Assembly: GCA_016125275.1 (NCBI GenBank)
Contig: WGMB01000009.1
Location: 62,001 to 126,000 of the forward strand
Origin: Acidobacteriota bacterium
GTDB taxonomy: Bacteria; Acidobacteriota; Terriglobia; Bryobacterales; UBA6623
Reading direction: 5' to 3'
DNA: 64,000 nt
Shown here: positions 1 to 64,000 of the stretch, piece after piece
How the letters are laid out: every line of letters begins with the position of its first letter
How positions within the stretch are numbered: position 1 is the first letter of the stretch
Notes under the pieces: model-generated
Database searches by the model: none
The model's input: only the letters and a program-made list of their open reading frames with translations
Told to the model about the DNA's origin: nothing
Translations under genes and position numbers: made by a program

Positions 1-1365
1 ACCGCAGCCTCCGTCGGACCCTTCTTCGCCTTCGGCCAAAAACCCAAGCGCAACCTGCTGTTCCTGTGTTCGGACCAGCACCAGACGGCCGCTTCCGGCT
101 GCTACGGCTCCACCGAGGCCCTCACGCCGCACATTGACCGCATCGCGGCCGACGGCATGCGGTTCGAGCGGGCCTACTGCCAGTCGCCCGTCTGCGTCCC
201 CTCGCGCGGCTCCATCATTACCGGCCTCTATCCGCACAAGCATGGCGCGCGCATCCTGCAAGACGCCCTCTCCGACGACGTGCCCACCGTGGCGCACCTG
301 TTCCGCGGCGAAGGCTACCGCACGGCCGCCATCGGCAAGATGCACTTCGTCGACGAGACGCGCCGCCACGGCTTCGACCACCGCATCCATCACGACGACT
401 TCAACCGCCGGCTCACCAAAGCCGAGCTGCAAGCCATCCGCAAGGACCAGGGCGGCGCCGGCGGCACCAACGGCGTCCGCTCCAAGCTGCCCGAGAGGCT
501 CTTTCAGGACACCTTCTACGCCGAAGAGACGGTCGATTTCCTGCGCGCCAACAAAGGCGCTCCGTTCTGCGTCTGGTCGTCGTTCATCATGCCGCACACG
601 CCGCTGGTCCCCCACGGCAAGTACTGGGATCTCTACGATCCCGCCAAGCTGACGCTGCCCGAGCGTTCGGCCAAGGAGCTCGAGGGCGGCTTCGCGGGCC
701 ACCTCATCCGCGCCAAGGAACGCGGCTGGTACCAGCAGACCGACGACGAGCTGCGCCTGGCGATCGCCGGCTACTACGGCAACATCAGCCAGATGGACGC
801 CAACGTCGGCCGCGTGCTGGACGTGATGGAAGAGCTCGGGCTGCTCGACAACACCGTCGTGGTCTACACCTCCGACCATGGCGAGATGGCCGGAGCCCAC
901 CGCATGTGGACCAAGCACAACATGTTCGAGCAGAGCGTGAACGTGCCCCTGATCATCCGCACGCCCGAACGGCTGGGCGCCGGGACCGCGCGCCGCGAAA
1001 TGATCGAGCAGGCCGACCTGCTGCCGACCCTGGCCGAGCTGTGCGGCCTGGAGGCGCCGAAGAACATCGACGGGCGCAGCTTCGCCGGTCTGTTGCGCGG
1101 CGACGCCTACCAGCCCCGCGAGCTGGCCTATTCCGAGTACGACTTCTGCCACAACGTCTTCACCAAGGACGACCGCTACGTCGGCAAGCCGCCAATCCTG
1201 ATGGTGCGCACCGAGCGCTACAAGCTCAACTACCTGAGCTGGGACCGCTCCGAGCTCTACGATCTGGAGAAGGACCCGGGCGAGCACTACAACGCCATCG
1301 ACGATCCGGGCAACGCCGGCATCGTCAAGGAGCTCGAAGCGACGGCGCGGCGGCTGTTCGGGTGA
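1..1365 (+). CDS. Type I sulfatase, 5' end outside the window
   Basis: Formylglycine-dependent sulfatase that hydrolyses sulfate esters, probably on polysaccharides and outside the cytoplasm. The reading frame is open from base 1, so the start and the likely export signal are missing; 454 residues are visible. Seen: the first metal-binding stretch CSDQHQT near visible residue 24, the sulfatase signature CVPSR with the cysteine to be converted to formylglycine at visible residue 65, a GKMHF block, and a late metal-binding TSDHGE block. The protein ends in the usual small C-terminal domain (SELYDLEKDPGE). The substrate cannot be told from sequence. A Tat-exported paralogue lies at 57682-59286. 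The SoxC-like gene follows after 43 bases, so sulfate or sulfite handling may be linked, which is inference. Confidence 0.93.
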   Translation, partial: TAASVGPFFAFGQKPKRNLLFLCSDQHQTAASGCYGSTEALTPHIDRIAADGMRFERAYCQSPVCVPSRGSIITGLYPHKHGARILQDALSDDVPTVAHLFRGEGYRTAAIGKMHFVDETRRHGFDHRIHHDDFNRRLTKAELQAIRKDQGGAGGTNGVRSKLPERLFQDTFYAEETVDFLRANKGAPFCVWSSFIMPHTPLVPHGKYWDLYDPAKLTLPERSAKELEGGFAGHLIRAKERGWYQQTDDELRLAIAGYYGNISQMDANVGRVLDVMEELGLLDNTVVVYTSDHGEMAGAHRMWTKHNMFEQSVNVPLIIRTPERLGAGTARREMIEQADLLPTLAELCGLEAPKNIDGRSFAGLLRGDAYQPRELAYSEYDFCHNVFTKDDRYVGKPPILMVRTERYKLNYLSWDRSELYDLEKDPGEHYNAIDDPGNAGIVKELEATARRLFG

Positions 1366-1408
1366 GAAGATCCCGGCGATTCTGCGGTATCATCCTACGC
1401 TGAGAGAG

Positions 1409-2614
1409 ATGAAAGACGCATCGAGCCGCCGCGGATTCCTGGCCCTGACCACCTCGCTGGGGGCCGCCCTGGCGTCCTGCGGAGGCGGCGACGGCGGCGC
1501 CCCGGCGGAAGCGCCCAGCCGCTTGGGCAAACCGGTCTCCTCCTACGGCGAACGGTCTCGTTTCTCCGCCGAGCGGCGCTTCATCGCCCCCACCAAGACG
1601 CCCGAGCAGGCCGCCAGCCTGACGCCTTTGCAGGACTCCGAAGGCGTCATCACGCCCTCGGCGCTGCACTTCGAACGGCACCACTCCGGCATTCCCGACC
1701 TCGACCCCTCCGTGCATGAGCTGTTGCTTCACGGGCTCGTCGAGCGCCCCTTGCGTTTCTCGATGGACGCCCTCAAGCGGATGCCTTCGGTCTCGGTGAT
1801 CCGCTTCGTCGAGTGCTCCGGCAACAGCCGCAGCGAATGGTCCAAGCCGGCCCCCACCGCGCAGATGAGTAGCGGCATGGCCAGTTGCAGCGAGTGGACC
1901 GGCGTGCCGCTGCGCACCGTTCTGGACGAAGCCGGCCTGAAGCCCGAAGCCAAGTGGCTGATCTGCGAGGGCGCCGACGCCTGCCGCATGGCGCGCAGCC
2001 TGCCCATCGAGAAAGCCCTCGACGACTGCCTGCTCGTCTACGGCCAGAACGGCGAGGCGTTGCGCCCCGAACAGGGCTATCCGCTGCGGCTGCTGGTTCC
2101 CGGCTGGGAAGGCAACATCAACGTCAAGTGGCTGCGGGTGCTCAAAGCGACCGCCGGCCCGTCGGAAACGCGCGACGAGACGTCCAAGTACACCGACCTG
2201 ATGCCCGACGGCTCCTCGCGCCAGTTCACCTTTGCCATGGAAGCCAAGTCCGTCATCACGACGCCTTCCGGCGGCCAAGCGCTGCCCGGCCCGGGCTTTT
2301 TGGAGATTCGCGGGCTGGCCTGGAGCGGGCGTGGGCTGATCGAGAAGGTCGAGGTCTCGGTCGACGGCGGCTCCACCTGGGAGGTCGCGCAGCTCCAGGA
2401 GCCGCGCTTCCCCAAGGCGTTTACGCGGTTCCGGCTGCCCTGGAGCTGGAGTGGCGCCGAGACCACGATCCAGTCTCGGGCGACCGACGAGACCGGCTAC
2501 ATTCAGCCGACCGTGCAGGAGCTGGTGGCCGTGCGGGGAACCGAGTCGAGCTACCACAACAACGGCGTGAAGGCCTGGAAAGTGCTGGCGGATGGGAGCG
2601 TGACCAATGTTTAG
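1409..2614 (+). CDS. soxC: SoxC-like molybdopterin sulfite/sulfane dehydrogenase subunit
   Basis: Molybdenum-cofactor oxidoreductase of the sulfite oxidase family, closest in layout to SoxC, which oxidises sulfite or sulfane sulfur and passes electrons to a c-type cytochrome. 401 residues. A twin-arginine signal (RRGFLAL) and an Ala-rich hydrophobic stretch lead to a cysteine near residue 24, so the cofactor-loaded protein is exported and possibly lipid-anchored. The molybdenum-ligating cysteine is in ECSGN (Cys136), followed by the oxidoreductase domain and a C-terminal dimerisation domain (about residues 285-400). The ATG is preceded by GAGAGA. The stop overlaps the start of the cytochrome gene by 8 bases, as in a soxCD pair. 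No soxXYZAB genes are visible, so this may act as a stand-alone sulfite dehydrogenase. Confidence 0.9.
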   Translation: MKDASSRRGFLALTTSLGAALASCGGGDGGAPAEAPSRLGKPVSSYGERSRFSAERRFIAPTKTPEQAASLTPLQDSEGVITPSALHFERHHSGIPDLDPSVHELLLHGLVERPLRFSMDALKRMPSVSVIRFVECSGNSRSEWSKPAPTAQMSSGMASCSEWTGVPLRTVLDEAGLKPEAKWLICEGADACRMARSLPIEKALDDCLLVYGQNGEALRPEQGYPLRLLVPGWEGNINVKWLRVLKATAGPSETRDETSKYTDLMPDGSSRQFTFAMEAKSVITTPSGGQALPGPGFLEIRGLAWSGRGLIEKVEVSVDGGSTWEVAQLQEPRFPKAFTRFRLPWSWSGAETTIQSRATDETGYIQPTVQELVAVRGTESSYHNNGVKAWKVLADGSVTNV

Positions 2615-3122
2615 GATTGCTTTGCTTTGTCTGTTGGCCGCGACCGGCCTGTTCGCGCAGAAGTTCGGCGTGGGCAAGGCCGCCTCGCCCGACGAGATCG
2701 CCGCGCTCGACATCGCCGTCTCGCCGGACGGCAAGGGCCTGCCCCCCGGGCAAGGCACGGCCGCCGAAGGCGCCAAGGTCTACGAGACCCAGTGTCGCGA
2801 GTGCCACGGGCCCGAGGGCAAGGGCGGCGACGAGACCGGCTTCATCGGCACGCCGGCCGACCTCAAAGGCGACAAGCCCAAGAAGACCGTCGGCAGCTAC
2901 TGGCCCTACGCCACCACTCTTTGGGATTACATCAACCGCGCCATGCCCTTCGTGCGGCCCGGCACGCTCACCGACGACCAAGTCTACTCGGTGACGGCCT
3001 ACATCCTGCACCTGAACGGCATCGTCGGCGAGAACGACACGCTGAACGCGGAGACGCTCCCCAAGGTGGAGATGCCGAACCGCAACGGCTTTGTCCCCGA
3101 CCCCCGTCCGGACGTCAAGTAG
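2607..3122 (+). CDS. soxD: SoxD-like monohaem cytochrome c
   Basis: Exported c-type cytochrome, electron acceptor for the molybdoprotein encoded just upstream. 171 residues: signal peptide (about 1-17, ending LFAQ), the SoxD-type lead-in (LDIAVSPDGKGLPPG), then a single haem motif CRECH (Cys63, Cys66, His67) and a likely axial methionine in RAMPFVRPG (Met113). Full SoxD proteins carry two haem domains; this one corresponds only to the N-terminal haem domain, so it is a short form. It is translationally coupled to the upstream gene by an 8-base overlap. Its 3' end overlaps the convergent nucleotidyltransferase gene by 8 bases, leaving no room for a separate terminator. Confidence 0.9.
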   Translation: MFRIALLCLLAATGLFAQKFGVGKAASPDEIAALDIAVSPDGKGLPPGQGTAAEGAKVYETQCRECHGPEGKGGDETGFIGTPADLKGDKPKKTVGSYWPYATTLWDYINRAMPFVRPGTLTDDQVYSVTAYILHLNGIVGENDTLNAETLPKVEMPNRNGFVPDPRPDVK

Positions 3123-4191
3123 CCGCCGACTTCGCCGAAGGCGTGCGCCGGCGCGCCTCCTCCCGCAGAGCCGCCGCCTGCAGCCGGAACTCGTCGTAGG
3201 CCTCCAGATAGAAGCTTTCGAGCGTCAGCCGGTCCGGCGCAACCGGCGGCGTTCGCCCCAAGATCCGTGCGGCCTTGTTCAGCCGAGAAACGGCCGCCTC
3301 CGCGCCGCTCTCCAAAAAGCCCGGCCCGCGGAGCCGCTCGCCCGCGGCCCAGCGCCGGGCGGCCTCCATCCAGGACCACTGGGAGGGCTCCTCAAAACCG
3401 GCCTCGGCCAGCCGGTCCCCGTTTTCCCTCCACAGCCATGGGTTCTGTGTTTGGAGCAGCAGATCCAAGACCTCCGGCGTAACGGCTTTGGAGCCGTCGC
3501 GGGGAGCCTCGCTCGCCGAAGGAACCACCAGCAGCCCCGGCAGCGCCAGCGGCCGGCTCAGCCGAGGGGCGGGCGGGCGCAGTTGCCGGTGGGCTCGCGC
3601 GGCCAGCTCGAAGCAGGCCCCGTACCAGTCGTCTCCTAGCCGGCCCCAGCGCCGCGCGGTCTCGTCGCGACGAGCCAGAGGTTCGGCCCAGCGCCCTTCC
3701 AGCACGCCCAGGGCGTTGGCCATCTCCAGGGCGAACTTGCGCTGGTTGCGCCGGCTGCCTTGCCCCATCGCCCAAGGTACGAATCGCTCGAACCAGAAAA
3801 CCAGCCGCCGCGCGGCCTGCAACGGCGGCAGCGGCGTCACGGGGATCTCCGGCGGCTCGCCCCAAACCGTCACGCCGAAGCGCCGGTCCAGCGAGGAGCG
3901 GTAGGGGTCGGTCGCGGCGATCTCCCGCAGGTCCTCGGGCGTGAACACCTGGCATTCCCCCAGACGCGGAAACGCCGCACGCGCCCTGCGGAAGCGCCGC
4001 CGCAGCTCGAGCATCGCCTCGCCCGACGGCTCGTCCATGACGATCGCCAAGTCCAGGTCGCTCCAGGGAAAGCTAGCCTCGCCGGCGGCCACGCTGCGGC
4101 GGATGGAGACCGTGCGAACGCCCGGCCCGGCCAGAAAGAGTCGAGCGAGAGTCCGCGCCGCCGCCCGATAGATCAGCGTCGAGGCGGTCAC
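3115..4191 (-). CDS. Nucleotidyltransferase-fold protein
   Basis: 358 residues with a GTG start. An N-terminal nucleotidyltransferase fold is suggested by SDLDLAIVMDE, where Asp45 and Asp47 would be the metal-binding pair. The usual preceding glycine-serine helix turn is altered (SIRRSVAAGEASF), so activity is uncertain. The remaining 250 residues are Arg/Ala/Leu-rich, mostly helical, and match no domain I can name. It lies 8 bases downstream of the HPr-kinase-like gene and is surely co-transcribed with it. HPr-kinase-like and nucleotidyltransferase genes recur together in bacterial polysaccharide or peptide-modification loci, but the substrate here is unknown. Confidence 0.7.
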   Translation of the reverse strand: MTASTLIYRAAARTLARLFLAGPGVRTVSIRRSVAAGEASFPWSDLDLAIVMDEPSGEAMLELRRRFRRARAAFPRLGECQVFTPEDLREIAATDPYRSSLDRRFGVTVWGEPPEIPVTPLPPLQAARRLVFWFERFVPWAMGQGSRRNQRKFALEMANALGVLEGRWAEPLARRDETARRWGRLGDDWYGACFELAARAHRQLRPPAPRLSRPLALPGLLVVPSASEAPRDGSKAVTPEVLDLLLQTQNPWLWRENGDRLAEAGFEEPSQWSWMEAARRWAAGERLRGPGFLESGAEAAVSRLNKAARILGRTPPVAPDRLTLESFYLEAYDEFRLQAAALREEARRRTPSAKSAAT

Positions 4192-4199
4192 ACGAGGCC

Positions 4200-5240
4200 C
4201 TACCGGAAGGTCCGCTCGGCCAAGTCCAGCACCATCTGGGCGTTGGCCGCGACATCGCGGCTCATGTGGAAGACGTGGTTGTGCGACCGCCGCACCAGAC
4301 CGTGCGCGCTGCGCAGCCGCGCCAGCGCCAGCCCGGCCTTGCCGGCCAGCTCCCGGCTGCTGCGCTCCAGAATGTACTCCAGGCCCTGGAACAGCCCCAG
4401 CCCCACCACCATGTTCGGAATCATGGCCTTCATCGCCGCCCGGTAGGAGGCCGGCTCCAGCCGCCCCTGCCGCGCCAGCGTCCGCCGTCCCAGCAACACC
4501 AAGCCCGGCTCCGCCGAGCCCACCACGCGGTCGGCGAAGTACGAGAAGTTCACCAGGTACTTCGGCCCGAACTCCATGCGGTCGATCAGCCGCCGGTGCT
4601 CCTCGGGAACCTCATGCTCCCTGCCCTTGAGCAGCCCCAACCGCAGGGGAAAGGCGTGCGAGCGGCCGTCCTTGTCGATGAACGGGGAATCATCCGACAG
4701 GATCTTCACTTCCGGATGCTTCAGCAAAGCCGCGCCCAGCGTGCTCTTGCCCCCGCCCATCGGCAGCAGCACCAAAATCGCGCGGCCCTTGTAGCTCATC
4801 GCCAGCGAGTGCAGCCGATGCAGCCCGCGGCCGTCGAGCGCCTGGCCGATCTGCGACAGCAGAAACAGGTACGCCGCTTCATACACGAGCTGCGGGTTGG
4901 CGCTCTCCATCCGGAACCGGCCGGTCTTGGCCTCGAAGCGCCCCAGCCCCATGCCGCCAAAATCCAGGATGCGGCTCGCGCCGTCCCGGTACACCACGTT
5001 GCGCGGCGTGTAGATGTCCGCGTCCCGCGCCGGCAGAGCGTCGTAGTCCGGTTGCTTCTCGATCAGCTCGAGCTCCACCCGCGGCGCGTCATTCGGTCCC
5101 TTGGAGTGGAAAAACGCGAAGTCCTGGGCGATTCCTTCGAGCGCAAATCGGCAGTCGCCCGTCACGCGGAATCCGTACCCGTAGACGTCGTAAGCGGACT
5201 CCGTTGCTATCGTTTGAGCCACTGTCGTCATCTGTGTCAT
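4200..5240 (-). CDS. HPr-kinase/phosphorylase-like (HprK-related) kinase
   Basis: 346 residues. Related to the C-terminal kinase domain of HPr kinase/phosphorylase, with an ATP-binding loop LLPMGGGKST (about 158-167) and a Walker-B-like LSDDSPFID (181-189). The N-terminal 150 residues are not the HprK N-domain. No phosphotransferase-system genes are nearby, so it is unlikely to phosphorylate HPr. HprK-like kinases in other loci modify RiPP C-termini or unknown partners. The start is taken at ATG 5240 (MTQMTTVAQ); a second ATG three codons in is equally possible. It is divergent from the glycosyltransferase-like gene at 5327 across an 86-base gap containing inverted repeats, and forms an operon with the nucleotidyltransferase gene downstream. 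Confidence 0.75.
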   Translation of the reverse strand: MTQMTTVAQTIATESAYDVYGYGFRVTGDCRFALEGIAQDFAFFHSKGPNDAPRVELELIEKQPDYDALPARDADIYTPRNVVYRDGASRILDFGGMGLGRFEAKTGRFRMESANPQLVYEAAYLFLLSQIGQALDGRGLHRLHSLAMSYKGRAILVLLPMGGGKSTLGAALLKHPEVKILSDDSPFIDKDGRSHAFPLRLGLLKGREHEVPEEHRRLIDRMEFGPKYLVNFSYFADRVVGSAEPGLVLLGRRTLARQGRLEPASYRAAMKAMIPNMVVGLGLFQGLEYILERSSRELAGKAGLALARLRSAHGLVRRSHNHVFHMSRDVAANAQMVLDLAERTFR

Positions 5241-5280
5241 GGACCGATATCGTCCGGCGCCGGCGGCATGGATTCGGCGC

Positions 5281-5312
5281 GGTAACCTGATCGCAACGTT
5301 ACCACGATAACG
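5281..5312. promoter_or_regulatory. Nested inverted repeats in a divergent intergenic region
   Basis: GGTAAC (5281-5286) and GTTACC (5298-5303) form a 6-base inverted repeat with an 11-base spacer. CGTTA (5297-5301) and TAACG (5308-5312) form a second, overlapping one. Both lie just upstream of the TACAAT box of the rightward gene, covering its -35 position, and between the two divergent starts. That is the geometry of a repressor operator controlling both directions. Inferred from symmetry only. Confidence 0.4.
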
Positions 5313-5314
5313 CC

Positions 5315-5320
5315 TACAAT
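5315..5320 (+). promoter_or_regulatory. -10 box TACAAT, near-leaderless
   Basis: TACAAT ends 6 bases before the TTG at 5327, which puts the predicted transcription start on or next to the start codon. No clear -35 and no Shine-Dalgarno sequence is present. Confidence 0.45.
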
Positions 5321-5326
5321 AGGCGA

Positions 5327-6328
5327 TTGCAGCCCCCTAAGCTGATCTTCGAGCGCCGTCTCGACTACCCCCACCAGAGGAGCGGTTGGGCCTATGCCCA
5401 GCGCGCCCTCGAACCGCTGCTGACCACCGCTCCCTCGGCCATCGTGCTCGACGGGATGATCGAGCGGAACTTCTCCCGGGAGCTGACCTTGGCGCTCGAA
5501 CAGGGCCGCATTCCGTACACCCGCCCCTGGGTCGGCTTCTTCCACGTTCCCGCCGAGATCCCAGAGTGGTTCGATGCGAGCAAATCGCCGCTCCGCATCT
5601 TAAGCCTGCCCGCCTGGCGCGACAGCTTGCCGCACTGCAGGGGTCTCATCACGCTATCACGGCGGCACCGCGACTGGCTGCGGCAGCGGCTTCCCGACAT
5701 CCCGGTCCTGGCGCTTCGCCACCCGACCGAGACTCCCGAGCAGAAGTTCGACTTCGAAGCCTACCTGCGCCATGGACAGCCTATTGTTCAGATCGGCTGG
5801 TGGCTCCGGCGTCTAGCATCGATCCATGCGCTTCCCTTGCCCAAAGAGCGTAAATCGCTGCTGATTCCCGAAACCCCGGACCGCATCCCGCGCTTTCTGC
5901 GCGCCGTGGAAGGTGAGCGGCTCGACGCCGGCGCGCCGCCGCTGGAACAATGGGACGCCGCCGTGCTGTCCCGCCTGCCCAACCCGGACTACGACGAGTT
6001 GCTGCACCGCAGCGTCGTGTTCCTGCACCTGCGCGACGCGGTCGCCAACAACGCCATCGTCGAGTGCATCGTACGGCGCACGCCGGTGCTGGTCAACCCG
6101 CTGCCCTCGGTTCGCGAGTACCTCGGCGAGGACTACCCCCTCTACTTCGAGACCCTCGACGAAGCCGCCGCCAAGGCCGCCGACCCGGACCGCATCTTGG
6201 CGGCGCACCGCCACCTTGCCGCCTTTGACCCCGAGTACCTTTCGGCCCGCACATTCTGCCGCGAGCTCGCCGAGTCCGAGCTGTATCAATCGCTGCCCAC
6301 GCCGGTCGTAGCGGAAAAGTCGGCCTGA
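5327..6328 (+). CDS. Glycosyltransferase-like protein (GT-B-type C-terminus)
   Basis: 333 residues. The C-terminal third resembles GT-B glycosyltransferases: VVFLHLRDAVANNAIVE then RRTPVLVNPLPSVREYLG, which in that fold contacts the nucleotide sugar and spells out the protein's end. The N-terminal half (RLDYPHQRSGWAYAQRAL and WVGFFHVPAEIP) fits an acceptor-binding domain. No membrane segment or signal peptide, so it acts in the cytoplasm. The only in-frame start near the 5' end is TTG 5327; the frame is closed by TGA at 5288 with no ATG or GTG between. Start at ATG 5456 is the alternative. It is divergent from the HprK-like gene and likely in the same pathway. Confidence 0.65.
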   Translation: MQPPKLIFERRLDYPHQRSGWAYAQRALEPLLTTAPSAIVLDGMIERNFSRELTLALEQGRIPYTRPWVGFFHVPAEIPEWFDASKSPLRILSLPAWRDSLPHCRGLITLSRRHRDWLRQRLPDIPVLALRHPTETPEQKFDFEAYLRHGQPIVQIGWWLRRLASIHALPLPKERKSLLIPETPDRIPRFLRAVEGERLDAGAPPLEQWDAAVLSRLPNPDYDELLHRSVVFLHLRDAVANNAIVECIVRRTPVLVNPLPSVREYLGEDYPLYFETLDEAAAKAADPDRILAAHRHLAAFDPEYLSARTFCRELAESELYQSLPTPVVAEKSA

Positions 6329-6486
6329 TCCCGCTTTACTTCCCCGAACTTTCGTTTTCGTCTTTCCTTTCCCTAGGTAATTCCTTCCTCCCCATGGAAG
6401 AATGCGCCGCCGTGCGCCATCGCAGCGCCCTACGGAATAGAACGCAAACATCAACATATCAATCACTTACAAAACTCACGGCGAGA

Positions 6487-6503
6487 TTGGCACGCTCTTT
6501 GCA
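6487..6503 (+). promoter_or_regulatory. Sigma-54 promoter
   Basis: TTGGCACGCTCTTTGCA fits the sigma-54 consensus almost exactly. The -24 GG (6489-6490) and -12 GC (6501-6502) are separated by the required 10 bases. The predicted start is near 6514, giving an 86-base leader before the OmpA-family gene. An enhancer-binding protein must be encoded elsewhere. The AT-rich stretch at about 6440-6475 could hold its site, but I see no clean palindrome there. Confidence 0.85.
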
Positions 6504-6599
6504 CTAAGGCTTGGCGTCAGGGCTTTCGCAGAATTAAGTTTCGAATCAGTGAAACAGCGCGGACTCCCACGGATCAACCAAATTGCCAAGGGGGGCATG

Positions 6600-8222
6600 A
6601 TGTCAAAGCAATCCAGAATCAGTTCACTCATCCTTAGCGGCCTGCTGTGTATCACGCCGCTGGCGGCCCAAGCGCCGGCGCAAGACATGCGCACGACCGA
6701 GCCGGTCAACGCCGTCAAGGCGCTGCGCGCCACGCGCTCCACCATGGGGATTAGCTATCCCGAAGGACCCACCATCACGGTGGACCTGCAAGGGACGCAG
6801 CGCGATCCCGAAGCCCGCGGCAAAGCCAAGGTCGAGCGTAAGCGCGGCGAGACCGACGTGAAGGTCAAGATCGACCACATCAAACCCGCCACCTACTTCG
6901 GCGGCGACCTCGCCACCTACGTCCTGTGGATCGTCTCGCCGGAAGGCCACATCGACAACGCGGGCGAGTTCATCGTCCGCGGCGACGAGATCAAGCTCGA
7001 CGTTTCCACGCCGCTGCAGACCTTCGGCATGTTCGTGACCGCCGAGCCGCACTTCCTGGTCAGCACGCCCAGCGAATACGTGGTTCTCGAGAACAGCAAG
7101 CCGCGCAACGACCTGACGGGCCAGATGATGAAGGGCTCGACGATCAAGTATCGCGGCATGGACGGCATCTACTCCGCCAACCGCCAGACGCTGGTCGGCG
7201 TGGAGCGCCAAAAGCAGGAAGTCCGCACGGACATGAAGCAGGCCCGCATGGCCGTCGATCTGGCTGAGCGCGCCGGCGCCGCGGAATACTCCCCGGACAA
7301 GCTGGCCGAGGCCAAGAGCAAGCTCAACGACCTGATCAACGCCGTCGAAGCCAAGACAGGCGACACCATCGTGATGTCCATGGGGCACGAGATCGTGCGC
7401 ATCGCCGTGGACGCCCAGAAGGAAGCCGAGGAGAAGGCCTTCCAGGCGGCCCTGGACGCCGAGCGCAGCGAGCACCGCACCGAGATCATGAGCCTGCAGA
7501 GCTCGATCGACGCGGCCAATGACGAGGCGGAGAAGGCCCGCCTGCTCGCCGAGCAGCGCGAAATGAAGATTCAGATGGAGCAGCGCGCTCGCCAGAGCGC
7601 CATGGCCGAAGCGCAGGAAGCCGCGGCCAAGGCCGCAGAAGAGGCTCGCAAGCGTGAGCTGGCCGAGCAGCGCGCGATGGCCGCCGCCCAGGAAGCCGAC
7701 CGCATGGCTTCGGCCCGCAACCAGGCCGAGCTCGAAGCGCAGCGCGCCCGCGCCGAGGCTGACCGCGCCAACGCCGAGCGCGAAGCCGCTCGCAACCAGA
7801 TGCGCCAAGCCCTCAGCATGGTCGTCGAGACTCGGGAAACGGCCCGCGGCCTGATCCTGAACCTCCCCGACATTCTCTTTGACTTCGACAAGGCCACCCT
7901 GCGACCCGAAGCCCGGGAAACGCTCAGCCGAGTCTGCGGCGTCCTCTCGGTGGCTCGCGGCTATGACCTCAGCGTCGAAGGCCACACCGACAGCGTCGGC
8001 TCCGACGCCTACAACCAGACCCTTTCGGAGAAGCGCGCGCAAAGCGTCCAGACGTACTTCAACGCCTGCCAGCTTCCCAGCGTAAAGGTCACCGCCCAAG
8101 GCTTCGGCGAATCCAAGCCGATCGCCAGCAACGATTCCGCGGACGGCCGCCAGAAGAACCGCCGCGTCGAGATCGTCATCCAAGAGAGCGACGACTTCGA
8201 GATGAGCAAGCTCCAGCAATAA
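6600..8222 (+). CDS. OmpA-family outer-membrane/peptidoglycan-binding protein
   Basis: 540 residues. Signal peptide of about 28 residues (SSLILSGLLCITPLAAQA). Next come a beta-rich exported domain (about 40-190), a DUF4398-like helical segment, a long Ala/Glu/Arg-rich coiled coil (about 270-410), and a C-terminal OmpA domain with LFDFDKATLRPEA, EGHTDSVGSDAYN and the closing GRQKNRRVEIVI, which binds peptidoglycan. The protein probably tethers envelope and cell wall. Start: two adjacent ATGs (6597 and 6600); the AAGGGGGG ribosome site favours 6600. Expression should be controlled by the sigma-54 promoter at 6487, so it is probably activated on a specific signal rather than constitutive like OmpA. 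A strong terminator follows. Confidence 0.9.
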   Translation: MSKQSRISSLILSGLLCITPLAAQAPAQDMRTTEPVNAVKALRATRSTMGISYPEGPTITVDLQGTQRDPEARGKAKVERKRGETDVKVKIDHIKPATYFGGDLATYVLWIVSPEGHIDNAGEFIVRGDEIKLDVSTPLQTFGMFVTAEPHFLVSTPSEYVVLENSKPRNDLTGQMMKGSTIKYRGMDGIYSANRQTLVGVERQKQEVRTDMKQARMAVDLAERAGAAEYSPDKLAEAKSKLNDLINAVEAKTGDTIVMSMGHEIVRIAVDAQKEAEEKAFQAALDAERSEHRTEIMSLQSSIDAANDEAEKARLLAEQREMKIQMEQRARQSAMAEAQEAAAKAAEEARKRELAEQRAMAAAQEADRMASARNQAELEAQRARAEADRANAEREAARNQMRQALSMVVETRETARGLILNLPDILFDFDKATLRPEARETLSRVCGVLSVARGYDLSVEGHTDSVGSDAYNQTLSEKRAQSVQTYFNACQLPSVKVTAQGFGESKPIASNDSADGRQKNRRVEIVIQESDDFEMSKLQQ

Positions 8223-8249
8223 CAACGACGCAGATTCGGCATGATGCAT

Positions 8250-8279
8250 GGGCGGTCCCCCGGGGCCGCCCATTTTTTG
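8250..8279 (+). terminator. Intrinsic terminator after the OmpA-family gene
   Basis: TGGGCGG (8250-8256) pairs with CCGCCCA (8267-8273) and is followed directly by TTTTTT. A clear rho-independent terminator that closes the single-gene sigma-54 unit. Confidence 0.9.
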
Positions 8280-8362
8280 TGCAGAAGCGTGGCTGGAGGG
8301 ACGACGCCTCCGCCGCCTCGCCTTGACTCCCGCTCGCCCCGCGTGACACGATCAGCGGCGGC

Positions 8363-9952
8363 ATGAATCGCCCCTCTTCCTGGAAGCCCGCCGCTGTCTG
8401 CGCGGCGCTGCTCGCCCTGCTCGCCGCTTGCGGCTCCTCCAGCTCCGAGTCGGGCCTCCAAAGCATCCCGCTGGCCGAGCTGCACGACCGCATCGAGGGC
8501 GGCTGGGCCGGGCAGATGATTGGCGTGAGCTATGGCCTGCCCACCGAGTTCAAGTTCAACAACCAGATCATTCCCGAGGCCGACGTGCCCGTCTGGACGC
8601 CTGACCGAGTCGCCGAAGCGCTCGACAACGACGACCTCTACGTCGACATGACCTTCGCCGCCGTGCTCGACGAAAAAGGTCTCGACGCCACCACCGAAGA
8701 CTTCGGCGCGATGTTCAAAGAGGCCGACTACCGCTTGTGGCACGCCAACCTGGCCGCCCGGCGCGCGCTGCGGCGCGGCGTCCCCGCCACGCTCACCGGC
8801 ACGCCCAAGTACAACGCCCACGCCAACGACATCGACTTCCAAATCGAGGCCGACTTCATTGGTCTGATGGCCCCGGGCCTGCCGCAGGCCGCCAACGACA
8901 TCTGCTGGCGCGCCGGCCGCGTGATGAACTACGGTGACGGCATCTACGGCGGCATGTTCGTCTCCGGCATGTACGCCGCGGCCTTTTTCGAGTCCGACCC
9001 CGAAAAGGTCGTGCGCGCCGGCCTGGCGTCGATCCCGGCCGAGAGCCCCTACGCCCAGGTCATCGCCGACACGATCGCCTGGTCCAAGGAAAGCCCCGAT
9101 GACTGGATGAAGGTCTGGCAACGCCTCGAAGACAAGTGGAACGGCCGCGAGGCCTGCCCCAAGGGCGCCGTGGAGCCCTTCAACATCGACGCCAAGCTCA
9201 ACGGCGCCTACATCGCCCTGGGCCTGCTCTACGGCCGGGGAGATTTTGAGAAGACCATGGTCGTCGCCATGCGCGCCGGGCAGGATTCGGACTGCAATCC
9301 GGCCAGCGCCGGCGGCATCCTTGGCGTGATGCTCGGCTACCAGGCGATTCCGGAGAAGTGGAAGAGCGGCATCCCGCCGCGCAGCGACGAGAAGTTCAGC
9401 TACACCAACTTCACCTTCAAGACCATCGTCGAGAGCACCCAGAAGCGCGCCATCGCGCTCGTGGAACGCAACGGCGGACGCCTCGAAGGCGACCGCCTGC
9501 TGATCCGGAAGCAGGAGCCCCAGGCGCCCAAGCTCGAAGTGTGGGACGACTACGGTTCGCCCGTCGAACAGATCTCCGTTGAAAAGTCGGCCTGGAAGTT
9601 CCAGGGCGACTGGCAGCCGACCGAGGCCAAGCAGCGCGAAAACGTCTACATCGGCCGCAAGTCCGGAACCAAGGGCGCCGAGGCGGAAGTCTCCTTCCAA
9701 GGGACCGGCGCGATCGTCTCCGGCCCGCTGATGGCCAAGGGCGGCATGGCCGACATCTACCTCGACGGCGAGCCGGCCGGGTCGACCGACGTCTACTCCG
9801 ACGCCGACAACTACCGTCACAGCGAGTCCGTGTGGCACGTCTTCGGTCTGCCCGATGGCGAGCACACCATCCGCCTCGTCGTCCGCGGAGAAGCGCCTCC
9901 GCATGGCCAGGGAACCGACGTCACGCTCGAGAATCTGATCGTTTTCCGGTAG
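8363..9952 (+). CDS. ADP-ribosylglycohydrolase-family lipoprotein
   Basis: 529 residues. A lipoprotein signal ends at Cys23 (LLAACGSS), so the enzyme sits on the outside of a membrane. The body (about 35-340) is an ADP-ribosylglycohydrolase fold: IEGGWAGQMIGVSYG at the start, an acidic DDLYVDMTF block and the metal-binding GQDSDCNPASAGGILG block before AIPEKW. The family cleaves N- or O-glycosidic bonds of ADP-ribose-type substrates, and some members act on ribosides. About 160 residues at the C-terminus look like an added beta-sandwich. Ribokinase and a permease follow in the same direction at 7 and 6 bases, which supports release, uptake and phosphorylation of ribose or a riboside. The exact substrate is unknown. 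Confidence 0.82.
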   Translation: MNRPSSWKPAAVCAALLALLAACGSSSSESGLQSIPLAELHDRIEGGWAGQMIGVSYGLPTEFKFNNQIIPEADVPVWTPDRVAEALDNDDLYVDMTFAAVLDEKGLDATTEDFGAMFKEADYRLWHANLAARRALRRGVPATLTGTPKYNAHANDIDFQIEADFIGLMAPGLPQAANDICWRAGRVMNYGDGIYGGMFVSGMYAAAFFESDPEKVVRAGLASIPAESPYAQVIADTIAWSKESPDDWMKVWQRLEDKWNGREACPKGAVEPFNIDAKLNGAYIALGLLYGRGDFEKTMVVAMRAGQDSDCNPASAGGILGVMLGYQAIPEKWKSGIPPRSDEKFSYTNFTFKTIVESTQKRAIALVERNGGRLEGDRLLIRKQEPQAPKLEVWDDYGSPVEQISVEKSAWKFQGDWQPTEAKQRENVYIGRKSGTKGAEAEVSFQGTGAIVSGPLMAKGGMADIYLDGEPAGSTDVYSDADNYRHSESVWHVFGLPDGEHTIRLVVRGEAPPHGQGTDVTLENLIVFR

Positions 9953-9959
9953 AAGCCTC

Positions 9960-10901
9960 GTGAAGCCTACGCCCGTCCTCGTCTTCGGCAGCCTCAACGC
10001 CGACCTCGTCATCCGCGCCGATCGCCTGCCCCGCGCCGGCGAAACCCTGCAAGGCGGCGACTTGGCCGTTTACCCCGGCGGCAAGGGCGCCAACCAGGCC
10101 TGCGCCGCCGCTCGGCTCGGCGCCGACGTCCGCATGTTCGGCGCCGTGGGCCGCGACGTCTTCGGCGACCTCCTGCTCGAGAGCCTGCGCGGCTACGGCG
10201 CCGACGCCTCGGGCGTCCGCCGCCTGGAGCGCTCCACCGGCAGCGCCTCCATCACCGTCCTGCCCAACGGTGACAACGCCATCCTGCTGGCACCCGGCGC
10301 CAATGGAGCCGTCGACGCATCCTGGGTCGACGCCATGGGCCCCTCGTTGGGCGACAAGCCGATCGTGCTGTGCCAGCTCGAAGTGCCTTTGCCGGCGGTC
10401 GAGGCCTTGCTGGTCGCCGCCGACGCCAAAGGCGCCCGCGTGATTCTGGACCCCGCCCCGGCCTACCCGCTCAGCCCCGAGCTGCTCGTCCGGGCCTCCA
10501 TCGTCACGCCCAACCAAACCGAGGCCGCGCTGCTGATCGGCCGCCCGGAAGCGCCCCCCGCAACCTATGAGGACGCCCGCGAAGTCTGCCGCCTGCTGCA
10601 CGAGCGCGGCGTCCGCACCGCCATCGTCAAGATGGGCGAGCAGGGCTGCCTGGTCTCCGACGGCGGCGAACCCTTCGTGGCGCCGGCGCACCGCGTGAAG
10701 GCCGTCGACACCACCGCCGCCGGCGACACCTTCAACGGCGCCCTGGCGGCCGCCCTGGCCGAAGGTCTCGACCTGCGGGCCGCCGTGGCCTTCGGCAATG
10801 CTGCCGCCGCTATCTCCGTCACGCGCCCCGGCGCCCAATCCTCCGCTCCCGAACGGGCCGAGGTCGAGCGGTTGTTGCAGCAAGCAGCCCAGGAGCGCTG
10901 A
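9960..10901 (+). CDS. rbsK: Ribokinase (PfkB family)
   Basis: 313 residues, usual ribokinase length. Phosphorylates D-ribose, or a related pentose/riboside, at O5 with ATP. Seen: the N-terminal GSLNADLVIRADRLP signature, the substrate-binding glycines in YPGGKGANQACAAARLGAD, and the C-terminal DTTAAGDTFNGALAAALAEG block, where Asp256 is the catalytic base next to the anion hole. GTG start, 7 bases after the preceding stop and 6 before the permease, so the three form an operon. Cytoplasmic. It may act on ribose set free by the neighbouring glycohydrolase. Confidence 0.93.
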   Translation: MKPTPVLVFGSLNADLVIRADRLPRAGETLQGGDLAVYPGGKGANQACAAARLGADVRMFGAVGRDVFGDLLLESLRGYGADASGVRRLERSTGSASITVLPNGDNAILLAPGANGAVDASWVDAMGPSLGDKPIVLCQLEVPLPAVEALLVAADAKGARVILDPAPAYPLSPELLVRASIVTPNQTEAALLIGRPEAPPATYEDAREVCRLLHERGVRTAIVKMGEQGCLVSDGGEPFVAPAHRVKAVDTTAAGDTFNGALAAALAEGLDLRAAVAFGNAAAAISVTRPGAQSSAPERAEVERLLQQAAQER

Positions 10902-10907
10902 GAAGCC

Positions 10908-11900
10908 ATGTACGTCGTCACCGCGGCCCCGGTCGCCATTCTCCTCTGCGTCGTCACGATGCTCGGCTGGGGCTCCTGGGCCAACACCCAAAAACTCGCC
11001 GGCCGGGAGCACTGGCGCTTCGAGCTCTACTATTGGGACTACGCGCTCGGCGTGTTGCTGTGCGCCGTCCTTTTCGGCCTCACGCTCGGCTCCAGGGGCC
11101 CGGTCGGGCCGGGGCTGTTCGAGAACCTGTCCCAGGGCGCCGGCGGCTCGATGGGCTACGCCCTGGCCAGCGGCGCGCTGTTCAACCTGTCGAACATCCT
11201 GCTGGTGGTCGCCATCGACCGCGCCGGCATGGCCGTGGCGTTCCCTGTGGGCGTGGGCTTGGCGTTGGTCATCGGCACCATCGGCAGCTACGTGGACACG
11301 CCCAAGGGCAACGCACTGCTGCTGTTCGCCGGAGTGGCGCTGATCCTGACCGCGATGGCGGTCTCCTCGCTGGCCCACCGGCGGCTGCCGCGCAGCAGCC
11401 AGGCCGGCCGCCACGGGACGTTGTTCGCCGTCCTGGCCGGCTGCCTGATGGGCTTCTTCTATCCCCAACTCGCCCGCTCGATCTCGCCCGAATTCGTCAC
11501 CCAGCCCATCGCGCCCGGCATGCTCACGCCCTACGCCGCGCTGCTGCTGTTCGGCGTGGGGCTGGTCGCCAGCAACGTCGTCATCAACACGGTCTTCCTG
11601 CGGGTGGGCGGGCTGAGCTACGCCGACTACTTTCGCGGCTCGGCGCGGGTGCACGCGACCGGGCTGGCCGGCGGCGCCATCTGGATGATCGCGCTGGAGC
11701 TCAACATCATCGCCTCAGGTGTGGCCGGGCCGGCCGTCTCCTACGCCCTGGGCCAGGGCGCGGCCCTGGTGGCGTCGCTCTGGGGCATCTTCATCTGGAA
11801 GGAGTTCCGCGCGGCGCCCGCCGGAACCGGCAAGCTGCTGGCGCTGATGATCCTGGGCTACCTGGCCGGCATCGTCGCCATCGGCGCCGCCACGCTGTAA
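10908..11900 (+). CDS. GRP/DMT-type sugar or nucleoside permease
   Basis: 330 residues with about ten hydrophobic segments, the pattern of the drug/metabolite superfamily and the related glucose/ribose (GRP, RhaT-like) porters. It begins with VAILLCVVTMLGWGSWANTQ, a glycine/tryptophan-rich first helix typical of this group. As the third gene of the glycohydrolase-ribokinase operon it most plausibly imports the ribose, pentose or nucleoside product. The link is from position; the family alone does not fix the substrate. It ends 15 bases from the convergent next gene. Confidence 0.78.
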   Translation: MYVVTAAPVAILLCVVTMLGWGSWANTQKLAGREHWRFELYYWDYALGVLLCAVLFGLTLGSRGPVGPGLFENLSQGAGGSMGYALASGALFNLSNILLVVAIDRAGMAVAFPVGVGLALVIGTIGSYVDTPKGNALLLFAGVALILTAMAVSSLAHRRLPRSSQAGRHGTLFAVLAGCLMGFFYPQLARSISPEFVTQPIAPGMLTPYAALLLFGVGLVASNVVINTVFLRVGGLSYADYFRGSARVHATGLAGGAIWMIALELNIIASGVAGPAVSYALGQGAALVASLWGIFIWKEFRAAPAGTGKLLALMILGYLAGIVAIGAATL

Positions 11901-11915
11901 ATCTCCTGTCCGTCC

Positions 11916-14900
11916 CTAGTTCGCCTTCGCCGTGATCCACATCGGGCTCACCCATACGATCTCGCCGTCCACCTGCTCGCCGCGCACATAGTAATAGGAG
12001 GTCTTGCCCGGCGTTACGTTCTGGTCCGTCCAGGTGAAGTCCACCTCGCGCTTGCCCGGCTGGACGGAGTAGACGTAGGCCCCGTCCTTGATGATGTGCA
12101 CCTTCGCCAGCTCCGCCGTGCCGACCAGCTTCACCTCCAGCCGCGGCGGGGCGTCGAGGCTGAACTCCTCGCCCATGAAGTGCCCGGCGCAGCGGAAGTC
12201 CGCCAGGATGTTGTCTGTCGCCGCATAGACTCTGCGCTTCTTGACGGCTTCGATCAGCGCCTCGCGCGTCGGCTCGGTCACCCAGATCACCCCATAGGAC
12301 ATGTGCGTCGAGATGTGGTCGCTGGAGGCCTCGAAGGCCAGCTTATAGCCCTTGTCCAAGGCGTTGGAGACGAAGCCGCGCGGGCGCCAGCCGCCGATCG
12401 AGTCCTCGCTGTCGTTCGAGCGCGGCGCGTCCGGCATCTCGTAGTTCTGGCGATCGCCCTGGTAGATCTCCACGAACGGCTCCACCACCGGGTCGTTGTC
12501 GCGCCAGTCGGTGCCCATGTTCGTGCCGGAGGTGTGCGAGGCCGTCACGCCGCCGAACTGCCGCAGGTACTCGTAGAACATCTGCGTGTCCGGCGCGGGG
12601 TTATCAGGCGAATCGTCGTCCGTCTTGGGTAGCCGCGGCAAGGGCCGTATGCCTCGCTGCGCGAACAGAACGTTGCGGTGCCCCTCCGGGTACCGCACGC
12701 TGCGCTCGTAGCTGAACAAGGGCACGAACTTGCCGGCCAAATGGTAGGCGTCGGTCATCTTCTGCGCCCACCACCAGGTGTACTCGCGGCCGTTGCCGTT
12801 GTCGTGATCACAGCAGCCGGCCCAGTCCATCGACGAGGCGTCCACCAGATAGCGCCAGGAGTCAATGATGTCCCCGTCGTTGCCGCCGTCGCTGCTGATC
12901 GAAGAGTGCCGGTGGAACTCCCCGCGCATCGGACGCAGGCTCTGGCCCTCCGCCTCGGCCCGGTACTCGCGCATGCGCCGAATCTGCGACGCCTCTCCGG
13001 CGGCGTCCGGAGACGCCTCGGCGACCGCCGCCGCCGGAACCTCCTTCAACCGCGAAGCGCCCGTCCCCGAGCCCAGCCCGACCTCGTAAGCCATCAGGTC
13101 GTAGTTGAAGTCCCGCTTCGGCCCCCGGTTCCGCCCGCTCTGCGTGAAGCGGGCATCGGTCGGGCCGACCATCAGCAGATGGCCCGCTCCCGTCGACGCC
13201 AGCGCCGGGCGCTGATCCAAAATGCCGTCCGAGCGTCCCACGAAGATCGGCCCCTGCCAGCGCTCGCCGTCAAACCGCGCCAAGTGCTCGAACCAAGCCG
13301 TCCCGAGCGGTCCCCAGACCCGTCCCGCCGAGCTCCTGTAGGCCAGAAAGACGTTCCCCGAGGCGTCCGTCGCCAGCCGCGGATAGCCCTCCTTGGCCTC
13401 CGCCGAGGCCGGGTACGGCGTGGCGCTCGGCCGCCTGTCGGCGACCAGGTTCGGGTCGGGCTGCGGCGGCGCGGAAGCGTCCACGCGCCCGGGGCCGCGG
13501 TTCACCGGGTTGGACGGCGGCATCGTCTCGAGCACCCGACCAAAGTCGTCCTCGGTCTCCAAAACGCGGTCGCCGGAGAACGCCTTCACCCGCACCCAAG
13601 TGTTCTGGTAGAGCCCCACGCCGGTCGTCTCGTAGGCCCCGAAATCCTTGCCCCAGGACTTGTACGACTCCTCCCAAGCCGCCCACAGCCGGCCGCCGGC
13701 GTCGTAGGCCAGGCTCGAGCGCGCCTCGAAGTCCAGCGTGGCGGCCACGGCCTGCGGGGCCTGCATCTCGACGGACGCTCCGCGGGCCTTCATGCGCCGT
13801 AGGTAGACGTCGTAGTCGCCCTTGTCGTAGGTGTCCCACGAGACAGCCACCTCGCCGCCCGGTCCGGCCGCAATCGCCGGAGCCCAGTCGTTCGCCGCCG
13901 CGGTCGACACCCGCTGCTCGGGCCCAAAGCGCTTGCCGTCTTGCCGCGCGGCCAAGGCGTCAAAACCGTCGCGGTAGCCTTGCCAGGCGATCCACACGGC
14001 CCCGTCCGAAGCCGTCGTCGCCACCGGCGCCAAGTCCGGGCCCGCCGCCTCGGTCACGCGCTGGATGGCCGACCACGAGCCGCCCGCCCGCACGCGGGCG
14101 TAGATGTCGAAGTTCCCCTTGACCTGCGCCGACCACACGACCCACACCCGCCCCTCGCCGTCGACCGCCACAGCCGTCTTGTAGATGTCCTGGCCCTTCT
14201 CGGATACCGGCTGCGGCTCGCCCCAGGAGCGCTCCGCGATGGAGTACTCCCGCAGCAGGGCCTGATCGCCGCCGGCGGGCCGCCGCAGCGACTCGAACGA
14301 CTCCGGCTTGCTCTTGAGCTGGCGCGGCCAGTCCTGCGAACGGTCCCCGTGCGTAAACTCCACGTAGGCCAAGTAGCCCTTGCCGCCGCTCACCGCCAGG
14401 GCCGGGTGATCCTGCTCCTCCTCGGAGCTCGTCAGCGGCGTCACCACGGGAATCTGCTCCACGCTGACCTTGCCGTCCAGGAACAGAGCAGGCTCGCCCG
14501 GAGCCACGTCCGAAGCGCGGAAGGAGAAGTCCCCCTGGGGCGTCTTCACGCGAAACGTCGCCGCGGCGTCCGTCAGCTCGGCCGTCACATACAAGCCGTT
14601 CTCGAGCGCCCCTTGGCGGCGGCCGACGTTGGCCCCGCGCGTGAGTTGCACGCGCCGCGTTGCCAGCTTCCACTCCGCGCCGCGAACACGGTCGTCCTCC
14701 GCCTCGCGCCACCCGCTCGTTTCGATCACACGGGCGCCGGAAGCCTCCAACGAGCCATCCCAGGCCGCCGGGCGAGTCTCGCCCACACCGAACAGGATGC
14801 AGTACTCGACGATGCCGGTCCCTTGCGAAGCGGCCTGCGGATGTGGTCGGGCCTTGGCCCGCCGCCCTCCTCCAAGAAAGGAGCTGACGCCGAACACCGC

Positions 14901-14945
14901 CAGCAAGACGACGACGGCAACCATCCAACCGGCCCGACTGCGCAT
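11916..14945 (-). CDS. Exported beta-propeller protein with C-terminal PHP/DUF3604-like hydrolase domain
   Basis: 1009 residues. A membrane-anchor or signal segment near the N-terminus (GWMVAVVVLLAVFGVSSFLGG) is followed by a large beta-propeller (about 150-620) with repeated WVVWSAQ/IYARV and WIAWQGYRDG-like blades, as in sialidase or WD-type repeats. The last 330 residues resemble PHP-type metal-dependent hydrolases (DUF3604): FHRHSSISSDGG, GCCDHDNGN and a later SSDHISTHMSYG carry histidines and aspartates able to bind metals. The start is ATG 14945 because a perfect AAGGAGG lies just upstream. Substrate unknown; it faces outside the cytoplasm. A large signalling or polymer-degrading enzyme is possible. 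Confidence 0.75.
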   Translation of the reverse strand: MRSRAGWMVAVVVLLAVFGVSSFLGGGRRAKARPHPQAASQGTGIVEYCILFGVGETRPAAWDGSLEASGARVIETSGWREAEDDRVRGAEWKLATRRVQLTRGANVGRRQGALENGLYVTAELTDAAATFRVKTPQGDFSFRASDVAPGEPALFLDGKVSVEQIPVVTPLTSSEEEQDHPALAVSGGKGYLAYVEFTHGDRSQDWPRQLKSKPESFESLRRPAGGDQALLREYSIAERSWGEPQPVSEKGQDIYKTAVAVDGEGRVWVVWSAQVKGNFDIYARVRAGGSWSAIQRVTEAAGPDLAPVATTASDGAVWIAWQGYRDGFDALAARQDGKRFGPEQRVSTAAANDWAPAIAAGPGGEVAVSWDTYDKGDYDVYLRRMKARGASVEMQAPQAVAATLDFEARSSLAYDAGGRLWAAWEESYKSWGKDFGAYETTGVGLYQNTWVRVKAFSGDRVLETEDDFGRVLETMPPSNPVNRGPGRVDASAPPQPDPNLVADRRPSATPYPASAEAKEGYPRLATDASGNVFLAYRSSAGRVWGPLGTAWFEHLARFDGERWQGPIFVGRSDGILDQRPALASTGAGHLLMVGPTDARFTQSGRNRGPKRDFNYDLMAYEVGLGSGTGASRLKEVPAAAVAEASPDAAGEASQIRRMREYRAEAEGQSLRPMRGEFHRHSSISSDGGNDGDIIDSWRYLVDASSMDWAGCCDHDNGNGREYTWWWAQKMTDAYHLAGKFVPLFSYERSVRYPEGHRNVLFAQRGIRPLPRLPKTDDDSPDNPAPDTQMFYEYLRQFGGVTASHTSGTNMGTDWRDNDPVVEPFVEIYQGDRQNYEMPDAPRSNDSEDSIGGWRPRGFVSNALDKGYKLAFEASSDHISTHMSYGVIWVTEPTREALIEAVKKRRVYAATDNILADFRCAGHFMGEEFSLDAPPRLEVKLVGTAELAKVHIIKDGAYVYSVQPGKREVDFTWTDQNVTPGKTSYYYVRGEQVDGEIVWVSPMWITAKAN

Positions 14946-15065
14946 GAGAGCCTCCTTGGCCGAATCGCCACGCGGCCATCCGGCGCACACAGCATAGTCC
15001 AGCTCTCCCCCGGACACAACGCCGGCGCCGAGCCGGTCCGGGCGAAATCGCTCCCGCCGCCCGGC

Positions 15066-15094
15066 GAGCGCAGGCCCTTGGCGGGCCTGCGCTC
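15066..15094 (-). terminator. 12-bp perfect hairpin downstream of the M36 protease gene
   Basis: GAGCGCAGGCCC (15066-15077) pairs perfectly with GGGCCTGCGCTC (15083-15094) over a 5-base loop. It sits 10 bases after the stop of the leftward protease gene and has no T-run, so it is either a rho-assisted terminator/mRNA stabiliser or one copy of a dispersed repeat hairpin. Confidence 0.5.
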
Positions 15095-15104
15095 CCACCG
15101 GTCG

Positions 15105-18100
15105 CTACTGCATCACCGCCAACGGCCGGGCCGTCGTCGACTCTTCACCGAAGTGAATCTCGAGCGGCAGCCGGTCCCCCGCCGGCAACGGGTCCGGCAT
15201 CTGGAAGTTCACCTGGATCAGCCCCACGAATCCCGGCGTAGCCCCCGAGAAGAGCGTTTCCGCCGCGGAACCGCCCACCATCACCTCCGCCGGGTCCGCC
15301 GTCAGCGACAGCGGATCGGCCGCCGCCGCCTCCCCGTCGGCCGGCTGCGGGTTCAGCGCCGCTCCGTTGAGAAACGCCACCAGGATCTCCCCCGCCTTGG
15401 CCGGATTGTCCGGCGTCACCACCGAACCGTCCGCGTGGATCACCACCGGCGCCAGCGCCCCATCCGAGTACGGGAAGGTAAAGGTCTCCGGGACCTGCGG
15501 CAGCGCGGCGGAGATCATCCGGTTGGACACCTCTTCATCCGTCGCCACCACCACATCGACCAGGCCAATCCCGGCCTCCGTCGGAATCTGGAAGTTGATC
15601 TGCGTCGGCGAGACGAAGAACAAGCCCGCCTTCACGCCCTCCACATACACCGTCACGCCGCCCAGATTCGTGGGCAGCGGCAGGCTCGACGCCGACAGAG
15701 TCTCCTCGGTGAAGCCTTCGCCGAACAGCGTGCCGATGCCGCCCGAAGGCATGATGGGGCCGAAAGCCGCCGCATCGGTCACCCCGCTCAGCTTGGTCGT
15801 CGACTGCATGGGCGACAGCGACACCACCACGTCGCGATAATCCCGGAAGCCTTTGACGGTGAGGAACCAGTCGCCGGCCGCCGGCATGGCCACCTCGAGC
15901 TTGTCAAAGTTCCCCAGCACCGAGGTGCGCACGTCGTTGTCGCAGAGATGCAGCCCAAAGACCGTCTCGCAGACCGGCAATCGCCCCTTCGCCAGCAGCA
16001 GGTCGGCGTCCCCGGTTCCCCCGCGCGCGGCGATGCGCAGGTGCGGCGTTCCGGCCGGAATGGTGATCTTGTAGAAGACCTCGCTCGAGCGCGCGCCGGT
16101 AAGCGGCGGAAGCTGCGAATCCAGCGCGGCGTCGTTGATCTTCGGGTAGTCCACAATCAGGTTGACGTTGGAGTAGGCCGATCCGCCATCGACCCGAAAG
16201 CCCCAGATGGCTGGATAAGGCGGATTAGGAACCGTCACCGTCTCCGACGATCCCGGCTGTGCGCCGGAGAGAGGGAAGCCGACCGGGGGAATCACAATCA
16301 TGTTGGGATCGCCCTGTCCGCCCCGCATCGTCGCCTGGAGGGCCGCCTTTTGCCCGTCCACGATCATCAGACCCACACCGCGGCTGTAGGGCGTCCCGGA
16401 GATGGCCAGCGGTCGTCCCTGCGTCAGAATCGCGTAAGAGAACACCAGCAGCCCGTGCACCGTGCGGGCGCCCTTGCTGTCCGTCGCTTCGATCGACACG
16501 CGCGCCGAGGTAAACGTCCCGCGGTAGCTGAGCCGCCCGGTAGCGGCGTCGAACGTAGCCCCGTTCGGCCCCTCCAGCAACTTCAGCACGACCGGGTCGC
16601 CATCCGGATCCTCGAAGCGCGCAACATACTGGAACGCCTCGCCGGCGATCGCCGGATCGCTCGGCGTTCCAAGGAACCGCGGCGGATGATTCTTGGCCGT
16701 GGTCAAATCGTCCGGCAGATCGGGGGCCGAGTCGAACAGCGTGTAGACCCCGCCGTCGTAGTTGGAACCGCGCGCCGAAACTCCCATGCCTTTCTCCGCG
16801 AACGCCATCCAAATCTTTCCGCGGTTCGCGCCCCGGTTGCGCGCGGCGTCCACGTCCAGCAGCGCGTCGCGCAAATCCAAGAAGTCGGGCGCGCACGGCA
16901 GCATCTTCAGGGCGTTGAGCACTAGGTCGTCCGCTTTCTCCTGGCCCAGGCCCTCTCGAATCTTCCAGAGCACGGCCGAGAGGATCTCACCATCACCGTG
17001 CGCCTCGAAGTAGGGCAAGCCCAAGTCCTCGTACTTACGGGGATTGTTGTCCAAGGCGTTTCGACGGGCTCCTGTTTCCGGACCGCCGCCGTACTCGAAC
17101 AGGATCGGGTCATCGAAAAAGCTGGCCGCGTAATAGTCGGACAAACCCTCTGACATGGCCTCGCCCTGCGGGTCCACGGCCAGGCAACCCACCACGTCCG
17201 GCCCGCCCACCAGCCTCTCCGTCACGCCGTGCGTATACTCGTGCACCACGGAGTCGCCGTCGTAGGAGGTGTCCAGAATCTGGTCGCCCACGATCAGAGC
17301 TCCCATCAGCATGCGACCCGGCGTCCCGTCGGGCGAGGGGATGAAAGCGGCGTTGTTGACCTCGGTCAAGTCCTGCACGCTGATCTTGACCGGATCGCCG
17401 GCCTTGCCGCCGCCCGGCCCGTTCACGAGCTGAAAGGCCCCTTCGCCTTCCTGAAAGCCCATGGCGTAGAAGTAGTCGTGGGCGATGTTGCCGAAATAGA
17501 AAGCGTTGGTCGCCGCCGCCGCAAAGTGCTTCACGTCGAAGGTGTAGCCGTCGCCGGCCGGGTGGTCGAAGAACTGCGAGTCGTCTGAGGCCGCCCGGCC
17601 GTTCACCAAGCCATCGCCGGTCACCGGGTCCGGTTCGCCGTCGGAATTGCCGTCCACGAAGGCGTCAATGTTGTTGCCGCGCGTCAGCGTGCCGCCCTCG
17701 GGCAGCCAACCGGCCGGAAACTCCACCACCTCCCGCGGCTCCGGCGGATGGTTGGTCCAGACCCGCGCCGAGGCCGCGCGCCGCGCCAGCCCCACCCGCC
17801 GCAACAGCCGGCCGTCAGCGGCGTCCACCACCATCTCCCAGCTATTCCTGGGGCCCTCCATGAAGATCCGCCAAGCGTGCCGGCCCTCTCCCGAGGCGGT
17901 CGGGAACACCACGGCCTCGGTCAGCGCGGCATGGAGCCCTTCGGCCTGGGCGGGCCCGGCGGAGTCCAGCACCGTCTGGACAGCCGCGGCGGCGTCCAGC
18001 GTGGGGGCCGGTCCCAGCCGCAAGCCGGGCAGAGCGTCTCCCGTCGTCACCTGGATGACCCGCCCGGAGCCGTCCACTGCCACGCTGATCCGCCCCCCGT

Positions 18101-18581
18101 ACACCGGAACGCCCTGTACGGTCTGGTCGTAGCGCACCACCCGCAAGCCGCCGGCGTCGTCCTCCCGCGCCGGCCGTAACGCAGCGATCTCCTCGGCCGA
18201 AAACGGAAAGACCGCCTGATGCGTGCGCAGAAACTCCAGCGCCCGCTCGCCCGCCGCCACGCCCGGCCGCGGCGCCGACAGCGACCCGTCGCGCACCGAA
18301 AGCCGCTTCGGAAGGCCGAAACGGCCGACCGAATACGTCACAGGAAGCCCCTCGGGCGACCGCAGATTCGCCAAACCGTCGACGACCTGCGCGGCGACTT
18401 TCGGCAGAGCCGACTTCGCCGGGGCCAATCCGGCCCCTGCCGCCAGGGCTTCCTGGTCGCGAATGTCGAAGGAATCGCCGCCCGGAGTCTGGGCCCGAAG
18501 TGGGACGCCTCCGACTAAAGTGCAGAGAGCAAGAGCGACGAGTACGGAAAACCGTCTGGCCGACAGCGAAAGGGCGCGCAT
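15105..18581 (-). CDS. Secreted M36 (fungalysin-type) metalloprotease with TIGR03437-like C-terminus
   Basis: 1158 residues. Signal peptide (VALALCTLVGGVPLRAQ), an FTP/propeptide region (about 60-260), then a fungalysin/thermolysin-like zinc protease: HEYTH at 447-451 with the third ligand in EGLSDYYA some 30 residues on. After it come a cadherin-like/Ig-like domain, two pre-peptidase C-terminal-type beta domains, and a closing beta-sandwich (GGSAAETLFSGATPGFVGLIQ, QVNFQMP) characteristic of secreted proteins of Solibacter-like acidobacteria. ATG 18581 is chosen because GAGGA precedes it by about 9 bases. It probably degrades external protein and is auto-processed. The C-terminal domain is the strongest taxonomic hint in the window. 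Confidence 0.92.
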   Translation of the reverse strand: MRALSLSARRFSVLVALALCTLVGGVPLRAQTPGGDSFDIRDQEALAAGAGLAPAKSALPKVAAQVVDGLANLRSPEGLPVTYSVGRFGLPKRLSVRDGSLSAPRPGVAAGERALEFLRTHQAVFPFSAEEIAALRPAREDDAGGLRVVRYDQTVQGVPVYGGRISVAVDGSGRVIQVTTGDALPGLRLGPAPTLDAAAAVQTVLDSAGPAQAEGLHAALTEAVVFPTASGEGRHAWRIFMEGPRNSWEMVVDAADGRLLRRVGLARRAASARVWTNHPPEPREVVEFPAGWLPEGGTLTRGNNIDAFVDGNSDGEPDPVTGDGLVNGRAASDDSQFFDHPAGDGYTFDVKHFAAAATNAFYFGNIAHDYFYAMGFQEGEGAFQLVNGPGGGKAGDPVKISVQDLTEVNNAAFIPSPDGTPGRMLMGALIVGDQILDTSYDGDSVVHEYTHGVTERLVGGPDVVGCLAVDPQGEAMSEGLSDYYAASFFDDPILFEYGGGPETGARRNALDNNPRKYEDLGLPYFEAHGDGEILSAVLWKIREGLGQEKADDLVLNALKMLPCAPDFLDLRDALLDVDAARNRGANRGKIWMAFAEKGMGVSARGSNYDGGVYTLFDSAPDLPDDLTTAKNHPPRFLGTPSDPAIAGEAFQYVARFEDPDGDPVVLKLLEGPNGATFDAATGRLSYRGTFTSARVSIEATDSKGARTVHGLLVFSYAILTQGRPLAISGTPYSRGVGLMIVDGQKAALQATMRGGQGDPNMIVIPPVGFPLSGAQPGSSETVTVPNPPYPAIWGFRVDGGSAYSNVNLIVDYPKINDAALDSQLPPLTGARSSEVFYKITIPAGTPHLRIAARGGTGDADLLLAKGRLPVCETVFGLHLCDNDVRTSVLGNFDKLEVAMPAAGDWFLTVKGFRDYRDVVVSLSPMQSTTKLSGVTDAAAFGPIMPSGGIGTLFGEGFTEETLSASSLPLPTNLGGVTVYVEGVKAGLFFVSPTQINFQIPTEAGIGLVDVVVATDEEVSNRMISAALPQVPETFTFPYSDGALAPVVIHADGSVVTPDNPAKAGEILVAFLNGAALNPQPADGEAAAADPLSLTADPAEVMVGGSAAETLFSGATPGFVGLIQVNFQMPDPLPAGDRLPLEIHFGEESTTARPLAVMQ

Positions 18582-19012
18582 GGCAAATATCCTCGAAACA
18601 ATAAACAAAGGCTCAAACAGTAGAATTGCTCAGCAATGCTCCTGGACCTTCGGGAGAGGCCAGCTTACCCATCCCGAGCCCATCTCGCAACATCGACCTG
18701 GGTTGCACCCGGTCAAGAGGGTTCGACACGTGCCTCTCTACGGGGCTCCGCACGTTCCGATGTAGCGTTTCTCCGTCTGGATTCTGCCGCTGCGGAAGGG
18801 ACGCGGAGCTGGCCCCGGAAGCGCAGTTGTTCCGAGGGATCGCGCACGAGCCTCCGAAGGCGCCCCCCCGCGGCAGCGCGTGAGCCCAACGGCAAAGCGG
18901 CGCCGGCCGGACAAATGGGTCGTGGGAGGTATTTCAATCGAGCTTTGCGGGTGCCCGTATCAAGTCTTGACGGCACCCTAACCATAGCTTGCGAGGGTTC
19001 TTCGATTTCGAT
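18582..19012. other. 431-base divergent intergenic region
   Basis: Lies between the protease (leftward) and the NACHT gene (rightward), and must hold both promoters. The two ORFs in it are short, have no ribosome sites and show no protein-like composition. A TTGACG at 18967-18972 is the only good -35-like box and has no matching -10 at normal spacing. No tRNA or repeat was seen. Confidence 0.4.
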
Positions 19013-21664
19013 ATGCTACGGCGCGCCGAAAAGCGCAAAGGAGCCCCCGGATTTGCCATAGAGCTTGTATGGCAAACCGAAACAACTACTGTGCTGCAAG
19101 AGCTCCGACTCTGGCTTGAAGGGACCGCGACCCTTTGGGGGGCGATCGGTGGTATTGCCGCGGTCTTCAGCTTGTTATGGGGCTTCTACACTCGCATTGC
19201 CGATGCTGCCGCGACGAGTCGGGGAAAGAGGACGGGCAGATCGTTAGAGAGTGTTCGGAGTCGTTTCGTGTGGGCGTCCGCCGCCGCTGTTGCGTCGGTT
19301 GCGGTGGTTTACATCCTCGAACACGACACGGAAGAGGCCAGGCTGAGCGATCTGGGCCAGCCCGCGGAGAGCGTCGCGGCGCTCGCATTCACCTTTAGCT
19401 TGGTTTGGTTCTACCCCGTCGTTCAGCGTCGATTCACACAACCCAGGTCTGACCTCGAGCTGGCCCAAGAGCTTCGTAAGCGTGTCCAGAGAACCTGGAT
19501 CGAGGGCCTTCTCGAGCCGGCATTGGACGATTTCCGCGGAGCTCTGTCCCCGCCCGTCGTCTTCAGATCCGCCACAGGAGCCGAGCAGGAGGTCGGGAGC
19601 GACACGCCGCTGCGCGAACTGGTATTGCGGGCTCGAGGACAACGACTCATCGTTTCGGGACCGAGAGGATCGGGCAAGTCGATTTTTCTCCTGCGCTATG
19701 CAAAAGAGCTCATCAACGCAGCGCCCGGAGACCCGCAGACCCCCGCCCCCATCTTGCTCAACGTGAGTACCTGGGTAGATCCGGCGCGTCCCGCATCGGA
19801 TCAGCAGTCGATCAGGGCCTGGGTGGAAGGACAACTGCTGAACGCCTATGGAATTCCTAGTTGGGGCTCACAGCGCCTGATCGAAAACGATTGTCTGGCC
19901 TACTGCCTTGACGGTTTCGATGAGCTCATGGACGAGTCCCTGGCGCCGGCCGGCTTCGAAGGACGTCCCAATGAGCTCGCCAACGAAGTTCACTCGCTGC
20001 GAACCCAGTTCTTGGAGTGCTTGAACGCCTACATCCGAAACGAAGGCCGCAACAGCTTGATGCTCATCGCCAGCCGCTCGAACCTGGTCGACCAGATCCG
20101 CACGGTCGCGCCCGCATTTCGAGACGAGATCGCGATGGAGCCGCTCGATGAAGCCGATATTCGGCATTTTCTCAAACAGAATCGGCTGACCACCCTGCGG
20201 TCGCTCGCCGACATCCATCGGCCGATCAAGAATCTGCTGACCAATCCCCTCTATCTCAAAATACTTGCCACCGTCTATCCGGCCGGAATCCCCGAAGAAA
20301 AGTCGGTCCTCGTCGTCGCTGAAGCCGACGAGGGCATCGACAGATTCCTGCGGGAGGCATATCAGAGCTACTTCAATCGAAAAGTGAGGGACCTGCTGGG
20401 TCTTGCACAGCGAGCCGACAGCCGAACCCCGGAGGCGGGACTCTCCGCCCCCGGGGATGAGAGGCGAGGCGCCTCTATGACCGCCTACGAGGTCCGGCGG
20501 TATGCGGCTCATTTTGCCAACTACCTCCGCAATCGGCGTCGTGGCAACGTGTTCCGGCTCGACGAGCTCCAACCATCCGAGCTTCCGCCTGCATGGCGTT
20601 CTCGCTACCTCAACCTGGCATCCGCATTTCTCGCGGCCGCCATCTTCATCACCGCGGGTACGCCCGTCGGAATTGCCATCTGGCTGGAGCACGTGGTGGC
20701 GGGCCTATCCGACCGTGCGGTCTCCAACGGTCTGCTTGCTGCCTTGGGAGTCGGCGTGTTTGCAGGGGGCACCATCGGCCTTGGCTACCGATTCAGCCGG
20801 GGAGCATGGCTCGGAGCCATCGTTGGTCTCGCAATCGGCTTGGCCCGGGGAGTGGTCGTGGGCTTGGCGGTGGAGGTGCCCGATGCTGTCCCATGGCTCG
20901 CCGAGTCGCGAGCGTTTCGAGCCCTCATCCAGGCATTGGCGGCAGGACCGACCACGACCAACTCGGGACTGGAAGCCGGACTTCTCCACGGCCTCGTCAC
21001 CGTGGTCGCGGGCGTTCCGCTACTGGCCCTAGCGTTGTGGCGCTATGACGACGATCCGCTGAAGATTCGGCCCGTCGAAGCCTGGGAGACCGAGCCCAGG
21101 CGTCTCGCTTGGTTGATGGCCGGCGCCGTTGGGTTTGCCGTGATATTCGCTGTGACGCTGAGCCCGACCCGGGGCGTGGCGTTTGGGATTGCGCTCCTGC
21201 TGGTCTTCTGGGTGCTGTTTGGTCGCCGCCCAAGCCAGCGCCCGCTTCGGATTCAGCCCAACCAAGGCATCCGATATTCGTTGGAGAACGCCACCAGTCA
21301 TGCCATCGGGGTGGCGGCCGTCTGTAGCCTGACCTTTGGCATGTCGTATGGCGTTTCTTTCGGACGCACGCAGGCCGTCTCGAACGCCGGTTTGGGATGG
21401 GCGTTCCTCGTGGTGTTCATCTTCTTCGGGGGGTTCCCCGTGATCCAGCATTCCGCTCTTCGCTGCACGCTGGCGCTGAAGCGAGTCGCGCCCCTGGACT
21501 ATGTTCGCTTCCTGCTGCTGGCCCGCAGAGCGGGGCTCCTGCGACAGGCCGGCGGAGCCTTCGGCTTCCCCAATGAGGAGTTCATCGAGCATTGCTCGGA
21601 TGCGGCGATCGACACAGGATGGGGCGTTTCTCCGTCCGGCCGGCAAGACCTCGCCCGGCCTTGA
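19013..21664 (+). CDS. Membrane NACHT-family STAND NTPase
   Basis: 883 residues. Two N-terminal membrane helices (about 35-60 and 85-105), then a NACHT NTPase with a Walker A loop GPRGSGKS (about 214-222) and a Walker B CLDGFDEL (about 297-304), followed by the helical arm. The C-terminal third has eight or more hydrophobic helices. The end (YVRFLLLARRAGLLRQAGG then FGFPNEEF) matches the last segment of actinobacterial and cyanobacterial membrane NACHT proteins. STAND NTPases sense a trigger and oligomerise, and bacterial NACHT proteins include antiphage sensors. Base composition is clearly less GC-rich than its surroundings, suggesting transfer. Start: ATG 19013; TTG 18989 is possible, and neither has a good ribosome site. 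Confidence 0.8.
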   Translation: MLRRAEKRKGAPGFAIELVWQTETTTVLQELRLWLEGTATLWGAIGGIAAVFSLLWGFYTRIADAAATSRGKRTGRSLESVRSRFVWASAAAVASVAVVYILEHDTEEARLSDLGQPAESVAALAFTFSLVWFYPVVQRRFTQPRSDLELAQELRKRVQRTWIEGLLEPALDDFRGALSPPVVFRSATGAEQEVGSDTPLRELVLRARGQRLIVSGPRGSGKSIFLLRYAKELINAAPGDPQTPAPILLNVSTWVDPARPASDQQSIRAWVEGQLLNAYGIPSWGSQRLIENDCLAYCLDGFDELMDESLAPAGFEGRPNELANEVHSLRTQFLECLNAYIRNEGRNSLMLIASRSNLVDQIRTVAPAFRDEIAMEPLDEADIRHFLKQNRLTTLRSLADIHRPIKNLLTNPLYLKILATVYPAGIPEEKSVLVVAEADEGIDRFLREAYQSYFNRKVRDLLGLAQRADSRTPEAGLSAPGDERRGASMTAYEVRRYAAHFANYLRNRRRGNVFRLDELQPSELPPAWRSRYLNLASAFLAAAIFITAGTPVGIAIWLEHVVAGLSDRAVSNGLLAALGVGVFAGGTIGLGYRFSRGAWLGAIVGLAIGLARGVVVGLAVEVPDAVPWLAESRAFRALIQALAAGPTTTNSGLEAGLLHGLVTVVAGVPLLALALWRYDDDPLKIRPVEAWETEPRRLAWLMAGAVGFAVIFAVTLSPTRGVAFGIALLLVFWVLFGRRPSQRPLRIQPNQGIRYSLENATSHAIGVAAVCSLTFGMSYGVSFGRTQAVSNAGLGWAFLVVFIFFGGFPVIQHSALRCTLALKRVAPLDYVRFLLLARRAGLLRQAGGAFGFPNEEFIEHCSDAAIDTGWGVSPSGRQDLARP

Positions 21665-21668
21665 AGAT

Positions 21669-23270
21669 TCACCGAGCTTCCGCGCCGAAGAAGCCCCGTA
21701 CGGCCGCCAGCACGAACGCAGAGTCCAGAAAGTAGCCCATGTGGCCCCCTTGAGTCGGCGCAAAGACTCTCACGCCGCTGAGTCCTCGCAGCCAGTCAAG
21801 CGACTCGACAACTGCTGCGGCCGGCGCAGACTGTGAAGCCAACGAGGAAATGCTCAGGACCGGATCATCCAGGGCGAAAACGATGTAAGCAGGTCCGCCG
21901 CCAAGTCCCTCGTATGCCGCTTCCGCCGAGCCGAACCGAGACCCCTTAGAAAGTTCGCTGCGCGGCGCTTCACGATGCAGCCGCTGAACGCAGCCCAAGT
22001 AGTAGTCTCGATAGGAAAGTGGCCCGTCGCCGCATTCCGCGCCCTCCTCGTAGTGCGCCTTCCGGGTATTGGCTAGATCCACAACCAAGAACTCGCGATA
22101 GAATCGCTTCACAAACGACTCGCGGCGCCGAGGGATCGTTCTGTCACTCATCAACTCCAGATACTTCCCGACCGAGCCCGGACCGTAGCCTTGCAGGAAG
22201 GGTCCGAGCATATCGATGGTCGTGAGTCCCTTCCTGCGGGAGAACCCATCTCGCAGGATCGCTTCCGAAGCTTCGTCGAGCACGGAGAAAGTGGTTTCCA
22301 GGTCGACCACGGGACTGAATGCCAGCGCCCCCAGCGGAAAGGTTTTCGAAGGGGAATCATCTCGAGCGACGATCATCAGCGCTAGGCTCGCCCCGCCGGA
22401 AAAGCCGATAACGCCGCTGCGAACGTGTTGCGGCAGCCTTCCAACGGCCTTCAATCGCGAAATCTCGAAGGAAAGTCGCGCCAGCAGGTCGGTTGCAACC
22501 AGTCGTCCGGTCAGCGCAGGCAATCGAGGCCCTGCGCGAAGCGCCTCATTGGTCAGGAATCCCGGCAGAACGATGCAGTGCGGTCGGCCAAATGCCTCAT
22601 CCAGGGCAGCCACGGTCTTGTTCGTCCAGGTCCCGCGTTTCCATGTGGAATACGAAGATCCCAGAATCACAAATAGACGGTCGCTATCCGGCGAACCGGC
22701 CCGGTAGTGCAGCGAGACCGGCTGACGATAGTACCTTTGTCGATCGGATGATTCCGGCCAAGCGGCCTCGATGGTAGTCCATTCCCGGTCCTGTCCCCGC
22801 GAGTAGGATCGGGATTCCAGACCGGCGGCCAAAGTCATCAGAGCCGGGTCATAGCGCAGATTCTTTCGACGCGCGGCTTCCAGCTCCGCCCGTTCGCCGG
22901 ACGAGAGCTCATTCAGCGACGGACCCGCGGTTCGCTCCACCGCCTCCCACAGCCCGGCCGAGGGCCCCTGGAACGCCGACGGCTTGGCGGAGAGCGCTTC
23001 AGCAGCGGCAAAGCGTTTGAGTCGAGGCGCCTCTTTTTGCAGGTCCCACAGGAAAAGCCGACTGGCCAGGAAGAGACCGATTCGCCCCTCCGTCCCCTCG
23101 TCCAGGCCAAACAGATATTGCCGCTCCGCGCGCTGGAGCGAGACTCTCTCAGTCGGATCCGATGGCTCGGTTGACGGCGTCTCGGCGGCAGGGAGGACAG
23201 TCGCTAAGAGAGCGGACAGGACGCCTCGGAGAAGCATCTGAGTCCTTTCTCGCCCGGATTTCCCAGCCAT
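21669..23270 (-). CDS. Exported alpha/beta hydrolase
   Basis: 533 residues. An N-terminal hydrophobic segment (LLRGVLSALLATVLPAAE) suggests export. The second half is an alpha/beta hydrolase: nucleophile elbow GFSGGAS (Ser near 292), an acid in ALDDPVLS, and the catalytic histidine in GGHMGYF (near 511), an arrangement seen in the YheT-like group. The N-terminal 200 residues are not recognisable. ATG 23270 is preceded by GGGAGG at 5 bases; ATG 23237, directly before the hydrophobic segment and preceded by AAAGGA, is the alternative. It converges on the NACHT gene with a 4-base gap and shares its lower GC content, so both may have arrived together. An esterase or lipase is likely; substrate unknown. 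Confidence 0.75.
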   Translation of the reverse strand: MAGKSGRERTQMLLRGVLSALLATVLPAAETPSTEPSDPTERVSLQRAERQYLFGLDEGTEGRIGLFLASRLFLWDLQKEAPRLKRFAAAEALSAKPSAFQGPSAGLWEAVERTAGPSLNELSSGERAELEAARRKNLRYDPALMTLAAGLESRSYSRGQDREWTTIEAAWPESSDRQRYYRQPVSLHYRAGSPDSDRLFVILGSSYSTWKRGTWTNKTVAALDEAFGRPHCIVLPGFLTNEALRAGPRLPALTGRLVATDLLARLSFEISRLKAVGRLPQHVRSGVIGFSGGASLALMIVARDDSPSKTFPLGALAFSPVVDLETTFSVLDEASEAILRDGFSRRKGLTTIDMLGPFLQGYGPGSVGKYLELMSDRTIPRRRESFVKRFYREFLVVDLANTRKAHYEEGAECGDGPLSYRDYYLGCVQRLHREAPRSELSKGSRFGSAEAAYEGLGGGPAYIVFALDDPVLSISSLASQSAPAAAVVESLDWLRGLSGVRVFAPTQGGHMGYFLDSAFVLAAVRGFFGAEAR

Positions 23271-23416
23271 TGAACCTCCCTGGAGCTCCGCCCAATCTTT
23301 CGTTTTCCCATGGGACCAATACAACCGTCCCAGGTAACTAGAAGTATGTTCCAAGACTGGCCTCCGTATCAGGCGAATTGACAGACAAGGAGCCTTCGAG
23401 CCCCGAACACGCGTGC

Positions 23417-23422
23417 GATAAT
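23417..23422 (+). promoter_or_regulatory. -10-like box GATAAT, near-leaderless
   Basis: GATAAT ends 6 bases before ATG 23429, with no ribosome site between. Same arrangement as at 5315, 27621, 42539, 52234, 52586 and 59598. Confidence 0.4.
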
Positions 23423-23428
23423 CGCGCG

Positions 23429-26400
23429 ATGAAAGCTCCCGCGCCCCATTTCCTGCTGTCGGCGCTGCTGTTCGCTTCCCTGCTGGCCGCCGAGGCCCCG
23501 CGCGGTTATTACCGCAGCCCCGGCATCCACCAAGACTCCATCGTCTTCACCGCCGAGGGCGATCTTTGGAAGGTCGGCGTCGCCGGCGGCGTGGCGCAGC
23601 GGCTCACCACACATCCTCGCGAGGAGATCGGCGCGGCCATCTCGCCCGACGGCGCGCTCATCGCTTTCAACGCCGCTTACGAGGGGCCGTCGGAGGTCTA
23701 CACCATTCCCCTGGCCGGCGGCCTGCCGGTGCGCCGTACCTGGGAAGGCGGCGGCGCCATCGTTCGGGGCTGGACGCCGCAAGGCGAGATCCTCATCTCC
23801 ACCGCCGCCTTTTCGGGCTTGCCCAACCGCCAGCTCATCGCCCTGGGGCTCGACGGCGCCCGCCGCCGCATCCCCTTGGCCCAAGCCGACCAGGGCGCGT
23901 TCGACCTGGCCGGCGGCGTGCTCTATTTCACCCGCCTGCCTCGTCAGAGCAGCGAAACCAAGCGCTATCAGGGCGGCACGGCCCAGCAACTATGGAAGCT
24001 CGAGCCCGGCGCCGCTGAAGCCGTCCCTCTCACGGCCGACTTCCCCGGAACCAGCCGCGACCCCATGTGGTTCAACGGCCGTCTCTACTTCGCCAGCGAC
24101 CGGGACGGAACCATGAACCTGTGGTCCATGCGTCCCGACGGCAAGGGCCTGCAGCAGCACACCCGGCACGGCGGCTGGGACGCCCTGGCGCCGTCGATCG
24201 GCGACGGCCGCATCGTCTACCAGCTCGGCGCGGACCTCCACGTCTTCGACATCAAGAGCGGCAAGGACCGGACCCTCGACATCCGCATCGCCTCCGACCT
24301 CGACCAACTGCGCGAGAAGTGGGAGGACAAGCCGTTCGACTACCTCAGCTCGGTCGAGCTCTCCCCTGACGGCGAGCGGGTCGCGCTCGTCTCCCGCGGG
24401 CGGGTCTTCGTCGCCCCGACCGGCCCCGGCCGCTTCGTCGAGGCCGCCCGCCGTCCCGGCGTCCGCTATCGCCAAGCCCAGTTCCTACCGGACGGCAAAT
24501 CCCTGCTGGCCTTGTCCGACCAAACCGGCGAGGTGGAATACTGGCGCCTACCCGCCGACGGCATCGGCTCCGCCGAACAAGTCAGCGACGGCGGCGATAT
24601 TCTCCGCCTCGACGGAGAAGTCTCTCCCGATGGCAAATGGTTGGCCACCAACGACAAGAACTACCGCCTGACTTTGTGGAATCTCGAAGACCGCACGTCT
24701 CGCCTGATTCGCCAATCCCAAACCGGAGACGACTTCGGCCGCTATCGTTTTTCACCCGACAGCCGCTGGCTGGCTTTCGTCGATACCGAGTCCAATACCT
24801 TCCAGCGCATCAAGCTCTATGAGATCGAAAGCGGACGCCTCGTGGACGTCACCAGCGACCGCTACAACAGCTTCGACCCGGTCTGGAGCGCCGACGGCGA
24901 CTGGCTCTACTTCCTCTCCGACCGCGAGCTGACCTCCGTGGTCCCCAGCCCCTGGGGGCCTCGCCAGCCGGAGCCCTTCTTCAACAAGACCAACAAGATC
25001 TACCTGCTCGCCCTCGAAAAGGGCCTGCGCTCGCCGTTCCAGCCCGACGACGAGTTGACCGCCGACGCCAAAGACAAAGACAAGCAAAAGGACGAGAAGG
25101 CCGGCGACGAGGCGGACAAGGACAAGCCGAAGGTCTCCGTCGAGATCGACGCCGACGGCATCGAGCGCCGCCTGCATGCCATCCCCGTCCCTCCGGGCGA
25201 CTACATGAGCCTGGATGCAACCGCCAAAACCCTCTACTGGATCAGCGTCGATCGCGCCGGCGACGACAAGCGTACGCTGATGAGCTTCGAGATCGGCAAC
25301 GACCCCGAAGCCAAGCCGGAGACGGTTTTTGACTCCATCCAGGGCTACAGCCTGTCGCGCGACCGCAAGAAGCTGCTGGCGCGCCGGGAAAAGAAGCTCT
25401 CCGTCCACGCCACCGACAAGCCGCCCGCCAAGGACCCCAAAGAGGCGGCCAAGGCGGAGGTCGACCTCGGCGGCTGGAAGTTCGCCGTCGACCCGAGGGA
25501 GGAGCTGCGCCAGATGTTCGTCGACGCCTGGCGGCTGGAGCGCGACTTCTTCTACGACCCTGCCATGCACGGCGTCGCCTGGAAGGCGATGCGCGACAAG
25601 TACGAAGCGCTGGTGAGCCGCGTCACCGACCGCTCGGAGCTCAACGACTTGATCTCGCAGATGGTGGCCGAGCTGTCCACCCTGCACATCTTCGTGCGCA
25701 ACGGCGACTTCCGCGACGCGCCCGACAAGGTCTCGCCCGCCCGCTTGGGCGCCCTGCTCGAACGGGACGAATCCGCCGGCGGCTACCGCGTCGAGCGCGT
25801 CTATCAGCACGACCCCGACCTGCCCGACCACGCCGCCCCGCTCGCCAAGCCCGGCGTCGACGTGCAGGCCGGCTCAGTCATCCTGGCCGTCGACGGCCAG
25901 CCGACGGTCGATGCTCCCGACCTCGGCGCCCTGCTGCGCGACAAGACCGGCAAGCAGGTCCGCCTGCGCGTCCGCTCCGCCGCCGGCGAGGAGCGCGACG
26001 TCATCGTCGAACCGTTCTCGGCCGCCCAGGAGTCTGACCTGCTCTACGAAGAGTGGGAGTACACTCGGCGGCTCGAGGTCGACCGCCTCAGCGGCGGCAA
26101 GATCGGCTACGTCCACCTGCGCGCCATGGGCTCGGCCAACATCGCCGAGTGGGCCCGCCAGTTCTACCCGGTCTACGACCGCAAGGGGCTCATCCTCGAC
26201 GTCCGCCACAACCGCGGCGGCAACATCGACTCCTGGGTCCTCGGCCGCCTGCTGCGCAGAGCCTGGTTCTACTGGAAGCCGCGCGGCGCCGAACCCTTCT
26301 GGAACATGCAGTACGCCTTCAACGGCCACATGACGGCGCTGATCAACGAGCGCACCGCCTCCGACGGCGAGGCTTTCGCCGAAGGCTTCCGGCGGCTGGG

Positions 26401-26707
26401 TATGGGCAAGCTCATCGGCACGCGCACCTGGGGAGGCGAGATCTGGCTGTCCATGAACAATCCCCTGGTCGACAAGGGCATCGCCTCGGCCGCCCAGGTC
26501 GGCGTCTACGGACCCGAGGGCGAGTGGCTCATCGAGGGCCATGGCGTGGACCCCGACATCGTGGTGGACAACCTGCCCCGCGAGACCTTCGACGGCAAGG
26601 ACCGCCAGCTCGAAGCCGCCGTCGCCCACCTGCTCGAAAAGATTGAGAAGGAGCCCCCGCCGCGCCCCGCAGCGCCGCCCTACCCGAACAAGGCCTTCGA
26701 GTACTGA
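23429..26707 (+). CDS. Tricorn protease homologue (S41 family)
   Basis: 1092 residues. Signal peptide (FLLSALLFASLLAAE), so exported, unlike archaeal tricorn. Two beta-propellers (about 25-300 and 310-680) with repeated SPDGKWLA-type blade strands gate the active site. Then comes a helical C1 domain starting EELRQMFVDAWRLERDFFYDP, a PDZ domain (about 750-850) and the S41 core. Ser978 in NERTASDGEAF is the nucleophile; the RHNRGGNIDSW block forms the oxyanion region. A Lys/Asp-rich insert (about 545-575, DKDKQKDEKAGDEADK) interrupts the second propeller. It cuts peptides into small fragments, here probably in the periplasm for peptide nutrition together with the secreted M36 protease. ATG 23429 is preferred over TTG 23378. 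Confidence 0.93.
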   Translation: MKAPAPHFLLSALLFASLLAAEAPRGYYRSPGIHQDSIVFTAEGDLWKVGVAGGVAQRLTTHPREEIGAAISPDGALIAFNAAYEGPSEVYTIPLAGGLPVRRTWEGGGAIVRGWTPQGEILISTAAFSGLPNRQLIALGLDGARRRIPLAQADQGAFDLAGGVLYFTRLPRQSSETKRYQGGTAQQLWKLEPGAAEAVPLTADFPGTSRDPMWFNGRLYFASDRDGTMNLWSMRPDGKGLQQHTRHGGWDALAPSIGDGRIVYQLGADLHVFDIKSGKDRTLDIRIASDLDQLREKWEDKPFDYLSSVELSPDGERVALVSRGRVFVAPTGPGRFVEAARRPGVRYRQAQFLPDGKSLLALSDQTGEVEYWRLPADGIGSAEQVSDGGDILRLDGEVSPDGKWLATNDKNYRLTLWNLEDRTSRLIRQSQTGDDFGRYRFSPDSRWLAFVDTESNTFQRIKLYEIESGRLVDVTSDRYNSFDPVWSADGDWLYFLSDRELTSVVPSPWGPRQPEPFFNKTNKIYLLALEKGLRSPFQPDDELTADAKDKDKQKDEKAGDEADKDKPKVSVEIDADGIERRLHAIPVPPGDYMSLDATAKTLYWISVDRAGDDKRTLMSFEIGNDPEAKPETVFDSIQGYSLSRDRKKLLARREKKLSVHATDKPPAKDPKEAAKAEVDLGGWKFAVDPREELRQMFVDAWRLERDFFYDPAMHGVAWKAMRDKYEALVSRVTDRSELNDLISQMVAELSTLHIFVRNGDFRDAPDKVSPARLGALLERDESAGGYRVERVYQHDPDLPDHAAPLAKPGVDVQAGSVILAVDGQPTVDAPDLGALLRDKTGKQVRLRVRSAAGEERDVIVEPFSAAQESDLLYEEWEYTRRLEVDRLSGGKIGYVHLRAMGSANIAEWARQFYPVYDRKGLILDVRHNRGGNIDSWVLGRLLRRAWFYWKPRGAEPFWNMQYAFNGHMTALINERTASDGEAFAEGFRRLGMGKLIGTRTWGGEIWLSMNNPLVDKGIASAAQVGVYGPEGEWLIEGHGVDPDIVVDNLPRETFDGKDRQLEAAVAHLLEKIEKEPPPRPAAPPYPNKAFEY

Positions 26708-26716
26708 GGGCCGCGG

Positions 26717-27610
26717 CTACTTCAGCGTCGGCCCGGGCAGCGCGCTGCCGTCCGGGTTCAAGATCTGGAACGTGTGGATGCCGAACCGGTTCGGGTCGGA
26801 GTACGTCCACAGAACCTCTTTGCTCGGGGTCACCTCGAACAGCTTCACCTCGTTCTCTTTGCCCTGGTAGCTGGTGAAGACCGTGTTGCCGTTGGCCATC
26901 CGCTGCGCGCCGCAGGAGCCTTTCAGGATGTCGGGCTCCAGATCGTCGTTCGAGATCTGCCACACCACTTCGCCCTTGCGGTTGAATTCGCGCGCTTGGT
27001 GCGAGTCCGTGCAGGTGGTCAGGATCGTCCCTTGTGGCGTCTCGATCACAGTAAACGGCCAGTGCGGCGTAGAAAAGCTCCACAGCGCCTCACCCTTGGC
27101 CGTGTACTCCACCACCTTGCGCTCGCCCATCTGCGGAACCATATAGTTCCCGTTCTTCAGCTTGCGCGTCATACGCGTCTGCAGGTGATGGTTCTCGGTC
27201 TGGCAGGGGATCGCGAACTCCATCACAATGCGGCCCTTGCGGTCGATCTCCAGCACGCGCGGCTTGTCGCCGGCTTCCGTGCACAGGATGTTGCCGTCCG
27301 GCAGGGGCTGGACGGTGTTGACCTCGGACTGCGCTCCGTCGTAGCGGAACAGCTCCTTGCCGTCGCGGGTCACCTCCACCACGCCGCCGCCATAATCCGG
27401 CCGGCGGTTGATGGCGAGCAGAATATTGCCGCTGGGCAGCACCCAGCCCTCGCGCGAACCGCTCGGGTACTCCCAAACGCGCTTGCCATTCGTGTCGGCG
27501 ATGTAGGTGTCGTGGCCCGTGGCCAGAAACGCCGGATGCTTGGTGGAAGCGCCGGCGGCAATCCCGGCCGAAGCGGCCGCCAGGAACGAACGGCGAGTGA
27601 GGGCTGACAT
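26717..27610 (-). CDS. Tat-exported beta-propeller (arylsulfotransferase/PQQ-like repeats)
   Basis: 297 residues. Twin-arginine signal (TRRSFLAAASAGIAAGA), then six or seven short blades of the pattern G-[KR]-x-[VL]-W-x-[YF] (KRVWEYPSGSREGWVLPSGN, KGEALWSFSTPHW, EVLWTYSDPN), typical of quinoprotein-like or ASST-like propellers. No catalytic residues can be assigned; such proteins often bind ligands or act as scaffolds. Start ATG 27610 is preferred because TACAAT at 27621-27626 overlaps the other ATG (27622). It converges on the tricorn gene with a 9-base gap. Confidence 0.75.
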   Translation of the reverse strand: MSALTRRSFLAAASAGIAAGASTKHPAFLATGHDTYIADTNGKRVWEYPSGSREGWVLPSGNILLAINRRPDYGGGVVEVTRDGKELFRYDGAQSEVNTVQPLPDGNILCTEAGDKPRVLEIDRKGRIVMEFAIPCQTENHHLQTRMTRKLKNGNYMVPQMGERKVVEYTAKGEALWSFSTPHWPFTVIETPQGTILTTCTDSHQAREFNRKGEVVWQISNDDLEPDILKGSCGAQRMANGNTVFTSYQGKENEVKLFEVTPSKEVLWTYSDPNRFGIHTFQILNPDGSALPGPTLK

Positions 27611-27620
27611 GGCGTGCGCC

Positions 27621-27626
27621 ATTGTA
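27621..27626 (-). promoter_or_regulatory. -10 box TACAAT, near-leaderless
   Basis: Read leftward, TACAAT ends 10 bases before ATG 27610, without a ribosome site. It overlaps the ATG at 27622 and so argues against that start. Confidence 0.45.
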
Positions 27627-27642
27627 GCCGGTTTGCGCTGCG

Positions 27643-28854
27643 CTACAACTGCTCGGCCAGAGAAAACATCGGCAGGTACAGCGAGATCAGCACGAACGCC
27701 ACGAAGGCGCCCATGAACAGCATGATCGCCGGCTCGATCAGCGATAGCGCCGCCGACATCGCTGTCTGCACGTCCTCGTCAAAGAACTCCGCCACCGAGC
27801 TCAGCATCGCCGGCAGGGCGCCGGTCGACTCGCCCACGTGGATCATCTCCACGGCCAGTGACGGGAACGTCCCCGTCTCGGCCAGGCTCCGTGACAGCGC
27901 CCGCCCTTCCTTCACGCGGTTGCGCGCCTGCTCCACAGCCTCACGGGTCACCCGCGAGCCGATCGAAGCGCCGGTGGTCTCGAGCGCCTGCATCAGCGGA
28001 ATGCCGCCCTGCAGCAGCGTGCTCAGCAGCCGGCAGAGCTGCGAGACCTGATACTTCATCCAGATCGGACCGACCAGCGGGGTGCGCACCTGCAGCGCGT
28101 CGAACATATTCTTGGCGGACTCGGTGCGGAGATACCAGTACAGCAGGCCGGCGATCGCCGCAAAGGCCGCCGCCACCGTCCCCAGGTTCTCGCTCAGCGT
28201 CACGCCGACGGCCACCAGGATCTGCGTCGGCACCGGCAGCGTCGCGTCCATCGAGTCGTACAAGTCAGCGAACTGCGGCACCACGTACGTCACCAGAAAG
28301 ACGATCAGCGTGAGCACCAGCGCCGTCAGAATCGCGGGATAGATCAGCGAGACCACGACCTTCTTGCGCACCGAGAGCGTGATCTTCTGGTACTGCACAT
28401 AGCGCTCGATCACCTCGCCCAAGCTGCCGGACTTCTCGCCGGCCATCAGCGAGGTCACGTAAATCGGCGGAAAGACCTCCTCGGCGCGAAAGGCCTCCGA
28501 CAACGGCGTGCCATTCTTCACCGCCTCATGGATCGACACGATGCGCGCCTGCAGCTTCTTGTCCTTGATGTTGTTCTTGAGCAGCTCCAGGGACTTGAGG
28601 ATCGGCAGCCCGGCTCGAATCAGGGTCACGAACTGCTGGTTGAAGATCAGGAACTGCTCGAGGTTGACCTTGCCGCGCGGCCGCCCGGCGCCGCGGCTCT
28701 TGGCCTCCTCGCCCTTGCGGCGAGGCTTGATCGAGTAGATGAGGACGCCCTTGGCCGAGTAGCGCTCCCGCAAGGCGACCTCGGAGTCCGCCTGCTCCAC
28801 GCGCTCGTGCACCGCGCCTTCCGGGTCCGCGTACTTGAGGAGAAACTCCGCCAT
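27643..28854 (-). CDS. Type II secretion/type IV pilus inner-membrane protein (GspF/PilC)
   Basis: 403 residues, normal length. Inner-membrane platform protein of a type II secretion or type IV pilus machine that links the ATPase to the pseudopilus. Two T2SSF domains: FNQQFVTLIRAGLPILKSLELL (near 70-90) and LCRLLSTLLQGGIPLMQALETT (near 275-295), each followed by GE[KS]SG (MAGEKSGSLGEVI, HVGESTGALPAML), with three membrane helices in the usual places. The N-terminal cytoplasmic part (RYSAKGVLIYSIKP) matches the family. No pilB, pilT or pilin genes are adjacent, so it is an isolated gene of a dispersed set. Confidence 0.93.
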   Translation of the reverse strand: MAEFLLKYADPEGAVHERVEQADSEVALRERYSAKGVLIYSIKPRRKGEEAKSRGAGRPRGKVNLEQFLIFNQQFVTLIRAGLPILKSLELLKNNIKDKKLQARIVSIHEAVKNGTPLSEAFRAEEVFPPIYVTSLMAGEKSGSLGEVIERYVQYQKITLSVRKKVVVSLIYPAILTALVLTLIVFLVTYVVPQFADLYDSMDATLPVPTQILVAVGVTLSENLGTVAAAFAAIAGLLYWYLRTESAKNMFDALQVRTPLVGPIWMKYQVSQLCRLLSTLLQGGIPLMQALETTGASIGSRVTREAVEQARNRVKEGRALSRSLAETGTFPSLAVEMIHVGESTGALPAMLSSVAEFFDEDVQTAMSAALSLIEPAIMLFMGAFVAFVLISLYLPMFSLAEQL

Positions 28855-28980
28855 GAATACAGCATGACGCCGCGGCGCCCCGATCCGTGCAAACCCGTTT
28901 CAGCGACGGCGTATCAGGTCCACGGGCGCCCCGGCCCGCCGCCGCTCACCCCGCCGGGTCTCCGTTCTACCGCCAACCCG

Positions 28981-29415
28981 TCACTTCGCCTTGACGACGT
29001 AATACACCACGACCTTCGGCACTTCCTTGAACCAGTGCGGCGTGCCCTTCGGGATCACGATCACGTCGCCCTTGGAGAGCTTGTGCGTCTGCCCGCCGCT
29101 GATGCCGCTGCCGCGGATCTGGCCCGGCTCGGTCGTCTGCGGGTCCGTGATGGTTCCGCCGGTCACGAATGTCGCCGAACCGTCCAACACGTAGAAGACG
29201 TCGGTCTCGTCGGCATGCACCTCGGACTGGCCGCCCTTGTCGCGGCGACTCATCGACACGATGTAGTCCGAGCCCGAGCTGAGCACGCCCGGATGCGTCA
29301 TCGCCGCGGCGACCTTTTCCTTGCCGATGTAGACGACATCGTCGGCGCGGGCCGGGGCGGTCGACGCCAACGCGCAAAATCCAAGCAGTCCGAACAAGAC
29401 GGCCGAACGAAGCAT
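28981..29415 (-). CDS. Exported cupin-domain protein
   Basis: 144 residues. Signal peptide (LRSAVLFGLLGFCALASTAPARA), then a single cupin barrel: SEVHADETDVFYVLDGSATF gives the first metal-binding motif (His, Glu), and GDVIVIPKGTPHWF supplies the second with its histidine. Small cupins bind metals and act as isomerases, dioxygenases or binding proteins; nothing here decides. ATG 29415 has AGGAG 9 bases upstream and a perfect TATAAT further up. It is divergent from the RiPP-like operon at 29584 and could be related to it only by position. Confidence 0.82.
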   Translation of the reverse strand: MLRSAVLFGLLGFCALASTAPARADDVVYIGKEKVAAAMTHPGVLSSGSDYIVSMSRRDKGGQSEVHADETDVFYVLDGSATFVTGGTITDPQTTEPGQIRGSGISGGQTHKLSKGDVIVIPKGTPHWFKEVPKVVVYYVVKAK

Positions 29416-29456
29416 GTGAGGGTTCTCCTGAGCCCGGCGCTTCGCCGAGCGCCGTG

Positions 29457-29462
29457 ATTATA
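29457..29462 (-). promoter_or_regulatory. -10 box TATAAT for the cupin gene
   Basis: A perfect TATAAT read leftward, 41 bases before ATG 29415. That gives a leader of about 34 bases containing AGGAG. No good -35 is visible. Confidence 0.55.
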
Positions 29463-29528
29463 GCGGCATCGCGAGGTCGCCGGCGGCGCCGGCCGCGCCC
29501 CTCCGACCGTCCCATCCGCAAAATGCAT

Positions 29529-29558
29529 TTGCGGCAAAATTCACTGTCGGGATAGAAT
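29529..29558 (+). promoter_or_regulatory. Sigma-70-type promoter of the cysteine-peptide/radical SAM operon
   Basis: TTGCGG (29529-29534) and TAGAAT (29553-29558) are 18 bases apart. Transcription should start near 29565, just before the GGAGGG ribosome site at 29568-29573. The box overlaps an upstream in-frame ATG (29557), which supports 29584 as the true first start codon. Confidence 0.65.
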
Positions 29559-29583
29559 GTTCCAGCCGGAGGGTCGGAATAGG

Positions 29584-30081
29584 ATGGCAAAATCGACCAG
29601 CAAATCCCAGCCGAAAGAGCAGCCTTACTACCCGGTGGAGATTCGCGCCGAGGACATGCAGATCTCACGCGCCGGCGAGCTGCTCATCGTCGGACGGCCG
29701 GCGGAGATCGTACGGCGGCTCGTGCTGAACTACCCCGAGTTCTACCCAAAATCGATCGTCCCTTACTTGCAGTCCCGCGAGGCGAGCTTCCAGCCCGAGG
29801 AGCTGTGGATCGACCCCAAGCGCCGCGTCCACATCACCAACAAGAAGCTCGTGGCGCGCGCGCGGCACCACATGGCCGCCGCCAAGAAGGCGACGGCGGC
29901 GAAGACTGCGGAGCCTGCAAAGACGGCGAAAGCGACCAAGGCGACAACGACAACCGCCAAAGCCGCGAAAGCAGCCAAGAGCGCCAAGAAGACCGCGACG
30001 GCCAAGACCTCCCCGGCGACCAAAGTGACGAAAGCCGCGAAAGCCAAGAAGGCCGCCAAGACGACGAAGGCCAAGAAGTAG
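29584..30081 (+). CDS. Small basic protein with histone-H1-like Lys/Ala tail, first gene of the RiPP-like operon
   Basis: 165 residues, no family recognised. Residues about 15-95 look like a compact alpha/beta domain (YYPVEIRAEDMQISRAGELL, then VGRPAEIVRRLVLNYPEFYP and SFQPEELWIDPKRRVHI). From about residue 98 the protein is nearly pure Lys/Ala/Thr (AAKKATAAKTAEPAKTAK-type), like the tail of histone H1 or bacterial H1-like proteins. ATG 29584 has GGAGGG 10 bases upstream. Eight bases separate it from the cysteine-repeat peptide gene. It could be a peptide-binding partner (an RRE substitute, since the radical SAM enzyme has no RRE of its own), a chaperone, or a nucleic-acid-binding protein. 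All three are inference. Confidence 0.8.
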   Translation: MAKSTSKSQPKEQPYYPVEIRAEDMQISRAGELLIVGRPAEIVRRLVLNYPEFYPKSIVPYLQSREASFQPEELWIDPKRRVHITNKKLVARARHHMAAAKKATAAKTAEPAKTAKATKATTTTAKAAKAAKSAKKTATAKTSPATKVTKAAKAKKAAKTTKAKK

Positions 30082-30089
30082 AGCAACCG

Positions 30090-30707
30090 ATGGCGAAGAA
30101 GAAGAGCGCACCGAAGAAGTCCCTGAAGCCGAGCGTCGGCGAAAGGATCTCCGGACCCGCCACGATCAAGGGCGTCAAGGCCGGCTCCATCTATTTCGAC
30201 GACCACGGCCGCATCGTCGTCGACCCGGCGGTCCAGGAAGGCATCGGCGGGATCAAGCTGCCGCCGTGGCTTGGCGGGGGCGGCGGAGGAGGCGGCGGCA
30301 CGACGCTGGACGGCTCCTGCCCGGTGGTGGCCTGTGCTCCGGAAACCGCCTGCGCCGACGCGGCCTGCGTTCCCGAAGGCGCCTGCGCGGACGCGGCTTG
30401 CGCCCCGGAGAGCGTCTGCACGGACGCAGCCTGTGCGCCCGAGAGCGTCTGCACGGACGCCGGTTGCGCTCCCGAGACCGTCTGTACCGACGCAGCCTGC
30501 ACGCCGGAGAGCGTCTGTACGGATGCCGCCTGCGCGCCCGAAAGCGTCTGCACCGACGCTCACTGCGAAGGCTCGGACTCCCTCTGCGCCGACGTGTTCT
30601 GCGGCGAGAACCAGGCCTGCCGCAACAAGGACTGCGAGATCAACCTGGAGTGCGGCGGCGGCGGCGGTCAGACCAATCCGCCGATCATCTCGGGGCCGGG
30701 CCTGTGA
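30090..30707 (+). CDS. Cys-rich repeat peptide, candidate radical-SAM RiPP precursor
   Basis: 205 residues. Lys-rich N-terminus (MAKKKSAPKKSLKP), a leader-like domain (about 18-61), a nine-glycine linker (62-70), then residues 77-188 with 21 cysteines, and a glycine run plus QTNPPIISGPGL tail. From Cys82 to Cys159 seven 11-residue units follow the pattern C-x-P-E-x-x-C-[TA]-D-A-x, so cysteines alternate at spacings of 6 and 5, and the spacing persists to Cys188 apart from one 7. An acid stands three residues before 17 of the 21 cysteines, and asparagine before three more. The gene shares a GTGA overlap with the radical SAM gene, the usual sign of substrate and enzyme. No signal peptide. The alternative is a disulfide-laddered or metal-binding solenoid. 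Confidence 0.85.
   Translation: MAKKKSAPKKSLKPSVGERISGPATIKGVKAGSIYFDDHGRIVVDPAVQEGIGGIKLPPWLGGGGGGGGGTTLDGSCPVVACAPETACADAACVPEGACADAACAPESVCTDAACAPESVCTDAGCAPETVCTDAACTPESVCTDAACAPESVCTDAHCEGSDSLCADVFCGENQACRNKDCEINLECGGGGGQTNPPIISGPGL
30333..30563 (+). repeat. Seven tandem 33-base coding repeats (11-residue Cys unit)
   Basis: In-frame 33-base units encode residues 82-158 of the Cys-rich peptide. Units at residues 82, 93, 104, 115, 126, 137 and 148 keep C-x-P-E-[GST]-[AV]-C-[AT]-D-A-[AGH]. Synonymous positions differ between units, so the array is old enough to have diverged while the protein pattern was held. After it come three degenerate units that keep only cysteine spacing. Confidence 0.9.
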
Positions 30708-31747
30708 GCGCCGCGGCCGGCGTCCAAGCGCCTCAACTGACCGTTTTGCAGCAGAAAGTGGTGCGGGCGCTCGACAACCGCATCCTCAAGCTGACCCTGA
30801 TGCCCACCGAAAAGTGCAACTTTCGGTGCACCTACTGCTACGAGGACTTCGCCCTGGGGCGGATGCCTCGCAAGGTGGTCGACGGGCTCAAGAACCTGAT
30901 GTCCGCCCGCGCGCCGGAGCTGCGGGTGCTGGATCTGCGCTGGTTCGGCGGCGAGCCGATGCTGGGTTATCCGGTTGTCGAGGAGATCTGCCGCCACGCC
31001 CTCGACCTCCGCGCGCGCCACCCCCGCATGCAGGTCGTCTCGTCGATGACCACCAACGCCTACCTGCTCACGCGGGCGAAGTTCCTGCAACTGCTCGACC
31101 TGGGCGTGCGTTTCTACCAGATCTCGCTCGACGGCTACGGCGAGGACCACGACCAGACCCGGCAGCGCGCGGACGGCTCGGGCTCCTTCGACCGCATCTG
31201 GTCGAACCTGCTCGAGATGCGCTCGGTCGAGGGCGAGTTCGGCATCATGTTGCGGGTTCACTTCACGCCGCGGAACCTGCCGCAGATCCGCAAGCTCGTC
31301 GAGGCCATCAATCAGGAGTTCGGCCACGACTCGCGCTTCAAGGTCTTCTTCAAGGCCATCACCCGGCTGGGCGGCCCGAACAACGAGCTCATCGAGCGAA
31401 CCAGCGAAGCCTGGCAGAACGCCGCCAAGGCCGAGCTCACCAAGCTGGTCCGCCGGCGCGACGAAGTCATCGACCCCAACGGCGACGGCGCCTATATCTG
31501 CTACGCCGCCGAGCCCAACTCCTTCGTGATTCGCTCCAACGGCCAGATCGCTCGCTGCACGGTGGCTTTCGACGATCCGCGCAACCAGGTCGGGCGGCTC
31601 AAACCCGACGGGACGCTCGAATTGGACCTGGACCGCTCGCGGCTGTGGTTCGCAGGCCTGGAGAGCTTGGACAAGAAGACGCTGCACTGTCCCTTGCCCA
31701 CGCTGGCGAAGCTGCCCCCGCCGCTGGTGAGCCTCTCGGCCCCTTAG
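30704..31747 (+). CDS. Radical SAM peptide maturase with truncated SPASM (twitch-like) domain
   Basis: 347 residues. Radical SAM enzyme: the S-adenosylmethionine iron-sulfur cluster ligands are Cys38, Cys42 and Cys45 in CNFRCTYC, with the SAM-binding FGGEP at 81-85 and a conserved SMTTNAYLL strand. The C-terminus has Cys266, Cys285 in the G-x4-C pattern (GQIARC) and Cys329, fitting one auxiliary cluster. This is shorter than a full SPASM set of seven cysteines. The N-terminus lacks an RRE domain. The start is GTG 30704, whose last bases form the stop of the Cys-rich peptide gene. It probably installs carbon-sulfur or carbon-carbon links in that peptide. No protease or exporter gene follows. 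Confidence 0.9.
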   Translation: MSAAAGVQAPQLTVLQQKVVRALDNRILKLTLMPTEKCNFRCTYCYEDFALGRMPRKVVDGLKNLMSARAPELRVLDLRWFGGEPMLGYPVVEEICRHALDLRARHPRMQVVSSMTTNAYLLTRAKFLQLLDLGVRFYQISLDGYGEDHDQTRQRADGSGSFDRIWSNLLEMRSVEGEFGIMLRVHFTPRNLPQIRKLVEAINQEFGHDSRFKVFFKAITRLGGPNNELIERTSEAWQNAAKAELTKLVRRRDEVIDPNGDGAYICYAAEPNSFVIRSNGQIARCTVAFDDPRNQVGRLKPDGTLELDLDRSRLWFAGLESLDKKTLHCPLPTLAKLPPPLVSLSAP

Positions 31748-31765
31748 CTCGGCAGGCCCGGGATA

Positions 31766-33832
31766 TCAGGATGCCCGCGTCGCACCGGACACTCCGGCGG
31801 AAGGGGCGTCCTGGGCTGGCCGCTTATCGGCCATCGCCAGCAGCCAGCTCTCGATGTCGGCGGCGGCCATCGGCCGCGCATGCAAAAAGCCCTGCTGTAA
31901 GTCGCAACCCAGCCGGTCGAGCTCTTCGGCCTGCTCGGGGGTCTCCACCCCCTCGCCGATCGTTCCCACTCCCAGGCCCCGCGCCAAGCTCACTACGGCC
32001 GCGATCATCGCCTTGGTCCGTCGGTCGTAGGTTTCCGGCGCCGCCATGGCGCGATCCATCTTCAGCATGCTGGCAAAACCCCGGCGCAGAGTCTGCAGCG
32101 ATGAGTATCCCGTGCCGAAATCGTCCACCCAGAGCGAAACGCCCATGCCCGCCACGCCGCGGATGGACCGCACGAAGGCGCTCTCGTCATCCACATAGGC
32201 CCGCTCGGTGATCTCCAGCGCCAACGACTGCGGCGGCATCCCCATCCGGTCGAGCGTCGCCCGCAGCCATGTTAAAAACTCCGCCTGCTGGAAGTGGAAG
32301 GCCGAGACATTCACCGAAATCGTCGCCACCGGCCAGCGCGAGCCATGCTCCTGCCGCCAGGAGACCCACTGCCGGCAAACGTTCTCGATCACCCACTGGT
32401 CGATCTCGATGATCGTCGACGACCGCTCCAAGTCGCCGAAAACCTCCTGCATCGACTCCACCGAGCCGTCCTCCAGGCGGCGCCGCAGCAGGGTCTCGAA
32501 GGCGACCGGAAAGCGCGACGATCCTCCGACGATCGGCTGAAAATACAGTACGAACTCCTTGCGGTCCAGCGCCTTGCGCGCAATGGCATGGTGCGCCGCC
32601 ATCCGCCGATGGCTCTCCGCCATCGCGTCGTCGTAGATGCGGGCGCTGCTGCCCGTTCCCCGCCGGGCGGCCAGCAGGGCCATCTCCGCCGCCTGCAAGC
32701 CCCGCTCCACGGCGATCTCATCCACCACCTGCGGCCCCATCAGCGCCACGCCGACGCTCGTCCGCATATAGACGTTGAAGCCCCCAAACGGCACCGGCGG
32801 CGCCGTCAGCGCGCGGAGGCGGTGGGCCATCGAGTGCGTCTCCGGTAGGCAACTGTCGCAATGCAGGGCCACCAAGAACTCGCCGCGCGTCAGAGCTCCC
32901 AGCGCCACCTTCTTCTGGTCCAGGTTCTTCAAGCGTTGGCTCACCGCCACCTCGACGGCGCGAGCCGCCGCGCGGCCGTAACCGTGGACCAGCATGTCGT
33001 AATCGTCGATCCCCACGTGGAAGATCGCCATTCCTTGGAACCGCTCGGGGCAATCCCGCCCCATGCTGATCAACATCTCGCGAAAGTAGGTCTCGTTCGG
33101 CAGTCCGGTCAGGCGGTCATAGTGCGATTCCCGCTCCGAAGCCGCTTCCAGCAACTTGCTTGCGGTGATGTCGGAGTGCCGAACCACGGCGGCCGCCAAG
33201 GGACCTTGGGCCCGCCGCACGCTCATCTGGAACCAAGCCGTCTTCTCCCCGATCCGGCAGGGATAGTCCAGCGAGAACTCCCTGAGCCGGCCGGCTAGAA
33301 CGTCCTGGACGCGCAGGTAGGATTCCACGGCGGTGACGTCGTCCTTGGCCGCGCGCGCGCACTCCTCCAGATAGTTACCGCCGACATCCGCCAGGCCCGG
33401 ATTCGGTCCGCCCTTGCCGACGCCTTGCCGCCAAGCCTGGTTGGCGAAGAGGATGCGCCCCTCGCGATCGAGCACGCACAGCAGGGATCGCTCGGATTCC
33501 GCCACCGCGCTGGTGCACAGCGCCAGCCGCTCCAGGTCGGCATGCGGCGAGGCTGTCACACCCGACTCCAGAGAAACGGGGGCGACGTCGGCCGATCGCG
33601 GCCCTACGCCCTCGGCCCAAGTCCCCGCCGCCGGATCTTCGCCGCCACGGCGGCTTGCCGTCCGTCGGTTGTCTTTCGAGTCGAGCGCGGTCTTCCGGGT
33701 CACTTCGGCTTCCGCAGCCGAATTAACGGCGCGGACAAGCCGCGCCACGCCCGGATCAACACAACGCTGCGGTTCCTTTCCAACTTCAAAACTCCGTGTT
33801 CGCAATCGCTCGCCCGTCGATTCGACGTTCAT
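31766..33832 (-). CDS. PAS-GGDEF-EAL cyclic-di-GMP protein
   Basis: 688 residues. An unstructured N-terminus is followed by a PAS domain (about 110-240; VLDREGRILFANQAW), a GGDEF domain (about 255-420) and an EAL domain (about 430-680). The GGDEF motif is replaced by TRGEF, so cyclase activity is doubtful. The EAL part keeps ETLLRR in place of EAL, the NVS block (ISVNVSAFHF), LEITERA, DDFGTGYSSL and EGVETPEQ, so phosphodiesterase activity is plausible. Membrane segments are absent; the PAS domain probably senses a small ligand or redox state. ATG 33832 is preferred; GTG 33919 would add 29 weakly protein-like residues. A structured leader lies upstream. Confidence 0.85.
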   Translation of the reverse strand: MNVESTGERLRTRSFEVGKEPQRCVDPGVARLVRAVNSAAEAEVTRKTALDSKDNRRTASRRGGEDPAAGTWAEGVGPRSADVAPVSLESGVTASPHADLERLALCTSAVAESERSLLCVLDREGRILFANQAWRQGVGKGGPNPGLADVGGNYLEECARAAKDDVTAVESYLRVQDVLAGRLREFSLDYPCRIGEKTAWFQMSVRRAQGPLAAAVVRHSDITASKLLEAASERESHYDRLTGLPNETYFREMLISMGRDCPERFQGMAIFHVGIDDYDMLVHGYGRAAARAVEVAVSQRLKNLDQKKVALGALTRGEFLVALHCDSCLPETHSMAHRLRALTAPPVPFGGFNVYMRTSVGVALMGPQVVDEIAVERGLQAAEMALLAARRGTGSSARIYDDAMAESHRRMAAHHAIARKALDRKEFVLYFQPIVGGSSRFPVAFETLLRRRLEDGSVESMQEVFGDLERSSTIIEIDQWVIENVCRQWVSWRQEHGSRWPVATISVNVSAFHFQQAEFLTWLRATLDRMGMPPQSLALEITERAYVDDESAFVRSIRGVAGMGVSLWVDDFGTGYSSLQTLRRGFASMLKMDRAMAAPETYDRRTKAMIAAVVSLARGLGVGTIGEGVETPEQAEELDRLGCDLQQGFLHARPMAAADIESWLLAMADKRPAQDAPSAGVSGATRAS

Positions 33833-33949
33833 CGCGAAAGGCTCCGCTCGAGAAGACGGACTCGCACAACCGTGAGCGTACCTCGATATCGATCGAGGGC
33901 GAAATAGCTCACAAGTCACGATTATCGTCCTATTTTCACCTTAGAAGAT

Positions 33950-34036
33950 TTAGTACGGATGTCGGGAATTGTAAAGCATGAACCTACGGAATGGCGAGTG
34001 TTCTTTTCGGGACTTCGGGTCGCCAAGACCCTGCAT
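33950..34036 (-). CDS. Possible 28-residue leader peptide upstream of the EAL gene
   Basis: ATG 34036 is preceded by GGAAGGAGAG, the strongest ribosome site in this region, and the frame runs 28 residues (beginning MQGLGDPKSRKEH, ending RHPY) to TAA at 33950-33952. It ends 117 bases before the ATG of the PAS-GGDEF-EAL gene. The product resembles nothing known. It is reported because the ribosome site is so good and is itself part of a perfect hairpin. Confidence 0.3.
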   Translation of the reverse strand: MQGLGDPKSRKEHSPFRRFMLYNSRHPY

Positions 34037-34037
34037 C

Positions 34038-34069
34038 TCTCCTTCCTGCAAGGATTTGAAGGAGATTTT
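34038..34069 (-). promoter_or_regulatory. Hairpin that pairs with a Shine-Dalgarno sequence
   Basis: On the leftward transcript TCTCCTTC (34065-34058) pairs perfectly with GAAGGAGA (34045-34038) over a 12-base loop, burying the ribosome site of the 28-residue reading frame. Read the other way, the same hairpin is followed by TTTT (34066-34069), so it could also be a weak rightward terminator. Confidence 0.4.
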
Positions 34070-34295
34070 CGATCACCGATCGTCCTTCCGGGCGACCGCA
34101 CGCTAAGGAAATGGGGCGCAATCGCCGGAGATATCTCTCCATCCCGCGCAGCCGAATGGCGTTCTTCGTCCCGGCATTTTTCGCACACGCTTGCACACGA
34201 AAGCGCTTACTGAAACGCCTTTTGCCGACGGCGCAAGGCTACCGACGCGCGATCACCGGCGCGGAACTCGGCTCGAGAAATCGGCAGAGAAGCCG
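34070..34295. other. Rest of the 33833-34295 intergenic region
   Basis: Lower GC than the genes around it. It separates the EAL gene from the upstream UbiC-like gene transcribed in the same direction. I see no convincing coding frame, tRNA or known riboswitch. The promoter for the EAL gene presumably lies here, but no box stands out. Confidence 0.35.
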
Positions 34296-34835
34296 CTAGT
34301 CCAAGGAGGGCAGGATCTCGACCACTTCGGCCAGCAACCCCGTAGGACCGGAGAGCTCGTTGTGGCGGCCGTAGTGGACCTTCGCCGCCGTCGGACCGAA
34401 CGCCTGCCGTGTAAGCGCATTCGGCTCGGTGCGAAAAAACCCTGTCGGGGCGGAGCGGTGCGGCACATCGTGCTCCCGCAGGATGGTCCCCAGCGGCGCG
34501 CGGCCTTCGAGGATGCGAGGCCGGGCGTCTTCAGGGAACGCCGTCACCCGGATGCGAATTGCGCCGAAGGCCGCCGCCCGGCCGTCCTCGGTGCGGAGGA
34601 TCACATGGCGGAACAGCTCGCCCCGCGCTTCCAGCCGCGCCAGCACGTCCAAGTGCAGCTTGTCCTGCCAGAAGGTCTCCAGCGTCGGAGTCATGTCCCG
34701 GGCGTGGCACAGCAGGTCCCGGTAGGGCTGCGGAATCTGTTCGGCGTCAATCGTTTCGACTTCGCGGGCCGCGGTCTGGTCCGTCCAGAAGTCGCTCAGC
34801 GGCCACAGCAGGGATTTGACGGTTTCGACGGACAC
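34296..34835 (-). CDS. Chorismate-lyase-like (UbiC-fold) uncharacterised protein
   Basis: 179 residues with a GTG start and AGAGGAAA upstream. The central part matches the uncharacterised family related to chorismate pyruvate-lyase: PYRDLLCHARDMTPTLETFW, then AAFGAIRIRVTAFPEDAR and ILEGRAPLGTILREH, closing with YGRHNELSGP and AEVVEILPSL. In the UbiC fold the conserved Arg and Glu bind a small aromatic acid. Function here is unknown. It is 72 bases downstream of the CoA-transferase gene on the same strand and may be the last gene of the methylmalonyl-CoA operon, though no pathway link is known. Confidence 0.7.
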   Translation of the reverse strand: MSVETVKSLLWPLSDFWTDQTAAREVETIDAEQIPQPYRDLLCHARDMTPTLETFWQDKLHLDVLARLEARGELFRHVILRTEDGRAAAFGAIRIRVTAFPEDARPRILEGRAPLGTILREHDVPHRSAPTGFFRTEPNALTRQAFGPTAAKVHYGRHNELSGPTGLLAEVVEILPSLD

Positions 34836-34907
34836 GCGCGGCTGTTTCCTCTTTGAATCAAGACTGACGCAACGGGGCCTGCGTTACCCTCCGGATGCTC
34901 GCCGGTG

Positions 34908-36524
34908 TCATGCAAAGGCCCCCAGGTCGACGTCGGGCAGCATCTTGCCATGGTCGCGCAAGTTACGGTGCAGCTCGAAGCAGCGGTCCAGGTCGTGCCG
35001 GATGTGCCCCATCGGCGCGTCGCGCACGTAGCCGTGCAGGTAGTCCCGATAAGCCGGATGCGCGCAATGGTCGATCATCCGGCGGGCTCTCTCGAGCGGC
35101 GACAGCCCGCGCAGGTCCGCATAACCCTGCTCGGTCACCACGAACTGCACCGAGTGCTCGTTGTGGTCCACGTGCGTACACATCGGCACGATCGTCGAGA
35201 TGCGTCCGCCCTTGGCGACCGACGGGCACAGAAAGAACGACAGATAGGCGTTGCGCGTGAAGTCGCCGCTGCCACCGATGCCGTTCATCATCTTCGTGCC
35301 GCCGACGTGCGTCGAGTTGACGTGCCCGTAAATGTCGGCCTCGAGCGCCGTATTGGTGGTGATCACGCCGAGCCGCCGCACCAACCCCGGGTTGTTGGTG
35401 ATCTCCTGCGGCCGCAAGACGATGCGCGACTCGAAGAAGTCCATGTTGTCGTAGATCCGCCGCAGCTTCTCGTCCGACACCGTCAGCGAGCACGTCGAGG
35501 CGCCCAGCGCCTTGCCGGACTCCAGCAGGCCCACCACCGAATCCTGCAAGACCTCGGTGAACATGTAGAACGGCGGGCAGTCCGGGTGCTCGCCCAGCCC
35601 GGCCAGCATCGCATTGGCGATATTGCCCACCCCGGACTGCAACGGCAGAAACTCCGGCGGAATTCGGCCGGCGCGCTGCTCGCCCAGTATGCATTCGATG
35701 AAGTGCTCGGCAATGCGGCGGGAGCAATCATCCGGCGCGGTGGGGGCCGGCACGGCGTCGGGCTGGTCGTTCTCCACCACGCCCAGGATCTTGTCCGGAT
35801 CCACCGAGGCGTAAGGCCACCCGATGCGGTCCATCGGGTGGTAGAGCGGAATCGCCCGCCGATAGGGAGGGTTCGGCAGAATGGCGATGTCGCACATCTG
35901 GCTCACCCGCGGCGCATGGTAGCGGTTGATCTCGACGATCACCTTCTCGGCGGCTGCCAGAAAGCTCGGCGTAGCGCCGACCGAGCTCGACAGGAACACC
36001 CGGCCGTCCGGCGTCACCTCCGTGGCTTCCACCACCGCGATGTCGATCTTCCCCAGGAACCCCTCGGACACCATCTGCGGCAGGTGCGACAGGTGGATGT
36101 CCACGAAGTCCGCCTGGCCGCTGTTGAGCTGGTCGCGCAAGGCCCGGCTGGACTGATACGGCGCCCGCCAGGCGACGGCCTCGGCCTCGGCCAGAGCCTC
36201 GTCGAGATCCTCTCCCGTGGAAGCCCCGGAGAGGATTCGCAGCCGAAACGGCCGGCCCGCGGCGTGTTCCTCGCGGGCGCGGGCCGCCAGCGCCCGGGGC
36301 ACGGCCTTGGGCGCGCCGGCGGCCGTGAAGCCGCCGACCGCGATGGCCGCGCCATTCTCGATCATCGCCGCCGCCTCTTCCGCCGTCAGCCGCGGAAACG
36401 AGACGCGACGCCCCCGCGAGACGGCCGCCTCCGCCGGCGCTCCGGTCGGCCGCGCCGGCGCCGGAGAGGGGTGAGGGGTGGTCAAATCCGTCAGCACGCC
36501 GCGCGTGCTCGATGTGGGCTTCAT
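34908..36524 (-). CDS. scpC: Acetyl-CoA hydrolase/propionyl-CoA:succinate CoA-transferase
   Basis: 538 residues, full length for the class I CoA-transferase family of acetyl-CoA hydrolases and succinate CoA-transferases. Seen: the N-terminal GGFTAAGAPKAVPRAL block, a long Rossmann-like core, LPLQSGVGNIANAMLAGL and the catalytic glutamate in FTEVLQDSVVGLLESG, which forms the glutamyl-CoA thioester. With methylmalonyl-CoA mutase and MeaB upstream, it most likely swaps CoA between propionyl-CoA and succinate, closing a succinate-propionate cycle. Start ATG 36524. The first 40 residues (Pro/Ala-rich) are not part of the usual fold, and a later start is possible. The gap to meaB is 25 bases. Confidence 0.88.
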   Translation of the reverse strand: MKPTSSTRGVLTDLTTPHPSPAPARPTGAPAEAAVSRGRRVSFPRLTAEEAAAMIENGAAIAVGGFTAAGAPKAVPRALAARAREEHAAGRPFRLRILSGASTGEDLDEALAEAEAVAWRAPYQSSRALRDQLNSGQADFVDIHLSHLPQMVSEGFLGKIDIAVVEATEVTPDGRVFLSSSVGATPSFLAAAEKVIVEINRYHAPRVSQMCDIAILPNPPYRRAIPLYHPMDRIGWPYASVDPDKILGVVENDQPDAVPAPTAPDDCSRRIAEHFIECILGEQRAGRIPPEFLPLQSGVGNIANAMLAGLGEHPDCPPFYMFTEVLQDSVVGLLESGKALGASTCSLTVSDEKLRRIYDNMDFFESRIVLRPQEITNNPGLVRRLGVITTNTALEADIYGHVNSTHVGGTKMMNGIGGSGDFTRNAYLSFFLCPSVAKGGRISTIVPMCTHVDHNEHSVQFVVTEQGYADLRGLSPLERARRMIDHCAHPAYRDYLHGYVRDAPMGHIRHDLDRCFELHRNLRDHGKMLPDVDLGAFA

Positions 36525-36549
36525 AGCGTCTTATCCGGTCAAACCGGTT

Positions 36550-37590
36550 TCAAGGCACCAAGGTTCCAACGATGCGCCGCGCCGCGGCGGCGGGGGAGAG
36601 CCGGCCGGCGGCCACCTGCTCTTCGAGCTCGGCGCGCAACGCGGCGGCGCCGGGTAGAGCCAGAAAGCGCTCCTTGAGCAGCAGATCGACGGATTGCTCG
36701 AACCATCGTACGCTCTGCCGCCGCCGCAGCTCCTCCAGCCGCCCGCCGGCTTGCAGCGCTTCACGGCGTGCAACGATCGTATCCCAGATCGCCGCCACGC
36801 CCGCGCCGGTCACCGCCGAGCAGACGTGCACCGTCGGCCGCCGGCCGTCGGCCTCGGGCCGCAGCAGCCGCAGCGCCGACTCCAGCTCGTCGCGGGCGAC
36901 CCGTGCGCGCGCCTCGCCATCGCCGTCGGCCTTGTTGACCGCCACGGCGTCCACCAGCTCCAGCACGCCGCGCTTGAGCCCCTGGAGCTCGTCGCCCGCG
37001 CCGGCGATCGTCAGCAGCAAGAAGAAGTCCACCATCGAGGCGACCTGCGTCTCGCTCTGCCCCACCCCGACCGTCTCCACCAGCGTCACGTCGAAGCCCG
37101 CCGCCTCGCACACCAAAATCGCCTCTCGCGTCCGCGGCGCCACGCCGCCCAGGTGCAGCCCCGCGGGCGACGGCCGCACCAGCGCCCGCTCGGAACGCGC
37201 AAGCTCCGCCATGCGCGTCTTGTCGCCCAGCAACGAGCCGCCGGAAACCTCGCTCGAGGGGTCCACGGCCAGCACGGCCACGCGCCGGCCCTGTCCCAGC
37301 AGCAACCGTCCCAGCGATTCGATGAACGTGCTCTTGCCCGCGCCCGGCGGACCGGAAACCCCTACTCGGATCGAGCCGCCGGCGTGCGGCAGCAAGCTCG
37401 CCAGCACGTCCTCGGCGAGTGCTCGGTGGCGCGGCAGCGACGACTCCACCAGCGTCAGCGCGCGCGCCACCACCGCCCGGTCGCGACGCAACACGCCGTC
37501 CACGATCTCCGCCGCGCTCAGCTCCCGGCGCCTTGGCGCGGGAAGAGCCGCGGAAGTCGCGCCCGCTGTCTTGTCGTCGGGCCTCGTCAT
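36550..37590 (-). CDS. meaB: Methylmalonyl-CoA mutase-associated GTPase MeaB
   Basis: 346 residues. G3E-family P-loop GTPase that loads and protects the adenosylcobalamin cofactor of methylmalonyl-CoA mutase. P-loop GPPGAGKS at 80-87, the switch/metal region [20 protein letters not shown], a Walker B in [10 protein letters not shown], and NKAD for guanine recognition. The C-terminal helical hairpin expected for dimerisation is present. Its ATG overlaps the mutB stop (ATGA, 37587-37590), so the two proteins are translationally coupled and certainly work together. Confidence 0.95.
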
Positions 37591-39698
37591 GCCGCTTCGA
37601 GCTGCGCGAACAGCAGGTCGAGCAGACGGCCGCAGGCCTCGGGAATGACCGTGCCGGGGCCGAAGATCTCGCTCACGCCCGCCTCGCGCAGCGCCGCGTA
37701 ATCCCGCGGCGGAATCACGCCGCCGCAGACCACCAGAATGTCGTCGCGGCCGGCCTCACGCAGCCGGCGGATCAGCTCCGGCACGAGCGTCTCATGCGCT
37801 CCCGCCAGCGTGCTCACTCCCACCACGTGCACGTCGTTGTCCACCGCTTGCCGGGCAGCTTCCTCCGGAGTGGCGAACAGCGGGCCGACGTCCACGTCGA
37901 AGCCCATGTCGGCAAAGGCGGTCGCGATGACTCTCGCGCCGCGGTCGTGGCCGTCCTGGCCGAGCTTGGCCACCAGCAACCGCGGCCGGCGCCCGGTGCG
38001 CTCCAAGAACTGCTTCGTCCGCTCGATCGCCTCCCGCACCTGCTCCATCTTCGCCGCTTCCTGCCTATAAACTCCGCTGACTTGCTGCGCGTGCGGCTGA
38101 TACCGCCCGAAAACCGCCTCCATTGCGGCGGTCATCTCGCCCACGGTAGCGCGCCGGCGGGCCGCCTCGATGGCCTTTTCGAGCAGGTTCTCGCGTCCGG
38201 CGGCGGCCTGGGTCAGCGCCTCCAGCGCCTGCCGCACAGCGGCTTCGTCCCGGTCGGCGCGCAGTTGCGCCAGCCGCGCCAACTGCGCCTGGCGCACGGC
38301 GGCGTTGTCGACGGCCAGCAAGTCGATCGGCTCCTCGGCCTCCGGGCGGTAGCGGTTGACGCCCACGATCGCCTCGGCCCCGGAGTCGATGCGGGCCTGG
38401 CGGCGGGCCGCCGCCTCCTCGATGCGCCTCTTCGGCACGCCGGCCTCGATGGCGCGGGTCATACCACCCAGCTCCTCGATCTCGTCGATCAGCGCGGAGG
38501 CTCGCCGCAGCAGCTCGCCCGTCAGCGTCTCCACGTAGTAGGAGCCGCCCCACAGGTCCACCGTCCGGCACAGCCCGCACTCCTCTTGCAGAATCAGTTG
38601 CGTGTTGCGGGCGATCCGCGCACTGGCCTCGCTGGGCAGCGCCAACGCCTCGTCGAGCGAGTTCGTGTGCAGCGACTGCGTTCCGCCCAGCACGGCCGCC
38701 AGCGCCTCGATCGTCGTCCGGGCGACGTTGTTGTAAGGGTCCTGCTCGGTCAGAGACCAGCCGCTGGTCTGCGAATGCGTCCGCAGCGCCATCGACTTGG
38801 GATTCTTCGGGCCGAATTGCCGCACCAGCTTGGCCCACAGCAGGCGGGCGGCGCGCATCTTGGCCACTTCCAGGAAGTGGTTCATCCCGATGCCCCAGAA
38901 GAACGAGATCCGCGGCGCAAACTCGTCGATCGCCAGCCCGGCGGCCAAGCCCGTCCGGATGTACTCCACTCCGTCAGCCAGCGTGTAGGCCACCTCCAGC
39001 TCCGCCGTCGCCCCGGCCTCGTGCATGTGATAGCCCGAAACCGAGATCGAGTTGAACCGCGGCATGCGGCGGGCCGTGTAGGCGAAGATGTCGGCGACGA
39101 TCCGCATCGACGGGCCCGGCGGGTAGATGAAGGTGTTCCGGACCATGAACTCCTTCAGAATGTCGTTCTGGATCGTGCCCGACAGCTTCTCCGGCCCGAC
39201 GCCCTGCTCCTCGGCCGCCACGATGTACAGCGCCAGAATCGGCAGCACCGCCCCGTTCATCGTCATCGACACCGAGGTCCTGTCCAGCGGAATCCCGTCG
39301 AACAGAATCCGCATGTCCAGAATCGAGTCGATCGCCACGCCGGCCTTGCCCACATCGCCGGTCACGCGCGGATGATCGCTGTCATAGCCCCTGTGCGTCG
39401 CCAAGTCGAAGGCCACCGACAAACCCTTCTGCCCGGCCGCCAGGTTGCGGCGGTAGAAGGCGTTGGAATCCTCCGCGGTCGAAAACCCTGCGTACTGGCG
39501 AATCGTCCACGGCCTCGACGCGTACATCGTGGCGTACGGCCCGCGCAGGTACGGCGGAATGCCGGAAAGGTAGTCCAGGTGGTCGAGCCCGGCCAGATCC
39601 TCGGCCGTGTAGACCGTCGGCGGGCCGCCGTTCGAGCCCCCCCGCTTGTCGCGAAAGCGCACCGGTTCGTAGGGAACGTCGGCGAGGTTCACGCTCAC
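37587..39698 (-). CDS. mutB: Methylmalonyl-CoA mutase large subunit
   Basis: 703 residues, complete. Adenosylcobalamin enzyme that interconverts methylmalonyl-CoA and succinyl-CoA. TIM-barrel with [45 protein letters not shown] and [14 protein letters not shown], then a linker and a C-terminal cobalamin domain with GQDGHDRG, where His584 is the lower cobalt ligand. Start is GTG 39698, overlapping the mutA stop. Cytoplasmic, normally an alpha-beta dimer with MutA. In this window it is intact while MutA is frameshifted; homodimeric mutases exist, so loss of MutA would not necessarily kill the activity. Confidence 0.96.
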
Positions 39699-41213
39699 GT
39701 GCTGCCCTCCTCGAACGCCGCCGCCGTGCGGGCGATCGTCAGCGGGCGCACTCGCACCTCCGGTCCGGCGCCTTCGAGCGTCCGCAGCAAATCGGCCGTG
39801 GAGGCCCCGTGGCGCGCCGCCGTCACCAGCGCCGAGAAGTCCCCGGCCTCCCCAGCTCCCACGGAAGGCCTCGCAGGCTCCGGCCCGGCGCCGCCCGTGC
39901 CTGCAAGATCCCGCGGCAAGCTCGCCTCCGCGGCTTCGCGAAACAGCGTCACGCCCACGACGCGGGCCTCGGCGGCGCGACGGGCGGCGTCGGCGGCCAA
40001 CCTCTCCTGGATCGAGCCGTCACGCAGCAGGGCCCACAGGCCCCCTGCCGCCTCGATCTCCTGGACCCGCTCCCAGCTCCGGCGAGCGATCTGCTCCGTC
40101 AGCGCCTCGATCGCGCCCGAACCGCCCGCCGGGTCCGCCACGCGCCCCACCGACGCCTCTTCCAGCAGCAACAACTGCTGATTGCGGGCCAGCCTCTCCG
40201 CCAAAGCGCTCGGCAACCCCAGCGGCGCGTCAAACGGCGTCACCGAAAGCGAATCACAGCCCCCCACAGCCGCGGCGAACGCCTGCACCGCCGTGCGCAC
40301 CAAGTTGTTCTTCGGCTCCACCCTTGTTAGATCGCGCAGCCCGGTGGAAACATGCAGCGCCATCGGCCGCACCGCCGAACGCCCGCGCCGTCAACTGCCA
40401 CAACGACCGCGCCGCGCGCAGCTTGGCGATCTCCAGCGGCGCGTCCGACGACACGGCCAGCGAGAACGCGAAAGCATCCACCGCCCGGTCCGGCTCCACG
40501 CCCCGAGCAACCATCGCGCGCAGCGTCTCCGCCGCCGCGGCGATCACGCAAGCCAGCTCCTCCACCGCCGACGCGCCCGCTTCGTCGTACGGTCGCCCGT
40601 CGATCAGAGCCGTGCGGATCGACGGCGCCCGCCGCTGCGCCCAATCGGTCGCCTCGGCCAGGGCGTCCCAAGCCGCTTCCAGCGGATGCGCCAGCCGCCC
40701 CGTCCGCGCCAACTCGGCCAGCGGGTCGCCGCCGACAGCCCCTTCGAGAGCCTCCAAGGGGACGTTGCGCTCCTCCGCCAAAGCGGCCAGCAAGGCCAAG
40801 GCCGGCCCGCCCGCCGCTCCGGCCTCGATCGACAAGGGTTGTGCTGCCGGCTCGACCTCCGCCAGCGCGGTCTGCAGGCCTTCGAGCGTTAGGTCGTCCT
40901 CGATCAGCAGCCGAAGCGCCGTCTGCCCCCGCGCCAAGCCGTCCCGGATCGCCCGGTTCGCAGCCTGGGGATCGCCCAGCCGGATCTCCTGCTCCACCAG
41001 CCAAGGCCCGGCGGCGGCGCGGCCATGCCGGGTCACAGCCGCCGGCCGGGCGTAGAGGGGCTCCACCGGCAGATCGCCCAAGACGATCCGCCGCAGGGTT
41101 TCGGGGTCCGCGCCGCCCAGCTCCCGCGCCGCGGCGGCGCGCCACTCCTCCAGGCTCGGAACAGGAAACTCCGACGCCAAGCTCGAGGTCGTCCGCTGAT
41201 CGAGGGTACCCAC
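39695..41213 (-). pseudogene. mutA: Methylmalonyl-CoA mutase small subunit, frameshifted
   Basis: The gene is in two frames. The 5' part (GTG 41213 to about 40371) encodes the N-terminal barrel half, from LEEWRAAAARELGG to LRAARSLWQLTARAFGG. The 3' part (about 40369 to 39695) continues directly with RPMALHVSTGLRDLTRVEPKNN and LVRTAVQAFAAAVGG through the usual small-subunit end. Dropping one base near 40370, in the run GGCGGTGCGGCCG, restores a single protein of about 505 residues of expected order. A one-base insertion, a sequencing or assembly slip, or programmed frameshifting could each explain it. The small subunit binds no cobalamin but stabilises MutB. Stop and mutB start overlap by 4 bases. 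Confidence 0.85.
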
Positions 41214-41287
41214 GGAAGCCTTCCGGGCGCGCCGACCGCGCCCGGCCGCCTCTCATTGTTCCACAGCGCCGGAGCCGGAAAAGTTCC

Positions 41288-42529
41288 TCAGCCCCACCAG
41301 CGATCGCCTTCGATCAGGTGCGGCACGACGACCTCCTTGTTCAGCTCCACGCCCAAACCCGGCCCCATCGGAACCTCGATGAAGCCGCCGTTCACCAGCA
41401 TCGGCTTGTCGCGGACGATCACGTCGTCCATCCAGTCGCGCTTGCCGCAGACGGTCTCGCAGGCGATGTAGTCGCGGATGGCCGCCGCCCACTGCACCGT
41501 CGCCATGGTGTTGAGCACGCTGCCGGTGTTGTGGTTGCACATCGGAATGAAGTTGGTCTGCGCCATGTCGGCGGTCTTCTTGGCCTCCAGCAGCCCGCCC
41601 GTGTTGCGCAGGTCGGGATTGAGCAGGTCGATCGCGGCGTTGATGATGAAGGGCATGAAGTCCTCGCGGCGCGCCAGGTTCTCGCCCTTGCCGATCGGGC
41701 AGGCCGCCATCTCGCACAGCCTCTTCCAGGCCTCGGAATAGTTCACCGGCATCGGATCTTCCAAATACAGCGGCTTGATCGGCGCAACGGCCGCGGCCAG
41801 GTCAACGGCCGTGCGCAGGTCGTACTCCCAGTGGCAGTGGACGATGATGTCATAGCCGTCCCCCAGGGCCTCGCGGGCGTTCTCGAATCCGCGATTGATC
41901 TTACGCAGCTCTTGGGTGGAGAGCGTCCGGTTGGCGTAGTCCCGGCCGGGGTCGTCTTTCTGCTCGGTGTGCGTCGCGCCGTACTTGCAGCAGCTCCAGC
42001 CGGAAGGGTCCGCCAGGCGCTTCTGCGCCCAGTCGCGAACCACGGACTTGTCGAGCGGGTCGCGCGGCCCAAAATGGTTGTAGACGCGAACCTTGGTGCG
42101 ATACGCGCCGCCGAGCAGCGTATGCACCGGGGCCTCGAGAATCTTGCCGGCCAAGTCCCAAAGCGCCATCTCGATGCCGCTCACGCCGCGCATGAAGCTG
42201 TGCGCCGAACCGTCGGTGTGGTAATTGAAGCTGTTCCAAATCTTCTCGATCTCGAGCGGGTCCTTGCCGACCAGCATGGGCTCGAGCGCGAGCATCTGAT
42301 CCCGGACCCCAGCGCCGGGAGAGCCGTAGCCTTCGCCGATACCGAACAAACCGGTATCGGTTTCCACCTTCACATAGGTGTAATTACGATCGGGGCCTTG
42401 CAGCACCATGGTCTTGAGACCACGGATCTTGTGGCGACCGAGCTCGACGGCCGCGCGGGCGCGGAAGTCGAGGAGCCAAGGCGCAGCGGCGGCGAGGCCG
42501 GCCGTGCGGAGAAAGTCTCGGCGTGTCAT
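41288..42529 (-). CDS. Tat-exported enolase-superfamily (mandelate racemase/muconate lactonising type) enzyme
   Basis: 413 residues. Twin-arginine signal at the extreme N-terminus (MTRRDFLRTAGLAAAAPWLL), unusual for the mostly cytoplasmic family but common in Solibacter- and Planctomycete-type genomes. Capping domain, then a barrel carrying the metal ligands: DIIVHCHWEYD region, YLEDPMP (Glu), IGKGENL (Glu) and NPDLRNTGG. The late CNHNTGS histidine would be the acid/base. Typical activities are dehydration or racemisation of sugar acids; the exact one is unclear. TATGCT lies 9 bases upstream of the ATG with no ribosome site. It is not part of the mutAB operon. Confidence 0.85.
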   Translation of the reverse strand: MTRRDFLRTAGLAAAAPWLLDFRARAAVELGRHKIRGLKTMVLQGPDRNYTYVKVETDTGLFGIGEGYGSPGAGVRDQMLALEPMLVGKDPLEIEKIWNSFNYHTDGSAHSFMRGVSGIEMALWDLAGKILEAPVHTLLGGAYRTKVRVYNHFGPRDPLDKSVVRDWAQKRLADPSGWSCCKYGATHTEQKDDPGRDYANRTLSTQELRKINRGFENAREALGDGYDIIVHCHWEYDLRTAVDLAAAVAPIKPLYLEDPMPVNYSEAWKRLCEMAACPIGKGENLARREDFMPFIINAAIDLLNPDLRNTGGLLEAKKTADMAQTNFIPMCNHNTGSVLNTMATVQWAAAIRDYIACETVCGKRDWMDDVIVRDKPMLVNGGFIEVPMGPGLGVELNKEVVVPHLIEGDRWWG

Positions 42530-42538
42530 GGCGCGGCT

Positions 42539-42544
42539 AGCATA
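42539..42544 (-). promoter_or_regulatory. -10-like box TATGCT, near-leaderless
   Basis: Read leftward, TATGCT ends 9 bases before ATG 42529 and no ribosome site intervenes. A weaker match than the other boxes of this kind. Confidence 0.3.
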
Positions 42545-42646
42545 GCGCAGGCCAAGCCACGCAGAAATCCCCCCGTTTCAATCGCCAAGGGGAGCCGCCG
42601 GGGTTCACCCGGCGCGCCGGCACGGAGGCGCCGGCAATCCCAAGCC

Positions 42647-42893
42647 TCACAGCCGCGGACTCAACCGGAAATCCTCCACCGCCAGCGGAATCTCGACCCG
42701 CCCAACCGGCTCGAAGACATACACCCGAAGCTCCGCGCCAGCGAGCCAATCCTCGCCAAACGGATATTCGAACGAATAGAAATCCCCATGGGAATTCAGA
42801 AACGGCCGCGGAAACAGCAAAGCTGTCGCCTCCAAGCGGTCGCGGGCGAACGATCTCGGAACTATAGTTGGCGTCCAGAAGGAATCCGTTCAC
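42647..42893 (-). pseudogene. Remnant of a PIN-domain (VapC-like) toxin fused by rearrangement to another gene's 3' end
   Basis: GTG 42893 overlaps the antitoxin stop by 4 bases and begins like a PIN toxin (MNGFLLDANYSSEIV), but after about 15 residues that frame loses protein character. A different frame then reads cleanly from about 42866 to the stop at 42647 (LEATALLFPRPFLNSHGDFY, then AELRVYVFEPVGRVEIPLAV), resembling the C-terminal end of an unrelated protein. The toxin body with its other acidic residues is missing. A deletion or recombination event that fused two gene ends is the simplest reading. Confidence 0.55.
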
Positions 42894-43135
42894 AACGGGA
42901 TGTCCCGACCGGAGTCCGGATCACGACCGAGATTCAGATCCAACCCGGCCAGCGCGGAAGGGCCCAAGAACGCTTCGAGGCTCCGCGCCTTTGCGGCCCG
43001 CGAGTCGCCGATGACGGCCCGGACGATCTCGAGCGAACGGCCCTCTTCGTGGATCACGATGCGTTCGCCGTCGGCGGCCCGCCGGAGCAATTCCGGCAAA
43101 CGCCTCTGGGCTTCTTCGGCGTTGAGCTGCTCCAT
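42890..43135 (-). CDS. Phd/YefM-type antitoxin
   Basis: 81 residues. N-terminal Phd fold that binds operator DNA: MEQLNAEEAQRRLPELLRRA followed by GERIVIHEEGRSLEIVRAV, the standard length and layout. The C-terminal 30 residues (KARSLEAFLGPSALAG) would wrap the toxin. The partner toxin just downstream is reduced to its first residues, so this gene is an orphan antitoxin that may persist by neutralising related toxins elsewhere or by autoregulation. Confidence 0.75.
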   Translation of the reverse strand: MEQLNAEEAQRRLPELLRRAADGERIVIHEEGRSLEIVRAVIGDSRAAKARSLEAFLGPSALAGLDLNLGRDPDSGRDIPL

Positions 43136-43242
43136 CCGGCGTCAGAATCGCTCCGAGGCGCCCCTTCCGCCATCGCCAGTCCGCATCGACTTTCCCCAAA
43201 GTCCGGTAACCTACGGACACTCCGGCGCGAACTGTCCTGGTA

Positions 43243-44856
43243 ATGGAACAGTCACTGGTCATGGACGCCTCAGCAACCTCTCCCTGGACCGGCCGGCTCC
43301 GCTGGCTGGCCTATGCGCTGATCCTTGCCGGGCTGCTGCTGCTGCTCAAAGCCCTGCCCGTCGACGCGCTCGTGCGTGCGCTCACCCGCTGGATCGAGAG
43401 CCTCGGCTTCTGGGGTCCAGCCATCTTCGCCGCCCTCTACGCCGTCTGGGCCACGGCTCTGTTGCCCGCCGCCGCGCTCACGCTCGTCGGCGGCGCCGTG
43501 TTCGGCCTCGCCGTCGGCACGGCCGCGGTCTGGTCCGGGGCGGTCGTGGCCATGGCTCTCTCCTTTCTCATCGCCCGCTACGCCGCCCGCGAGCGCGTGG
43601 AGCGCATGGCGCGCGCCAACCCCAAGTTCGGCGCCATCGACCGCGCCATCGGCCAGGGCGGCTGGAAGATCGTGGCGATGCTGCGGCTGTCGCCCGCCGT
43701 CCCCTTCAACCTCCAGAACTACCTCTACGGCCTCACGCCCATTCGCTTCTGGCCTTGCGTGCTCACCAGTGCTGTGGCCATCCTGCCCGGCACCTTCCTC
43801 TACACCTACCTGGGCCACGTCGCCGGCCAAGGCCTGCAGGCGGCCGGCGGCGGCGAAGGTCGTCCGCCGGCGCAGTGGGCCCTACTGGGCGTCGGTCTGC
43901 TGGCTACGCTGGGCGTGACGGTCTACGTGACCAAGCTGGCCCGCCGGGCCCTGGCGGAGCAAGCCGGAGTCGCCGAGCAGGCGCCCGCCACGCCGAACGG
44001 CTCCGAGCCCGCCTCGCCGCGCAGCCCCGTGGCGCTCTTGTCAGTTGCCGGAGCCCTATTCGCCCTGGGCCTTTTCGCCTACGTGCAGAGGGACTGGCTG
44101 CAGGGAGCCTTCGGCCCGCCGCAGGTCGTGTTGCGCGAAGCCTACGAGCACAAGGCGGACGGTCCCGATCTGGACCACATGCCCTTCGACCGCCTGCTCG
44201 CCGCCTACGTCGACGAGCGCGGCCTGGTCGACTACGAGGGGCTGCGCGAACGCGAGGCCGACCTCGACGCCTATCTCCTCTCCCTCTCCCAGGCGCCGTT
44301 CGACGCCATGGGCCGCAACCAGAAGCTGGCCCTGCTGCTCAACGCCTACAACGCCTTCACCCTCGAGCTCATCCTCGACCACTGGCCCGTTGACTCCATC
44401 ACCCACATCCCTGCGCCCGAGCGCTGGGACGCCGTGCGCTGGAACATCGCCGGCAAGCTCTACAGCCTCAACCAGATCGAGCACGAGCAAATCCGGCCCA
44501 AGTTCGCCGAGCCTCGCATCCACTTTGCCTTGGTCTGCGCCGCCATGGGCTGTCCAAAGCTGCGCAACGAAGCCTACGAGCCCGAGCTGCTCGAAGAACA
44601 GCTCGAAGAGCAGGCTTGGTACGTCCACAGCCACGACACCTGGTTTCGCTTCGATGCGGCCGAGCGCAAGGCCTCGCTCACGCTGCTCTACCAGTGGTAC
44701 GCCGGGGACTTCGAGCAAGCCGCCGGCTCCTCGTTGGCCTTCGCCGCGCGCTACGCGCCGGAGCTCGCCGCCGCGCTCGAAAAGCAGCACCGGGTCAGCA
44801 TCGAATGGCTCGACTACGACTGGTCGCTCAACCGCCAGGGAGGCGCAACACAATGA
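43243..44856 (+). CDS. VTT-domain (TVP38/TMEM64) membrane protein fused to DUF547
   Basis: 537 residues. The N-terminal 230 residues form a TVP38/TMEM64 (DedA-like VTT) membrane domain with four to six helices, a glycine-rich re-entrant segment (VGGAVFGLAVGTAAVWSGAV) and the closing NLQNYLYGLTPIRFW. After another helix (about 265-285) comes a DUF547 domain: NQKLALLLNAYNAFTLELIL, WNIAGKLYSLNQIEHEQIRP and HFALVCAAMGCPKLRNEAYE, with the conserved cysteine pair. DUF547 is uncharacterised and resembles papain-like folds. The two parts are usually separate genes. The stop overlaps the next start by 4 bases, so it is coupled to the reductase gene. Confidence 0.85.
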   Translation: MEQSLVMDASATSPWTGRLRWLAYALILAGLLLLLKALPVDALVRALTRWIESLGFWGPAIFAALYAVWATALLPAAALTLVGGAVFGLAVGTAAVWSGAVVAMALSFLIARYAARERVERMARANPKFGAIDRAIGQGGWKIVAMLRLSPAVPFNLQNYLYGLTPIRFWPCVLTSAVAILPGTFLYTYLGHVAGQGLQAAGGGEGRPPAQWALLGVGLLATLGVTVYVTKLARRALAEQAGVAEQAPATPNGSEPASPRSPVALLSVAGALFALGLFAYVQRDWLQGAFGPPQVVLREAYEHKADGPDLDHMPFDRLLAAYVDERGLVDYEGLREREADLDAYLLSLSQAPFDAMGRNQKLALLLNAYNAFTLELILDHWPVDSITHIPAPERWDAVRWNIAGKLYSLNQIEHEQIRPKFAEPRIHFALVCAAMGCPKLRNEAYEPELLEEQLEEQAWYVHSHDTWFRFDAAERKASLTLLYQWYAGDFEQAAGSSLAFAARYAPELAAALEKQHRVSIEWLDYDWSLNRQGGATQ

Positions 44857-46358
44857 CTCTGCGTCCGGATGACGTACACAATCGCGCCCTGGCGCAGCAT
44901 CTCCACCCCGAGCCCTGGGAAAACCCCAAGCCCTCGGGCCGCTACAACATGGTCGTCGTCGGCGCCGGCACGGCCGGCCTGGTCACGGCCGCCGGCTCGG
45001 CCGGACTGGGAGCCAAGGTCGCCCTCATCGAGCGCGGCCTCATGGGCGGCGACTGCCTCAACTACGGCTGCGTCCCCTCCAAGGCTCTGCTGCGCTCGGC
45101 TCACGCCGTCGCCGAGATTCGGAGCGCCGTCGACCGCGGCATCCGCGTTCCAGAAGGCGTCGAGGTCGATTTTCCGGCCGTCATGGAGCGCCTGCGGCGG
45201 CTCCGCGTGCGTCTGGCGCCCACGGATTCCGCTCAGCGTTTCCGCTCGCTCGGCGTGGACGTCTACCTGGGCGAGGCCCGCTTCACCTCCCGCAACACCG
45301 TCGAAGTCAACGGCCAAAAGCTCGAGTTCGCCAAGGCCTGCGTGGCCACCGGCGCCCGCGCCGCCGAGCCCTCGGTCCCCGGCCTACGGGAGTCCGGCGC
45401 GCTCACCAACGAGACCGTCTTTACGCTCACCGAGCTGCCGCGGCGGCTGGCTGTCATCGGCGGCGGCCCCATCGGCGTGGAGCTCTCGCAGGCCTTCGCA
45501 CGCCTTGGCTCCCAGGTCACGCTGCTCGAAGCCTCCGACCACATCCTCAGTCGCGAAGACCCTGACGCCGCCGCCATCGTCCAGGCCGCCCTGGTCCGCG
45601 ACGGCGTCGCCATCCGCACCGGCTCCAAGGTTCGAGCCGTGCGCCTCGAAGGCGCCGAGCGCCTCCTCGAAATCGAGGGAGCCGGCGGAGAACCCATCCG
45701 CGTCGACCAGATCCTGGTCGGCGTCGGCCGCGCCCCCAACGTCGAAGGCATGGGCCTCGAAGCCGCCGGCGTGGCCTTCGACCCGCGCTCGGGCGTCCAG
45801 GTCAACGACCGTTTGCAAACCACCAACCCCCACATCTACGCCGCCGGCGACGTCTGTTTCCCCTTCAAGTTCACCCACCTGGCCGACGCCATGGCGCGCA
45901 TCGTCATCGGCAACGCCCTCTTCTTCGGACGCGGCAAGACCAGCGCCCTCACGATCCCCTGGTGCACCTACACTGACCCGGAGATCGCCCACGTCGGCCT
46001 CTACCCCGAAGAAGCCGAAAAACGCGGCATCGCCATCAACACCTTTCACATCGAGATGCGCGAGGTCGACCGGGCCGTGCTCGAAGAGGACACCGAGGGC
46101 TTCCTCAAGGTCCACGTCCGCAAGGGCAAGGACCAGATCGTCGGCGCCACCCTCGTCTCACGGCACGCCGGCGAAACCATTTCGCAGCTCACCCAGGCCA
46201 TGACCGCCGGAGTCGGCCTCGGCTCGATCGCCAAGACGATCCATGCCTATCCCACCCAGTCCGAAGTGGTCAAGAAGGCCGCCGACGCCTACAACCGCAC
46301 CCGTTTGACGCCCACGGTCAAGCGTCTGATGGAGACCATCCTGCGGTGGCGCCGCTGA
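44853..46358 (+). CDS. Mercuric-reductase-like FAD pyridine-nucleotide disulfide oxidoreductase
   Basis: 501 residues. Two-dinucleotide-binding flavoprotein of the dihydrolipoamide dehydrogenase/MerA group: FAD site VVVGAGTAGLVTAAGSAGLG, redox-active CLNYGC (Cys68 and Cys73), NAD(P) site VIGGGPIGVELSQAFARLG, AAGDVCFPFKFTHLADAMAR, and the C-terminal interface domain with HAYPTQSEVVKKAA. It lacks the N-terminal HMA domain and the C-terminal cysteine pair of true MerA, so mercury reduction is unlikely. It is coupled to the upstream VTT-DUF547 gene by ATGA and overlaps the next gene by 13 bases. Such genes recur beside VTT and TIGR04283 glycosyltransferase genes. Confidence 0.9.
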   Translation: MTLRPDDVHNRALAQHLHPEPWENPKPSGRYNMVVVGAGTAGLVTAAGSAGLGAKVALIERGLMGGDCLNYGCVPSKALLRSAHAVAEIRSAVDRGIRVPEGVEVDFPAVMERLRRLRVRLAPTDSAQRFRSLGVDVYLGEARFTSRNTVEVNGQKLEFAKACVATGARAAEPSVPGLRESGALTNETVFTLTELPRRLAVIGGGPIGVELSQAFARLGSQVTLLEASDHILSREDPDAAAIVQAALVRDGVAIRTGSKVRAVRLEGAERLLEIEGAGGEPIRVDQILVGVGRAPNVEGMGLEAAGVAFDPRSGVQVNDRLQTTNPHIYAAGDVCFPFKFTHLADAMARIVIGNALFFGRGKTSALTIPWCTYTDPEIAHVGLYPEEAEKRGIAINTFHIEMREVDRAVLEEDTEGFLKVHVRKGKDQIVGATLVSRHAGETISQLTQAMTAGVGLGSIAKTIHAYPTQSEVVKKAADAYNRTRLTPTVKRLMETILRWRR

Positions 46359-47089
46359 AGCCCGTATCGCCCGCCGAGCTTCGGCGCGGCCCACGGCGAT
46401 CTCCCGACGCGGCGATGCAGCTCTCCGTCATCATTCCCGCCTTGAACGAGGCCGGCCGCATCGGCCGCACCGTGCGCGGAGCCCTGGTTCCGGGCGTGGC
46501 GGAGGTGCTGGTGGTCGACGGCGGAAGCCGCGACGGCACCGCGGAGGAAGCCGCCGCCGCCGGCGCGCGCGTGCTCACCGGCGTCCGCGGACGCGGCCCG
46601 CAGCAGAACGCCGGCGCCCGCGAGGCCGTGGGCGAGACCCTGCTGTTCCTGCACGCCGATACGACCCTGCCGCCGGACTTCCCGCAGCACGTCGAGCGCA
46701 CGCTCGCCGCCCCCGGCGTGGCGGCCGGAGCGTTCCGCTTCCGCCTCGACGAGCCAGGATATTCGTTGCGCTTGGTGGAGTGGATGGTCAACCGCCGCTC
46801 CCACCTCTTGCAGATGCCCTACGGCGACCAAGGAATCTTCCTGCGGCGTGCGACGTTCGAGCAAGCCGGAGGCTTCCCCGAGGCCCCCCTGCTCGAGGAC
46901 TACGAGCTCATCCGACGGCTGCGGCGGCTCGGCCGCATCGGCATCGCCCCAGCCCCGGTGGTCACCTCCTCGCGCCGCTGGCGCAGGCTCGGCGTCTGGC
47001 GCACGACCTGGTCCAACCAAATGTGCCTGCTGGCCTACTGGCTCGACGTCAGCCCCGAGCGCATCGCCCGCTGGCGAGGCGCCCAGTAG
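46346..47089 (+). CDS. Glycosyltransferase family 2, TIGR04283-like
   Basis: 247 residues. GT-A glycosyltransferase: LSVIIPALNEAGRIGRTV, EVLVVDGGSRDGT, then LLFLHADTTLPPDF with the metal-binding acid, and a C-terminal GDQGIFLRRATFEQAGGFPE with LLEDYELIRRLRRLG. This is the layout of the TIGR04283 family, sometimes called arsenosugar-type glycosyltransferases and often found beside VTT and disulfide reductase genes as here. Start GTG 46346 overlaps the reductase gene; ATG 46415 begins right at the fold and is an alternative. No membrane anchor. It converges on the ABC gene with 7 bases between stops. Confidence 0.85.
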   Translation: MAPLKPVSPAELRRGPRRSPDAAMQLSVIIPALNEAGRIGRTVRGALVPGVAEVLVVDGGSRDGTAEEAAAAGARVLTGVRGRGPQQNAGAREAVGETLLFLHADTTLPPDFPQHVERTLAAPGVAAGAFRFRLDEPGYSLRLVEWMVNRRSHLLQMPYGDQGIFLRRATFEQAGGFPEAPLLEDYELIRRLRRLGRIGIAPAPVVTSSRRWRRLGVWRTTWSNQMCLLAYWLDVSPERIARWRGAQ

Positions 47090-47096
47090 GCTCTCC

Positions 47097-47792
47097 CTAG
47101 CGCCAGCGAAACCGCTCCGCTAGCTCGTCCACCGAGCCCTCGGCGGCCACTTTCCCGCGCTCGAAGAACACCGCCCGATCCGCCAGCGCTCGCGCCAGCT
47201 CCATGTCGTGCGTCACCAGAATCTGAGCGTGCGACAGCGAGCGGAGCACGTCCACCAGCTCCTGCCGGGAAGGCGGGTCGAGAAAGGTGGCCGGCTCGTC
47301 GAGCAGCAGGATTTCCGGCTCCAGCGCCAGCAATCCGGCCAACGCCACCCGCCGCTTCTGGCCCGCGCTCAAGTGGTGCGGCGCGCGGTCGCGCAAGTCC
47401 GCCACGCTCACCTCGGCCAAACCGTTGGCCACCCGTCGCTCGACCTCTTCGGCCGGCATTTGGGCGTTACGCGGCCCGAAGGCCACGTCCTCGGCCACGG
47501 TCGGCATGAAGAGTTGGTCGTCGGAATCCTGGAACAGCACCCCGATCTTTTCGCGGACGTAGCCCAGCGTGTCCGACGCCAGCCCGCGCCCACAAATCTC
47601 GATCTCGCCCTCGCCCCGCAGCAGCCCGACCAAGTGCAGCAGGAACGTCGTCTTGCCCGAGCCGTTCGCCCCCAGCAGAGCGACGGTCTCGCCGGCGGCG
47701 AGGTCGAAATCCACGCCGCCCAGCGCTTCCACCCCGTCCGGGTAACGGAAGCGTAAATTTCTCACGCGGACGACCGGCCGTTTCTCGCTCAA
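47097..47792 (-). CDS. ABC transporter ATPase, cobalt/nickel or ECF (CbiO) type
   Basis: 231 residues. Walker A GANGSGKTT, Q-loop VLFQDSDDQLFMPTVAEDVAFG typical of CbiO/EcfA, signature LSAGQKRRVALAGLLALEPE, Walker B LLLDEPATFLDPPS and switch histidine in VTHDMELA. Energises uptake of a metal ion or vitamin with T and S components that are not encoded nearby. The start is taken at TTG 47792, since AGAAGGG lies just upstream and the fold starts there; the GTG at 47858 would add 22 Arg/Gly-rich residues. Confidence 0.88.
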   Translation of the reverse strand: MSEKRPVVRVRNLRFRYPDGVEALGGVDFDLAAGETVALLGANGSGKTTFLLHLVGLLRGEGEIEICGRGLASDTLGYVREKIGVLFQDSDDQLFMPTVAEDVAFGPRNAQMPAEEVERRVANGLAEVSVADLRDRAPHHLSAGQKRRVALAGLLALEPEILLLDEPATFLDPPSRQELVDVLRSLSHAQILVTHDMELARALADRAVFFERGKVAAEGSVDELAERFRWR

Positions 47793-47984
47793 ACGCGCCC
47801 TTCTCCCGGGCCGCCCGAGCCGCCACCGAGATCGCCCCCCGCCACGGGGAGAACCCACGCCCGAAAGCCTGCGGGGCGGCGCCGTTCCGCTTCGCTCCCG
47901 CCCCCGAGCCTAGTCGCCAAAGCGCGCATCATCGCGAGTTTAGCAAGGGCCTTCGCCCTCCCAGCCGTTTTCTCCGGCGGCCCT

Positions 47985-47993
47985 TGATATAAT
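47985..47993 (+). promoter_or_regulatory. Extended -10 promoter (TGATATAAT)
   Basis: TGATATAAT gives a perfect TATAAT with the TGn extension, which compensates for the lack of a good -35. The start should be near 48000, leaving a leader of about 48 bases before the YjbQ-family gene, with AAGGAAG at 48033-48039. Confidence 0.7.
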
Positions 47994-48048
47994 GCGTGCG
48001 ATTCCGTGTGTCGAGCCGTCGCCAGCGGCGGCAAGGAAGCGTGCACCC

Positions 48049-48549
48049 ATGACCGAACGGCTCCCCTCCGACGATCCTTCGCCTGAAACCGAAGCGTCGC
48101 CGTCCGCCGGCCTCCCCGGCGTCAAGACCTTCGTCCGGATCGTGGACTGGATCACCAACGAGAAGTTCGAGCTGATCAACACCACCGATCGCATCAATGA
48201 GATCGTGGCCAAGAGCGGCGTCAAGAACGGCATCGTTCACATGCAGTCCCTGCACACGACGACGGCTCTGTTCATCAACGAGTGGCAGGAAGCCCTGCTT
48301 GAGGACTTCAAGACGCTGCTCGAGCAGGTGGTCGGCGGCGAGGGCTCCTGGCGCCACGACGACCCCGAGTTTTCCGACTGCGAACGTAAGAACGCCGTGT
48401 CCCATCTGCGCGGCATGATGCTCGGCCCCTCGGTCTCGCTGCAAGTGCGCAACGCCAAGGTCTTGCTCGGCACCTGGCAGAGCATTATCCTGGCGGAGCT
48501 CGACGGGCCTCGCAGCCGCTCCGTCTCCGTCCAAGTCATGGGCGTTTGA
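48049..48549 (+). CDS. YjbQ-family protein (UPF0047)
   Basis: 166 residues. YjbQ/UPF0047 fold, a small trimeric beta-barrel with a histidine-rich metal-like pocket: VHMQSLHTTTALFINEW, then SWRHDDPEF and NAVSHLRGMMLGPS, closing with LLGTWQSIILAELDGPR. The family has been linked to thiamin-phosphate side activity and suppression of metabolite damage, but the main role is unsettled. The first 35 residues are an acidic/Pro-rich extension. ATG 48049 has AAGGAAG 9 bases upstream. A second, diverged member lies at 56756-57175. The DUF2203 gene follows 25 bases on. Confidence 0.85.
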   Translation: MTERLPSDDPSPETEASPSAGLPGVKTFVRIVDWITNEKFELINTTDRINEIVAKSGVKNGIVHMQSLHTTTALFINEWQEALLEDFKTLLEQVVGGEGSWRHDDPEFSDCERKNAVSHLRGMMLGPSVSLQVRNAKVLLGTWQSIILAELDGPRSRSVSVQVMGV

Positions 48550-48574
48550 GGGAGCGTTCGCTCCTAGGCGGCCG

Positions 48575-49018
48575 ATGCCCCGCTTCTTCAACCTTCGCGA
48601 AGCCCAAGAACTGCTGCCGCACGTGCGAGCCTGGCTCGAGGAAGCCCTCGTCGCCAAGTCCAGCGTCGAAGACATCGATGGCGAGCTCCAGGCGCTGGCC
48701 GCCCACGTCGTCATGTCCGGCGGCGTCGAGATCGACCCCGTCGCGGTCGTCCGCAAGAAGCTCCGCCGGCAGGAAGAGGCCGAGCGCGCCGAGCAGGCCG
48801 TGCGCTCCATCGAAGGCGCCGGCTGCATCGTCAAAGACGTCGAAAACGGGCTGATCGACTTCCCCGCCCTGCTCGATGGGCACGAAGTCTACCTGTGTTG
48901 GAAGCGCGGCGAAGCCCGCATCGAGCACTGGCACAAGGTGGAAGACGGCTTCGCGGGCCGCCGCCGCATCGGCGATGAGTTCGGCGACGACCCCGGTTCG
49001 GGCCTGCGCCCCAACTGA
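48575..49018 (+). CDS. DUF2203-family protein
   Basis: 147 residues, the usual length. Starts FFNLREAQELLPHVRAWLEE, then a long helical hairpin, then the family's most conserved stretch: GCIVKDVENGLIDFPALLDG, EVYLCWKRGEARIEHWH and GFAGRRRI. Cytoplasmic, function unknown. It follows the YjbQ-type gene by 25 bases on the same strand; GGAGCG and CGCTCC between them can form a short hairpin near the ribosome site. Confidence 0.85.
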   Translation: MPRFFNLREAQELLPHVRAWLEEALVAKSSVEDIDGELQALAAHVVMSGGVEIDPVAVVRKKLRRQEEAERAEQAVRSIEGAGCIVKDVENGLIDFPALLDGHEVYLCWKRGEARIEHWHKVEDGFAGRRRIGDEFGDDPGSGLRPN

Positions 49019-49029
49019 GCCCGCCGGCG

Positions 49030-49473
49030 CTACTCCTCGACGGTCAGCACCATCAGTTGGCCCAGCAGCGCGTAGTACTCGAACTGGACCTTCGAGCCGA
49101 CCTTCACCTCTTCGAGCAGCAGCTTCTTCTTGCCGGTCGATTTGGCGTACTTCTTCGAGGTCTTGATCTGCTCGCGGCCGTTGGGCTGCGAGAACGACAG
49201 CTCGAGGTCCCCGCCTTTCTTCTCGCCGATCGTCACGGTGCGCGCGGCGAGATCCACGTTCTTGATCACGCCGTTTTCCTTGATCGTCTTGAGCACCTTG
49301 TCGGGCATGGACCCCAGCTCGTTGCCCACGCCGTTGGCGTTGTCGTTGGGGCGCGTCTTCGAGCTGGCGTTCGGCTGCTGCGCGCGCAGCGGCCCCACCG
49401 GCCCCCATGCCGACACGACCGCGAAGACGGCGGCGACCGCAAAACCTCTCACCTTTGCTCTCGACACAGCCAT
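49030..49473 (-). CDS. Exported protein of unknown function
   Basis: 147 residues. Signal peptide (VRGFAVAAVFAVVSAWGPVG, ending RAQ), a low-complexity Asn/Ser/Lys stretch, then an 85-residue beta-rich domain (IKNVDLAARTVTIGEKKGGD, LEEVKVGSKVQFEYYALLGQ) similar in style to small OB-like exported domains that bind RNA, metal or polymer, though no family is recognised. ATG 49473 has AGAGGGG close upstream; ATG 49488 is the alternative. It stops 12 bases from the convergent DUF2203 gene. Confidence 0.65.
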   Translation of the reverse strand: MAVSRAKVRGFAVAAVFAVVSAWGPVGPLRAQQPNASSKTRPNDNANGVGNELGSMPDKVLKTIKENGVIKNVDLAARTVTIGEKKGGDLELSFSQPNGREQIKTSKKYAKSTGKKKLLLEEVKVGSKVQFEYYALLGQLMVLTVEE

Positions 49474-49536
49474 GTCGCCCCTCTTCATCTCTTTCGATTG
49501 TCCCGGCGAGATGGTTTCAGCGTCAAGGACGCCCCG

Positions 49537-50226
49537 TCAGGAAGAAGCCCAGCTCTGGCGCGCCACCGTCCACAGGATCTTGGCCCCGGCCGCCAACCCG
49601 CCCCACAAACTGCCCGAAACCTTGCTGCGCCCCGCCCGCCTGCGGCGGCAGCGCACGCCCACCTCGCGGATGCGAACGCCCCGCCGGACGGCCTTGATCT
49701 GCATCTCGATCGTCCAGCCGTAATTGGTGTCGCGCATCGCCAGCGACTCCAGGCTCGTCCGCCGGATCGCCCGATAGGGGCCCAAATCCGTGAAGCGGTA
49801 GCCCCACAACCAGCGCAACAGAAACGATGCCAGCCGGTTCCCGGCGCGTTGCTGCGGCGTCAGCGCCCCCGGCTCGGCCTCGCCCAGCTCCCGCGAGCCC
49901 AGCACCAGATCCGCCTCGTCCCGCTCCAGCGGCGCCAACAGCAGCGGCAGGTCCGCCGGATCGTCGCTGCCGTCGGCGTCCATGAACACGACCGCCTCGA
50001 TCGAGTCCGGCAGCGCCGCCAGGGCCGCCAGGCAGGCCGCGCCATAACCCCGCCGCGGCTCCCGCACCACCGTCGCTCCGGCCGCCTCGGCGCGCTCGGT
50101 CGTCCGGTCGGCGGAGCCGTTGTCCGCCACGATCACCTGCGTGAACACGCCCGCCGGCAGCGACCGGATCGTTCGGGCGATCGAGTCCTCCTCGTTCAGC
50201 GCCGGAATGATGAGCGCAACCCGCAT
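49537..50226 (-). CDS. Family 2 glycosyltransferase (dolichol/undecaprenyl-phosphate type)
   Basis: 229 residues. GT-A fold: VALIIPALNEEDSIARTIRS, VIVADNGSADRTTERAEA, the DADGSDDPADLPLLLAPL block with the metal-binding DxD, then FTDLGPYRAIRRTSLESLAM and NYGWTIEMQIKAVRRGVRIR, which match polyprenyl-phosphate mannosyl- or glucosyltransferases. No C-terminal membrane domain. It transfers a hexose from a nucleotide sugar to a lipid carrier for export. The LRR protein gene is 14 bases upstream on the same strand, so the two are probably co-transcribed. Confidence 0.9.
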   Translation of the reverse strand: MRVALIIPALNEEDSIARTIRSLPAGVFTQVIVADNGSADRTTERAEAAGATVVREPRRGYGAACLAALAALPDSIEAVVFMDADGSDDPADLPLLLAPLERDEADLVLGSRELGEAEPGALTPQQRAGNRLASFLLRWLWGYRFTDLGPYRAIRRTSLESLAMRDTNYGWTIEMQIKAVRRGVRIREVGVRCRRRRAGRSKVSGSLWGGLAAGAKILWTVARQSWASS

Positions 50227-50240
50227 CCGCGCCCTTGAGT

Positions 50241-52223
50241 TTAGCTGCGGCGCCGGTGCGGAGCGTTGGACGCCTCGTCATAGACGATACGGCACTCCGG
50301 CAGAGCCTTCCCCAGCGCCTCCCGCCCCGCCGGCGACAGCAGCGTGTGGTAGACGTTCAGCAGCCGCAATTGCCGAAAGCCCTCCAGTGTCTCCAGCGAA
50401 GCGTCGCCGATCTCCACATTGTCCAGATTCAGCCGTTGCAGCCCGGTCAGCCGCCTCAGCTCGGCCAGCCCCGCGTCGGTCAGCTCGGCGTAGTCCAGGT
50501 TCAGCCGCTCCAGCGCCATCAGTCGCGCCACGTGGATGATCCCCTCGTCGGTCAGCCGCGTCCGAACCAGGGACAGCTCCTGCAGCCCAACCAGCGGCCG
50601 CAGATACGCCAGCCCCGCGTCGGTAAAGCGGCAGTAGGCCAGCGAAAGCGTCCGCAGACCGGCAATCTTGCCCACGCCTTCCAGAGCCTGGTTGCCGATG
50701 TCCGTGCCGGTCAGGTCCAGGTCGATCAGGCTCGTCAGCGACGCCAGCCCGGGCCCGGCGTCGTCGCTGAGGTCCGTGTAGGCCAGCGAGAGCGTCCGCA
50801 GGGCCGGCAGAGCGGCCAGCGACGCCACGGCCCCGTCGCGAACCGGAGACCCGCTCAAGTCCAGCGACTCCAGCGCCCGCAGCCCCTCCCAGGCCGCAAA
50901 GGCCTCGCCTTCCACCAGCGTGTTGCGCAGTGACAGCCGCCGCAGGCCCGTCAGCCGCGCCAGCGCCGCCGCCCCCGCGTCGCCCACCAGCAGATTGTCG
51001 AGCGACAGCTCCTCCAGCCCGCGCATCTCGGCCAGCGTCCGCAAGCCGGCCTCGCCGACCTCCGTGGCGCTCAGGCTCAGCCGCCGCAGCCCTTCCCTTC
51101 GCGCCAGAACCGCCAAGTCGTCATCGGCGACCCCTGTGGCTTCCAGCGAAACCCCGACCAGCTGCCCGTCGCGCAGCTCCGCCTCTCCGCCCGCCGCCCG
51201 CACCCAGGCCGCCGTCTCGGCGTCGCCGGCCGAGGGGTCTATGGCCGGCGGCCTCGGCAGCGACGGCGCGCCCGAGGCCACGAAGACCGCCTCCACGCGG
51301 GGTCGCTCGGACCGTAGCCGCTCCACGCCCGCCAGGCTCGCCCGGCTGTAGCGCAGGTCCGCCCAGCGCAGCTCCGGCCAGCCCAGCAAGGTCTCCACCG
51401 CGGCGTTCGTCACGCCCGTGCGATACAGGTTGACCTCTTCGAGCTTGCGCAGGCCGGCCAGGCGAGCCAGCCCGGCGTCCGTGATGTCGGCGCCGCTGAG
51501 GTCGAGCTTGCGCAGGTTCTCCAGGCCCGCCAGAGCCTCCAGGCCCGCGTCGGTCAGCCGCAGCCCGTGCAGGTCCAGCTCTTCCAGCGCCGTCAGCCCG
51601 GCGAGCTTCCGGACGCCCTCGTTGGTCACCAGCGTGTCGCCCAGTCGCAGCCGCCGTAGATCCCGCATCCCCGCCAGGGCCTCCACGCCGGCGTCGTCCA
51701 CCTTCGTCAGCGTCAAGTCCAGCGTCTCCAGGCGGGTGAAAGGCTTCAGCCCGGGGCCCTTCACGCCGGACTGCCGCAACCCCAGCTCCCGCAACCCGGT
51801 CAGCGGCGCGATCGCTTCGAGCCCGGAATCGTCGAAGCGGATCTGATCGAGAAAGTGGTCGCTGAAGGTCAGCCGCTCCAGCGTCGTCACGCCCGCCAGA
51901 CGGCCGATCTCGGCGCTCAGGTTCTTGCCCCCGTCCGCGTTGCGGTTCCAGATCGGCCCCGGCAGCCGCAGCTCCCGCAAAGCCCGCAGACCGGCCAACC
52001 GTTCGAGCTCTTCGGGAAAGACGTTGCAGCCCACCAAGTCAATCGAGACCACGGTCAGCTCGCCGGCCGGCAGGCGCTCGAGCTCCCGGATCGCGCCCAC
52101 CGAGCCCTCCAGCCGCACCCTGCCGCCCAGCAGCAACGTCCACTCGGCCGCCGCGCGCTCCTCGGCCGGACCGGCCTGGAGCGCCGCCGTCACAACCAAC
52201 ACCAGCAGGGCCTCGGCGCGCAC
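50241..52223 (-). CDS. Exported leucine-rich-repeat protein
   Basis: 660 residues. Short signal peptide (ALLVLVVTAALQAGPAEE), then about twenty leucine-rich repeats of roughly 24 residues in two blocks (about 70-320 and 370-650), with strands such as LRKLDLSGADITDAGLARL, LRRLRLGDTLVTNEGV and LIDLDLTGTDIGNQALEGV. These are the F-box/RI-like bacterial type found in Planctomycetes and Acidobacteriota. A 50-residue non-repeat linker separates the blocks. Binding partner unknown; it is probably outside the cytoplasm. Start GTG 52223 with a TACAAT 10 bases upstream and no ribosome site. The glycosyltransferase gene follows. Confidence 0.88.
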   Translation of the reverse strand: MRAEALLVLVVTAALQAGPAEERAAAEWTLLLGGRVRLEGSVGAIRELERLPAGELTVVSIDLVGCNVFPEELERLAGLRALRELRLPGPIWNRNADGGKNLSAEIGRLAGVTTLERLTFSDHFLDQIRFDDSGLEAIAPLTGLRELGLRQSGVKGPGLKPFTRLETLDLTLTKVDDAGVEALAGMRDLRRLRLGDTLVTNEGVRKLAGLTALEELDLHGLRLTDAGLEALAGLENLRKLDLSGADITDAGLARLAGLRKLEEVNLYRTGVTNAAVETLLGWPELRWADLRYSRASLAGVERLRSERPRVEAVFVASGAPSLPRPPAIDPSAGDAETAAWVRAAGGEAELRDGQLVGVSLEATGVADDDLAVLARREGLRRLSLSATEVGEAGLRTLAEMRGLEELSLDNLLVGDAGAAALARLTGLRRLSLRNTLVEGEAFAAWEGLRALESLDLSGSPVRDGAVASLAALPALRTLSLAYTDLSDDAGPGLASLTSLIDLDLTGTDIGNQALEGVGKIAGLRTLSLAYCRFTDAGLAYLRPLVGLQELSLVRTRLTDEGIIHVARLMALERLNLDYAELTDAGLAELRRLTGLQRLNLDNVEIGDASLETLEGFRQLRLLNVYHTLLSPAGREALGKALPECRIVYDEASNAPHRRRS

Positions 52224-52233
52224 GTCAGCCGGG

Positions 52234-52239
52234 ATTGTA
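52234..52239 (-). promoter_or_regulatory. -10 box TACAAT, near-leaderless
   Basis: Read leftward, TACAAT ends 10 bases before GTG 52223, so the transcript should begin within a few bases of the start codon. Confidence 0.45.
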
Positions 52240-52264
52240 TCAGCCCCGCGCGCCGCCGTCGCCG

Positions 52265-52426
52265 TCAGGCGGCCAGCCCCTCATAGAACAGGTTCACCGC
52301 GCCGCCACGGCAGTCCAGCACGAAACGATGCGCGCACCCTCCGTACCGGATCACCACCGCCTGCCGGCCTCGAAAACCCGTCCGCTCGGACCAACTGTAG
52401 ACTTCCTGGCGAGAGCCGAACTCCAT
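52265..52426 (-). CDS. Small 53-residue protein, unknown
   Basis: 53 residues. ATG 52426 is preceded by GGGAGG at 5 bases, a good ribosome site. The product (begins MEFGSRQEVYSWSERTGF, then QAVVIRYGGCAHRFVLDC, ends NLFYEGLAA) has normal composition, alternating beta-strand character and two cysteines 9 residues apart. The rest of this 375-base gap holds nothing protein-like. No family recognised; it might be a small zinc-ribbon-like or single-sheet protein. It is just upstream of the LRR gene on the same strand (41 bases). Confidence 0.55.
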   Translation of the reverse strand: MEFGSRQEVYSWSERTGFRGRQAVVIRYGGCAHRFVLDCRGGAVNLFYEGLAA

Positions 52427-52585
52427 CTCCGCCTCCCGGGTCGCCGGCCTCGCCCACGGGCTCCGCCAAACTGGCCCTCACCCCCTAAAAGCGCGAAAAT
52501 GGACCGAAAGCAGTCACCGGGAAACCGCGATCCCGAAGCCCCGGGATGACGGGAAATCTTCGGTTCTGTCGCTTATCTCTTGGGG

Positions 52586-52591
52586 TACACT
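52586..52591 (+). promoter_or_regulatory. -10 box TACACT, near-leaderless
   Basis: TACACT ends 9 bases before ATG 52601. No ribosome site in between and no strong -35. Confidence 0.45.
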
Positions 52592-52600
52592 GAGGCCGTC

Positions 52601-53569
52601 ATGCGCAGCTTGATCTTATTTCTCACCCTTGCAATGGCCATTCCGGGCCTGGCGCAACAGAAGAAGCGTATCGCCGTCCTAGACTTCGAGTACGGCACGG
52701 TACAGAGCAACGCCGCCGCCATTTTCGGCACGAATGTCGACATCGGTCGCGGCATCCGGGATCTCATGGTCGAGCGCTTCGTCAACCACGGCGTCTACTC
52801 CGTGGTCGAGCGAGCCGCCCTGGACGCCGTGCTGGCCGAGCAGAATTTCTCGAACTCCGACCGCGCCAATCCCGCCACCGCCGCCCAGCTCGGCAAGGTC
52901 CTCGGGGTCGACGCCATCGTCATCGGCAGCATTACCCAGTTCGGTCGCGACGACCAATCCCGCAACGTCGGCGGCGGCGCCTTCGGCGGCTTCGGCGCCA
53001 AGTACGGGCTGGGCGGCATCAAGAAGTCCTCCGCCAAGGCCGTGGTCGGCATTACCGCGCGAATCATCGACACCGACACCGCCGAAATTCTCGCGGTCGC
53101 CAACGGTTCCGGTGAGTCCACTCGCGGCGGAACGTCGCTCTATGGTTCAGGGAGCCTCTCCGGCGCGGGCGGGCTCGGCGACGTGGACATGACCAGCTCG
53201 AACTTCGGAGCGACGCTCATCGGCGAGGCCGTCAACCAGGCCGTCGACCCGGTCGTCAACGAGCTCGAGAGCTATACCGACCGCATGACGCACCGGGTCA
53301 AGGAAGTGGAAGGCCTGGTCGCCGACTACAGCGACGGTTTCGTGATCCTGAACGTCGGCGCCAACGCGGGCGTGGCCATCGGCGGCAAATTCGCCATCAA
53401 GCGCGTCGTGCGCGAGGTCAAGGACCCCGCCACCGGCCAAGTGCTGCGCAAGATCGAGGACGACTTGGGAGTCGCCCTCATCACCGAAGTCGACGAGGTC
53501 TCCGCCGTCGGACGCTTCTCCGGCGACGGCACGCCGCAAGTGGGCGACACAGCCAAGCTGGTCGAGTAA
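52601..53569 (+). CDS. CsgG-family exported protein
   Basis: 322 residues. Signal peptide (SLILFLTLAMAIPGLAQ). The first 200 residues match the CsgG/curli-assembly fold: RIAVLDFEYGTVQSN, IRDLMVERFVNHGVYSVVER, VLGVDAIVIGSITQFG and AVVGITARIIDTDTAEIL. Unlike CsgG it is not a lipoprotein and has an extra C-terminal beta domain (about 235-322, DGFVILNVGANAGVAIGGKF), possibly an FlgT-like part. It is probably periplasmic or associated with the outer membrane, acting as a scaffold or pore-like ring. Start ATG 52601 follows TACACT by 9 bases. The caspase-like gene follows 37 bases on. Confidence 0.88.
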   Translation: MRSLILFLTLAMAIPGLAQQKKRIAVLDFEYGTVQSNAAAIFGTNVDIGRGIRDLMVERFVNHGVYSVVERAALDAVLAEQNFSNSDRANPATAAQLGKVLGVDAIVIGSITQFGRDDQSRNVGGGAFGGFGAKYGLGGIKKSSAKAVVGITARIIDTDTAEILAVANGSGESTRGGTSLYGSGSLSGAGGLGDVDMTSSNFGATLIGEAVNQAVDPVVNELESYTDRMTHRVKEVEGLVADYSDGFVILNVGANAGVAIGGKFAIKRVVREVKDPATGQVLRKIEDDLGVALITEVDEVSAVGRFSGDGTPQVGDTAKLVE

Positions 53570-53606
53570 ACGCGCGCCGATCGGGCTCGGCGGGAGGGAG
53601 AAAGCC

Positions 53607-54740
53607 ATGAGAATTTTGAGCCTGTGCCTGCTCGTGGCGGGATTCGTCCTGCCCGGCCTGTCGGCCGCCAACCGCGTCGCTCTGGTCATCGGCAACGGCC
53701 GCTACCAGCACGTGGCGCCGCTGCGGAACCCGGCCCACGACGCCGAGGACCTGGGAACCGAGCTGCGCCGCCTGGGCTTCGACGTCCAGAGCGTGCTCGA
53801 CGCCGACCAGCCCTCCATGGAACGCGCCATCGAGACCTTCCTGGCCAAGCTCGGGCCGGACTCCGAGGCCCTCTTCCAGTACTCCGGCCACGGCCTGCAG
53901 ATCGACCAGGAGAACTACCTGATTCCGGTGGACTTCCGGCTCAAGGACGCCGCCAGCGTCAAGTACGACGCCGTCTCCGCCTCCAAGCTGCACGACCGCA
54001 TGGCCGCCACCGGCTCCAAGCTCAACATCGTCATCCTCGACGCCTGCCGCACCAACGGCTTCGCGTCCTCGCGCTCCAGCAGCGCCGGGCTGGCCGCGAT
54101 GAACGCCGCCCGCGGCAGCTTCATCGCCTTCTCCACCGCCCCCGGCCGGATCGCCGCCGACAACCCCGACGGCCGCAACGGCCTCTTCACCGGCTACCTG
54201 CTGGAGGCCCTGCGCGTCCCCGGCCTGCCGCTGGACGAGGTCTTCAACCGCGTCCGCGAGAAGACCTACGCCGCCTCGGACGGCGAGCAGGTGCCGTGGT
54301 CGAGCTCCAGCGTCATCGGGCGCTTCTACTTCTCTCCGGCCGACGGTCGCGACCTCGACCTGGTCAGCGACGACGCGCCGGACCCGCAGGTCACTCTCAC
54401 CAGCGCCCAGGCCGGCAGCGGCGTCCGCCAAGCCGGCGGAGCCACGCCCGTAGCGACGCCGCCCCCGCCGGCCGCGTCCTCAGCCGATCTCGACGAGCGC
54501 CTCACGCTGCTGGCCTCGCGCGCGGCGGGCGTCAACCAGACCCTCGCGCAGCTCAAGCAGGCGCAAGCGCAGAGCGGCCTGGGGCTGCGGCGCGACATGG
54601 TCGGCGCCGAGCAGCGCATGACCTTCAACCTACAGCAGGCCGAGCAGCGGCTCGGGGCCGGCGACAACGCCGGGGCCGCCCGCAGCATGGACTTGGCCGA
54701 GAAGGCCATCGAGCAGCTCGAGCGCTTCCTCGGGCGCTAG
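53607..54740 (+). CDS. Exported caspase-like (peptidase C14) protein
   Basis: 377 residues. Signal peptide (LSLCLLVAGFVLPGLSA), then a metacaspase/orthocaspase domain: NRVALVIGNGRYQHVAPLRN, the catalytic histidine in YSGHG (His95) and cysteine in LDACRTN (Cys147), both intact, and FSTAPGRIAADNP as the substrate loop. A Pro/Ala linker (about 255-295) and an Ala/Leu/Gln-rich coiled coil (about 300-375) follow. Expected to cut after basic residues, outside the cytoplasm. GGGAGGGAGAAAG precedes the ATG. It is co-transcribed with the CsgG-like gene. The last 4 bases overlap the convergent membrane-protein gene. Confidence 0.9.
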   Translation: MRILSLCLLVAGFVLPGLSAANRVALVIGNGRYQHVAPLRNPAHDAEDLGTELRRLGFDVQSVLDADQPSMERAIETFLAKLGPDSEALFQYSGHGLQIDQENYLIPVDFRLKDAASVKYDAVSASKLHDRMAATGSKLNIVILDACRTNGFASSRSSSAGLAAMNAARGSFIAFSTAPGRIAADNPDGRNGLFTGYLLEALRVPGLPLDEVFNRVREKTYAASDGEQVPWSSSSVIGRFYFSPADGRDLDLVSDDAPDPQVTLTSAQAGSGVRQAGGATPVATPPPPAASSADLDERLTLLASRAAGVNQTLAQLKQAQAQSGLGLRRDMVGAEQRMTFNLQQAEQRLGAGDNAGAARSMDLAEKAIEQLERFLGR

Positions 54741-56725
54741 CGGCTCAGCGGTTTTCTCCGCCGCCGCTCGACGCCGAACCACGCCAGCCATCCCGCCACG
54801 GCCAGCAGCGGCGGAGCCCAGCTCGGCCCGCGGAAGCGCAGCTCCAGCCGCAGCGGCCCGTCGGCTTCGACCGGCCCGGCCAGCAGCAGCCCCAGCGCGT
54901 CGGCCCGCGTCTTGACCGGCTCGCCGTTCAGCGTCGCCTCCCAGCCGGCGTGCCAGGCTTCCTGCACGACCACCATCGAGCCCGCCGTCGCCGGCCCTTC
55001 CACCGTCAGCCGGTCCGGCGCCTCCCAGCGCGTCGTCAAGCAAGGCCGGGCGGCGTCCCGGATGGCGTCGTCGAAGGCCGCCACGGCCTCCTCGTCCTCG
55101 TTGTTCAAGGGATAGCGGTCGACGACCTCTTCGGGCCGCAAGGCGTAGGCGATCCCGGGGCAAGGGCGCGGCACTTGGTAGAGCGCGTCGCCGCCGCTGC
55201 GCCACAACTCCGGCAGCACGCCGTCGAACTTCGCCGCATCGCGCCAGAAGACTGCGTAGGGCTCGCGGCTATCGGCCCTGGAGACGAACACCGCGTCGGC
55301 GCCCATCACGCGCAGCCAGCGCGCCGACCGCGCGCCGTCCTCCACCGTGTAGCCCATGCCGTAGCGATACGCCGGAAAGTACGGCCACAGCACGCCCTGG
55401 TCGAAAACGCCGCCCGTCTGCGGATTGTCGACGAATACGTTCAGCCAGATTTCCACCGAGCCGGCCGCGAACAGCCGCGCCTCCGGGTTCCAGGCCCGCA
55501 GCGCCTCGGCGGCCTCGCGTTGCAGCATCGTCGCCGGCTGCACCGGCTCCACCCAGCGCGCCAGCGCCCGCGGATACCGCACCGCCTGCGCCGCCGCCAG
55601 CACCGCCAGCCCGGCAGCCGCCACAATCGCCAAGCGCCGTCCGAACCGGGCCGCCAGCCCCCACGCCACGGCCCCTCCCAGCAGCCAAAGCCCCTGCTCC
55701 ATCTCCAGGTGGAAGCGATGTGGCTGGGGATAGAAGTGGAAGCCTCCAAACTCCATCGCCGCCGACGGAACCCCGAACAGCAGGCTGAACAGCGCCGCGA
55801 AGCGAGCCCCCACCGGGAGCCTGGGAACGCGCGCCAGTAGCCAAGCCAGCAGCGCCGCCGCCGCTACGAGTCCCAGCAGAGCCCCCGCCTGCGCCGCCCC
55901 CATCGGGAACGACCCGCCGCTATGCGGAGCATTCTGGCGGACCGCCTGAATCGTTGACGGCGGCAGCGCGGGGTAAGCCAGCAGGTAGGCCAGCGCGCCC
56001 ACGCCGGCGGCCGTCAGCCAGCGCCGCGGGGCCCTCTCATCCCAGCCCATCGCCGCCAGCAGGCTCGCCGCCGCTGCGGCTAGCGCCACCGAACCCAGCC
56101 AGTTCGTCAGCGCCACCGCCGCCGCCCCCAGAGCAGCCAAGCCCACCCAGCCGGCGCTGCGCCGCTCCACCGCCCGGGCCAGCGCCGCCACCGCCGCCGG
56201 CCACAGCGCCAGCGTCAGCATGTGGGGGCCTTCCCCGTAGAACGCCAGCGCGTGCAGCCGGCGCGGCCCTTCCGTCCCGCCCAGGTCGCCCCACACCGAA
56301 GGGAACAGCAGCGCCGCCGGAGACAGAATCGAGTAGCCCGCCGCCGCCACGCCCGCTCCGAACGCCGTCAGCCCCAGCGTGCGAGCCAGCAGATACAGCG
56401 TCGCCGGCCCCGCCGTGTAGGCCGCCCCCGCCACCCAGTGGTAGGCCGCCGCCGGCTCGATCGCCGCAACCGCCGCCGTCGCCGCCGTCAGCGCCGGCAG
56501 CAGCGGCGGATAGGCGTTCTGGATCGGCTCGCCCAAGTACCACAGCGGAACCCAGGCGCTGGAGGTCCCGTAGTCGAGCATCCAGCGGGCAATCGCCATG
56601 AACACCGGCTCGATCGAGCTCAGCGGCTGGTGATAGTCCAGCCCAAAGACCCTGCCCGCCATCCAGGCGTTCAGGGCCGTCAGAGCGGCCACGAACAGAG
56701 CTTCGAAGCGAAGAGAACGATGCAC
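54737..56725 (-). CDS. Large polytopic membrane protein (YfhO/GT-C-like)
   Basis: 662 residues with a GTG start. Ten to thirteen membrane helices in the first 400 residues, with a periplasmic loop near 30-70 carrying WYLGEPIQNAYPPLLPAL in the style of GT-C glycosyltransferases and YfhO proteins. The last 230 residues form a soluble beta-rich part (WEAPDRLTVEGPATAGSM, VVVQEAWHAGWEATLNGEP) ending in one more helix. Such proteins move sugars from lipid carriers onto proteins or cell-wall polymers, but the donor and acceptor are not known here. It overlaps the convergent caspase-like gene by 4 bases. The YjbQ-type gene lies 30 bases upstream on the same strand. Confidence 0.75.
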   Translation of the reverse strand: MHRSLRFEALFVAALTALNAWMAGRVFGLDYHQPLSSIEPVFMAIARWMLDYGTSSAWVPLWYLGEPIQNAYPPLLPALTAATAAVAAIEPAAAYHWVAGAAYTAGPATLYLLARTLGLTAFGAGVAAAGYSILSPAALLFPSVWGDLGGTEGPRRLHALAFYGEGPHMLTLALWPAAVAALARAVERRSAGWVGLAALGAAAVALTNWLGSVALAAAAASLLAAMGWDERAPRRWLTAAGVGALAYLLAYPALPPSTIQAVRQNAPHSGGSFPMGAAQAGALLGLVAAAALLAWLLARVPRLPVGARFAALFSLLFGVPSAAMEFGGFHFYPQPHRFHLEMEQGLWLLGGAVAWGLAARFGRRLAIVAAAGLAVLAAAQAVRYPRALARWVEPVQPATMLQREAAEALRAWNPEARLFAAGSVEIWLNVFVDNPQTGGVFDQGVLWPYFPAYRYGMGYTVEDGARSARWLRVMGADAVFVSRADSREPYAVFWRDAAKFDGVLPELWRSGGDALYQVPRPCPGIAYALRPEEVVDRYPLNNEDEEAVAAFDDAIRDAARPCLTTRWEAPDRLTVEGPATAGSMVVVQEAWHAGWEATLNGEPVKTRADALGLLLAGPVEADGPLRLELRFRGPSWAPPLLAVAGWLAWFGVERRRRKPLSR

Positions 56726-56755
56726 GCCTTGCCCGCCGGTCCGAGTCGCCCGGAC

Positions 56756-57175
56756 CTACTCGCCTAGCAAGTGTAGAACCACTTGGCGCCGGTGCGGGCT
56801 ACGGCGGTGCTCGATCACGTACACGCCCTGCCAAGTCCCCAGCGCCAGCCGCCCGCCCGCCAGCGGAATCGAGAGCTGCGTGGCCGTCAGCGCCGACCGG
56901 ATATGCGCCGGCATGTCGTCGGACCCTTCCGCCGTATGCACATACAACCGGTTGTCTTCGGGCGCCACTCGCTCGAAGAACGTCTGCAGGTCCCGCACCA
57001 CATCCGGGTCTGCGTTCTCCTGGATCGTCAGTGACGCCGAGGTGTGGCGGATGAACACGGTGAGCAGCCCCGTCTCCAGGTTGCTCTCCAAAACCCAGCG
57101 CTCCAACTCTCCGGTAATCTCATAAAATCCCTTGCCCCGGGTTGAAACGCTAAGCTGATGCGTGAGTTGCCGCAT
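56756..57175 (-). CDS. Second YjbQ-family protein (UPF0047)
   Basis: 139 residues, standard length. LTVFIRHTSASLTIQENADPD carries the family histidine and acids, followed by AEGSDDMPAHIRSALTATQL and LALGTWQGVYVIEHR. This is the canonical member, without the N-terminal extension of the copy at 48049 and with the usual GSDDMPAHI in place of its NAVSHLRGMM. ATG 57175 is only 14 bases from the divergent ABA4-like start, so the control regions of both genes overlap each other's coding sequence or leader. The downstream neighbour is the membrane-protein gene. Confidence 0.9.
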   Translation of the reverse strand: MRQLTHQLSVSTRGKGFYEITGELERWVLESNLETGLLTVFIRHTSASLTIQENADPDVVRDLQTFFERVAPEDNRLYVHTAEGSDDMPAHIRSALTATQLSIPLAGGRLALGTWQGVYVIEHRRSPHRRQVVLHLLGE

Positions 57176-57189
57176 GTCGTCCAGCGACC

Positions 57190-57639
57190 ATGCTAGCAAC
57201 GGAGATTTCGTTCGTGCCGTTGGAAGGACTCTTCACCGTCTTGAATGCCATCGTTTTGCCGGGCTGGGCGCTGCTGCTCGTAGCCCCCCGCTGGGCCTGG
57301 ACGCGAAGGCTCATTCTGGCGGCCACCATCCCCTTCCTGGCCCTGACCTACGTTCTGCTGCTGGCTTCCACCTGGGGCACGGCGGAGGGCGACTTCAGCT
57401 CGCTCGAAGGCGTCGGCCTGCTCTTCCAGGAGCCCCGCATCCTGCTGGCCGGCTGGGTCCACTACCTCACCTTCGACCTGCTCACCGGCTTGTGGGAGAC
57501 CCAGGAGTCGTTGCGCCGCGGCATTCCGCACTGGCTGCTGGCGCCGTGCCTGGTCGTCACGCTCTTCTTCGGCCCGATCGGACTGGGACTGTTCTTAATC
57601 GTACGGCCGTTGTTCCAAGACGATCTCGACCGCCCTTAG
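57190..57639 (+). CDS. ABA4-like (DUF4281) membrane protein
   Basis: 149 residues with four hydrophobic helices. Matches the ABA4-like family: LNAIVLPGWALLLVAPRWAW, then LLAGWVHYLTFDLLTGLWE and IPHWLLAPCLVVTLFFGPIG. Plant ABA4 is needed for neoxanthin formation and quinone protection, but bacterial members are uncharacterised. Start ATG 57190 is the first possible; GTG 57214 would lie closer to the first helix. The gene is divergent from the YjbQ gene and lies 42 bases before the sulfatase start. Confidence 0.8.
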   Translation: MLATEISFVPLEGLFTVLNAIVLPGWALLLVAPRWAWTRRLILAATIPFLALTYVLLLASTWGTAEGDFSSLEGVGLLFQEPRILLAGWVHYLTFDLLTGLWETQESLRRGIPHWLLAPCLVVTLFFGPIGLGLFLIVRPLFQDDLDRP

Positions 57640-57681
57640 CCCTTGCCTGCGGCGGCCGGCCTGCGCTACCTTCTGCGGGCT

Positions 57682-59286
57682 ATGCCGCTCGATCGCAGAG
57701 ACTTCCTCAAGGTCGGCGCCGCCGGCGCTCTGGCCGCCTGGACCGGCTGCTCCGCCGAGCCGCCGCCCGAGTCGCCCGCTCGGCCGAACATCCTGCTCAT
57801 CATGGCCGACGACATGGGCTTCTCAGACATCGGCTGCTACGGCGGCGAGATCTCCACGCCCAACCTCGACGCCTTGGCCGCCGGCGGCCTCCGCTTCCGG
57901 CAGTTCTACAACGCCGCCCGCTGCTGCCCCACCCGAGCCTCTCTGCTCACCGGCCTCTACCAGCACCAAGCCGGCGTCGGCCACATGGTCAACGACCTCG
58001 GCCGTCCCGGCTACCAGGGCTACCTCAACGACCGCTGCGCCACCATCGCGGAGGTCCTCGGTCCGGCCGGCTACGTCACCATGATCTCCGGCAAATGGCA
58101 CGTCGGCGAGAAGCCCCCGCACTGGCCGAACAAGCGCGGCTTCCAGCGCTCGTTCGGCCTCATCTCCGGCGGCTCCAACTACTTCAAGCTCGACTCTGCC
58201 CGCCAGATGGCCCTCGACGGCGTTCCCTGGACGCCTCCCGACGACGGCTCCTTCTATATGACGGACGCGTTCGCTGACCACGCCGTCGAGTTCCTGGGCG
58301 ACAGCGTCCCCGACGACAAGCCGTTCTTCCTCTACCTGCCCTTCACCGCCCCCCACTGGCCGCTGCACGCCCGCGAGGAGGACATCGAACCCTACAAGGG
58401 CAAGTACTCGATGGGCTGGGACGCCCTGCGTCAGCAGCGCTTCGAGCGTATGCGCGAGATGGGCCTGATCGACGCGGACTGGCCCCTGAGCCCTCGCGAC
58501 GAAGAGTCCCGCCCCTGGGAGGAAGTCGAGGACAAGGCGCTCGAGCAGCGCCGCATGGAGGTCTACGCCGCCATGATCACCGCGATGGACCGAGCCATCG
58601 GACGCGTCCTCGACCAAGTCCGCAAGATGGGTCGCGAGCAGGACACCCTCGTGCTCTTCCTGGCCGACAACGGCGGCTGCCACGAAACCGCCGACATCCC
58701 GCAGGGCACGCCCCGCAACACCTGGGGAGACCCCAACGCCGCCCCCGGCCCGGCCGACTCCTTCGACGCCTACGGGTTGCCCTGGGCCAACGTCTCCAAC
58801 GCCCCCTTCCGCCGCTTCAAGAGCTGGGTCCACGAAGGAGGAGTGTCGTCCCCCCTTATCGCGCATTGGCCCAACGGCCTGCGCCGCCCGGCGGGGTCGC
58901 TCACCAACGAGGTCGGCCACATCATCGACCTGCTGCCCACCTGCGCCGACCTGGGCGGCGCCGCGCACCCTGCGGGCAAGCTGCCGCCGGAAGGCCTCAG
59001 CCTGCGGCCGATCTTCGAGACCGGCGCCCGCGAAGGCCACGCCGCCCTGTTCTGGGAACACCAAGGCAATCGCGCCGTCCGCAGCGGAGACTGGAAGCTG
59101 GTCTCCCGCCACGACGGAGGAGCCGGCAAACCCGGCGAGTGGGAGCTCTATGACCTGCGCCAAGATCGCAGCGAGCTCAACAACCTGGCCGAGGCCATGC
59201 CCGAAAAGAGAGATGAATTGGCGGCCCTGTATCAGGCCTGGGCGGAGAGGGCCGGCGTCGTCCCTTGGGACGAGCTGCGCGGCTGA
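57682..59286 (+). CDS. Tat-exported arylsulfatase
   Basis: 534 residues. Twin-arginine signal (LDRRDFLKVGAAGALAAWTG), ending near a lipobox-like TGCS. Complete type I sulfatase: metal-binding ADDMGFSDIGCYGGEIS, the formylglycine signature CCPTR (the first cysteine is the one converted), GKWHVGE, and the late LADNGGCHE with metal ligands. The insert around ADFW/MDRAIGRVLDQVRKMG and the C-terminal domain (WELYDLRQDRSELNN) are standard. Substrate is an unknown sulfate ester. ATG 57682 is chosen because it is directly followed by the signal. Maturation needs a formylglycine-generating or anaerobic enzyme not encoded in this window. Confidence 0.93.
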   Translation: MPLDRRDFLKVGAAGALAAWTGCSAEPPPESPARPNILLIMADDMGFSDIGCYGGEISTPNLDALAAGGLRFRQFYNAARCCPTRASLLTGLYQHQAGVGHMVNDLGRPGYQGYLNDRCATIAEVLGPAGYVTMISGKWHVGEKPPHWPNKRGFQRSFGLISGGSNYFKLDSARQMALDGVPWTPPDDGSFYMTDAFADHAVEFLGDSVPDDKPFFLYLPFTAPHWPLHAREEDIEPYKGKYSMGWDALRQQRFERMREMGLIDADWPLSPRDEESRPWEEVEDKALEQRRMEVYAAMITAMDRAIGRVLDQVRKMGREQDTLVLFLADNGGCHETADIPQGTPRNTWGDPNAAPGPADSFDAYGLPWANVSNAPFRRFKSWVHEGGVSSPLIAHWPNGLRRPAGSLTNEVGHIIDLLPTCADLGGAAHPAGKLPPEGLSLRPIFETGAREGHAALFWEHQGNRAVRSGDWKLVSRHDGGAGKPGEWELYDLRQDRSELNNLAEAMPEKRDELAALYQAWAERAGVVPWDELRG

Positions 59287-59298
59287 AATCGGAGAGGA

Positions 59299-59335
59299 GA
59301 AAAAAAGTCCCGGCGAACCCCACGAACGCCGGGAC
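59299..59335 (-). terminator. Leftward intrinsic terminator
   Basis: GTCCCGGCG (59307-59315) pairs with CGCCGGGAC (59327-59335), nine base pairs with an 11-base loop, flanked by AAAAAAA (59300-59306). On the leftward strand this is a stem followed by TTTTTTT. It stands 13 bases after the rightward sulfatase stop but has no T-run in that direction, so it should end a leftward transcript although no leftward gene is adjacent. Confidence 0.75.
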
Positions 59336-59510
59336 GTACCACGATTGGCAGACCCTTGAAACTCCCCCGAAGATCTTTCGAACGCTACCCCGTTTCCGGC
59401 GGCGCTCGTTCACCCTCTTCCATTCGGGGTACGTCTGTTCTGCCAAGGCTATAAGCATTCCAGGGGCCATTTCAGTAGCCGCAAACCAAGGCTTTACTAT
59501 CAACGCCTTA

Positions 59511-59531
59511 CGAAATCCGGAACACCGGAGG
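59511..59531. repeat. Duplicated 21-base palindrome-like element, copy 1
   Basis: CGAAATCCGGAACACCGGAGG, shown here as CGAAATCCGG joined to AACACCGGAGG. It matches copy 2 (59559-59579) at 17 of 21 positions and is symmetrical around the centre. The copies are 48 bases apart start to start. Confidence 0.6.
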
Positions 59532-59558
59532 CCCCTTCCGTTTCCCGGTGAGGGTATC

Positions 59559-59579
59559 CGCAATCCGGAATTCCGGAGG
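59559..59579. repeat. Duplicated 21-base palindrome-like element, copy 2
   Basis: Contains the perfect 14-base palindrome TCCGGAATTCCGGA. It ends 18 bases before the TAGAAT box of the MFS gene, where a regulator dimer would affect transcription, so paired operator sites are one reading and a dispersed repeat another. Confidence 0.6.
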
Positions 59580-59597
59580 TCTCCCAGGCCGCATTGG

Positions 59598-59603
59598 TAG
59601 AAT
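59598..59603 (+). promoter_or_regulatory. -10 box TAGAAT, near-leaderless
   Basis: TAGAAT ends 7 bases before ATG 59611, so the transcript should start at or beside that codon. A GGAG directly abuts the ATG and cannot serve as a normal ribosome site. Confidence 0.5.
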
Positions 59604-59610
59604 TGCGGAG

Positions 59611-60822
59611 ATGGGCGCAACGCTCCCCACCGGGACGATACCAGCCGTTCGGCATACGCCGGAGCCCCAACAGGTGCGCTTCGCCATGGCCGGGCTGTTG
59701 CTGCTGGGCGGTCTTTTCGGCGCCGTCGGCGCGTTGCCGGCGCTGTGGTCGTTCGCGCTCTCGCTCGACGCCGTCGGCACGGGAATCTGTTTCGCCTCGC
59801 TGGCCGTGTCCATGCTGGCGACGATGCTCACCTCCGGCCAACTGCGCCACCGCAACCGCCTGCCGGCTCGGGGCGCGGCCGCCGCCGGAGCGTTTCTGAT
59901 CGGCGCCGCGATGATCGCCCTCTCCTTCGTCGACCGCGATTCCTGGCTGCCCTATCCGTTGGCCGTGGCCGGCCTGGGCATGGGCCTGACGGCGGCCGCC
60001 ACCGGCGAGTCCCTCTCGCGGGCTCTCACCCGCCGGCGGGCGCCGGCCCTGCTCCACCTCAGCGGCGCCTTCTTCGGCTTCGGCGCCGTCGCGGTCTGCG
60101 GCGTCGCCTGGCTGCTGGCCGAGCCTCTGGGCTGGCAGAACCTGTGCCGCCTGCTCGGCGCAATGGCGATCGTGCTGGCTGTCGGCATCTGGCGCGGACC
60201 GAAGCTGGTCATCGAGAAGGCCGACCTTCCGGCCGGCGCCTCCAAGACCACGCCCATTACCATCCTGCTGTTCCTCACGCTGCTCATCCAGGCCTGCAAC
60301 CACGGCCTGCTCGGCGGCTGGCTGGCGCTCTATCTCACGCGCCAGTTCGAAATCACCACGCTCGGCAGCCTGGGCGTGCTGATGGCTTTCTGGACGGCGC
60401 TCACCTGCGGACGCGTCCTGGCCGGCCGCCTGGCCGCCTTCGGCAACCGCACCCGCACGGCCGCCGTCGTCAGCGGCTTCGTGGTGCTCGGCTGCCTGTT
60501 CCTGCTCAATTCGGTGGAGCGTTCCGGCGTCGTCGCCGGCTCGCTGCTGCTGGGCGCCGGGATGGGCGCGCTGCATCCGCTCACGCTCGAATACGTCGCC
60601 CACTCGCCGGTCGCGCCCGCCGCCGGCCTGTTCCGACTGACCTTCGCGACCACGCTATTGGTCGGATTGGGGAGCGCCGCCGGAGCGGCTCCCTTGGCCA
60701 ACACCCACGGTATTGACGCCGTGATGTGGCTGGCCCTCTGGCTGGCCGTGGCCACGCCGGTCGCCCTGGCGCTGATCGCCATCGAGACCCGCCTGAGCGC
60801 CGCCGCGGCGCCCGCCGGCTGA
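59611..60822 (+). CDS. MFS transporter
   Basis: 403 residues with twelve predicted helices in two halves of six and a charged central loop (about 190-210). Belongs to the major facilitator superfamily; FATTLLVGLGSAAGAAPLAN and LGAGMGALHPLTLEYVAHSP are helix segments of the type found in FucP-like or general sugar/drug MFS proteins. No substrate can be named. ATG 59611 is favoured because a TAGAAT box ends 7 bases before it; ATG 59686 would also leave the whole membrane domain. It ends 7 bases from a convergent small gene. Confidence 0.85.
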   Translation: MGATLPTGTIPAVRHTPEPQQVRFAMAGLLLLGGLFGAVGALPALWSFALSLDAVGTGICFASLAVSMLATMLTSGQLRHRNRLPARGAAAAGAFLIGAAMIALSFVDRDSWLPYPLAVAGLGMGLTAAATGESLSRALTRRRAPALLHLSGAFFGFGAVAVCGVAWLLAEPLGWQNLCRLLGAMAIVLAVGIWRGPKLVIEKADLPAGASKTTPITILLFLTLLIQACNHGLLGGWLALYLTRQFEITTLGSLGVLMAFWTALTCGRVLAGRLAAFGNRTRTAAVVSGFVVLGCLFLLNSVERSGVVAGSLLLGAGMGALHPLTLEYVAHSPVAPAAGLFRLTFATTLLVGLGSAAGAAPLANTHGIDAVMWLALWLAVATPVALALIAIETRLSAAAAPAG

Positions 60823-60829
60823 GCCGCCC

Positions 60830-61237
60830 TCACAGGCCGATATGCGCGATCATCTTCCAATCTCCGCCGACGCGCACGAAGCACTTCGTCGATCGTCCGC
60901 TCCAACCGGCGGAGCCTTCGGGCGTGCGCCAAGCCGTCTCCACGTCCACGATCGCCACAGCCGAATCGCCGTCCGGAGCGACCGTCACCTTGCGGATCTT
61001 GCGATCGTTTCGCAACAATTCGTTCGCCAGCACGCCGCCCCATCCCGCCCGCCAGCGCTCGGGATCGAAGCGGCTCACTTGCAGCTTGGCCGCCAGCAGG
61101 TCGCCCGCAAAACCGCTCGGCGGCCAGACCCAGACCAGATCGGGATGGCAAATCGAAAGCAGCAGCTCGACGTCGCCCTCATCCCAGGCCTGGGACTCGC
61201 GATGTACGATCTCTTCGATCTTGTCGACGACGGACAT
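60830..61237 (-). CDS. NTF2/SnoaL-like domain protein
   Basis: 135 residues, a single NTF2-like cone fold: VDKIEEIVHRESQAWDEGDV, ELLLSICHPDLVWVWPPSGF, VDVETAWRTPEGSAGWSGRS and the closing CFVRVGGDWKMIAHIG. Related proteins are small-molecule isomerases, hydrolases or calcium/calmodulin-kinase association-like domains, and many have no known activity. The ATG has a GGGGGGCGAG stretch upstream and a TACAAT 14 bases off. Divergent from the PDZ gene. Confidence 0.8.
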   Translation of the reverse strand: MSVVDKIEEIVHRESQAWDEGDVELLLSICHPDLVWVWPPSGFAGDLLAAKLQVSRFDPERWRAGWGGVLANELLRNDRKIRKVTVAPDGDSAVAIVDVETAWRTPEGSAGWSGRSTKCFVRVGGDWKMIAHIGL

Positions 61238-61251
61238 CTCGCTCGCCCCCC

Positions 61252-61257
61252 ATTGTA
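61252..61257 (-). promoter_or_regulatory. -10 box TACAAT for the NTF2-like gene
   Basis: Read leftward, TACAAT ends 14 bases before ATG 61237, leaving a leader of only about 7-8 bases that begins in the G-rich ribosome site. Confidence 0.45.
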
Positions 61258-61315
61258 TGGAAACCTACTGCGCGGCGAACAGCCAGCGGGCGGCGCCTCG
61301 GCCGTGAGCGTGTGA

Positions 61316-62596
61316 ATGGCGAATCCGGCTCATAATCGGCGCTACCTGCTGATCCTGACCGCCGCCGCCACGGCCATCCTGGTGGTCGGCAGCTTGCTGC
61401 GCCCTGAAAAGCGCGCCGAGGCCGAGCTCTCGCCCGCCGCCTCCGCCCCCGCCGAGGTCCCCTTTCTGCAGCGCATGACCCTGCGCCGCTCGGTCGAAGA
61501 CATCGCCGACTACTTCTCGGACTTGGCGCGCCGCCTCGAACCGCACGTCGTTCGGCTGGAAAAAGCGCAGATGAGCGCCGTCGTTTGGGACGGCGGCATG
61601 CTCGCCACCGCCGCCGACGGCCGCCACTTCCTCGACCAGGACCGCGCCCTGCGGCCGCCGCAGCGGAGCTGGCGGGTCTGGCCGGAGCGCGTCGCGCCGC
61701 AGTTGCCCACCGCCCTGCTCGAAACCAGCGAGGAGGACCCGCCGCGGGCGCCGCCGCGCTACGCCGCCGGCTTCTTTACCGCCGGCGGCTGGGCCGTGGC
61801 CGCTTGGCGCAACGCCGGAGGCGACCTCGACTACCTCGCCGGCCTCTACCTCGGCTCGTCCCGGCGCCCCTGCCAGGGCGTGCAGGCCACCGTGCTGCGC
61901 ACCAACCTCGGCTTGCGCGAAGAGATGATCGGCGGCGGCGTTTTCGACGTCGACGGCGCCCTGATGGGCCTCATCGTCTGGTGCGACGGCAAGGTCGAAG
62001 CCATTGACGTCTCCACCGTGGAGCGCACCTTCGAGCCGCCGCAGATCGTCAGCGAACGCGTTCTGGCCCGCTACGGCCTCCGCGCCGAGCAGTTGACCGA
62101 GCGCGGCGTCAAGGCCTTCGGCGTGGACTACGGCGTCCAGGTCACCGAAGTCTGGGTCGGCTGGGAAGCCTATCAGGCGGGCCTGCGCCCCGGCGACGTC
62201 ATCATCGCCGTCGACGGCGACCCGGCCACCGCCGTCACCGACCTCGAGCCGCTGACCCTGCCGGTCGCCCGCGAAAACTTCGACCTCGCCGTGGTCCGCA
62301 ACGGCCAGAAGCGCCAGGTCCGGCTCAACGCCCGTACCGAAGGCCAGGCGCCATTCGGCCCCGCCGGCGTCGGCTGGTCGCAAGCTCCGGCCGGCTTCCG
62401 CATCGAGTCCGTCGAGGCCGGCAGCCCCGCCGCCACGGCTGACCTGCGGCCCGGCGACCGCCTGCTGCGCATCGGCGCGGACCGGCCCGAAACCATTGCC
62501 GAAATCAACAAGGCTCTGCTCGAAGCCTCCGCGAAGAAGCCCGCCTTCGTGGTCGTGCAGCGCGGCCGGCGCGTCTGGGGGGCGTTTCTAGGCTAG
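61316..62596 (+). CDS. Membrane-anchored HtrA-like protein with two PDZ domains, probable pseudo-protease
   Basis: 426 residues. An N-terminal signal anchor (YLLILTAAATAILVVGSLL), a trypsin-like domain (about 60-230) and two PDZ domains (about 255-335 and 340-425; GLRPGDVIIAVDGDPAT and ATADLRPGDRLLRIGAD). Where HtrA proteases have GNSGGP, this protein has IGGGVFDVDGALMGLI, so the nucleophile serine is replaced by glycine, and a matching catalytic histidine and aspartate are not evident. Likely a non-catalytic PDZ adaptor or chaperone in the periplasm. The antiporter gene begins immediately after its stop, with no gap. Confidence 0.82.
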   Translation: MANPAHNRRYLLILTAAATAILVVGSLLRPEKRAEAELSPAASAPAEVPFLQRMTLRRSVEDIADYFSDLARRLEPHVVRLEKAQMSAVVWDGGMLATAADGRHFLDQDRALRPPQRSWRVWPERVAPQLPTALLETSEEDPPRAPPRYAAGFFTAGGWAVAAWRNAGGDLDYLAGLYLGSSRRPCQGVQATVLRTNLGLREEMIGGGVFDVDGALMGLIVWCDGKVEAIDVSTVERTFEPPQIVSERVLARYGLRAEQLTERGVKAFGVDYGVQVTEVWVGWEAYQAGLRPGDVIIAVDGDPATAVTDLEPLTLPVARENFDLAVVRNGQKRQVRLNARTEGQAPFGPAGVGWSQAPAGFRIESVEAGSPAATADLRPGDRLLRIGADRPETIAEINKALLEASAKKPAFVVVQRGRRVWGAFLG

Positions 62597-63814
62597 ATGA
62601 ACGAGCTTTCCTCGCTCGGCATGATCCTGTTGCTGGCCCTGCTGGCCGGCCACATCGTGCGCGTCGTCCGCATCCCCGAGGTCACCGGCTACCTCTTCGC
62701 CGGCATCGCCCTGGGGCCTTCGGTGCTCGGCTGGGTCAGCCATGAGAACCTGCAGGCGCTCGAGGTCCTCAGCGAGGTCGCCCTCGGCCTCATCCTGTTC
62801 TCCATCGGCTCGGTCTTCGAGTGGCGCCTGCTGCGCCGCTTCGGCCCGCGCGTCTCCCGCCTCACCTTGGCTGAATCCGCCCTGGCCGCCTGCCTGGTCA
62901 CGGTCGGCATGCTGCTGGCCGGCCAGCCCTGGCAGGTCGCGCTGCTGCTCGGCGCCATCTGCATCGAGACCGCGCCGGCCTCCACCCTCATGGTCATCCG
63001 CGAGTGCCACGGCCGCGGCCCCTTGAGCGAGGCCTTGCTGGGCATCATCGCCATCAACAACATCCTCTGCATCGTGGCCTACTCGCTGGCCGCCGCCGCC
63101 ATCGACCTGGCCATCAACTGGGGCGGCCTGTCCACCCTGGCCGGCTCGCTCTACCAAGCGCTCTATCCCCTGGTCTGGCAACTGCTCGGCTCGGTCGCCC
63201 TGGGTTTCCTGGTGGGACTGCTGCTGGCCGCCTGGGGCTCTCAGGTCGACGAGAGCGGCGAGATGCTCATCCTGCTTGCCGGCTCCATCCTGTTGTGCGT
63301 CGGCGTGTCCCGCATCCTCGACCTCTCCGCCCTGGTCGCCAGCCTAGCCGTCGGGGCCACGATGGTCAATCTCTCCCGCCGCAGCCGTCGCCTGTTCGAC
63401 GCTCTCTCCGGAACCGACCCGCCGTTCTACGCCATCTTCTTCGTCATTGCCGGCGCGGATCTCGACCTGTCGAGCATCTCCGAGCTCGGCGTGGTCGGCG
63501 CGGTCTACCTGGTCTGCCGCCTGTCCGGCAAATTCATCGGGGCCAGCGTGGCGGCCCGGCGCCTCGACATGGACCCCGGCGTCCAGCGCTACCTCGGCTT
63601 CGCGCTGCTGGCCCAGGCCGGCCTTGCCGTCGGCTTGGTGCTGACCACCGAACGGCGCTTCCCCGAGCACGGCGACGCCGTCAAAACGGTCATCCTGGCT
63701 GCCGTGGCTTTCTATGAGGTGCTCGGGCCGGTGGCGGCGCGCTACGCCATCGTCAGCGCCGGCGAGTCCCGCAAGAAGGAGCAGGACTCGGAATCCATCT
63801 GGGCCCTGGAATAG
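62597..63814 (+). CDS. CPA2-type cation:proton antiporter
   Basis: 405 residues with about twelve helices. Matches the KefB/NapA-like Na+/H+ exchanger domain: RIPEVTGYLFAGIALGPSVLG, ALGLILFSIGSVFEWRLLRR, LLLGAICIETAPASTLMVIR and FAIFFVIAGADLDLSSI-like YAIFFVIAGADLDLSSISEL. There is no C-terminal TrkA/RCK domain. Exchanges Na+ or K+ for protons across the inner membrane. The ATG directly abuts the PDZ protein's stop, so the two are translationally coupled and may work together in pH or envelope stress. A hairpin terminator follows. Confidence 0.9.
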   Translation: MNELSSLGMILLLALLAGHIVRVVRIPEVTGYLFAGIALGPSVLGWVSHENLQALEVLSEVALGLILFSIGSVFEWRLLRRFGPRVSRLTLAESALAACLVTVGMLLAGQPWQVALLLGAICIETAPASTLMVIRECHGRGPLSEALLGIIAINNILCIVAYSLAAAAIDLAINWGGLSTLAGSLYQALYPLVWQLLGSVALGFLVGLLLAAWGSQVDESGEMLILLAGSILLCVGVSRILDLSALVASLAVGATMVNLSRRSRRLFDALSGTDPPFYAIFFVIAGADLDLSSISELGVVGAVYLVCRLSGKFIGASVAARRLDMDPGVQRYLGFALLAQAGLAVGLVLTTERRFPEHGDAVKTVILAAVAFYEVLGPVAARYAIVSAGESRKKEQDSESIWALE

Positions 63815-63832
63815 CCGCCCTTCCCCCAACGG

Positions 63833-63860
63833 AAAAAGGGGCCGGATCGCTCCGGCCCCT
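63833..63860. terminator. Terminator between convergent genes
   Basis: AGGGGCCGG (63837-63845) pairs with CCGGCCCCT (63852-63860) around a 6-base loop. AAAAA on the left makes a strong leftward terminator for the gene at the right edge; the rightward side has only a weak T-rich TCTCGTTCTT. Confidence 0.85.
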
Positions 63861-63886
63861 CTCGTTCTTCCGCGTCGGACGCCGCG

Positions 63887-64000
63887 TTAGTGCGTCACGC
63901 CCTTCTGGTCTTTCTTGGCGGGCTCGACCGCCGCCGCAACCGGCGCGCCCTTGCTGAGGTCTTCCAGAGGCTCTTCCAGAGCCACCATCAGCACCTCGTC
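63887..64000 (-). CDS. C-terminal fragment of a gene cut by the window edge
   Basis: An open frame from the window end to TAA at 63887-63889; 37 residues are visible (EVLMVALEEPLEDLSKG, then an Ala-rich stretch ending KKDQKGVTH). The gene's start lies beyond 64000. A terminator 27 bases past the stop supports it being real. No family can be assigned from this piece. Confidence 0.6.
   Translation of the reverse strand, partial: DEVLMVALEEPLEDLSKGAPVAAAVEPAKKDQKGVTH

Follow-up and report, generated by a model that had tools for sequence, protein, structure and literature searches.

The locus described here raises the question of whether a small radical SAM enzyme and the cysteine-rich protein encoded next to it form a precursor-maturase pair and, if so, what kind of peptide such a pair would make. 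The locus lies in the window, a stretch of 64,000 nucleotides from the genome of an Acidobacteriota bacterium. Its three genes share one strand and are closely packed, as their coordinates confirm: gene A (positions 29584-30081, + strand, 165 residues) ends 8 nt ahead of precursor gene B (30090-30707, + strand, 205 residues), which has the same orientation and is followed by the gene for the radical SAM maturase C (30704-31747, + strand, 347 residues). The GTG start of C does fall inside the stop of B, and this GTGA overlap suggests translational coupling of the two. A T2SS-F family protein, a cupin and an EAL-GGDEF protein on the other strand are the neighbours of the cassette, and its limits were therefore drawn at A and C. 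A first-pass annotation of this DNA had placed one promoter at the locus, but a scan for the sigma-70 consensus, which covers that type only, found none. Known RNA elements were not found near the locus, nor was an Rgg-like gene among the flanking genes inspected. An RRE, a protease and an exporter had also been reported as lacking. The first absence holds genome-wide, as there is no PqqD Pfam match; that of a protease and an exporter holds for the flanking genes, the sole C39 leader peptidase found in the genome being on a different contig. Secretion genes are present near the enzyme in the Nostoc and Acetobacter relatives.

Membership of gene A in the unit is uncertain. The protein has an N-terminal part of unknown fold followed by a Lys/Ala-rich tail, and its low-confidence model (pLDDT 58) contains hairpin-helix units. 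Searches that covered 257 genomes of the order as well as plasmids detected no relative of gene A; the three-gene unit is thus not conserved. Gene A resembles a leader by eye and was considered as a second substrate or leader-bearing partner; this was rejected, as leader profiles score it no higher than shuffled sequences or chance ORFs. The composition of its tail, rich in Lys, Ala and Thr, is like that of histone H1.

The layout of B is that of a leader, a linker and a core. A basic start is followed by GSIYFDDHGRIVVDP, a linker of nine glycines that leads from leader to core (30273-30299, + strand), a core of 11-residue Cys repeats (30309-30653, + strand) and a glycine-rich end. Exactly 21 cysteines were counted, at residues 77-188 (112 residues), in agreement with the first-pass annotation. 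The spacing of six and five that it called strictly alternating holds as a run of 5, 6, 5, 6 intervals, but is broken by one interval of seven from Cys159 to Cys166. The tandem repeat is also visible in the DNA, with a period of 33 and 6.4 copies. Among the five inner repeat units, the differences are mostly synonymous (pN/pS = 0.10), so that the protein repeat appears to be kept by selection. From this pattern, B can be taken as a genuine gene rather than an array newly made by slippage. None of the NCBIfam families matches it.

The radical SAM identity of C was borne out by the motif C38xxxC42xxC45 and a Pfam Radical_SAM match (E = 8e-15), and the G-x4-C auxiliary site was located at Cys285. 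An AlphaFold model built with 19 relatives (pLDDT 85, pTM 0.85) has as its nearest solved structure CteB, a ranthipeptide synthase (TM 0.67; profile search 9e-28). The earlier statement that no described family could be recognised was upheld, since C falls under every NCBIfam cut-off. The scores were 123 bits for TIGR04463 (rSAM_vs_C_rich; cut-off 525), 105 bits for PapB NF047865 (cut-off 340; E = 3.6e-30, over residues 29-205 only), 83 bits for NF038107, a Cys-every-fifth system (cut-off 600), and 57 bits for SCIFF TIGR03974 (cut-off 425), for which B, with 21 Cys in 112 residues, also departs from the required six in 45. The relatives of C match the same profiles, and the plasmid records label genes of the clade "radical SAM protein" and "hypothetical protein". 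A literature search found work on NxxC, PapB and SCIFF systems and no paper on the clade to which C belongs; this is weak evidence, as most subscription papers were outside its reach.

A scan of species genomes yielded 22 relatives of C, which are 27-48% identical to it. Further relatives were found in three of 256 other genomes of the order, in four of 395 other genomes of the phylum and in 17 of 212 Nostocaceae genomes, as well as on plasmids of Streptomyces, Sinorhizobium, Acetobacter and others; the clade of C is widely spread, with members in Cyanobacteriota, Pseudomonadota and the phylum of the window, among others. The alignment, in which the CX3CX2C cysteines and GGEP are invariant or nearly so, splits these enzymes into two groups (tree support 99/98). 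Enzymes of the long clade carry about 90 additional residues at the N-terminus, and their SPASM-like set of cysteines is fuller. The short clade, 15 rows including C, is without the N-terminal recognition domain, and the only cysteines retained in its short auxiliary domain are Cys266, Cys285 and Cys329. By analogy, this domain is twitch-like, and its three cysteines would leave an open cluster site. Members of the enzyme family were also seen in a Sulfolobus metagenome-assembled genome, in two copies (L012/L052 and L053), the first of which has no recognisable Cys peptide beside it.

What these enzymes act on is suggested by their neighbours. The candidate precursors in the relatives were chosen by eye as small Cys-containing ORFs near the enzyme. 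The short peptides adjoining the clade enzymes share with B the leader φ-x-φ-[DN]-x-x-G-x-φ-x-φ. In B, it takes the form SIYFDDHGRIVVDP (residues 33-46; 30186-30227, + strand); other forms are NLQLDDHGRIQVEE (L036), SVSVDDHGRIVIKD (L037), DLTVDADGRVRIAN (L007), DVRVDSMGNIRITN (L008), LVNIDETGKVVINS (Nostoc) and IEINENGELVINEP (other Nostocaceae) and, on plasmids, KITVDEQGRVIIDD (Streptomyces) and SISLDESGKVVISN (Sinorhizobium). When a leader profile was made from the peptides of other genomes with the window left out, B ranked first among the window ORFs, at a modest E of 0.004-0.007. A contig from a viral collection (L114), which was in no profile, carries the leader ITVDDNGRVVI and the core DTNCSC immediately before its enzyme. 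The enzyme gene is preceded, in the same orientation, by a peptide with the leader motif in four plasmid records and, partly by construction, in 19 short-clade loci; in about 12 short-clade loci (e.g., L009, L010, L054, L055 and L059), a recognisable peptide is missing within the stretch examined. The cores in the relatives are short, mostly with two to four Cys and one or two sites of the [ND]xxC type, as in FGTCNNTACMAP (Labrenzia, L008) and NYVCPENGYCPQK (L069). In the window's order, one long-clade enzyme (L029:2911-3681, - strand) is accompanied by three tandem paralogous precursors of about seven Cys each, an intermediate core size, and by a downstream gene with a HEIGH motif that is M50-like by eye.

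B and C show both features of the short clade, as C lies within it and the upstream peptide has a φ-x-φ-[DN]xxG leader and an [ND]xxC core. Homologues of the enzyme were not found beside unrelated substrates; instead, the substrates share the leader motif and a putative cross-link motif. The pairing of a radical SAM enzyme with a RiPP substrate thus stood up, whereas the repeat is no hallmark of the enzyme type, which is not dedicated to repeat peptides. B looks like an expanded member of a group of short leader peptides, as judged from the leader and core motifs, and its unusual size is apparent from the 21 Cys of its core against the two to four found mostly in relatives. A pattern of three successive C-x-[DN]-x2-C units has five overlapping occurrences in the window genome and none in 276 other genomes of the phylum, and searches with the B protein matched nothing in the order or on plasmids. 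The giant core therefore seems to be an expansion peculiar to this genome, built on a plan that is widespread. Most likely, the array grew from an ordinary short core by tandem duplication of the 11-residue unit, and B would thus illustrate how a RiPP core can grow.

The nature of the putative cross-link was approached by tallying the residues at all positions between -7 and +7 relative to each Cys. In 25 short-clade peptides, Asn or Asp stands at -3 for 34 of 57 Cys, compared with at most 14 of 57 at any other offset, and 23 of the 25 have at least one such Cys. After removal of near-duplicate peptides, 28 were observed at -3, where shuffling gave a mean of 7.8 and a maximum of 17 in 5000. 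The long-clade peptides are less clean, with 27 of 58 Cys. Clostridial long-clade enzymes (L016:1841-2274 and L013:7589-7729) are followed by tiny peptides with repeated NVEC, NSIC and NFRC, which is near the streptococcal NxxC pattern. In B, Asp, Glu or Asn is found at -3 of 20 of the 21 Cys (shuffle mean 4.7, maximum 12 of 5000), although these are not 20 independent observations, because the repeats are duplicates. The last five Cys, outside the regular repeat, still have Asn or Asp at this position (DSLC, DVFC, NQAC, NKDC and NLEC), even though the sequence around them has diverged. A C-x-[ND]-x2-C unit had been considered as the shared element and was given up in favour of the -3 rule, to which many more of the peptides conform. 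The informative pattern of B, as read from its sequence, is hence Asp, Glu or Asn at -3 in an NxxC-like geometry, not the 6/5 spacing. The -3 residues of B are Asp (10), Glu (7) and Asn (3), while in relatives Asn alone accounts for 30 of 57 Cys and Glu is never present. The seven ExxC sites are therefore the weak half of the prediction, and 13 to 20 rings may fairly be expected; the Cys of the ExxC sites could be free thiols.

Given the leader similarity and the -3 rule, it is very likely that B and C are a RiPP precursor and its maturase, and the suggestion that the pair makes a multiply cross-linked peptide is probable. We moderately favour, by analogy with characterised enzymes, a ranthipeptide-type chain whose rings are directed to -3. 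The ring direction might also be the opposite, with each Cys joined to a downstream acid (C-x-D or C-x-x-E) as in freyrasin. Each Cys in the window repeats does have an acid at +2 or +3, PapB accepts CXnD with n = 0-6 (PMC9413430) and its profile matches C at 3.6e-30. However, Asn and Asp in the 25 relatives are not enriched downstream (at most 10 of 53), in contrast to the strong enrichment at -3 (34 of 57), which renders this direction unlikely. Sulfur-to-Cα bonds, as in a sactipeptide, are quite unlikely. Radical SAM/SPASM enzymes with Cys-rich substrates make these too, and the best profile for C, TIGR04463, is a Cys-rich-peptide maturase whose chemistry is unstated; yet the restriction of -3 to Asn and Asp (or Glu) fits a Cβ or Cγ acceptor beside a carbonyl, and the structure nearest to C is CteB, not SkfB.

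A different reading, and an improbable one, is that B is a Cys protein that chiefly buffers metal or redox state, with few residues altered by C and most of the Cys left as free thiols. The 21 Cys could bind metal, an exporter and a protease were not found nearby, and ExxC is without parallel in the relatives; however, Asp, Asn or Glu at -3 is no known rule of metal sites and is common to relatives with two Cys. That a Cys-rich structural protein and an unrelated radical SAM gene are neighbours by chance is very improbable: although the repeat array is found in the window genome only, B and C overlap at GTGA, and the leader motif is common to peptides adjoining the same enzyme family in other phyla.

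How the preferred -3 rings might be formed can be outlined from known chemistry. NxxcB joins Cys23 of NxxcA to the Cβ of Asn20, giving an S-Cβ thioether at NxxC (PMC8326336; PMC13361665), and PapB joins Cys to Asp Cβ or Glu Cγ (PMC9413430). A mechanism of hydrogen abstraction at -3 is proposed because the geometry of B and its relatives is that of NxxcA and because PapB makes both the Asp Cβ and the Glu Cγ bond. C would recognise the leader motif of B, IYFDDHGRIVV, which is common to the clade substrates, and then work along the core. A 5'-deoxyadenosyl radical would take a hydrogen from the -3 side chain, at Asp or Asn Cβ or Glu Cγ, and the Cys sulfur would be joined at that carbon, as by NxxcB at Asn20-Cys23. 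Repetition over 13 sites (Asp and Asn only) to 20 (with Glu) would produce a row of small thioether rings; each ring would cost 2 Da, and all of them together about 26 to 40 Da. Leader binding, ring chemistry and ring number are thus predicted from sequence, and a stable structural or metal-binding role of the mature peptide is a guess.

The fullest form of this proposal is a tentative one: one small twitch-type enzyme may install about 20 i-3 rings, alternating between Asp Cβ and Glu Cγ, along a repeat of about 110 residues. The resulting thioether-ring peptide would be exceptionally large and would belong to a RiPP family, defined by the leader motif and [ND]xxC, that is not yet described. 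If about 20 such rings are made, the product would be a genetically tunable "beads on a string" material; with rings along the whole array, one enzyme would yield a long, genetically tunable thioether polymer and offer a natural test of many-site handling and of Asp/Glu alternation. An uncurated radical SAM clade of several phyla is now tied to a defined leader motif and a predicted cross-link site, so that short peptides that are easy to express, such as the Labrenzia and Nostocaceae cores, can serve to test the chemistry before giant B is tried.

Long Cys arrays beside radical SAM genes were also seen on viral contigs. L081:2968-4854 (also L075, L076, L078, L082 and L098) encodes a 133-aa Asn/Cys-rich protein with 21 Cys (sequence GNCNNGNCPNNCNCGN...; N-terminus SPIYISQIDGEIG), and in L081 and L098, a 488-aa radical SAM/SPASM gene (phrog_1802) follows it after about 20 nt. 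In L079:291-2671, the Cys-rich protein forms a fusion with a Hint-like domain (PF05203, E = 1e-4, under the cut-off), and it overlaps the radical SAM gene. A virus-borne long Cys array by a radical SAM maturase is apparently an independent case. Viral contigs as bearers of window-type repeats were rejected: 32 match the bare Cys pattern, but what they encode is other Cys-rich proteins, or they lack a long ORF.

Several known systems invite comparison. The TIGR04463 maturases and the NF038107 system are among the best profiles for C, and their partners are Cys-rich peptides. In the SCIFF/thermocellin system (CteA/CteB), CteB comes closest to the C model among solved structures, but it is longer (about 450 residues), and six Cys in 45 residues mark its type of precursor. 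Freyrasin (PapA/PapB) is like the proposal for B and C in that one enzyme makes several thioether rings to Asp Cβ or Glu Cγ, although the PapB match of C is below cut-off; freyrasin differs from B in having six rings, an acceptor downstream of Cys (C-x3-D) and a shorter peptide. In the NxxC RaS-RiPPs (NxxcA/NxxcB of Streptococcus orisratti and S. porci), NxxcA has one ring and NxxcB is described as a SPASM enzyme; the number of sites in B, by contrast, reaches 20, with Asp and Glu in the majority, and C is short and twitch-like. The two are likened by geometry: NxxcB joins Cys to the Cβ of an Asn three residues upstream, and this spacing dominates in the peptides of the clade of C.
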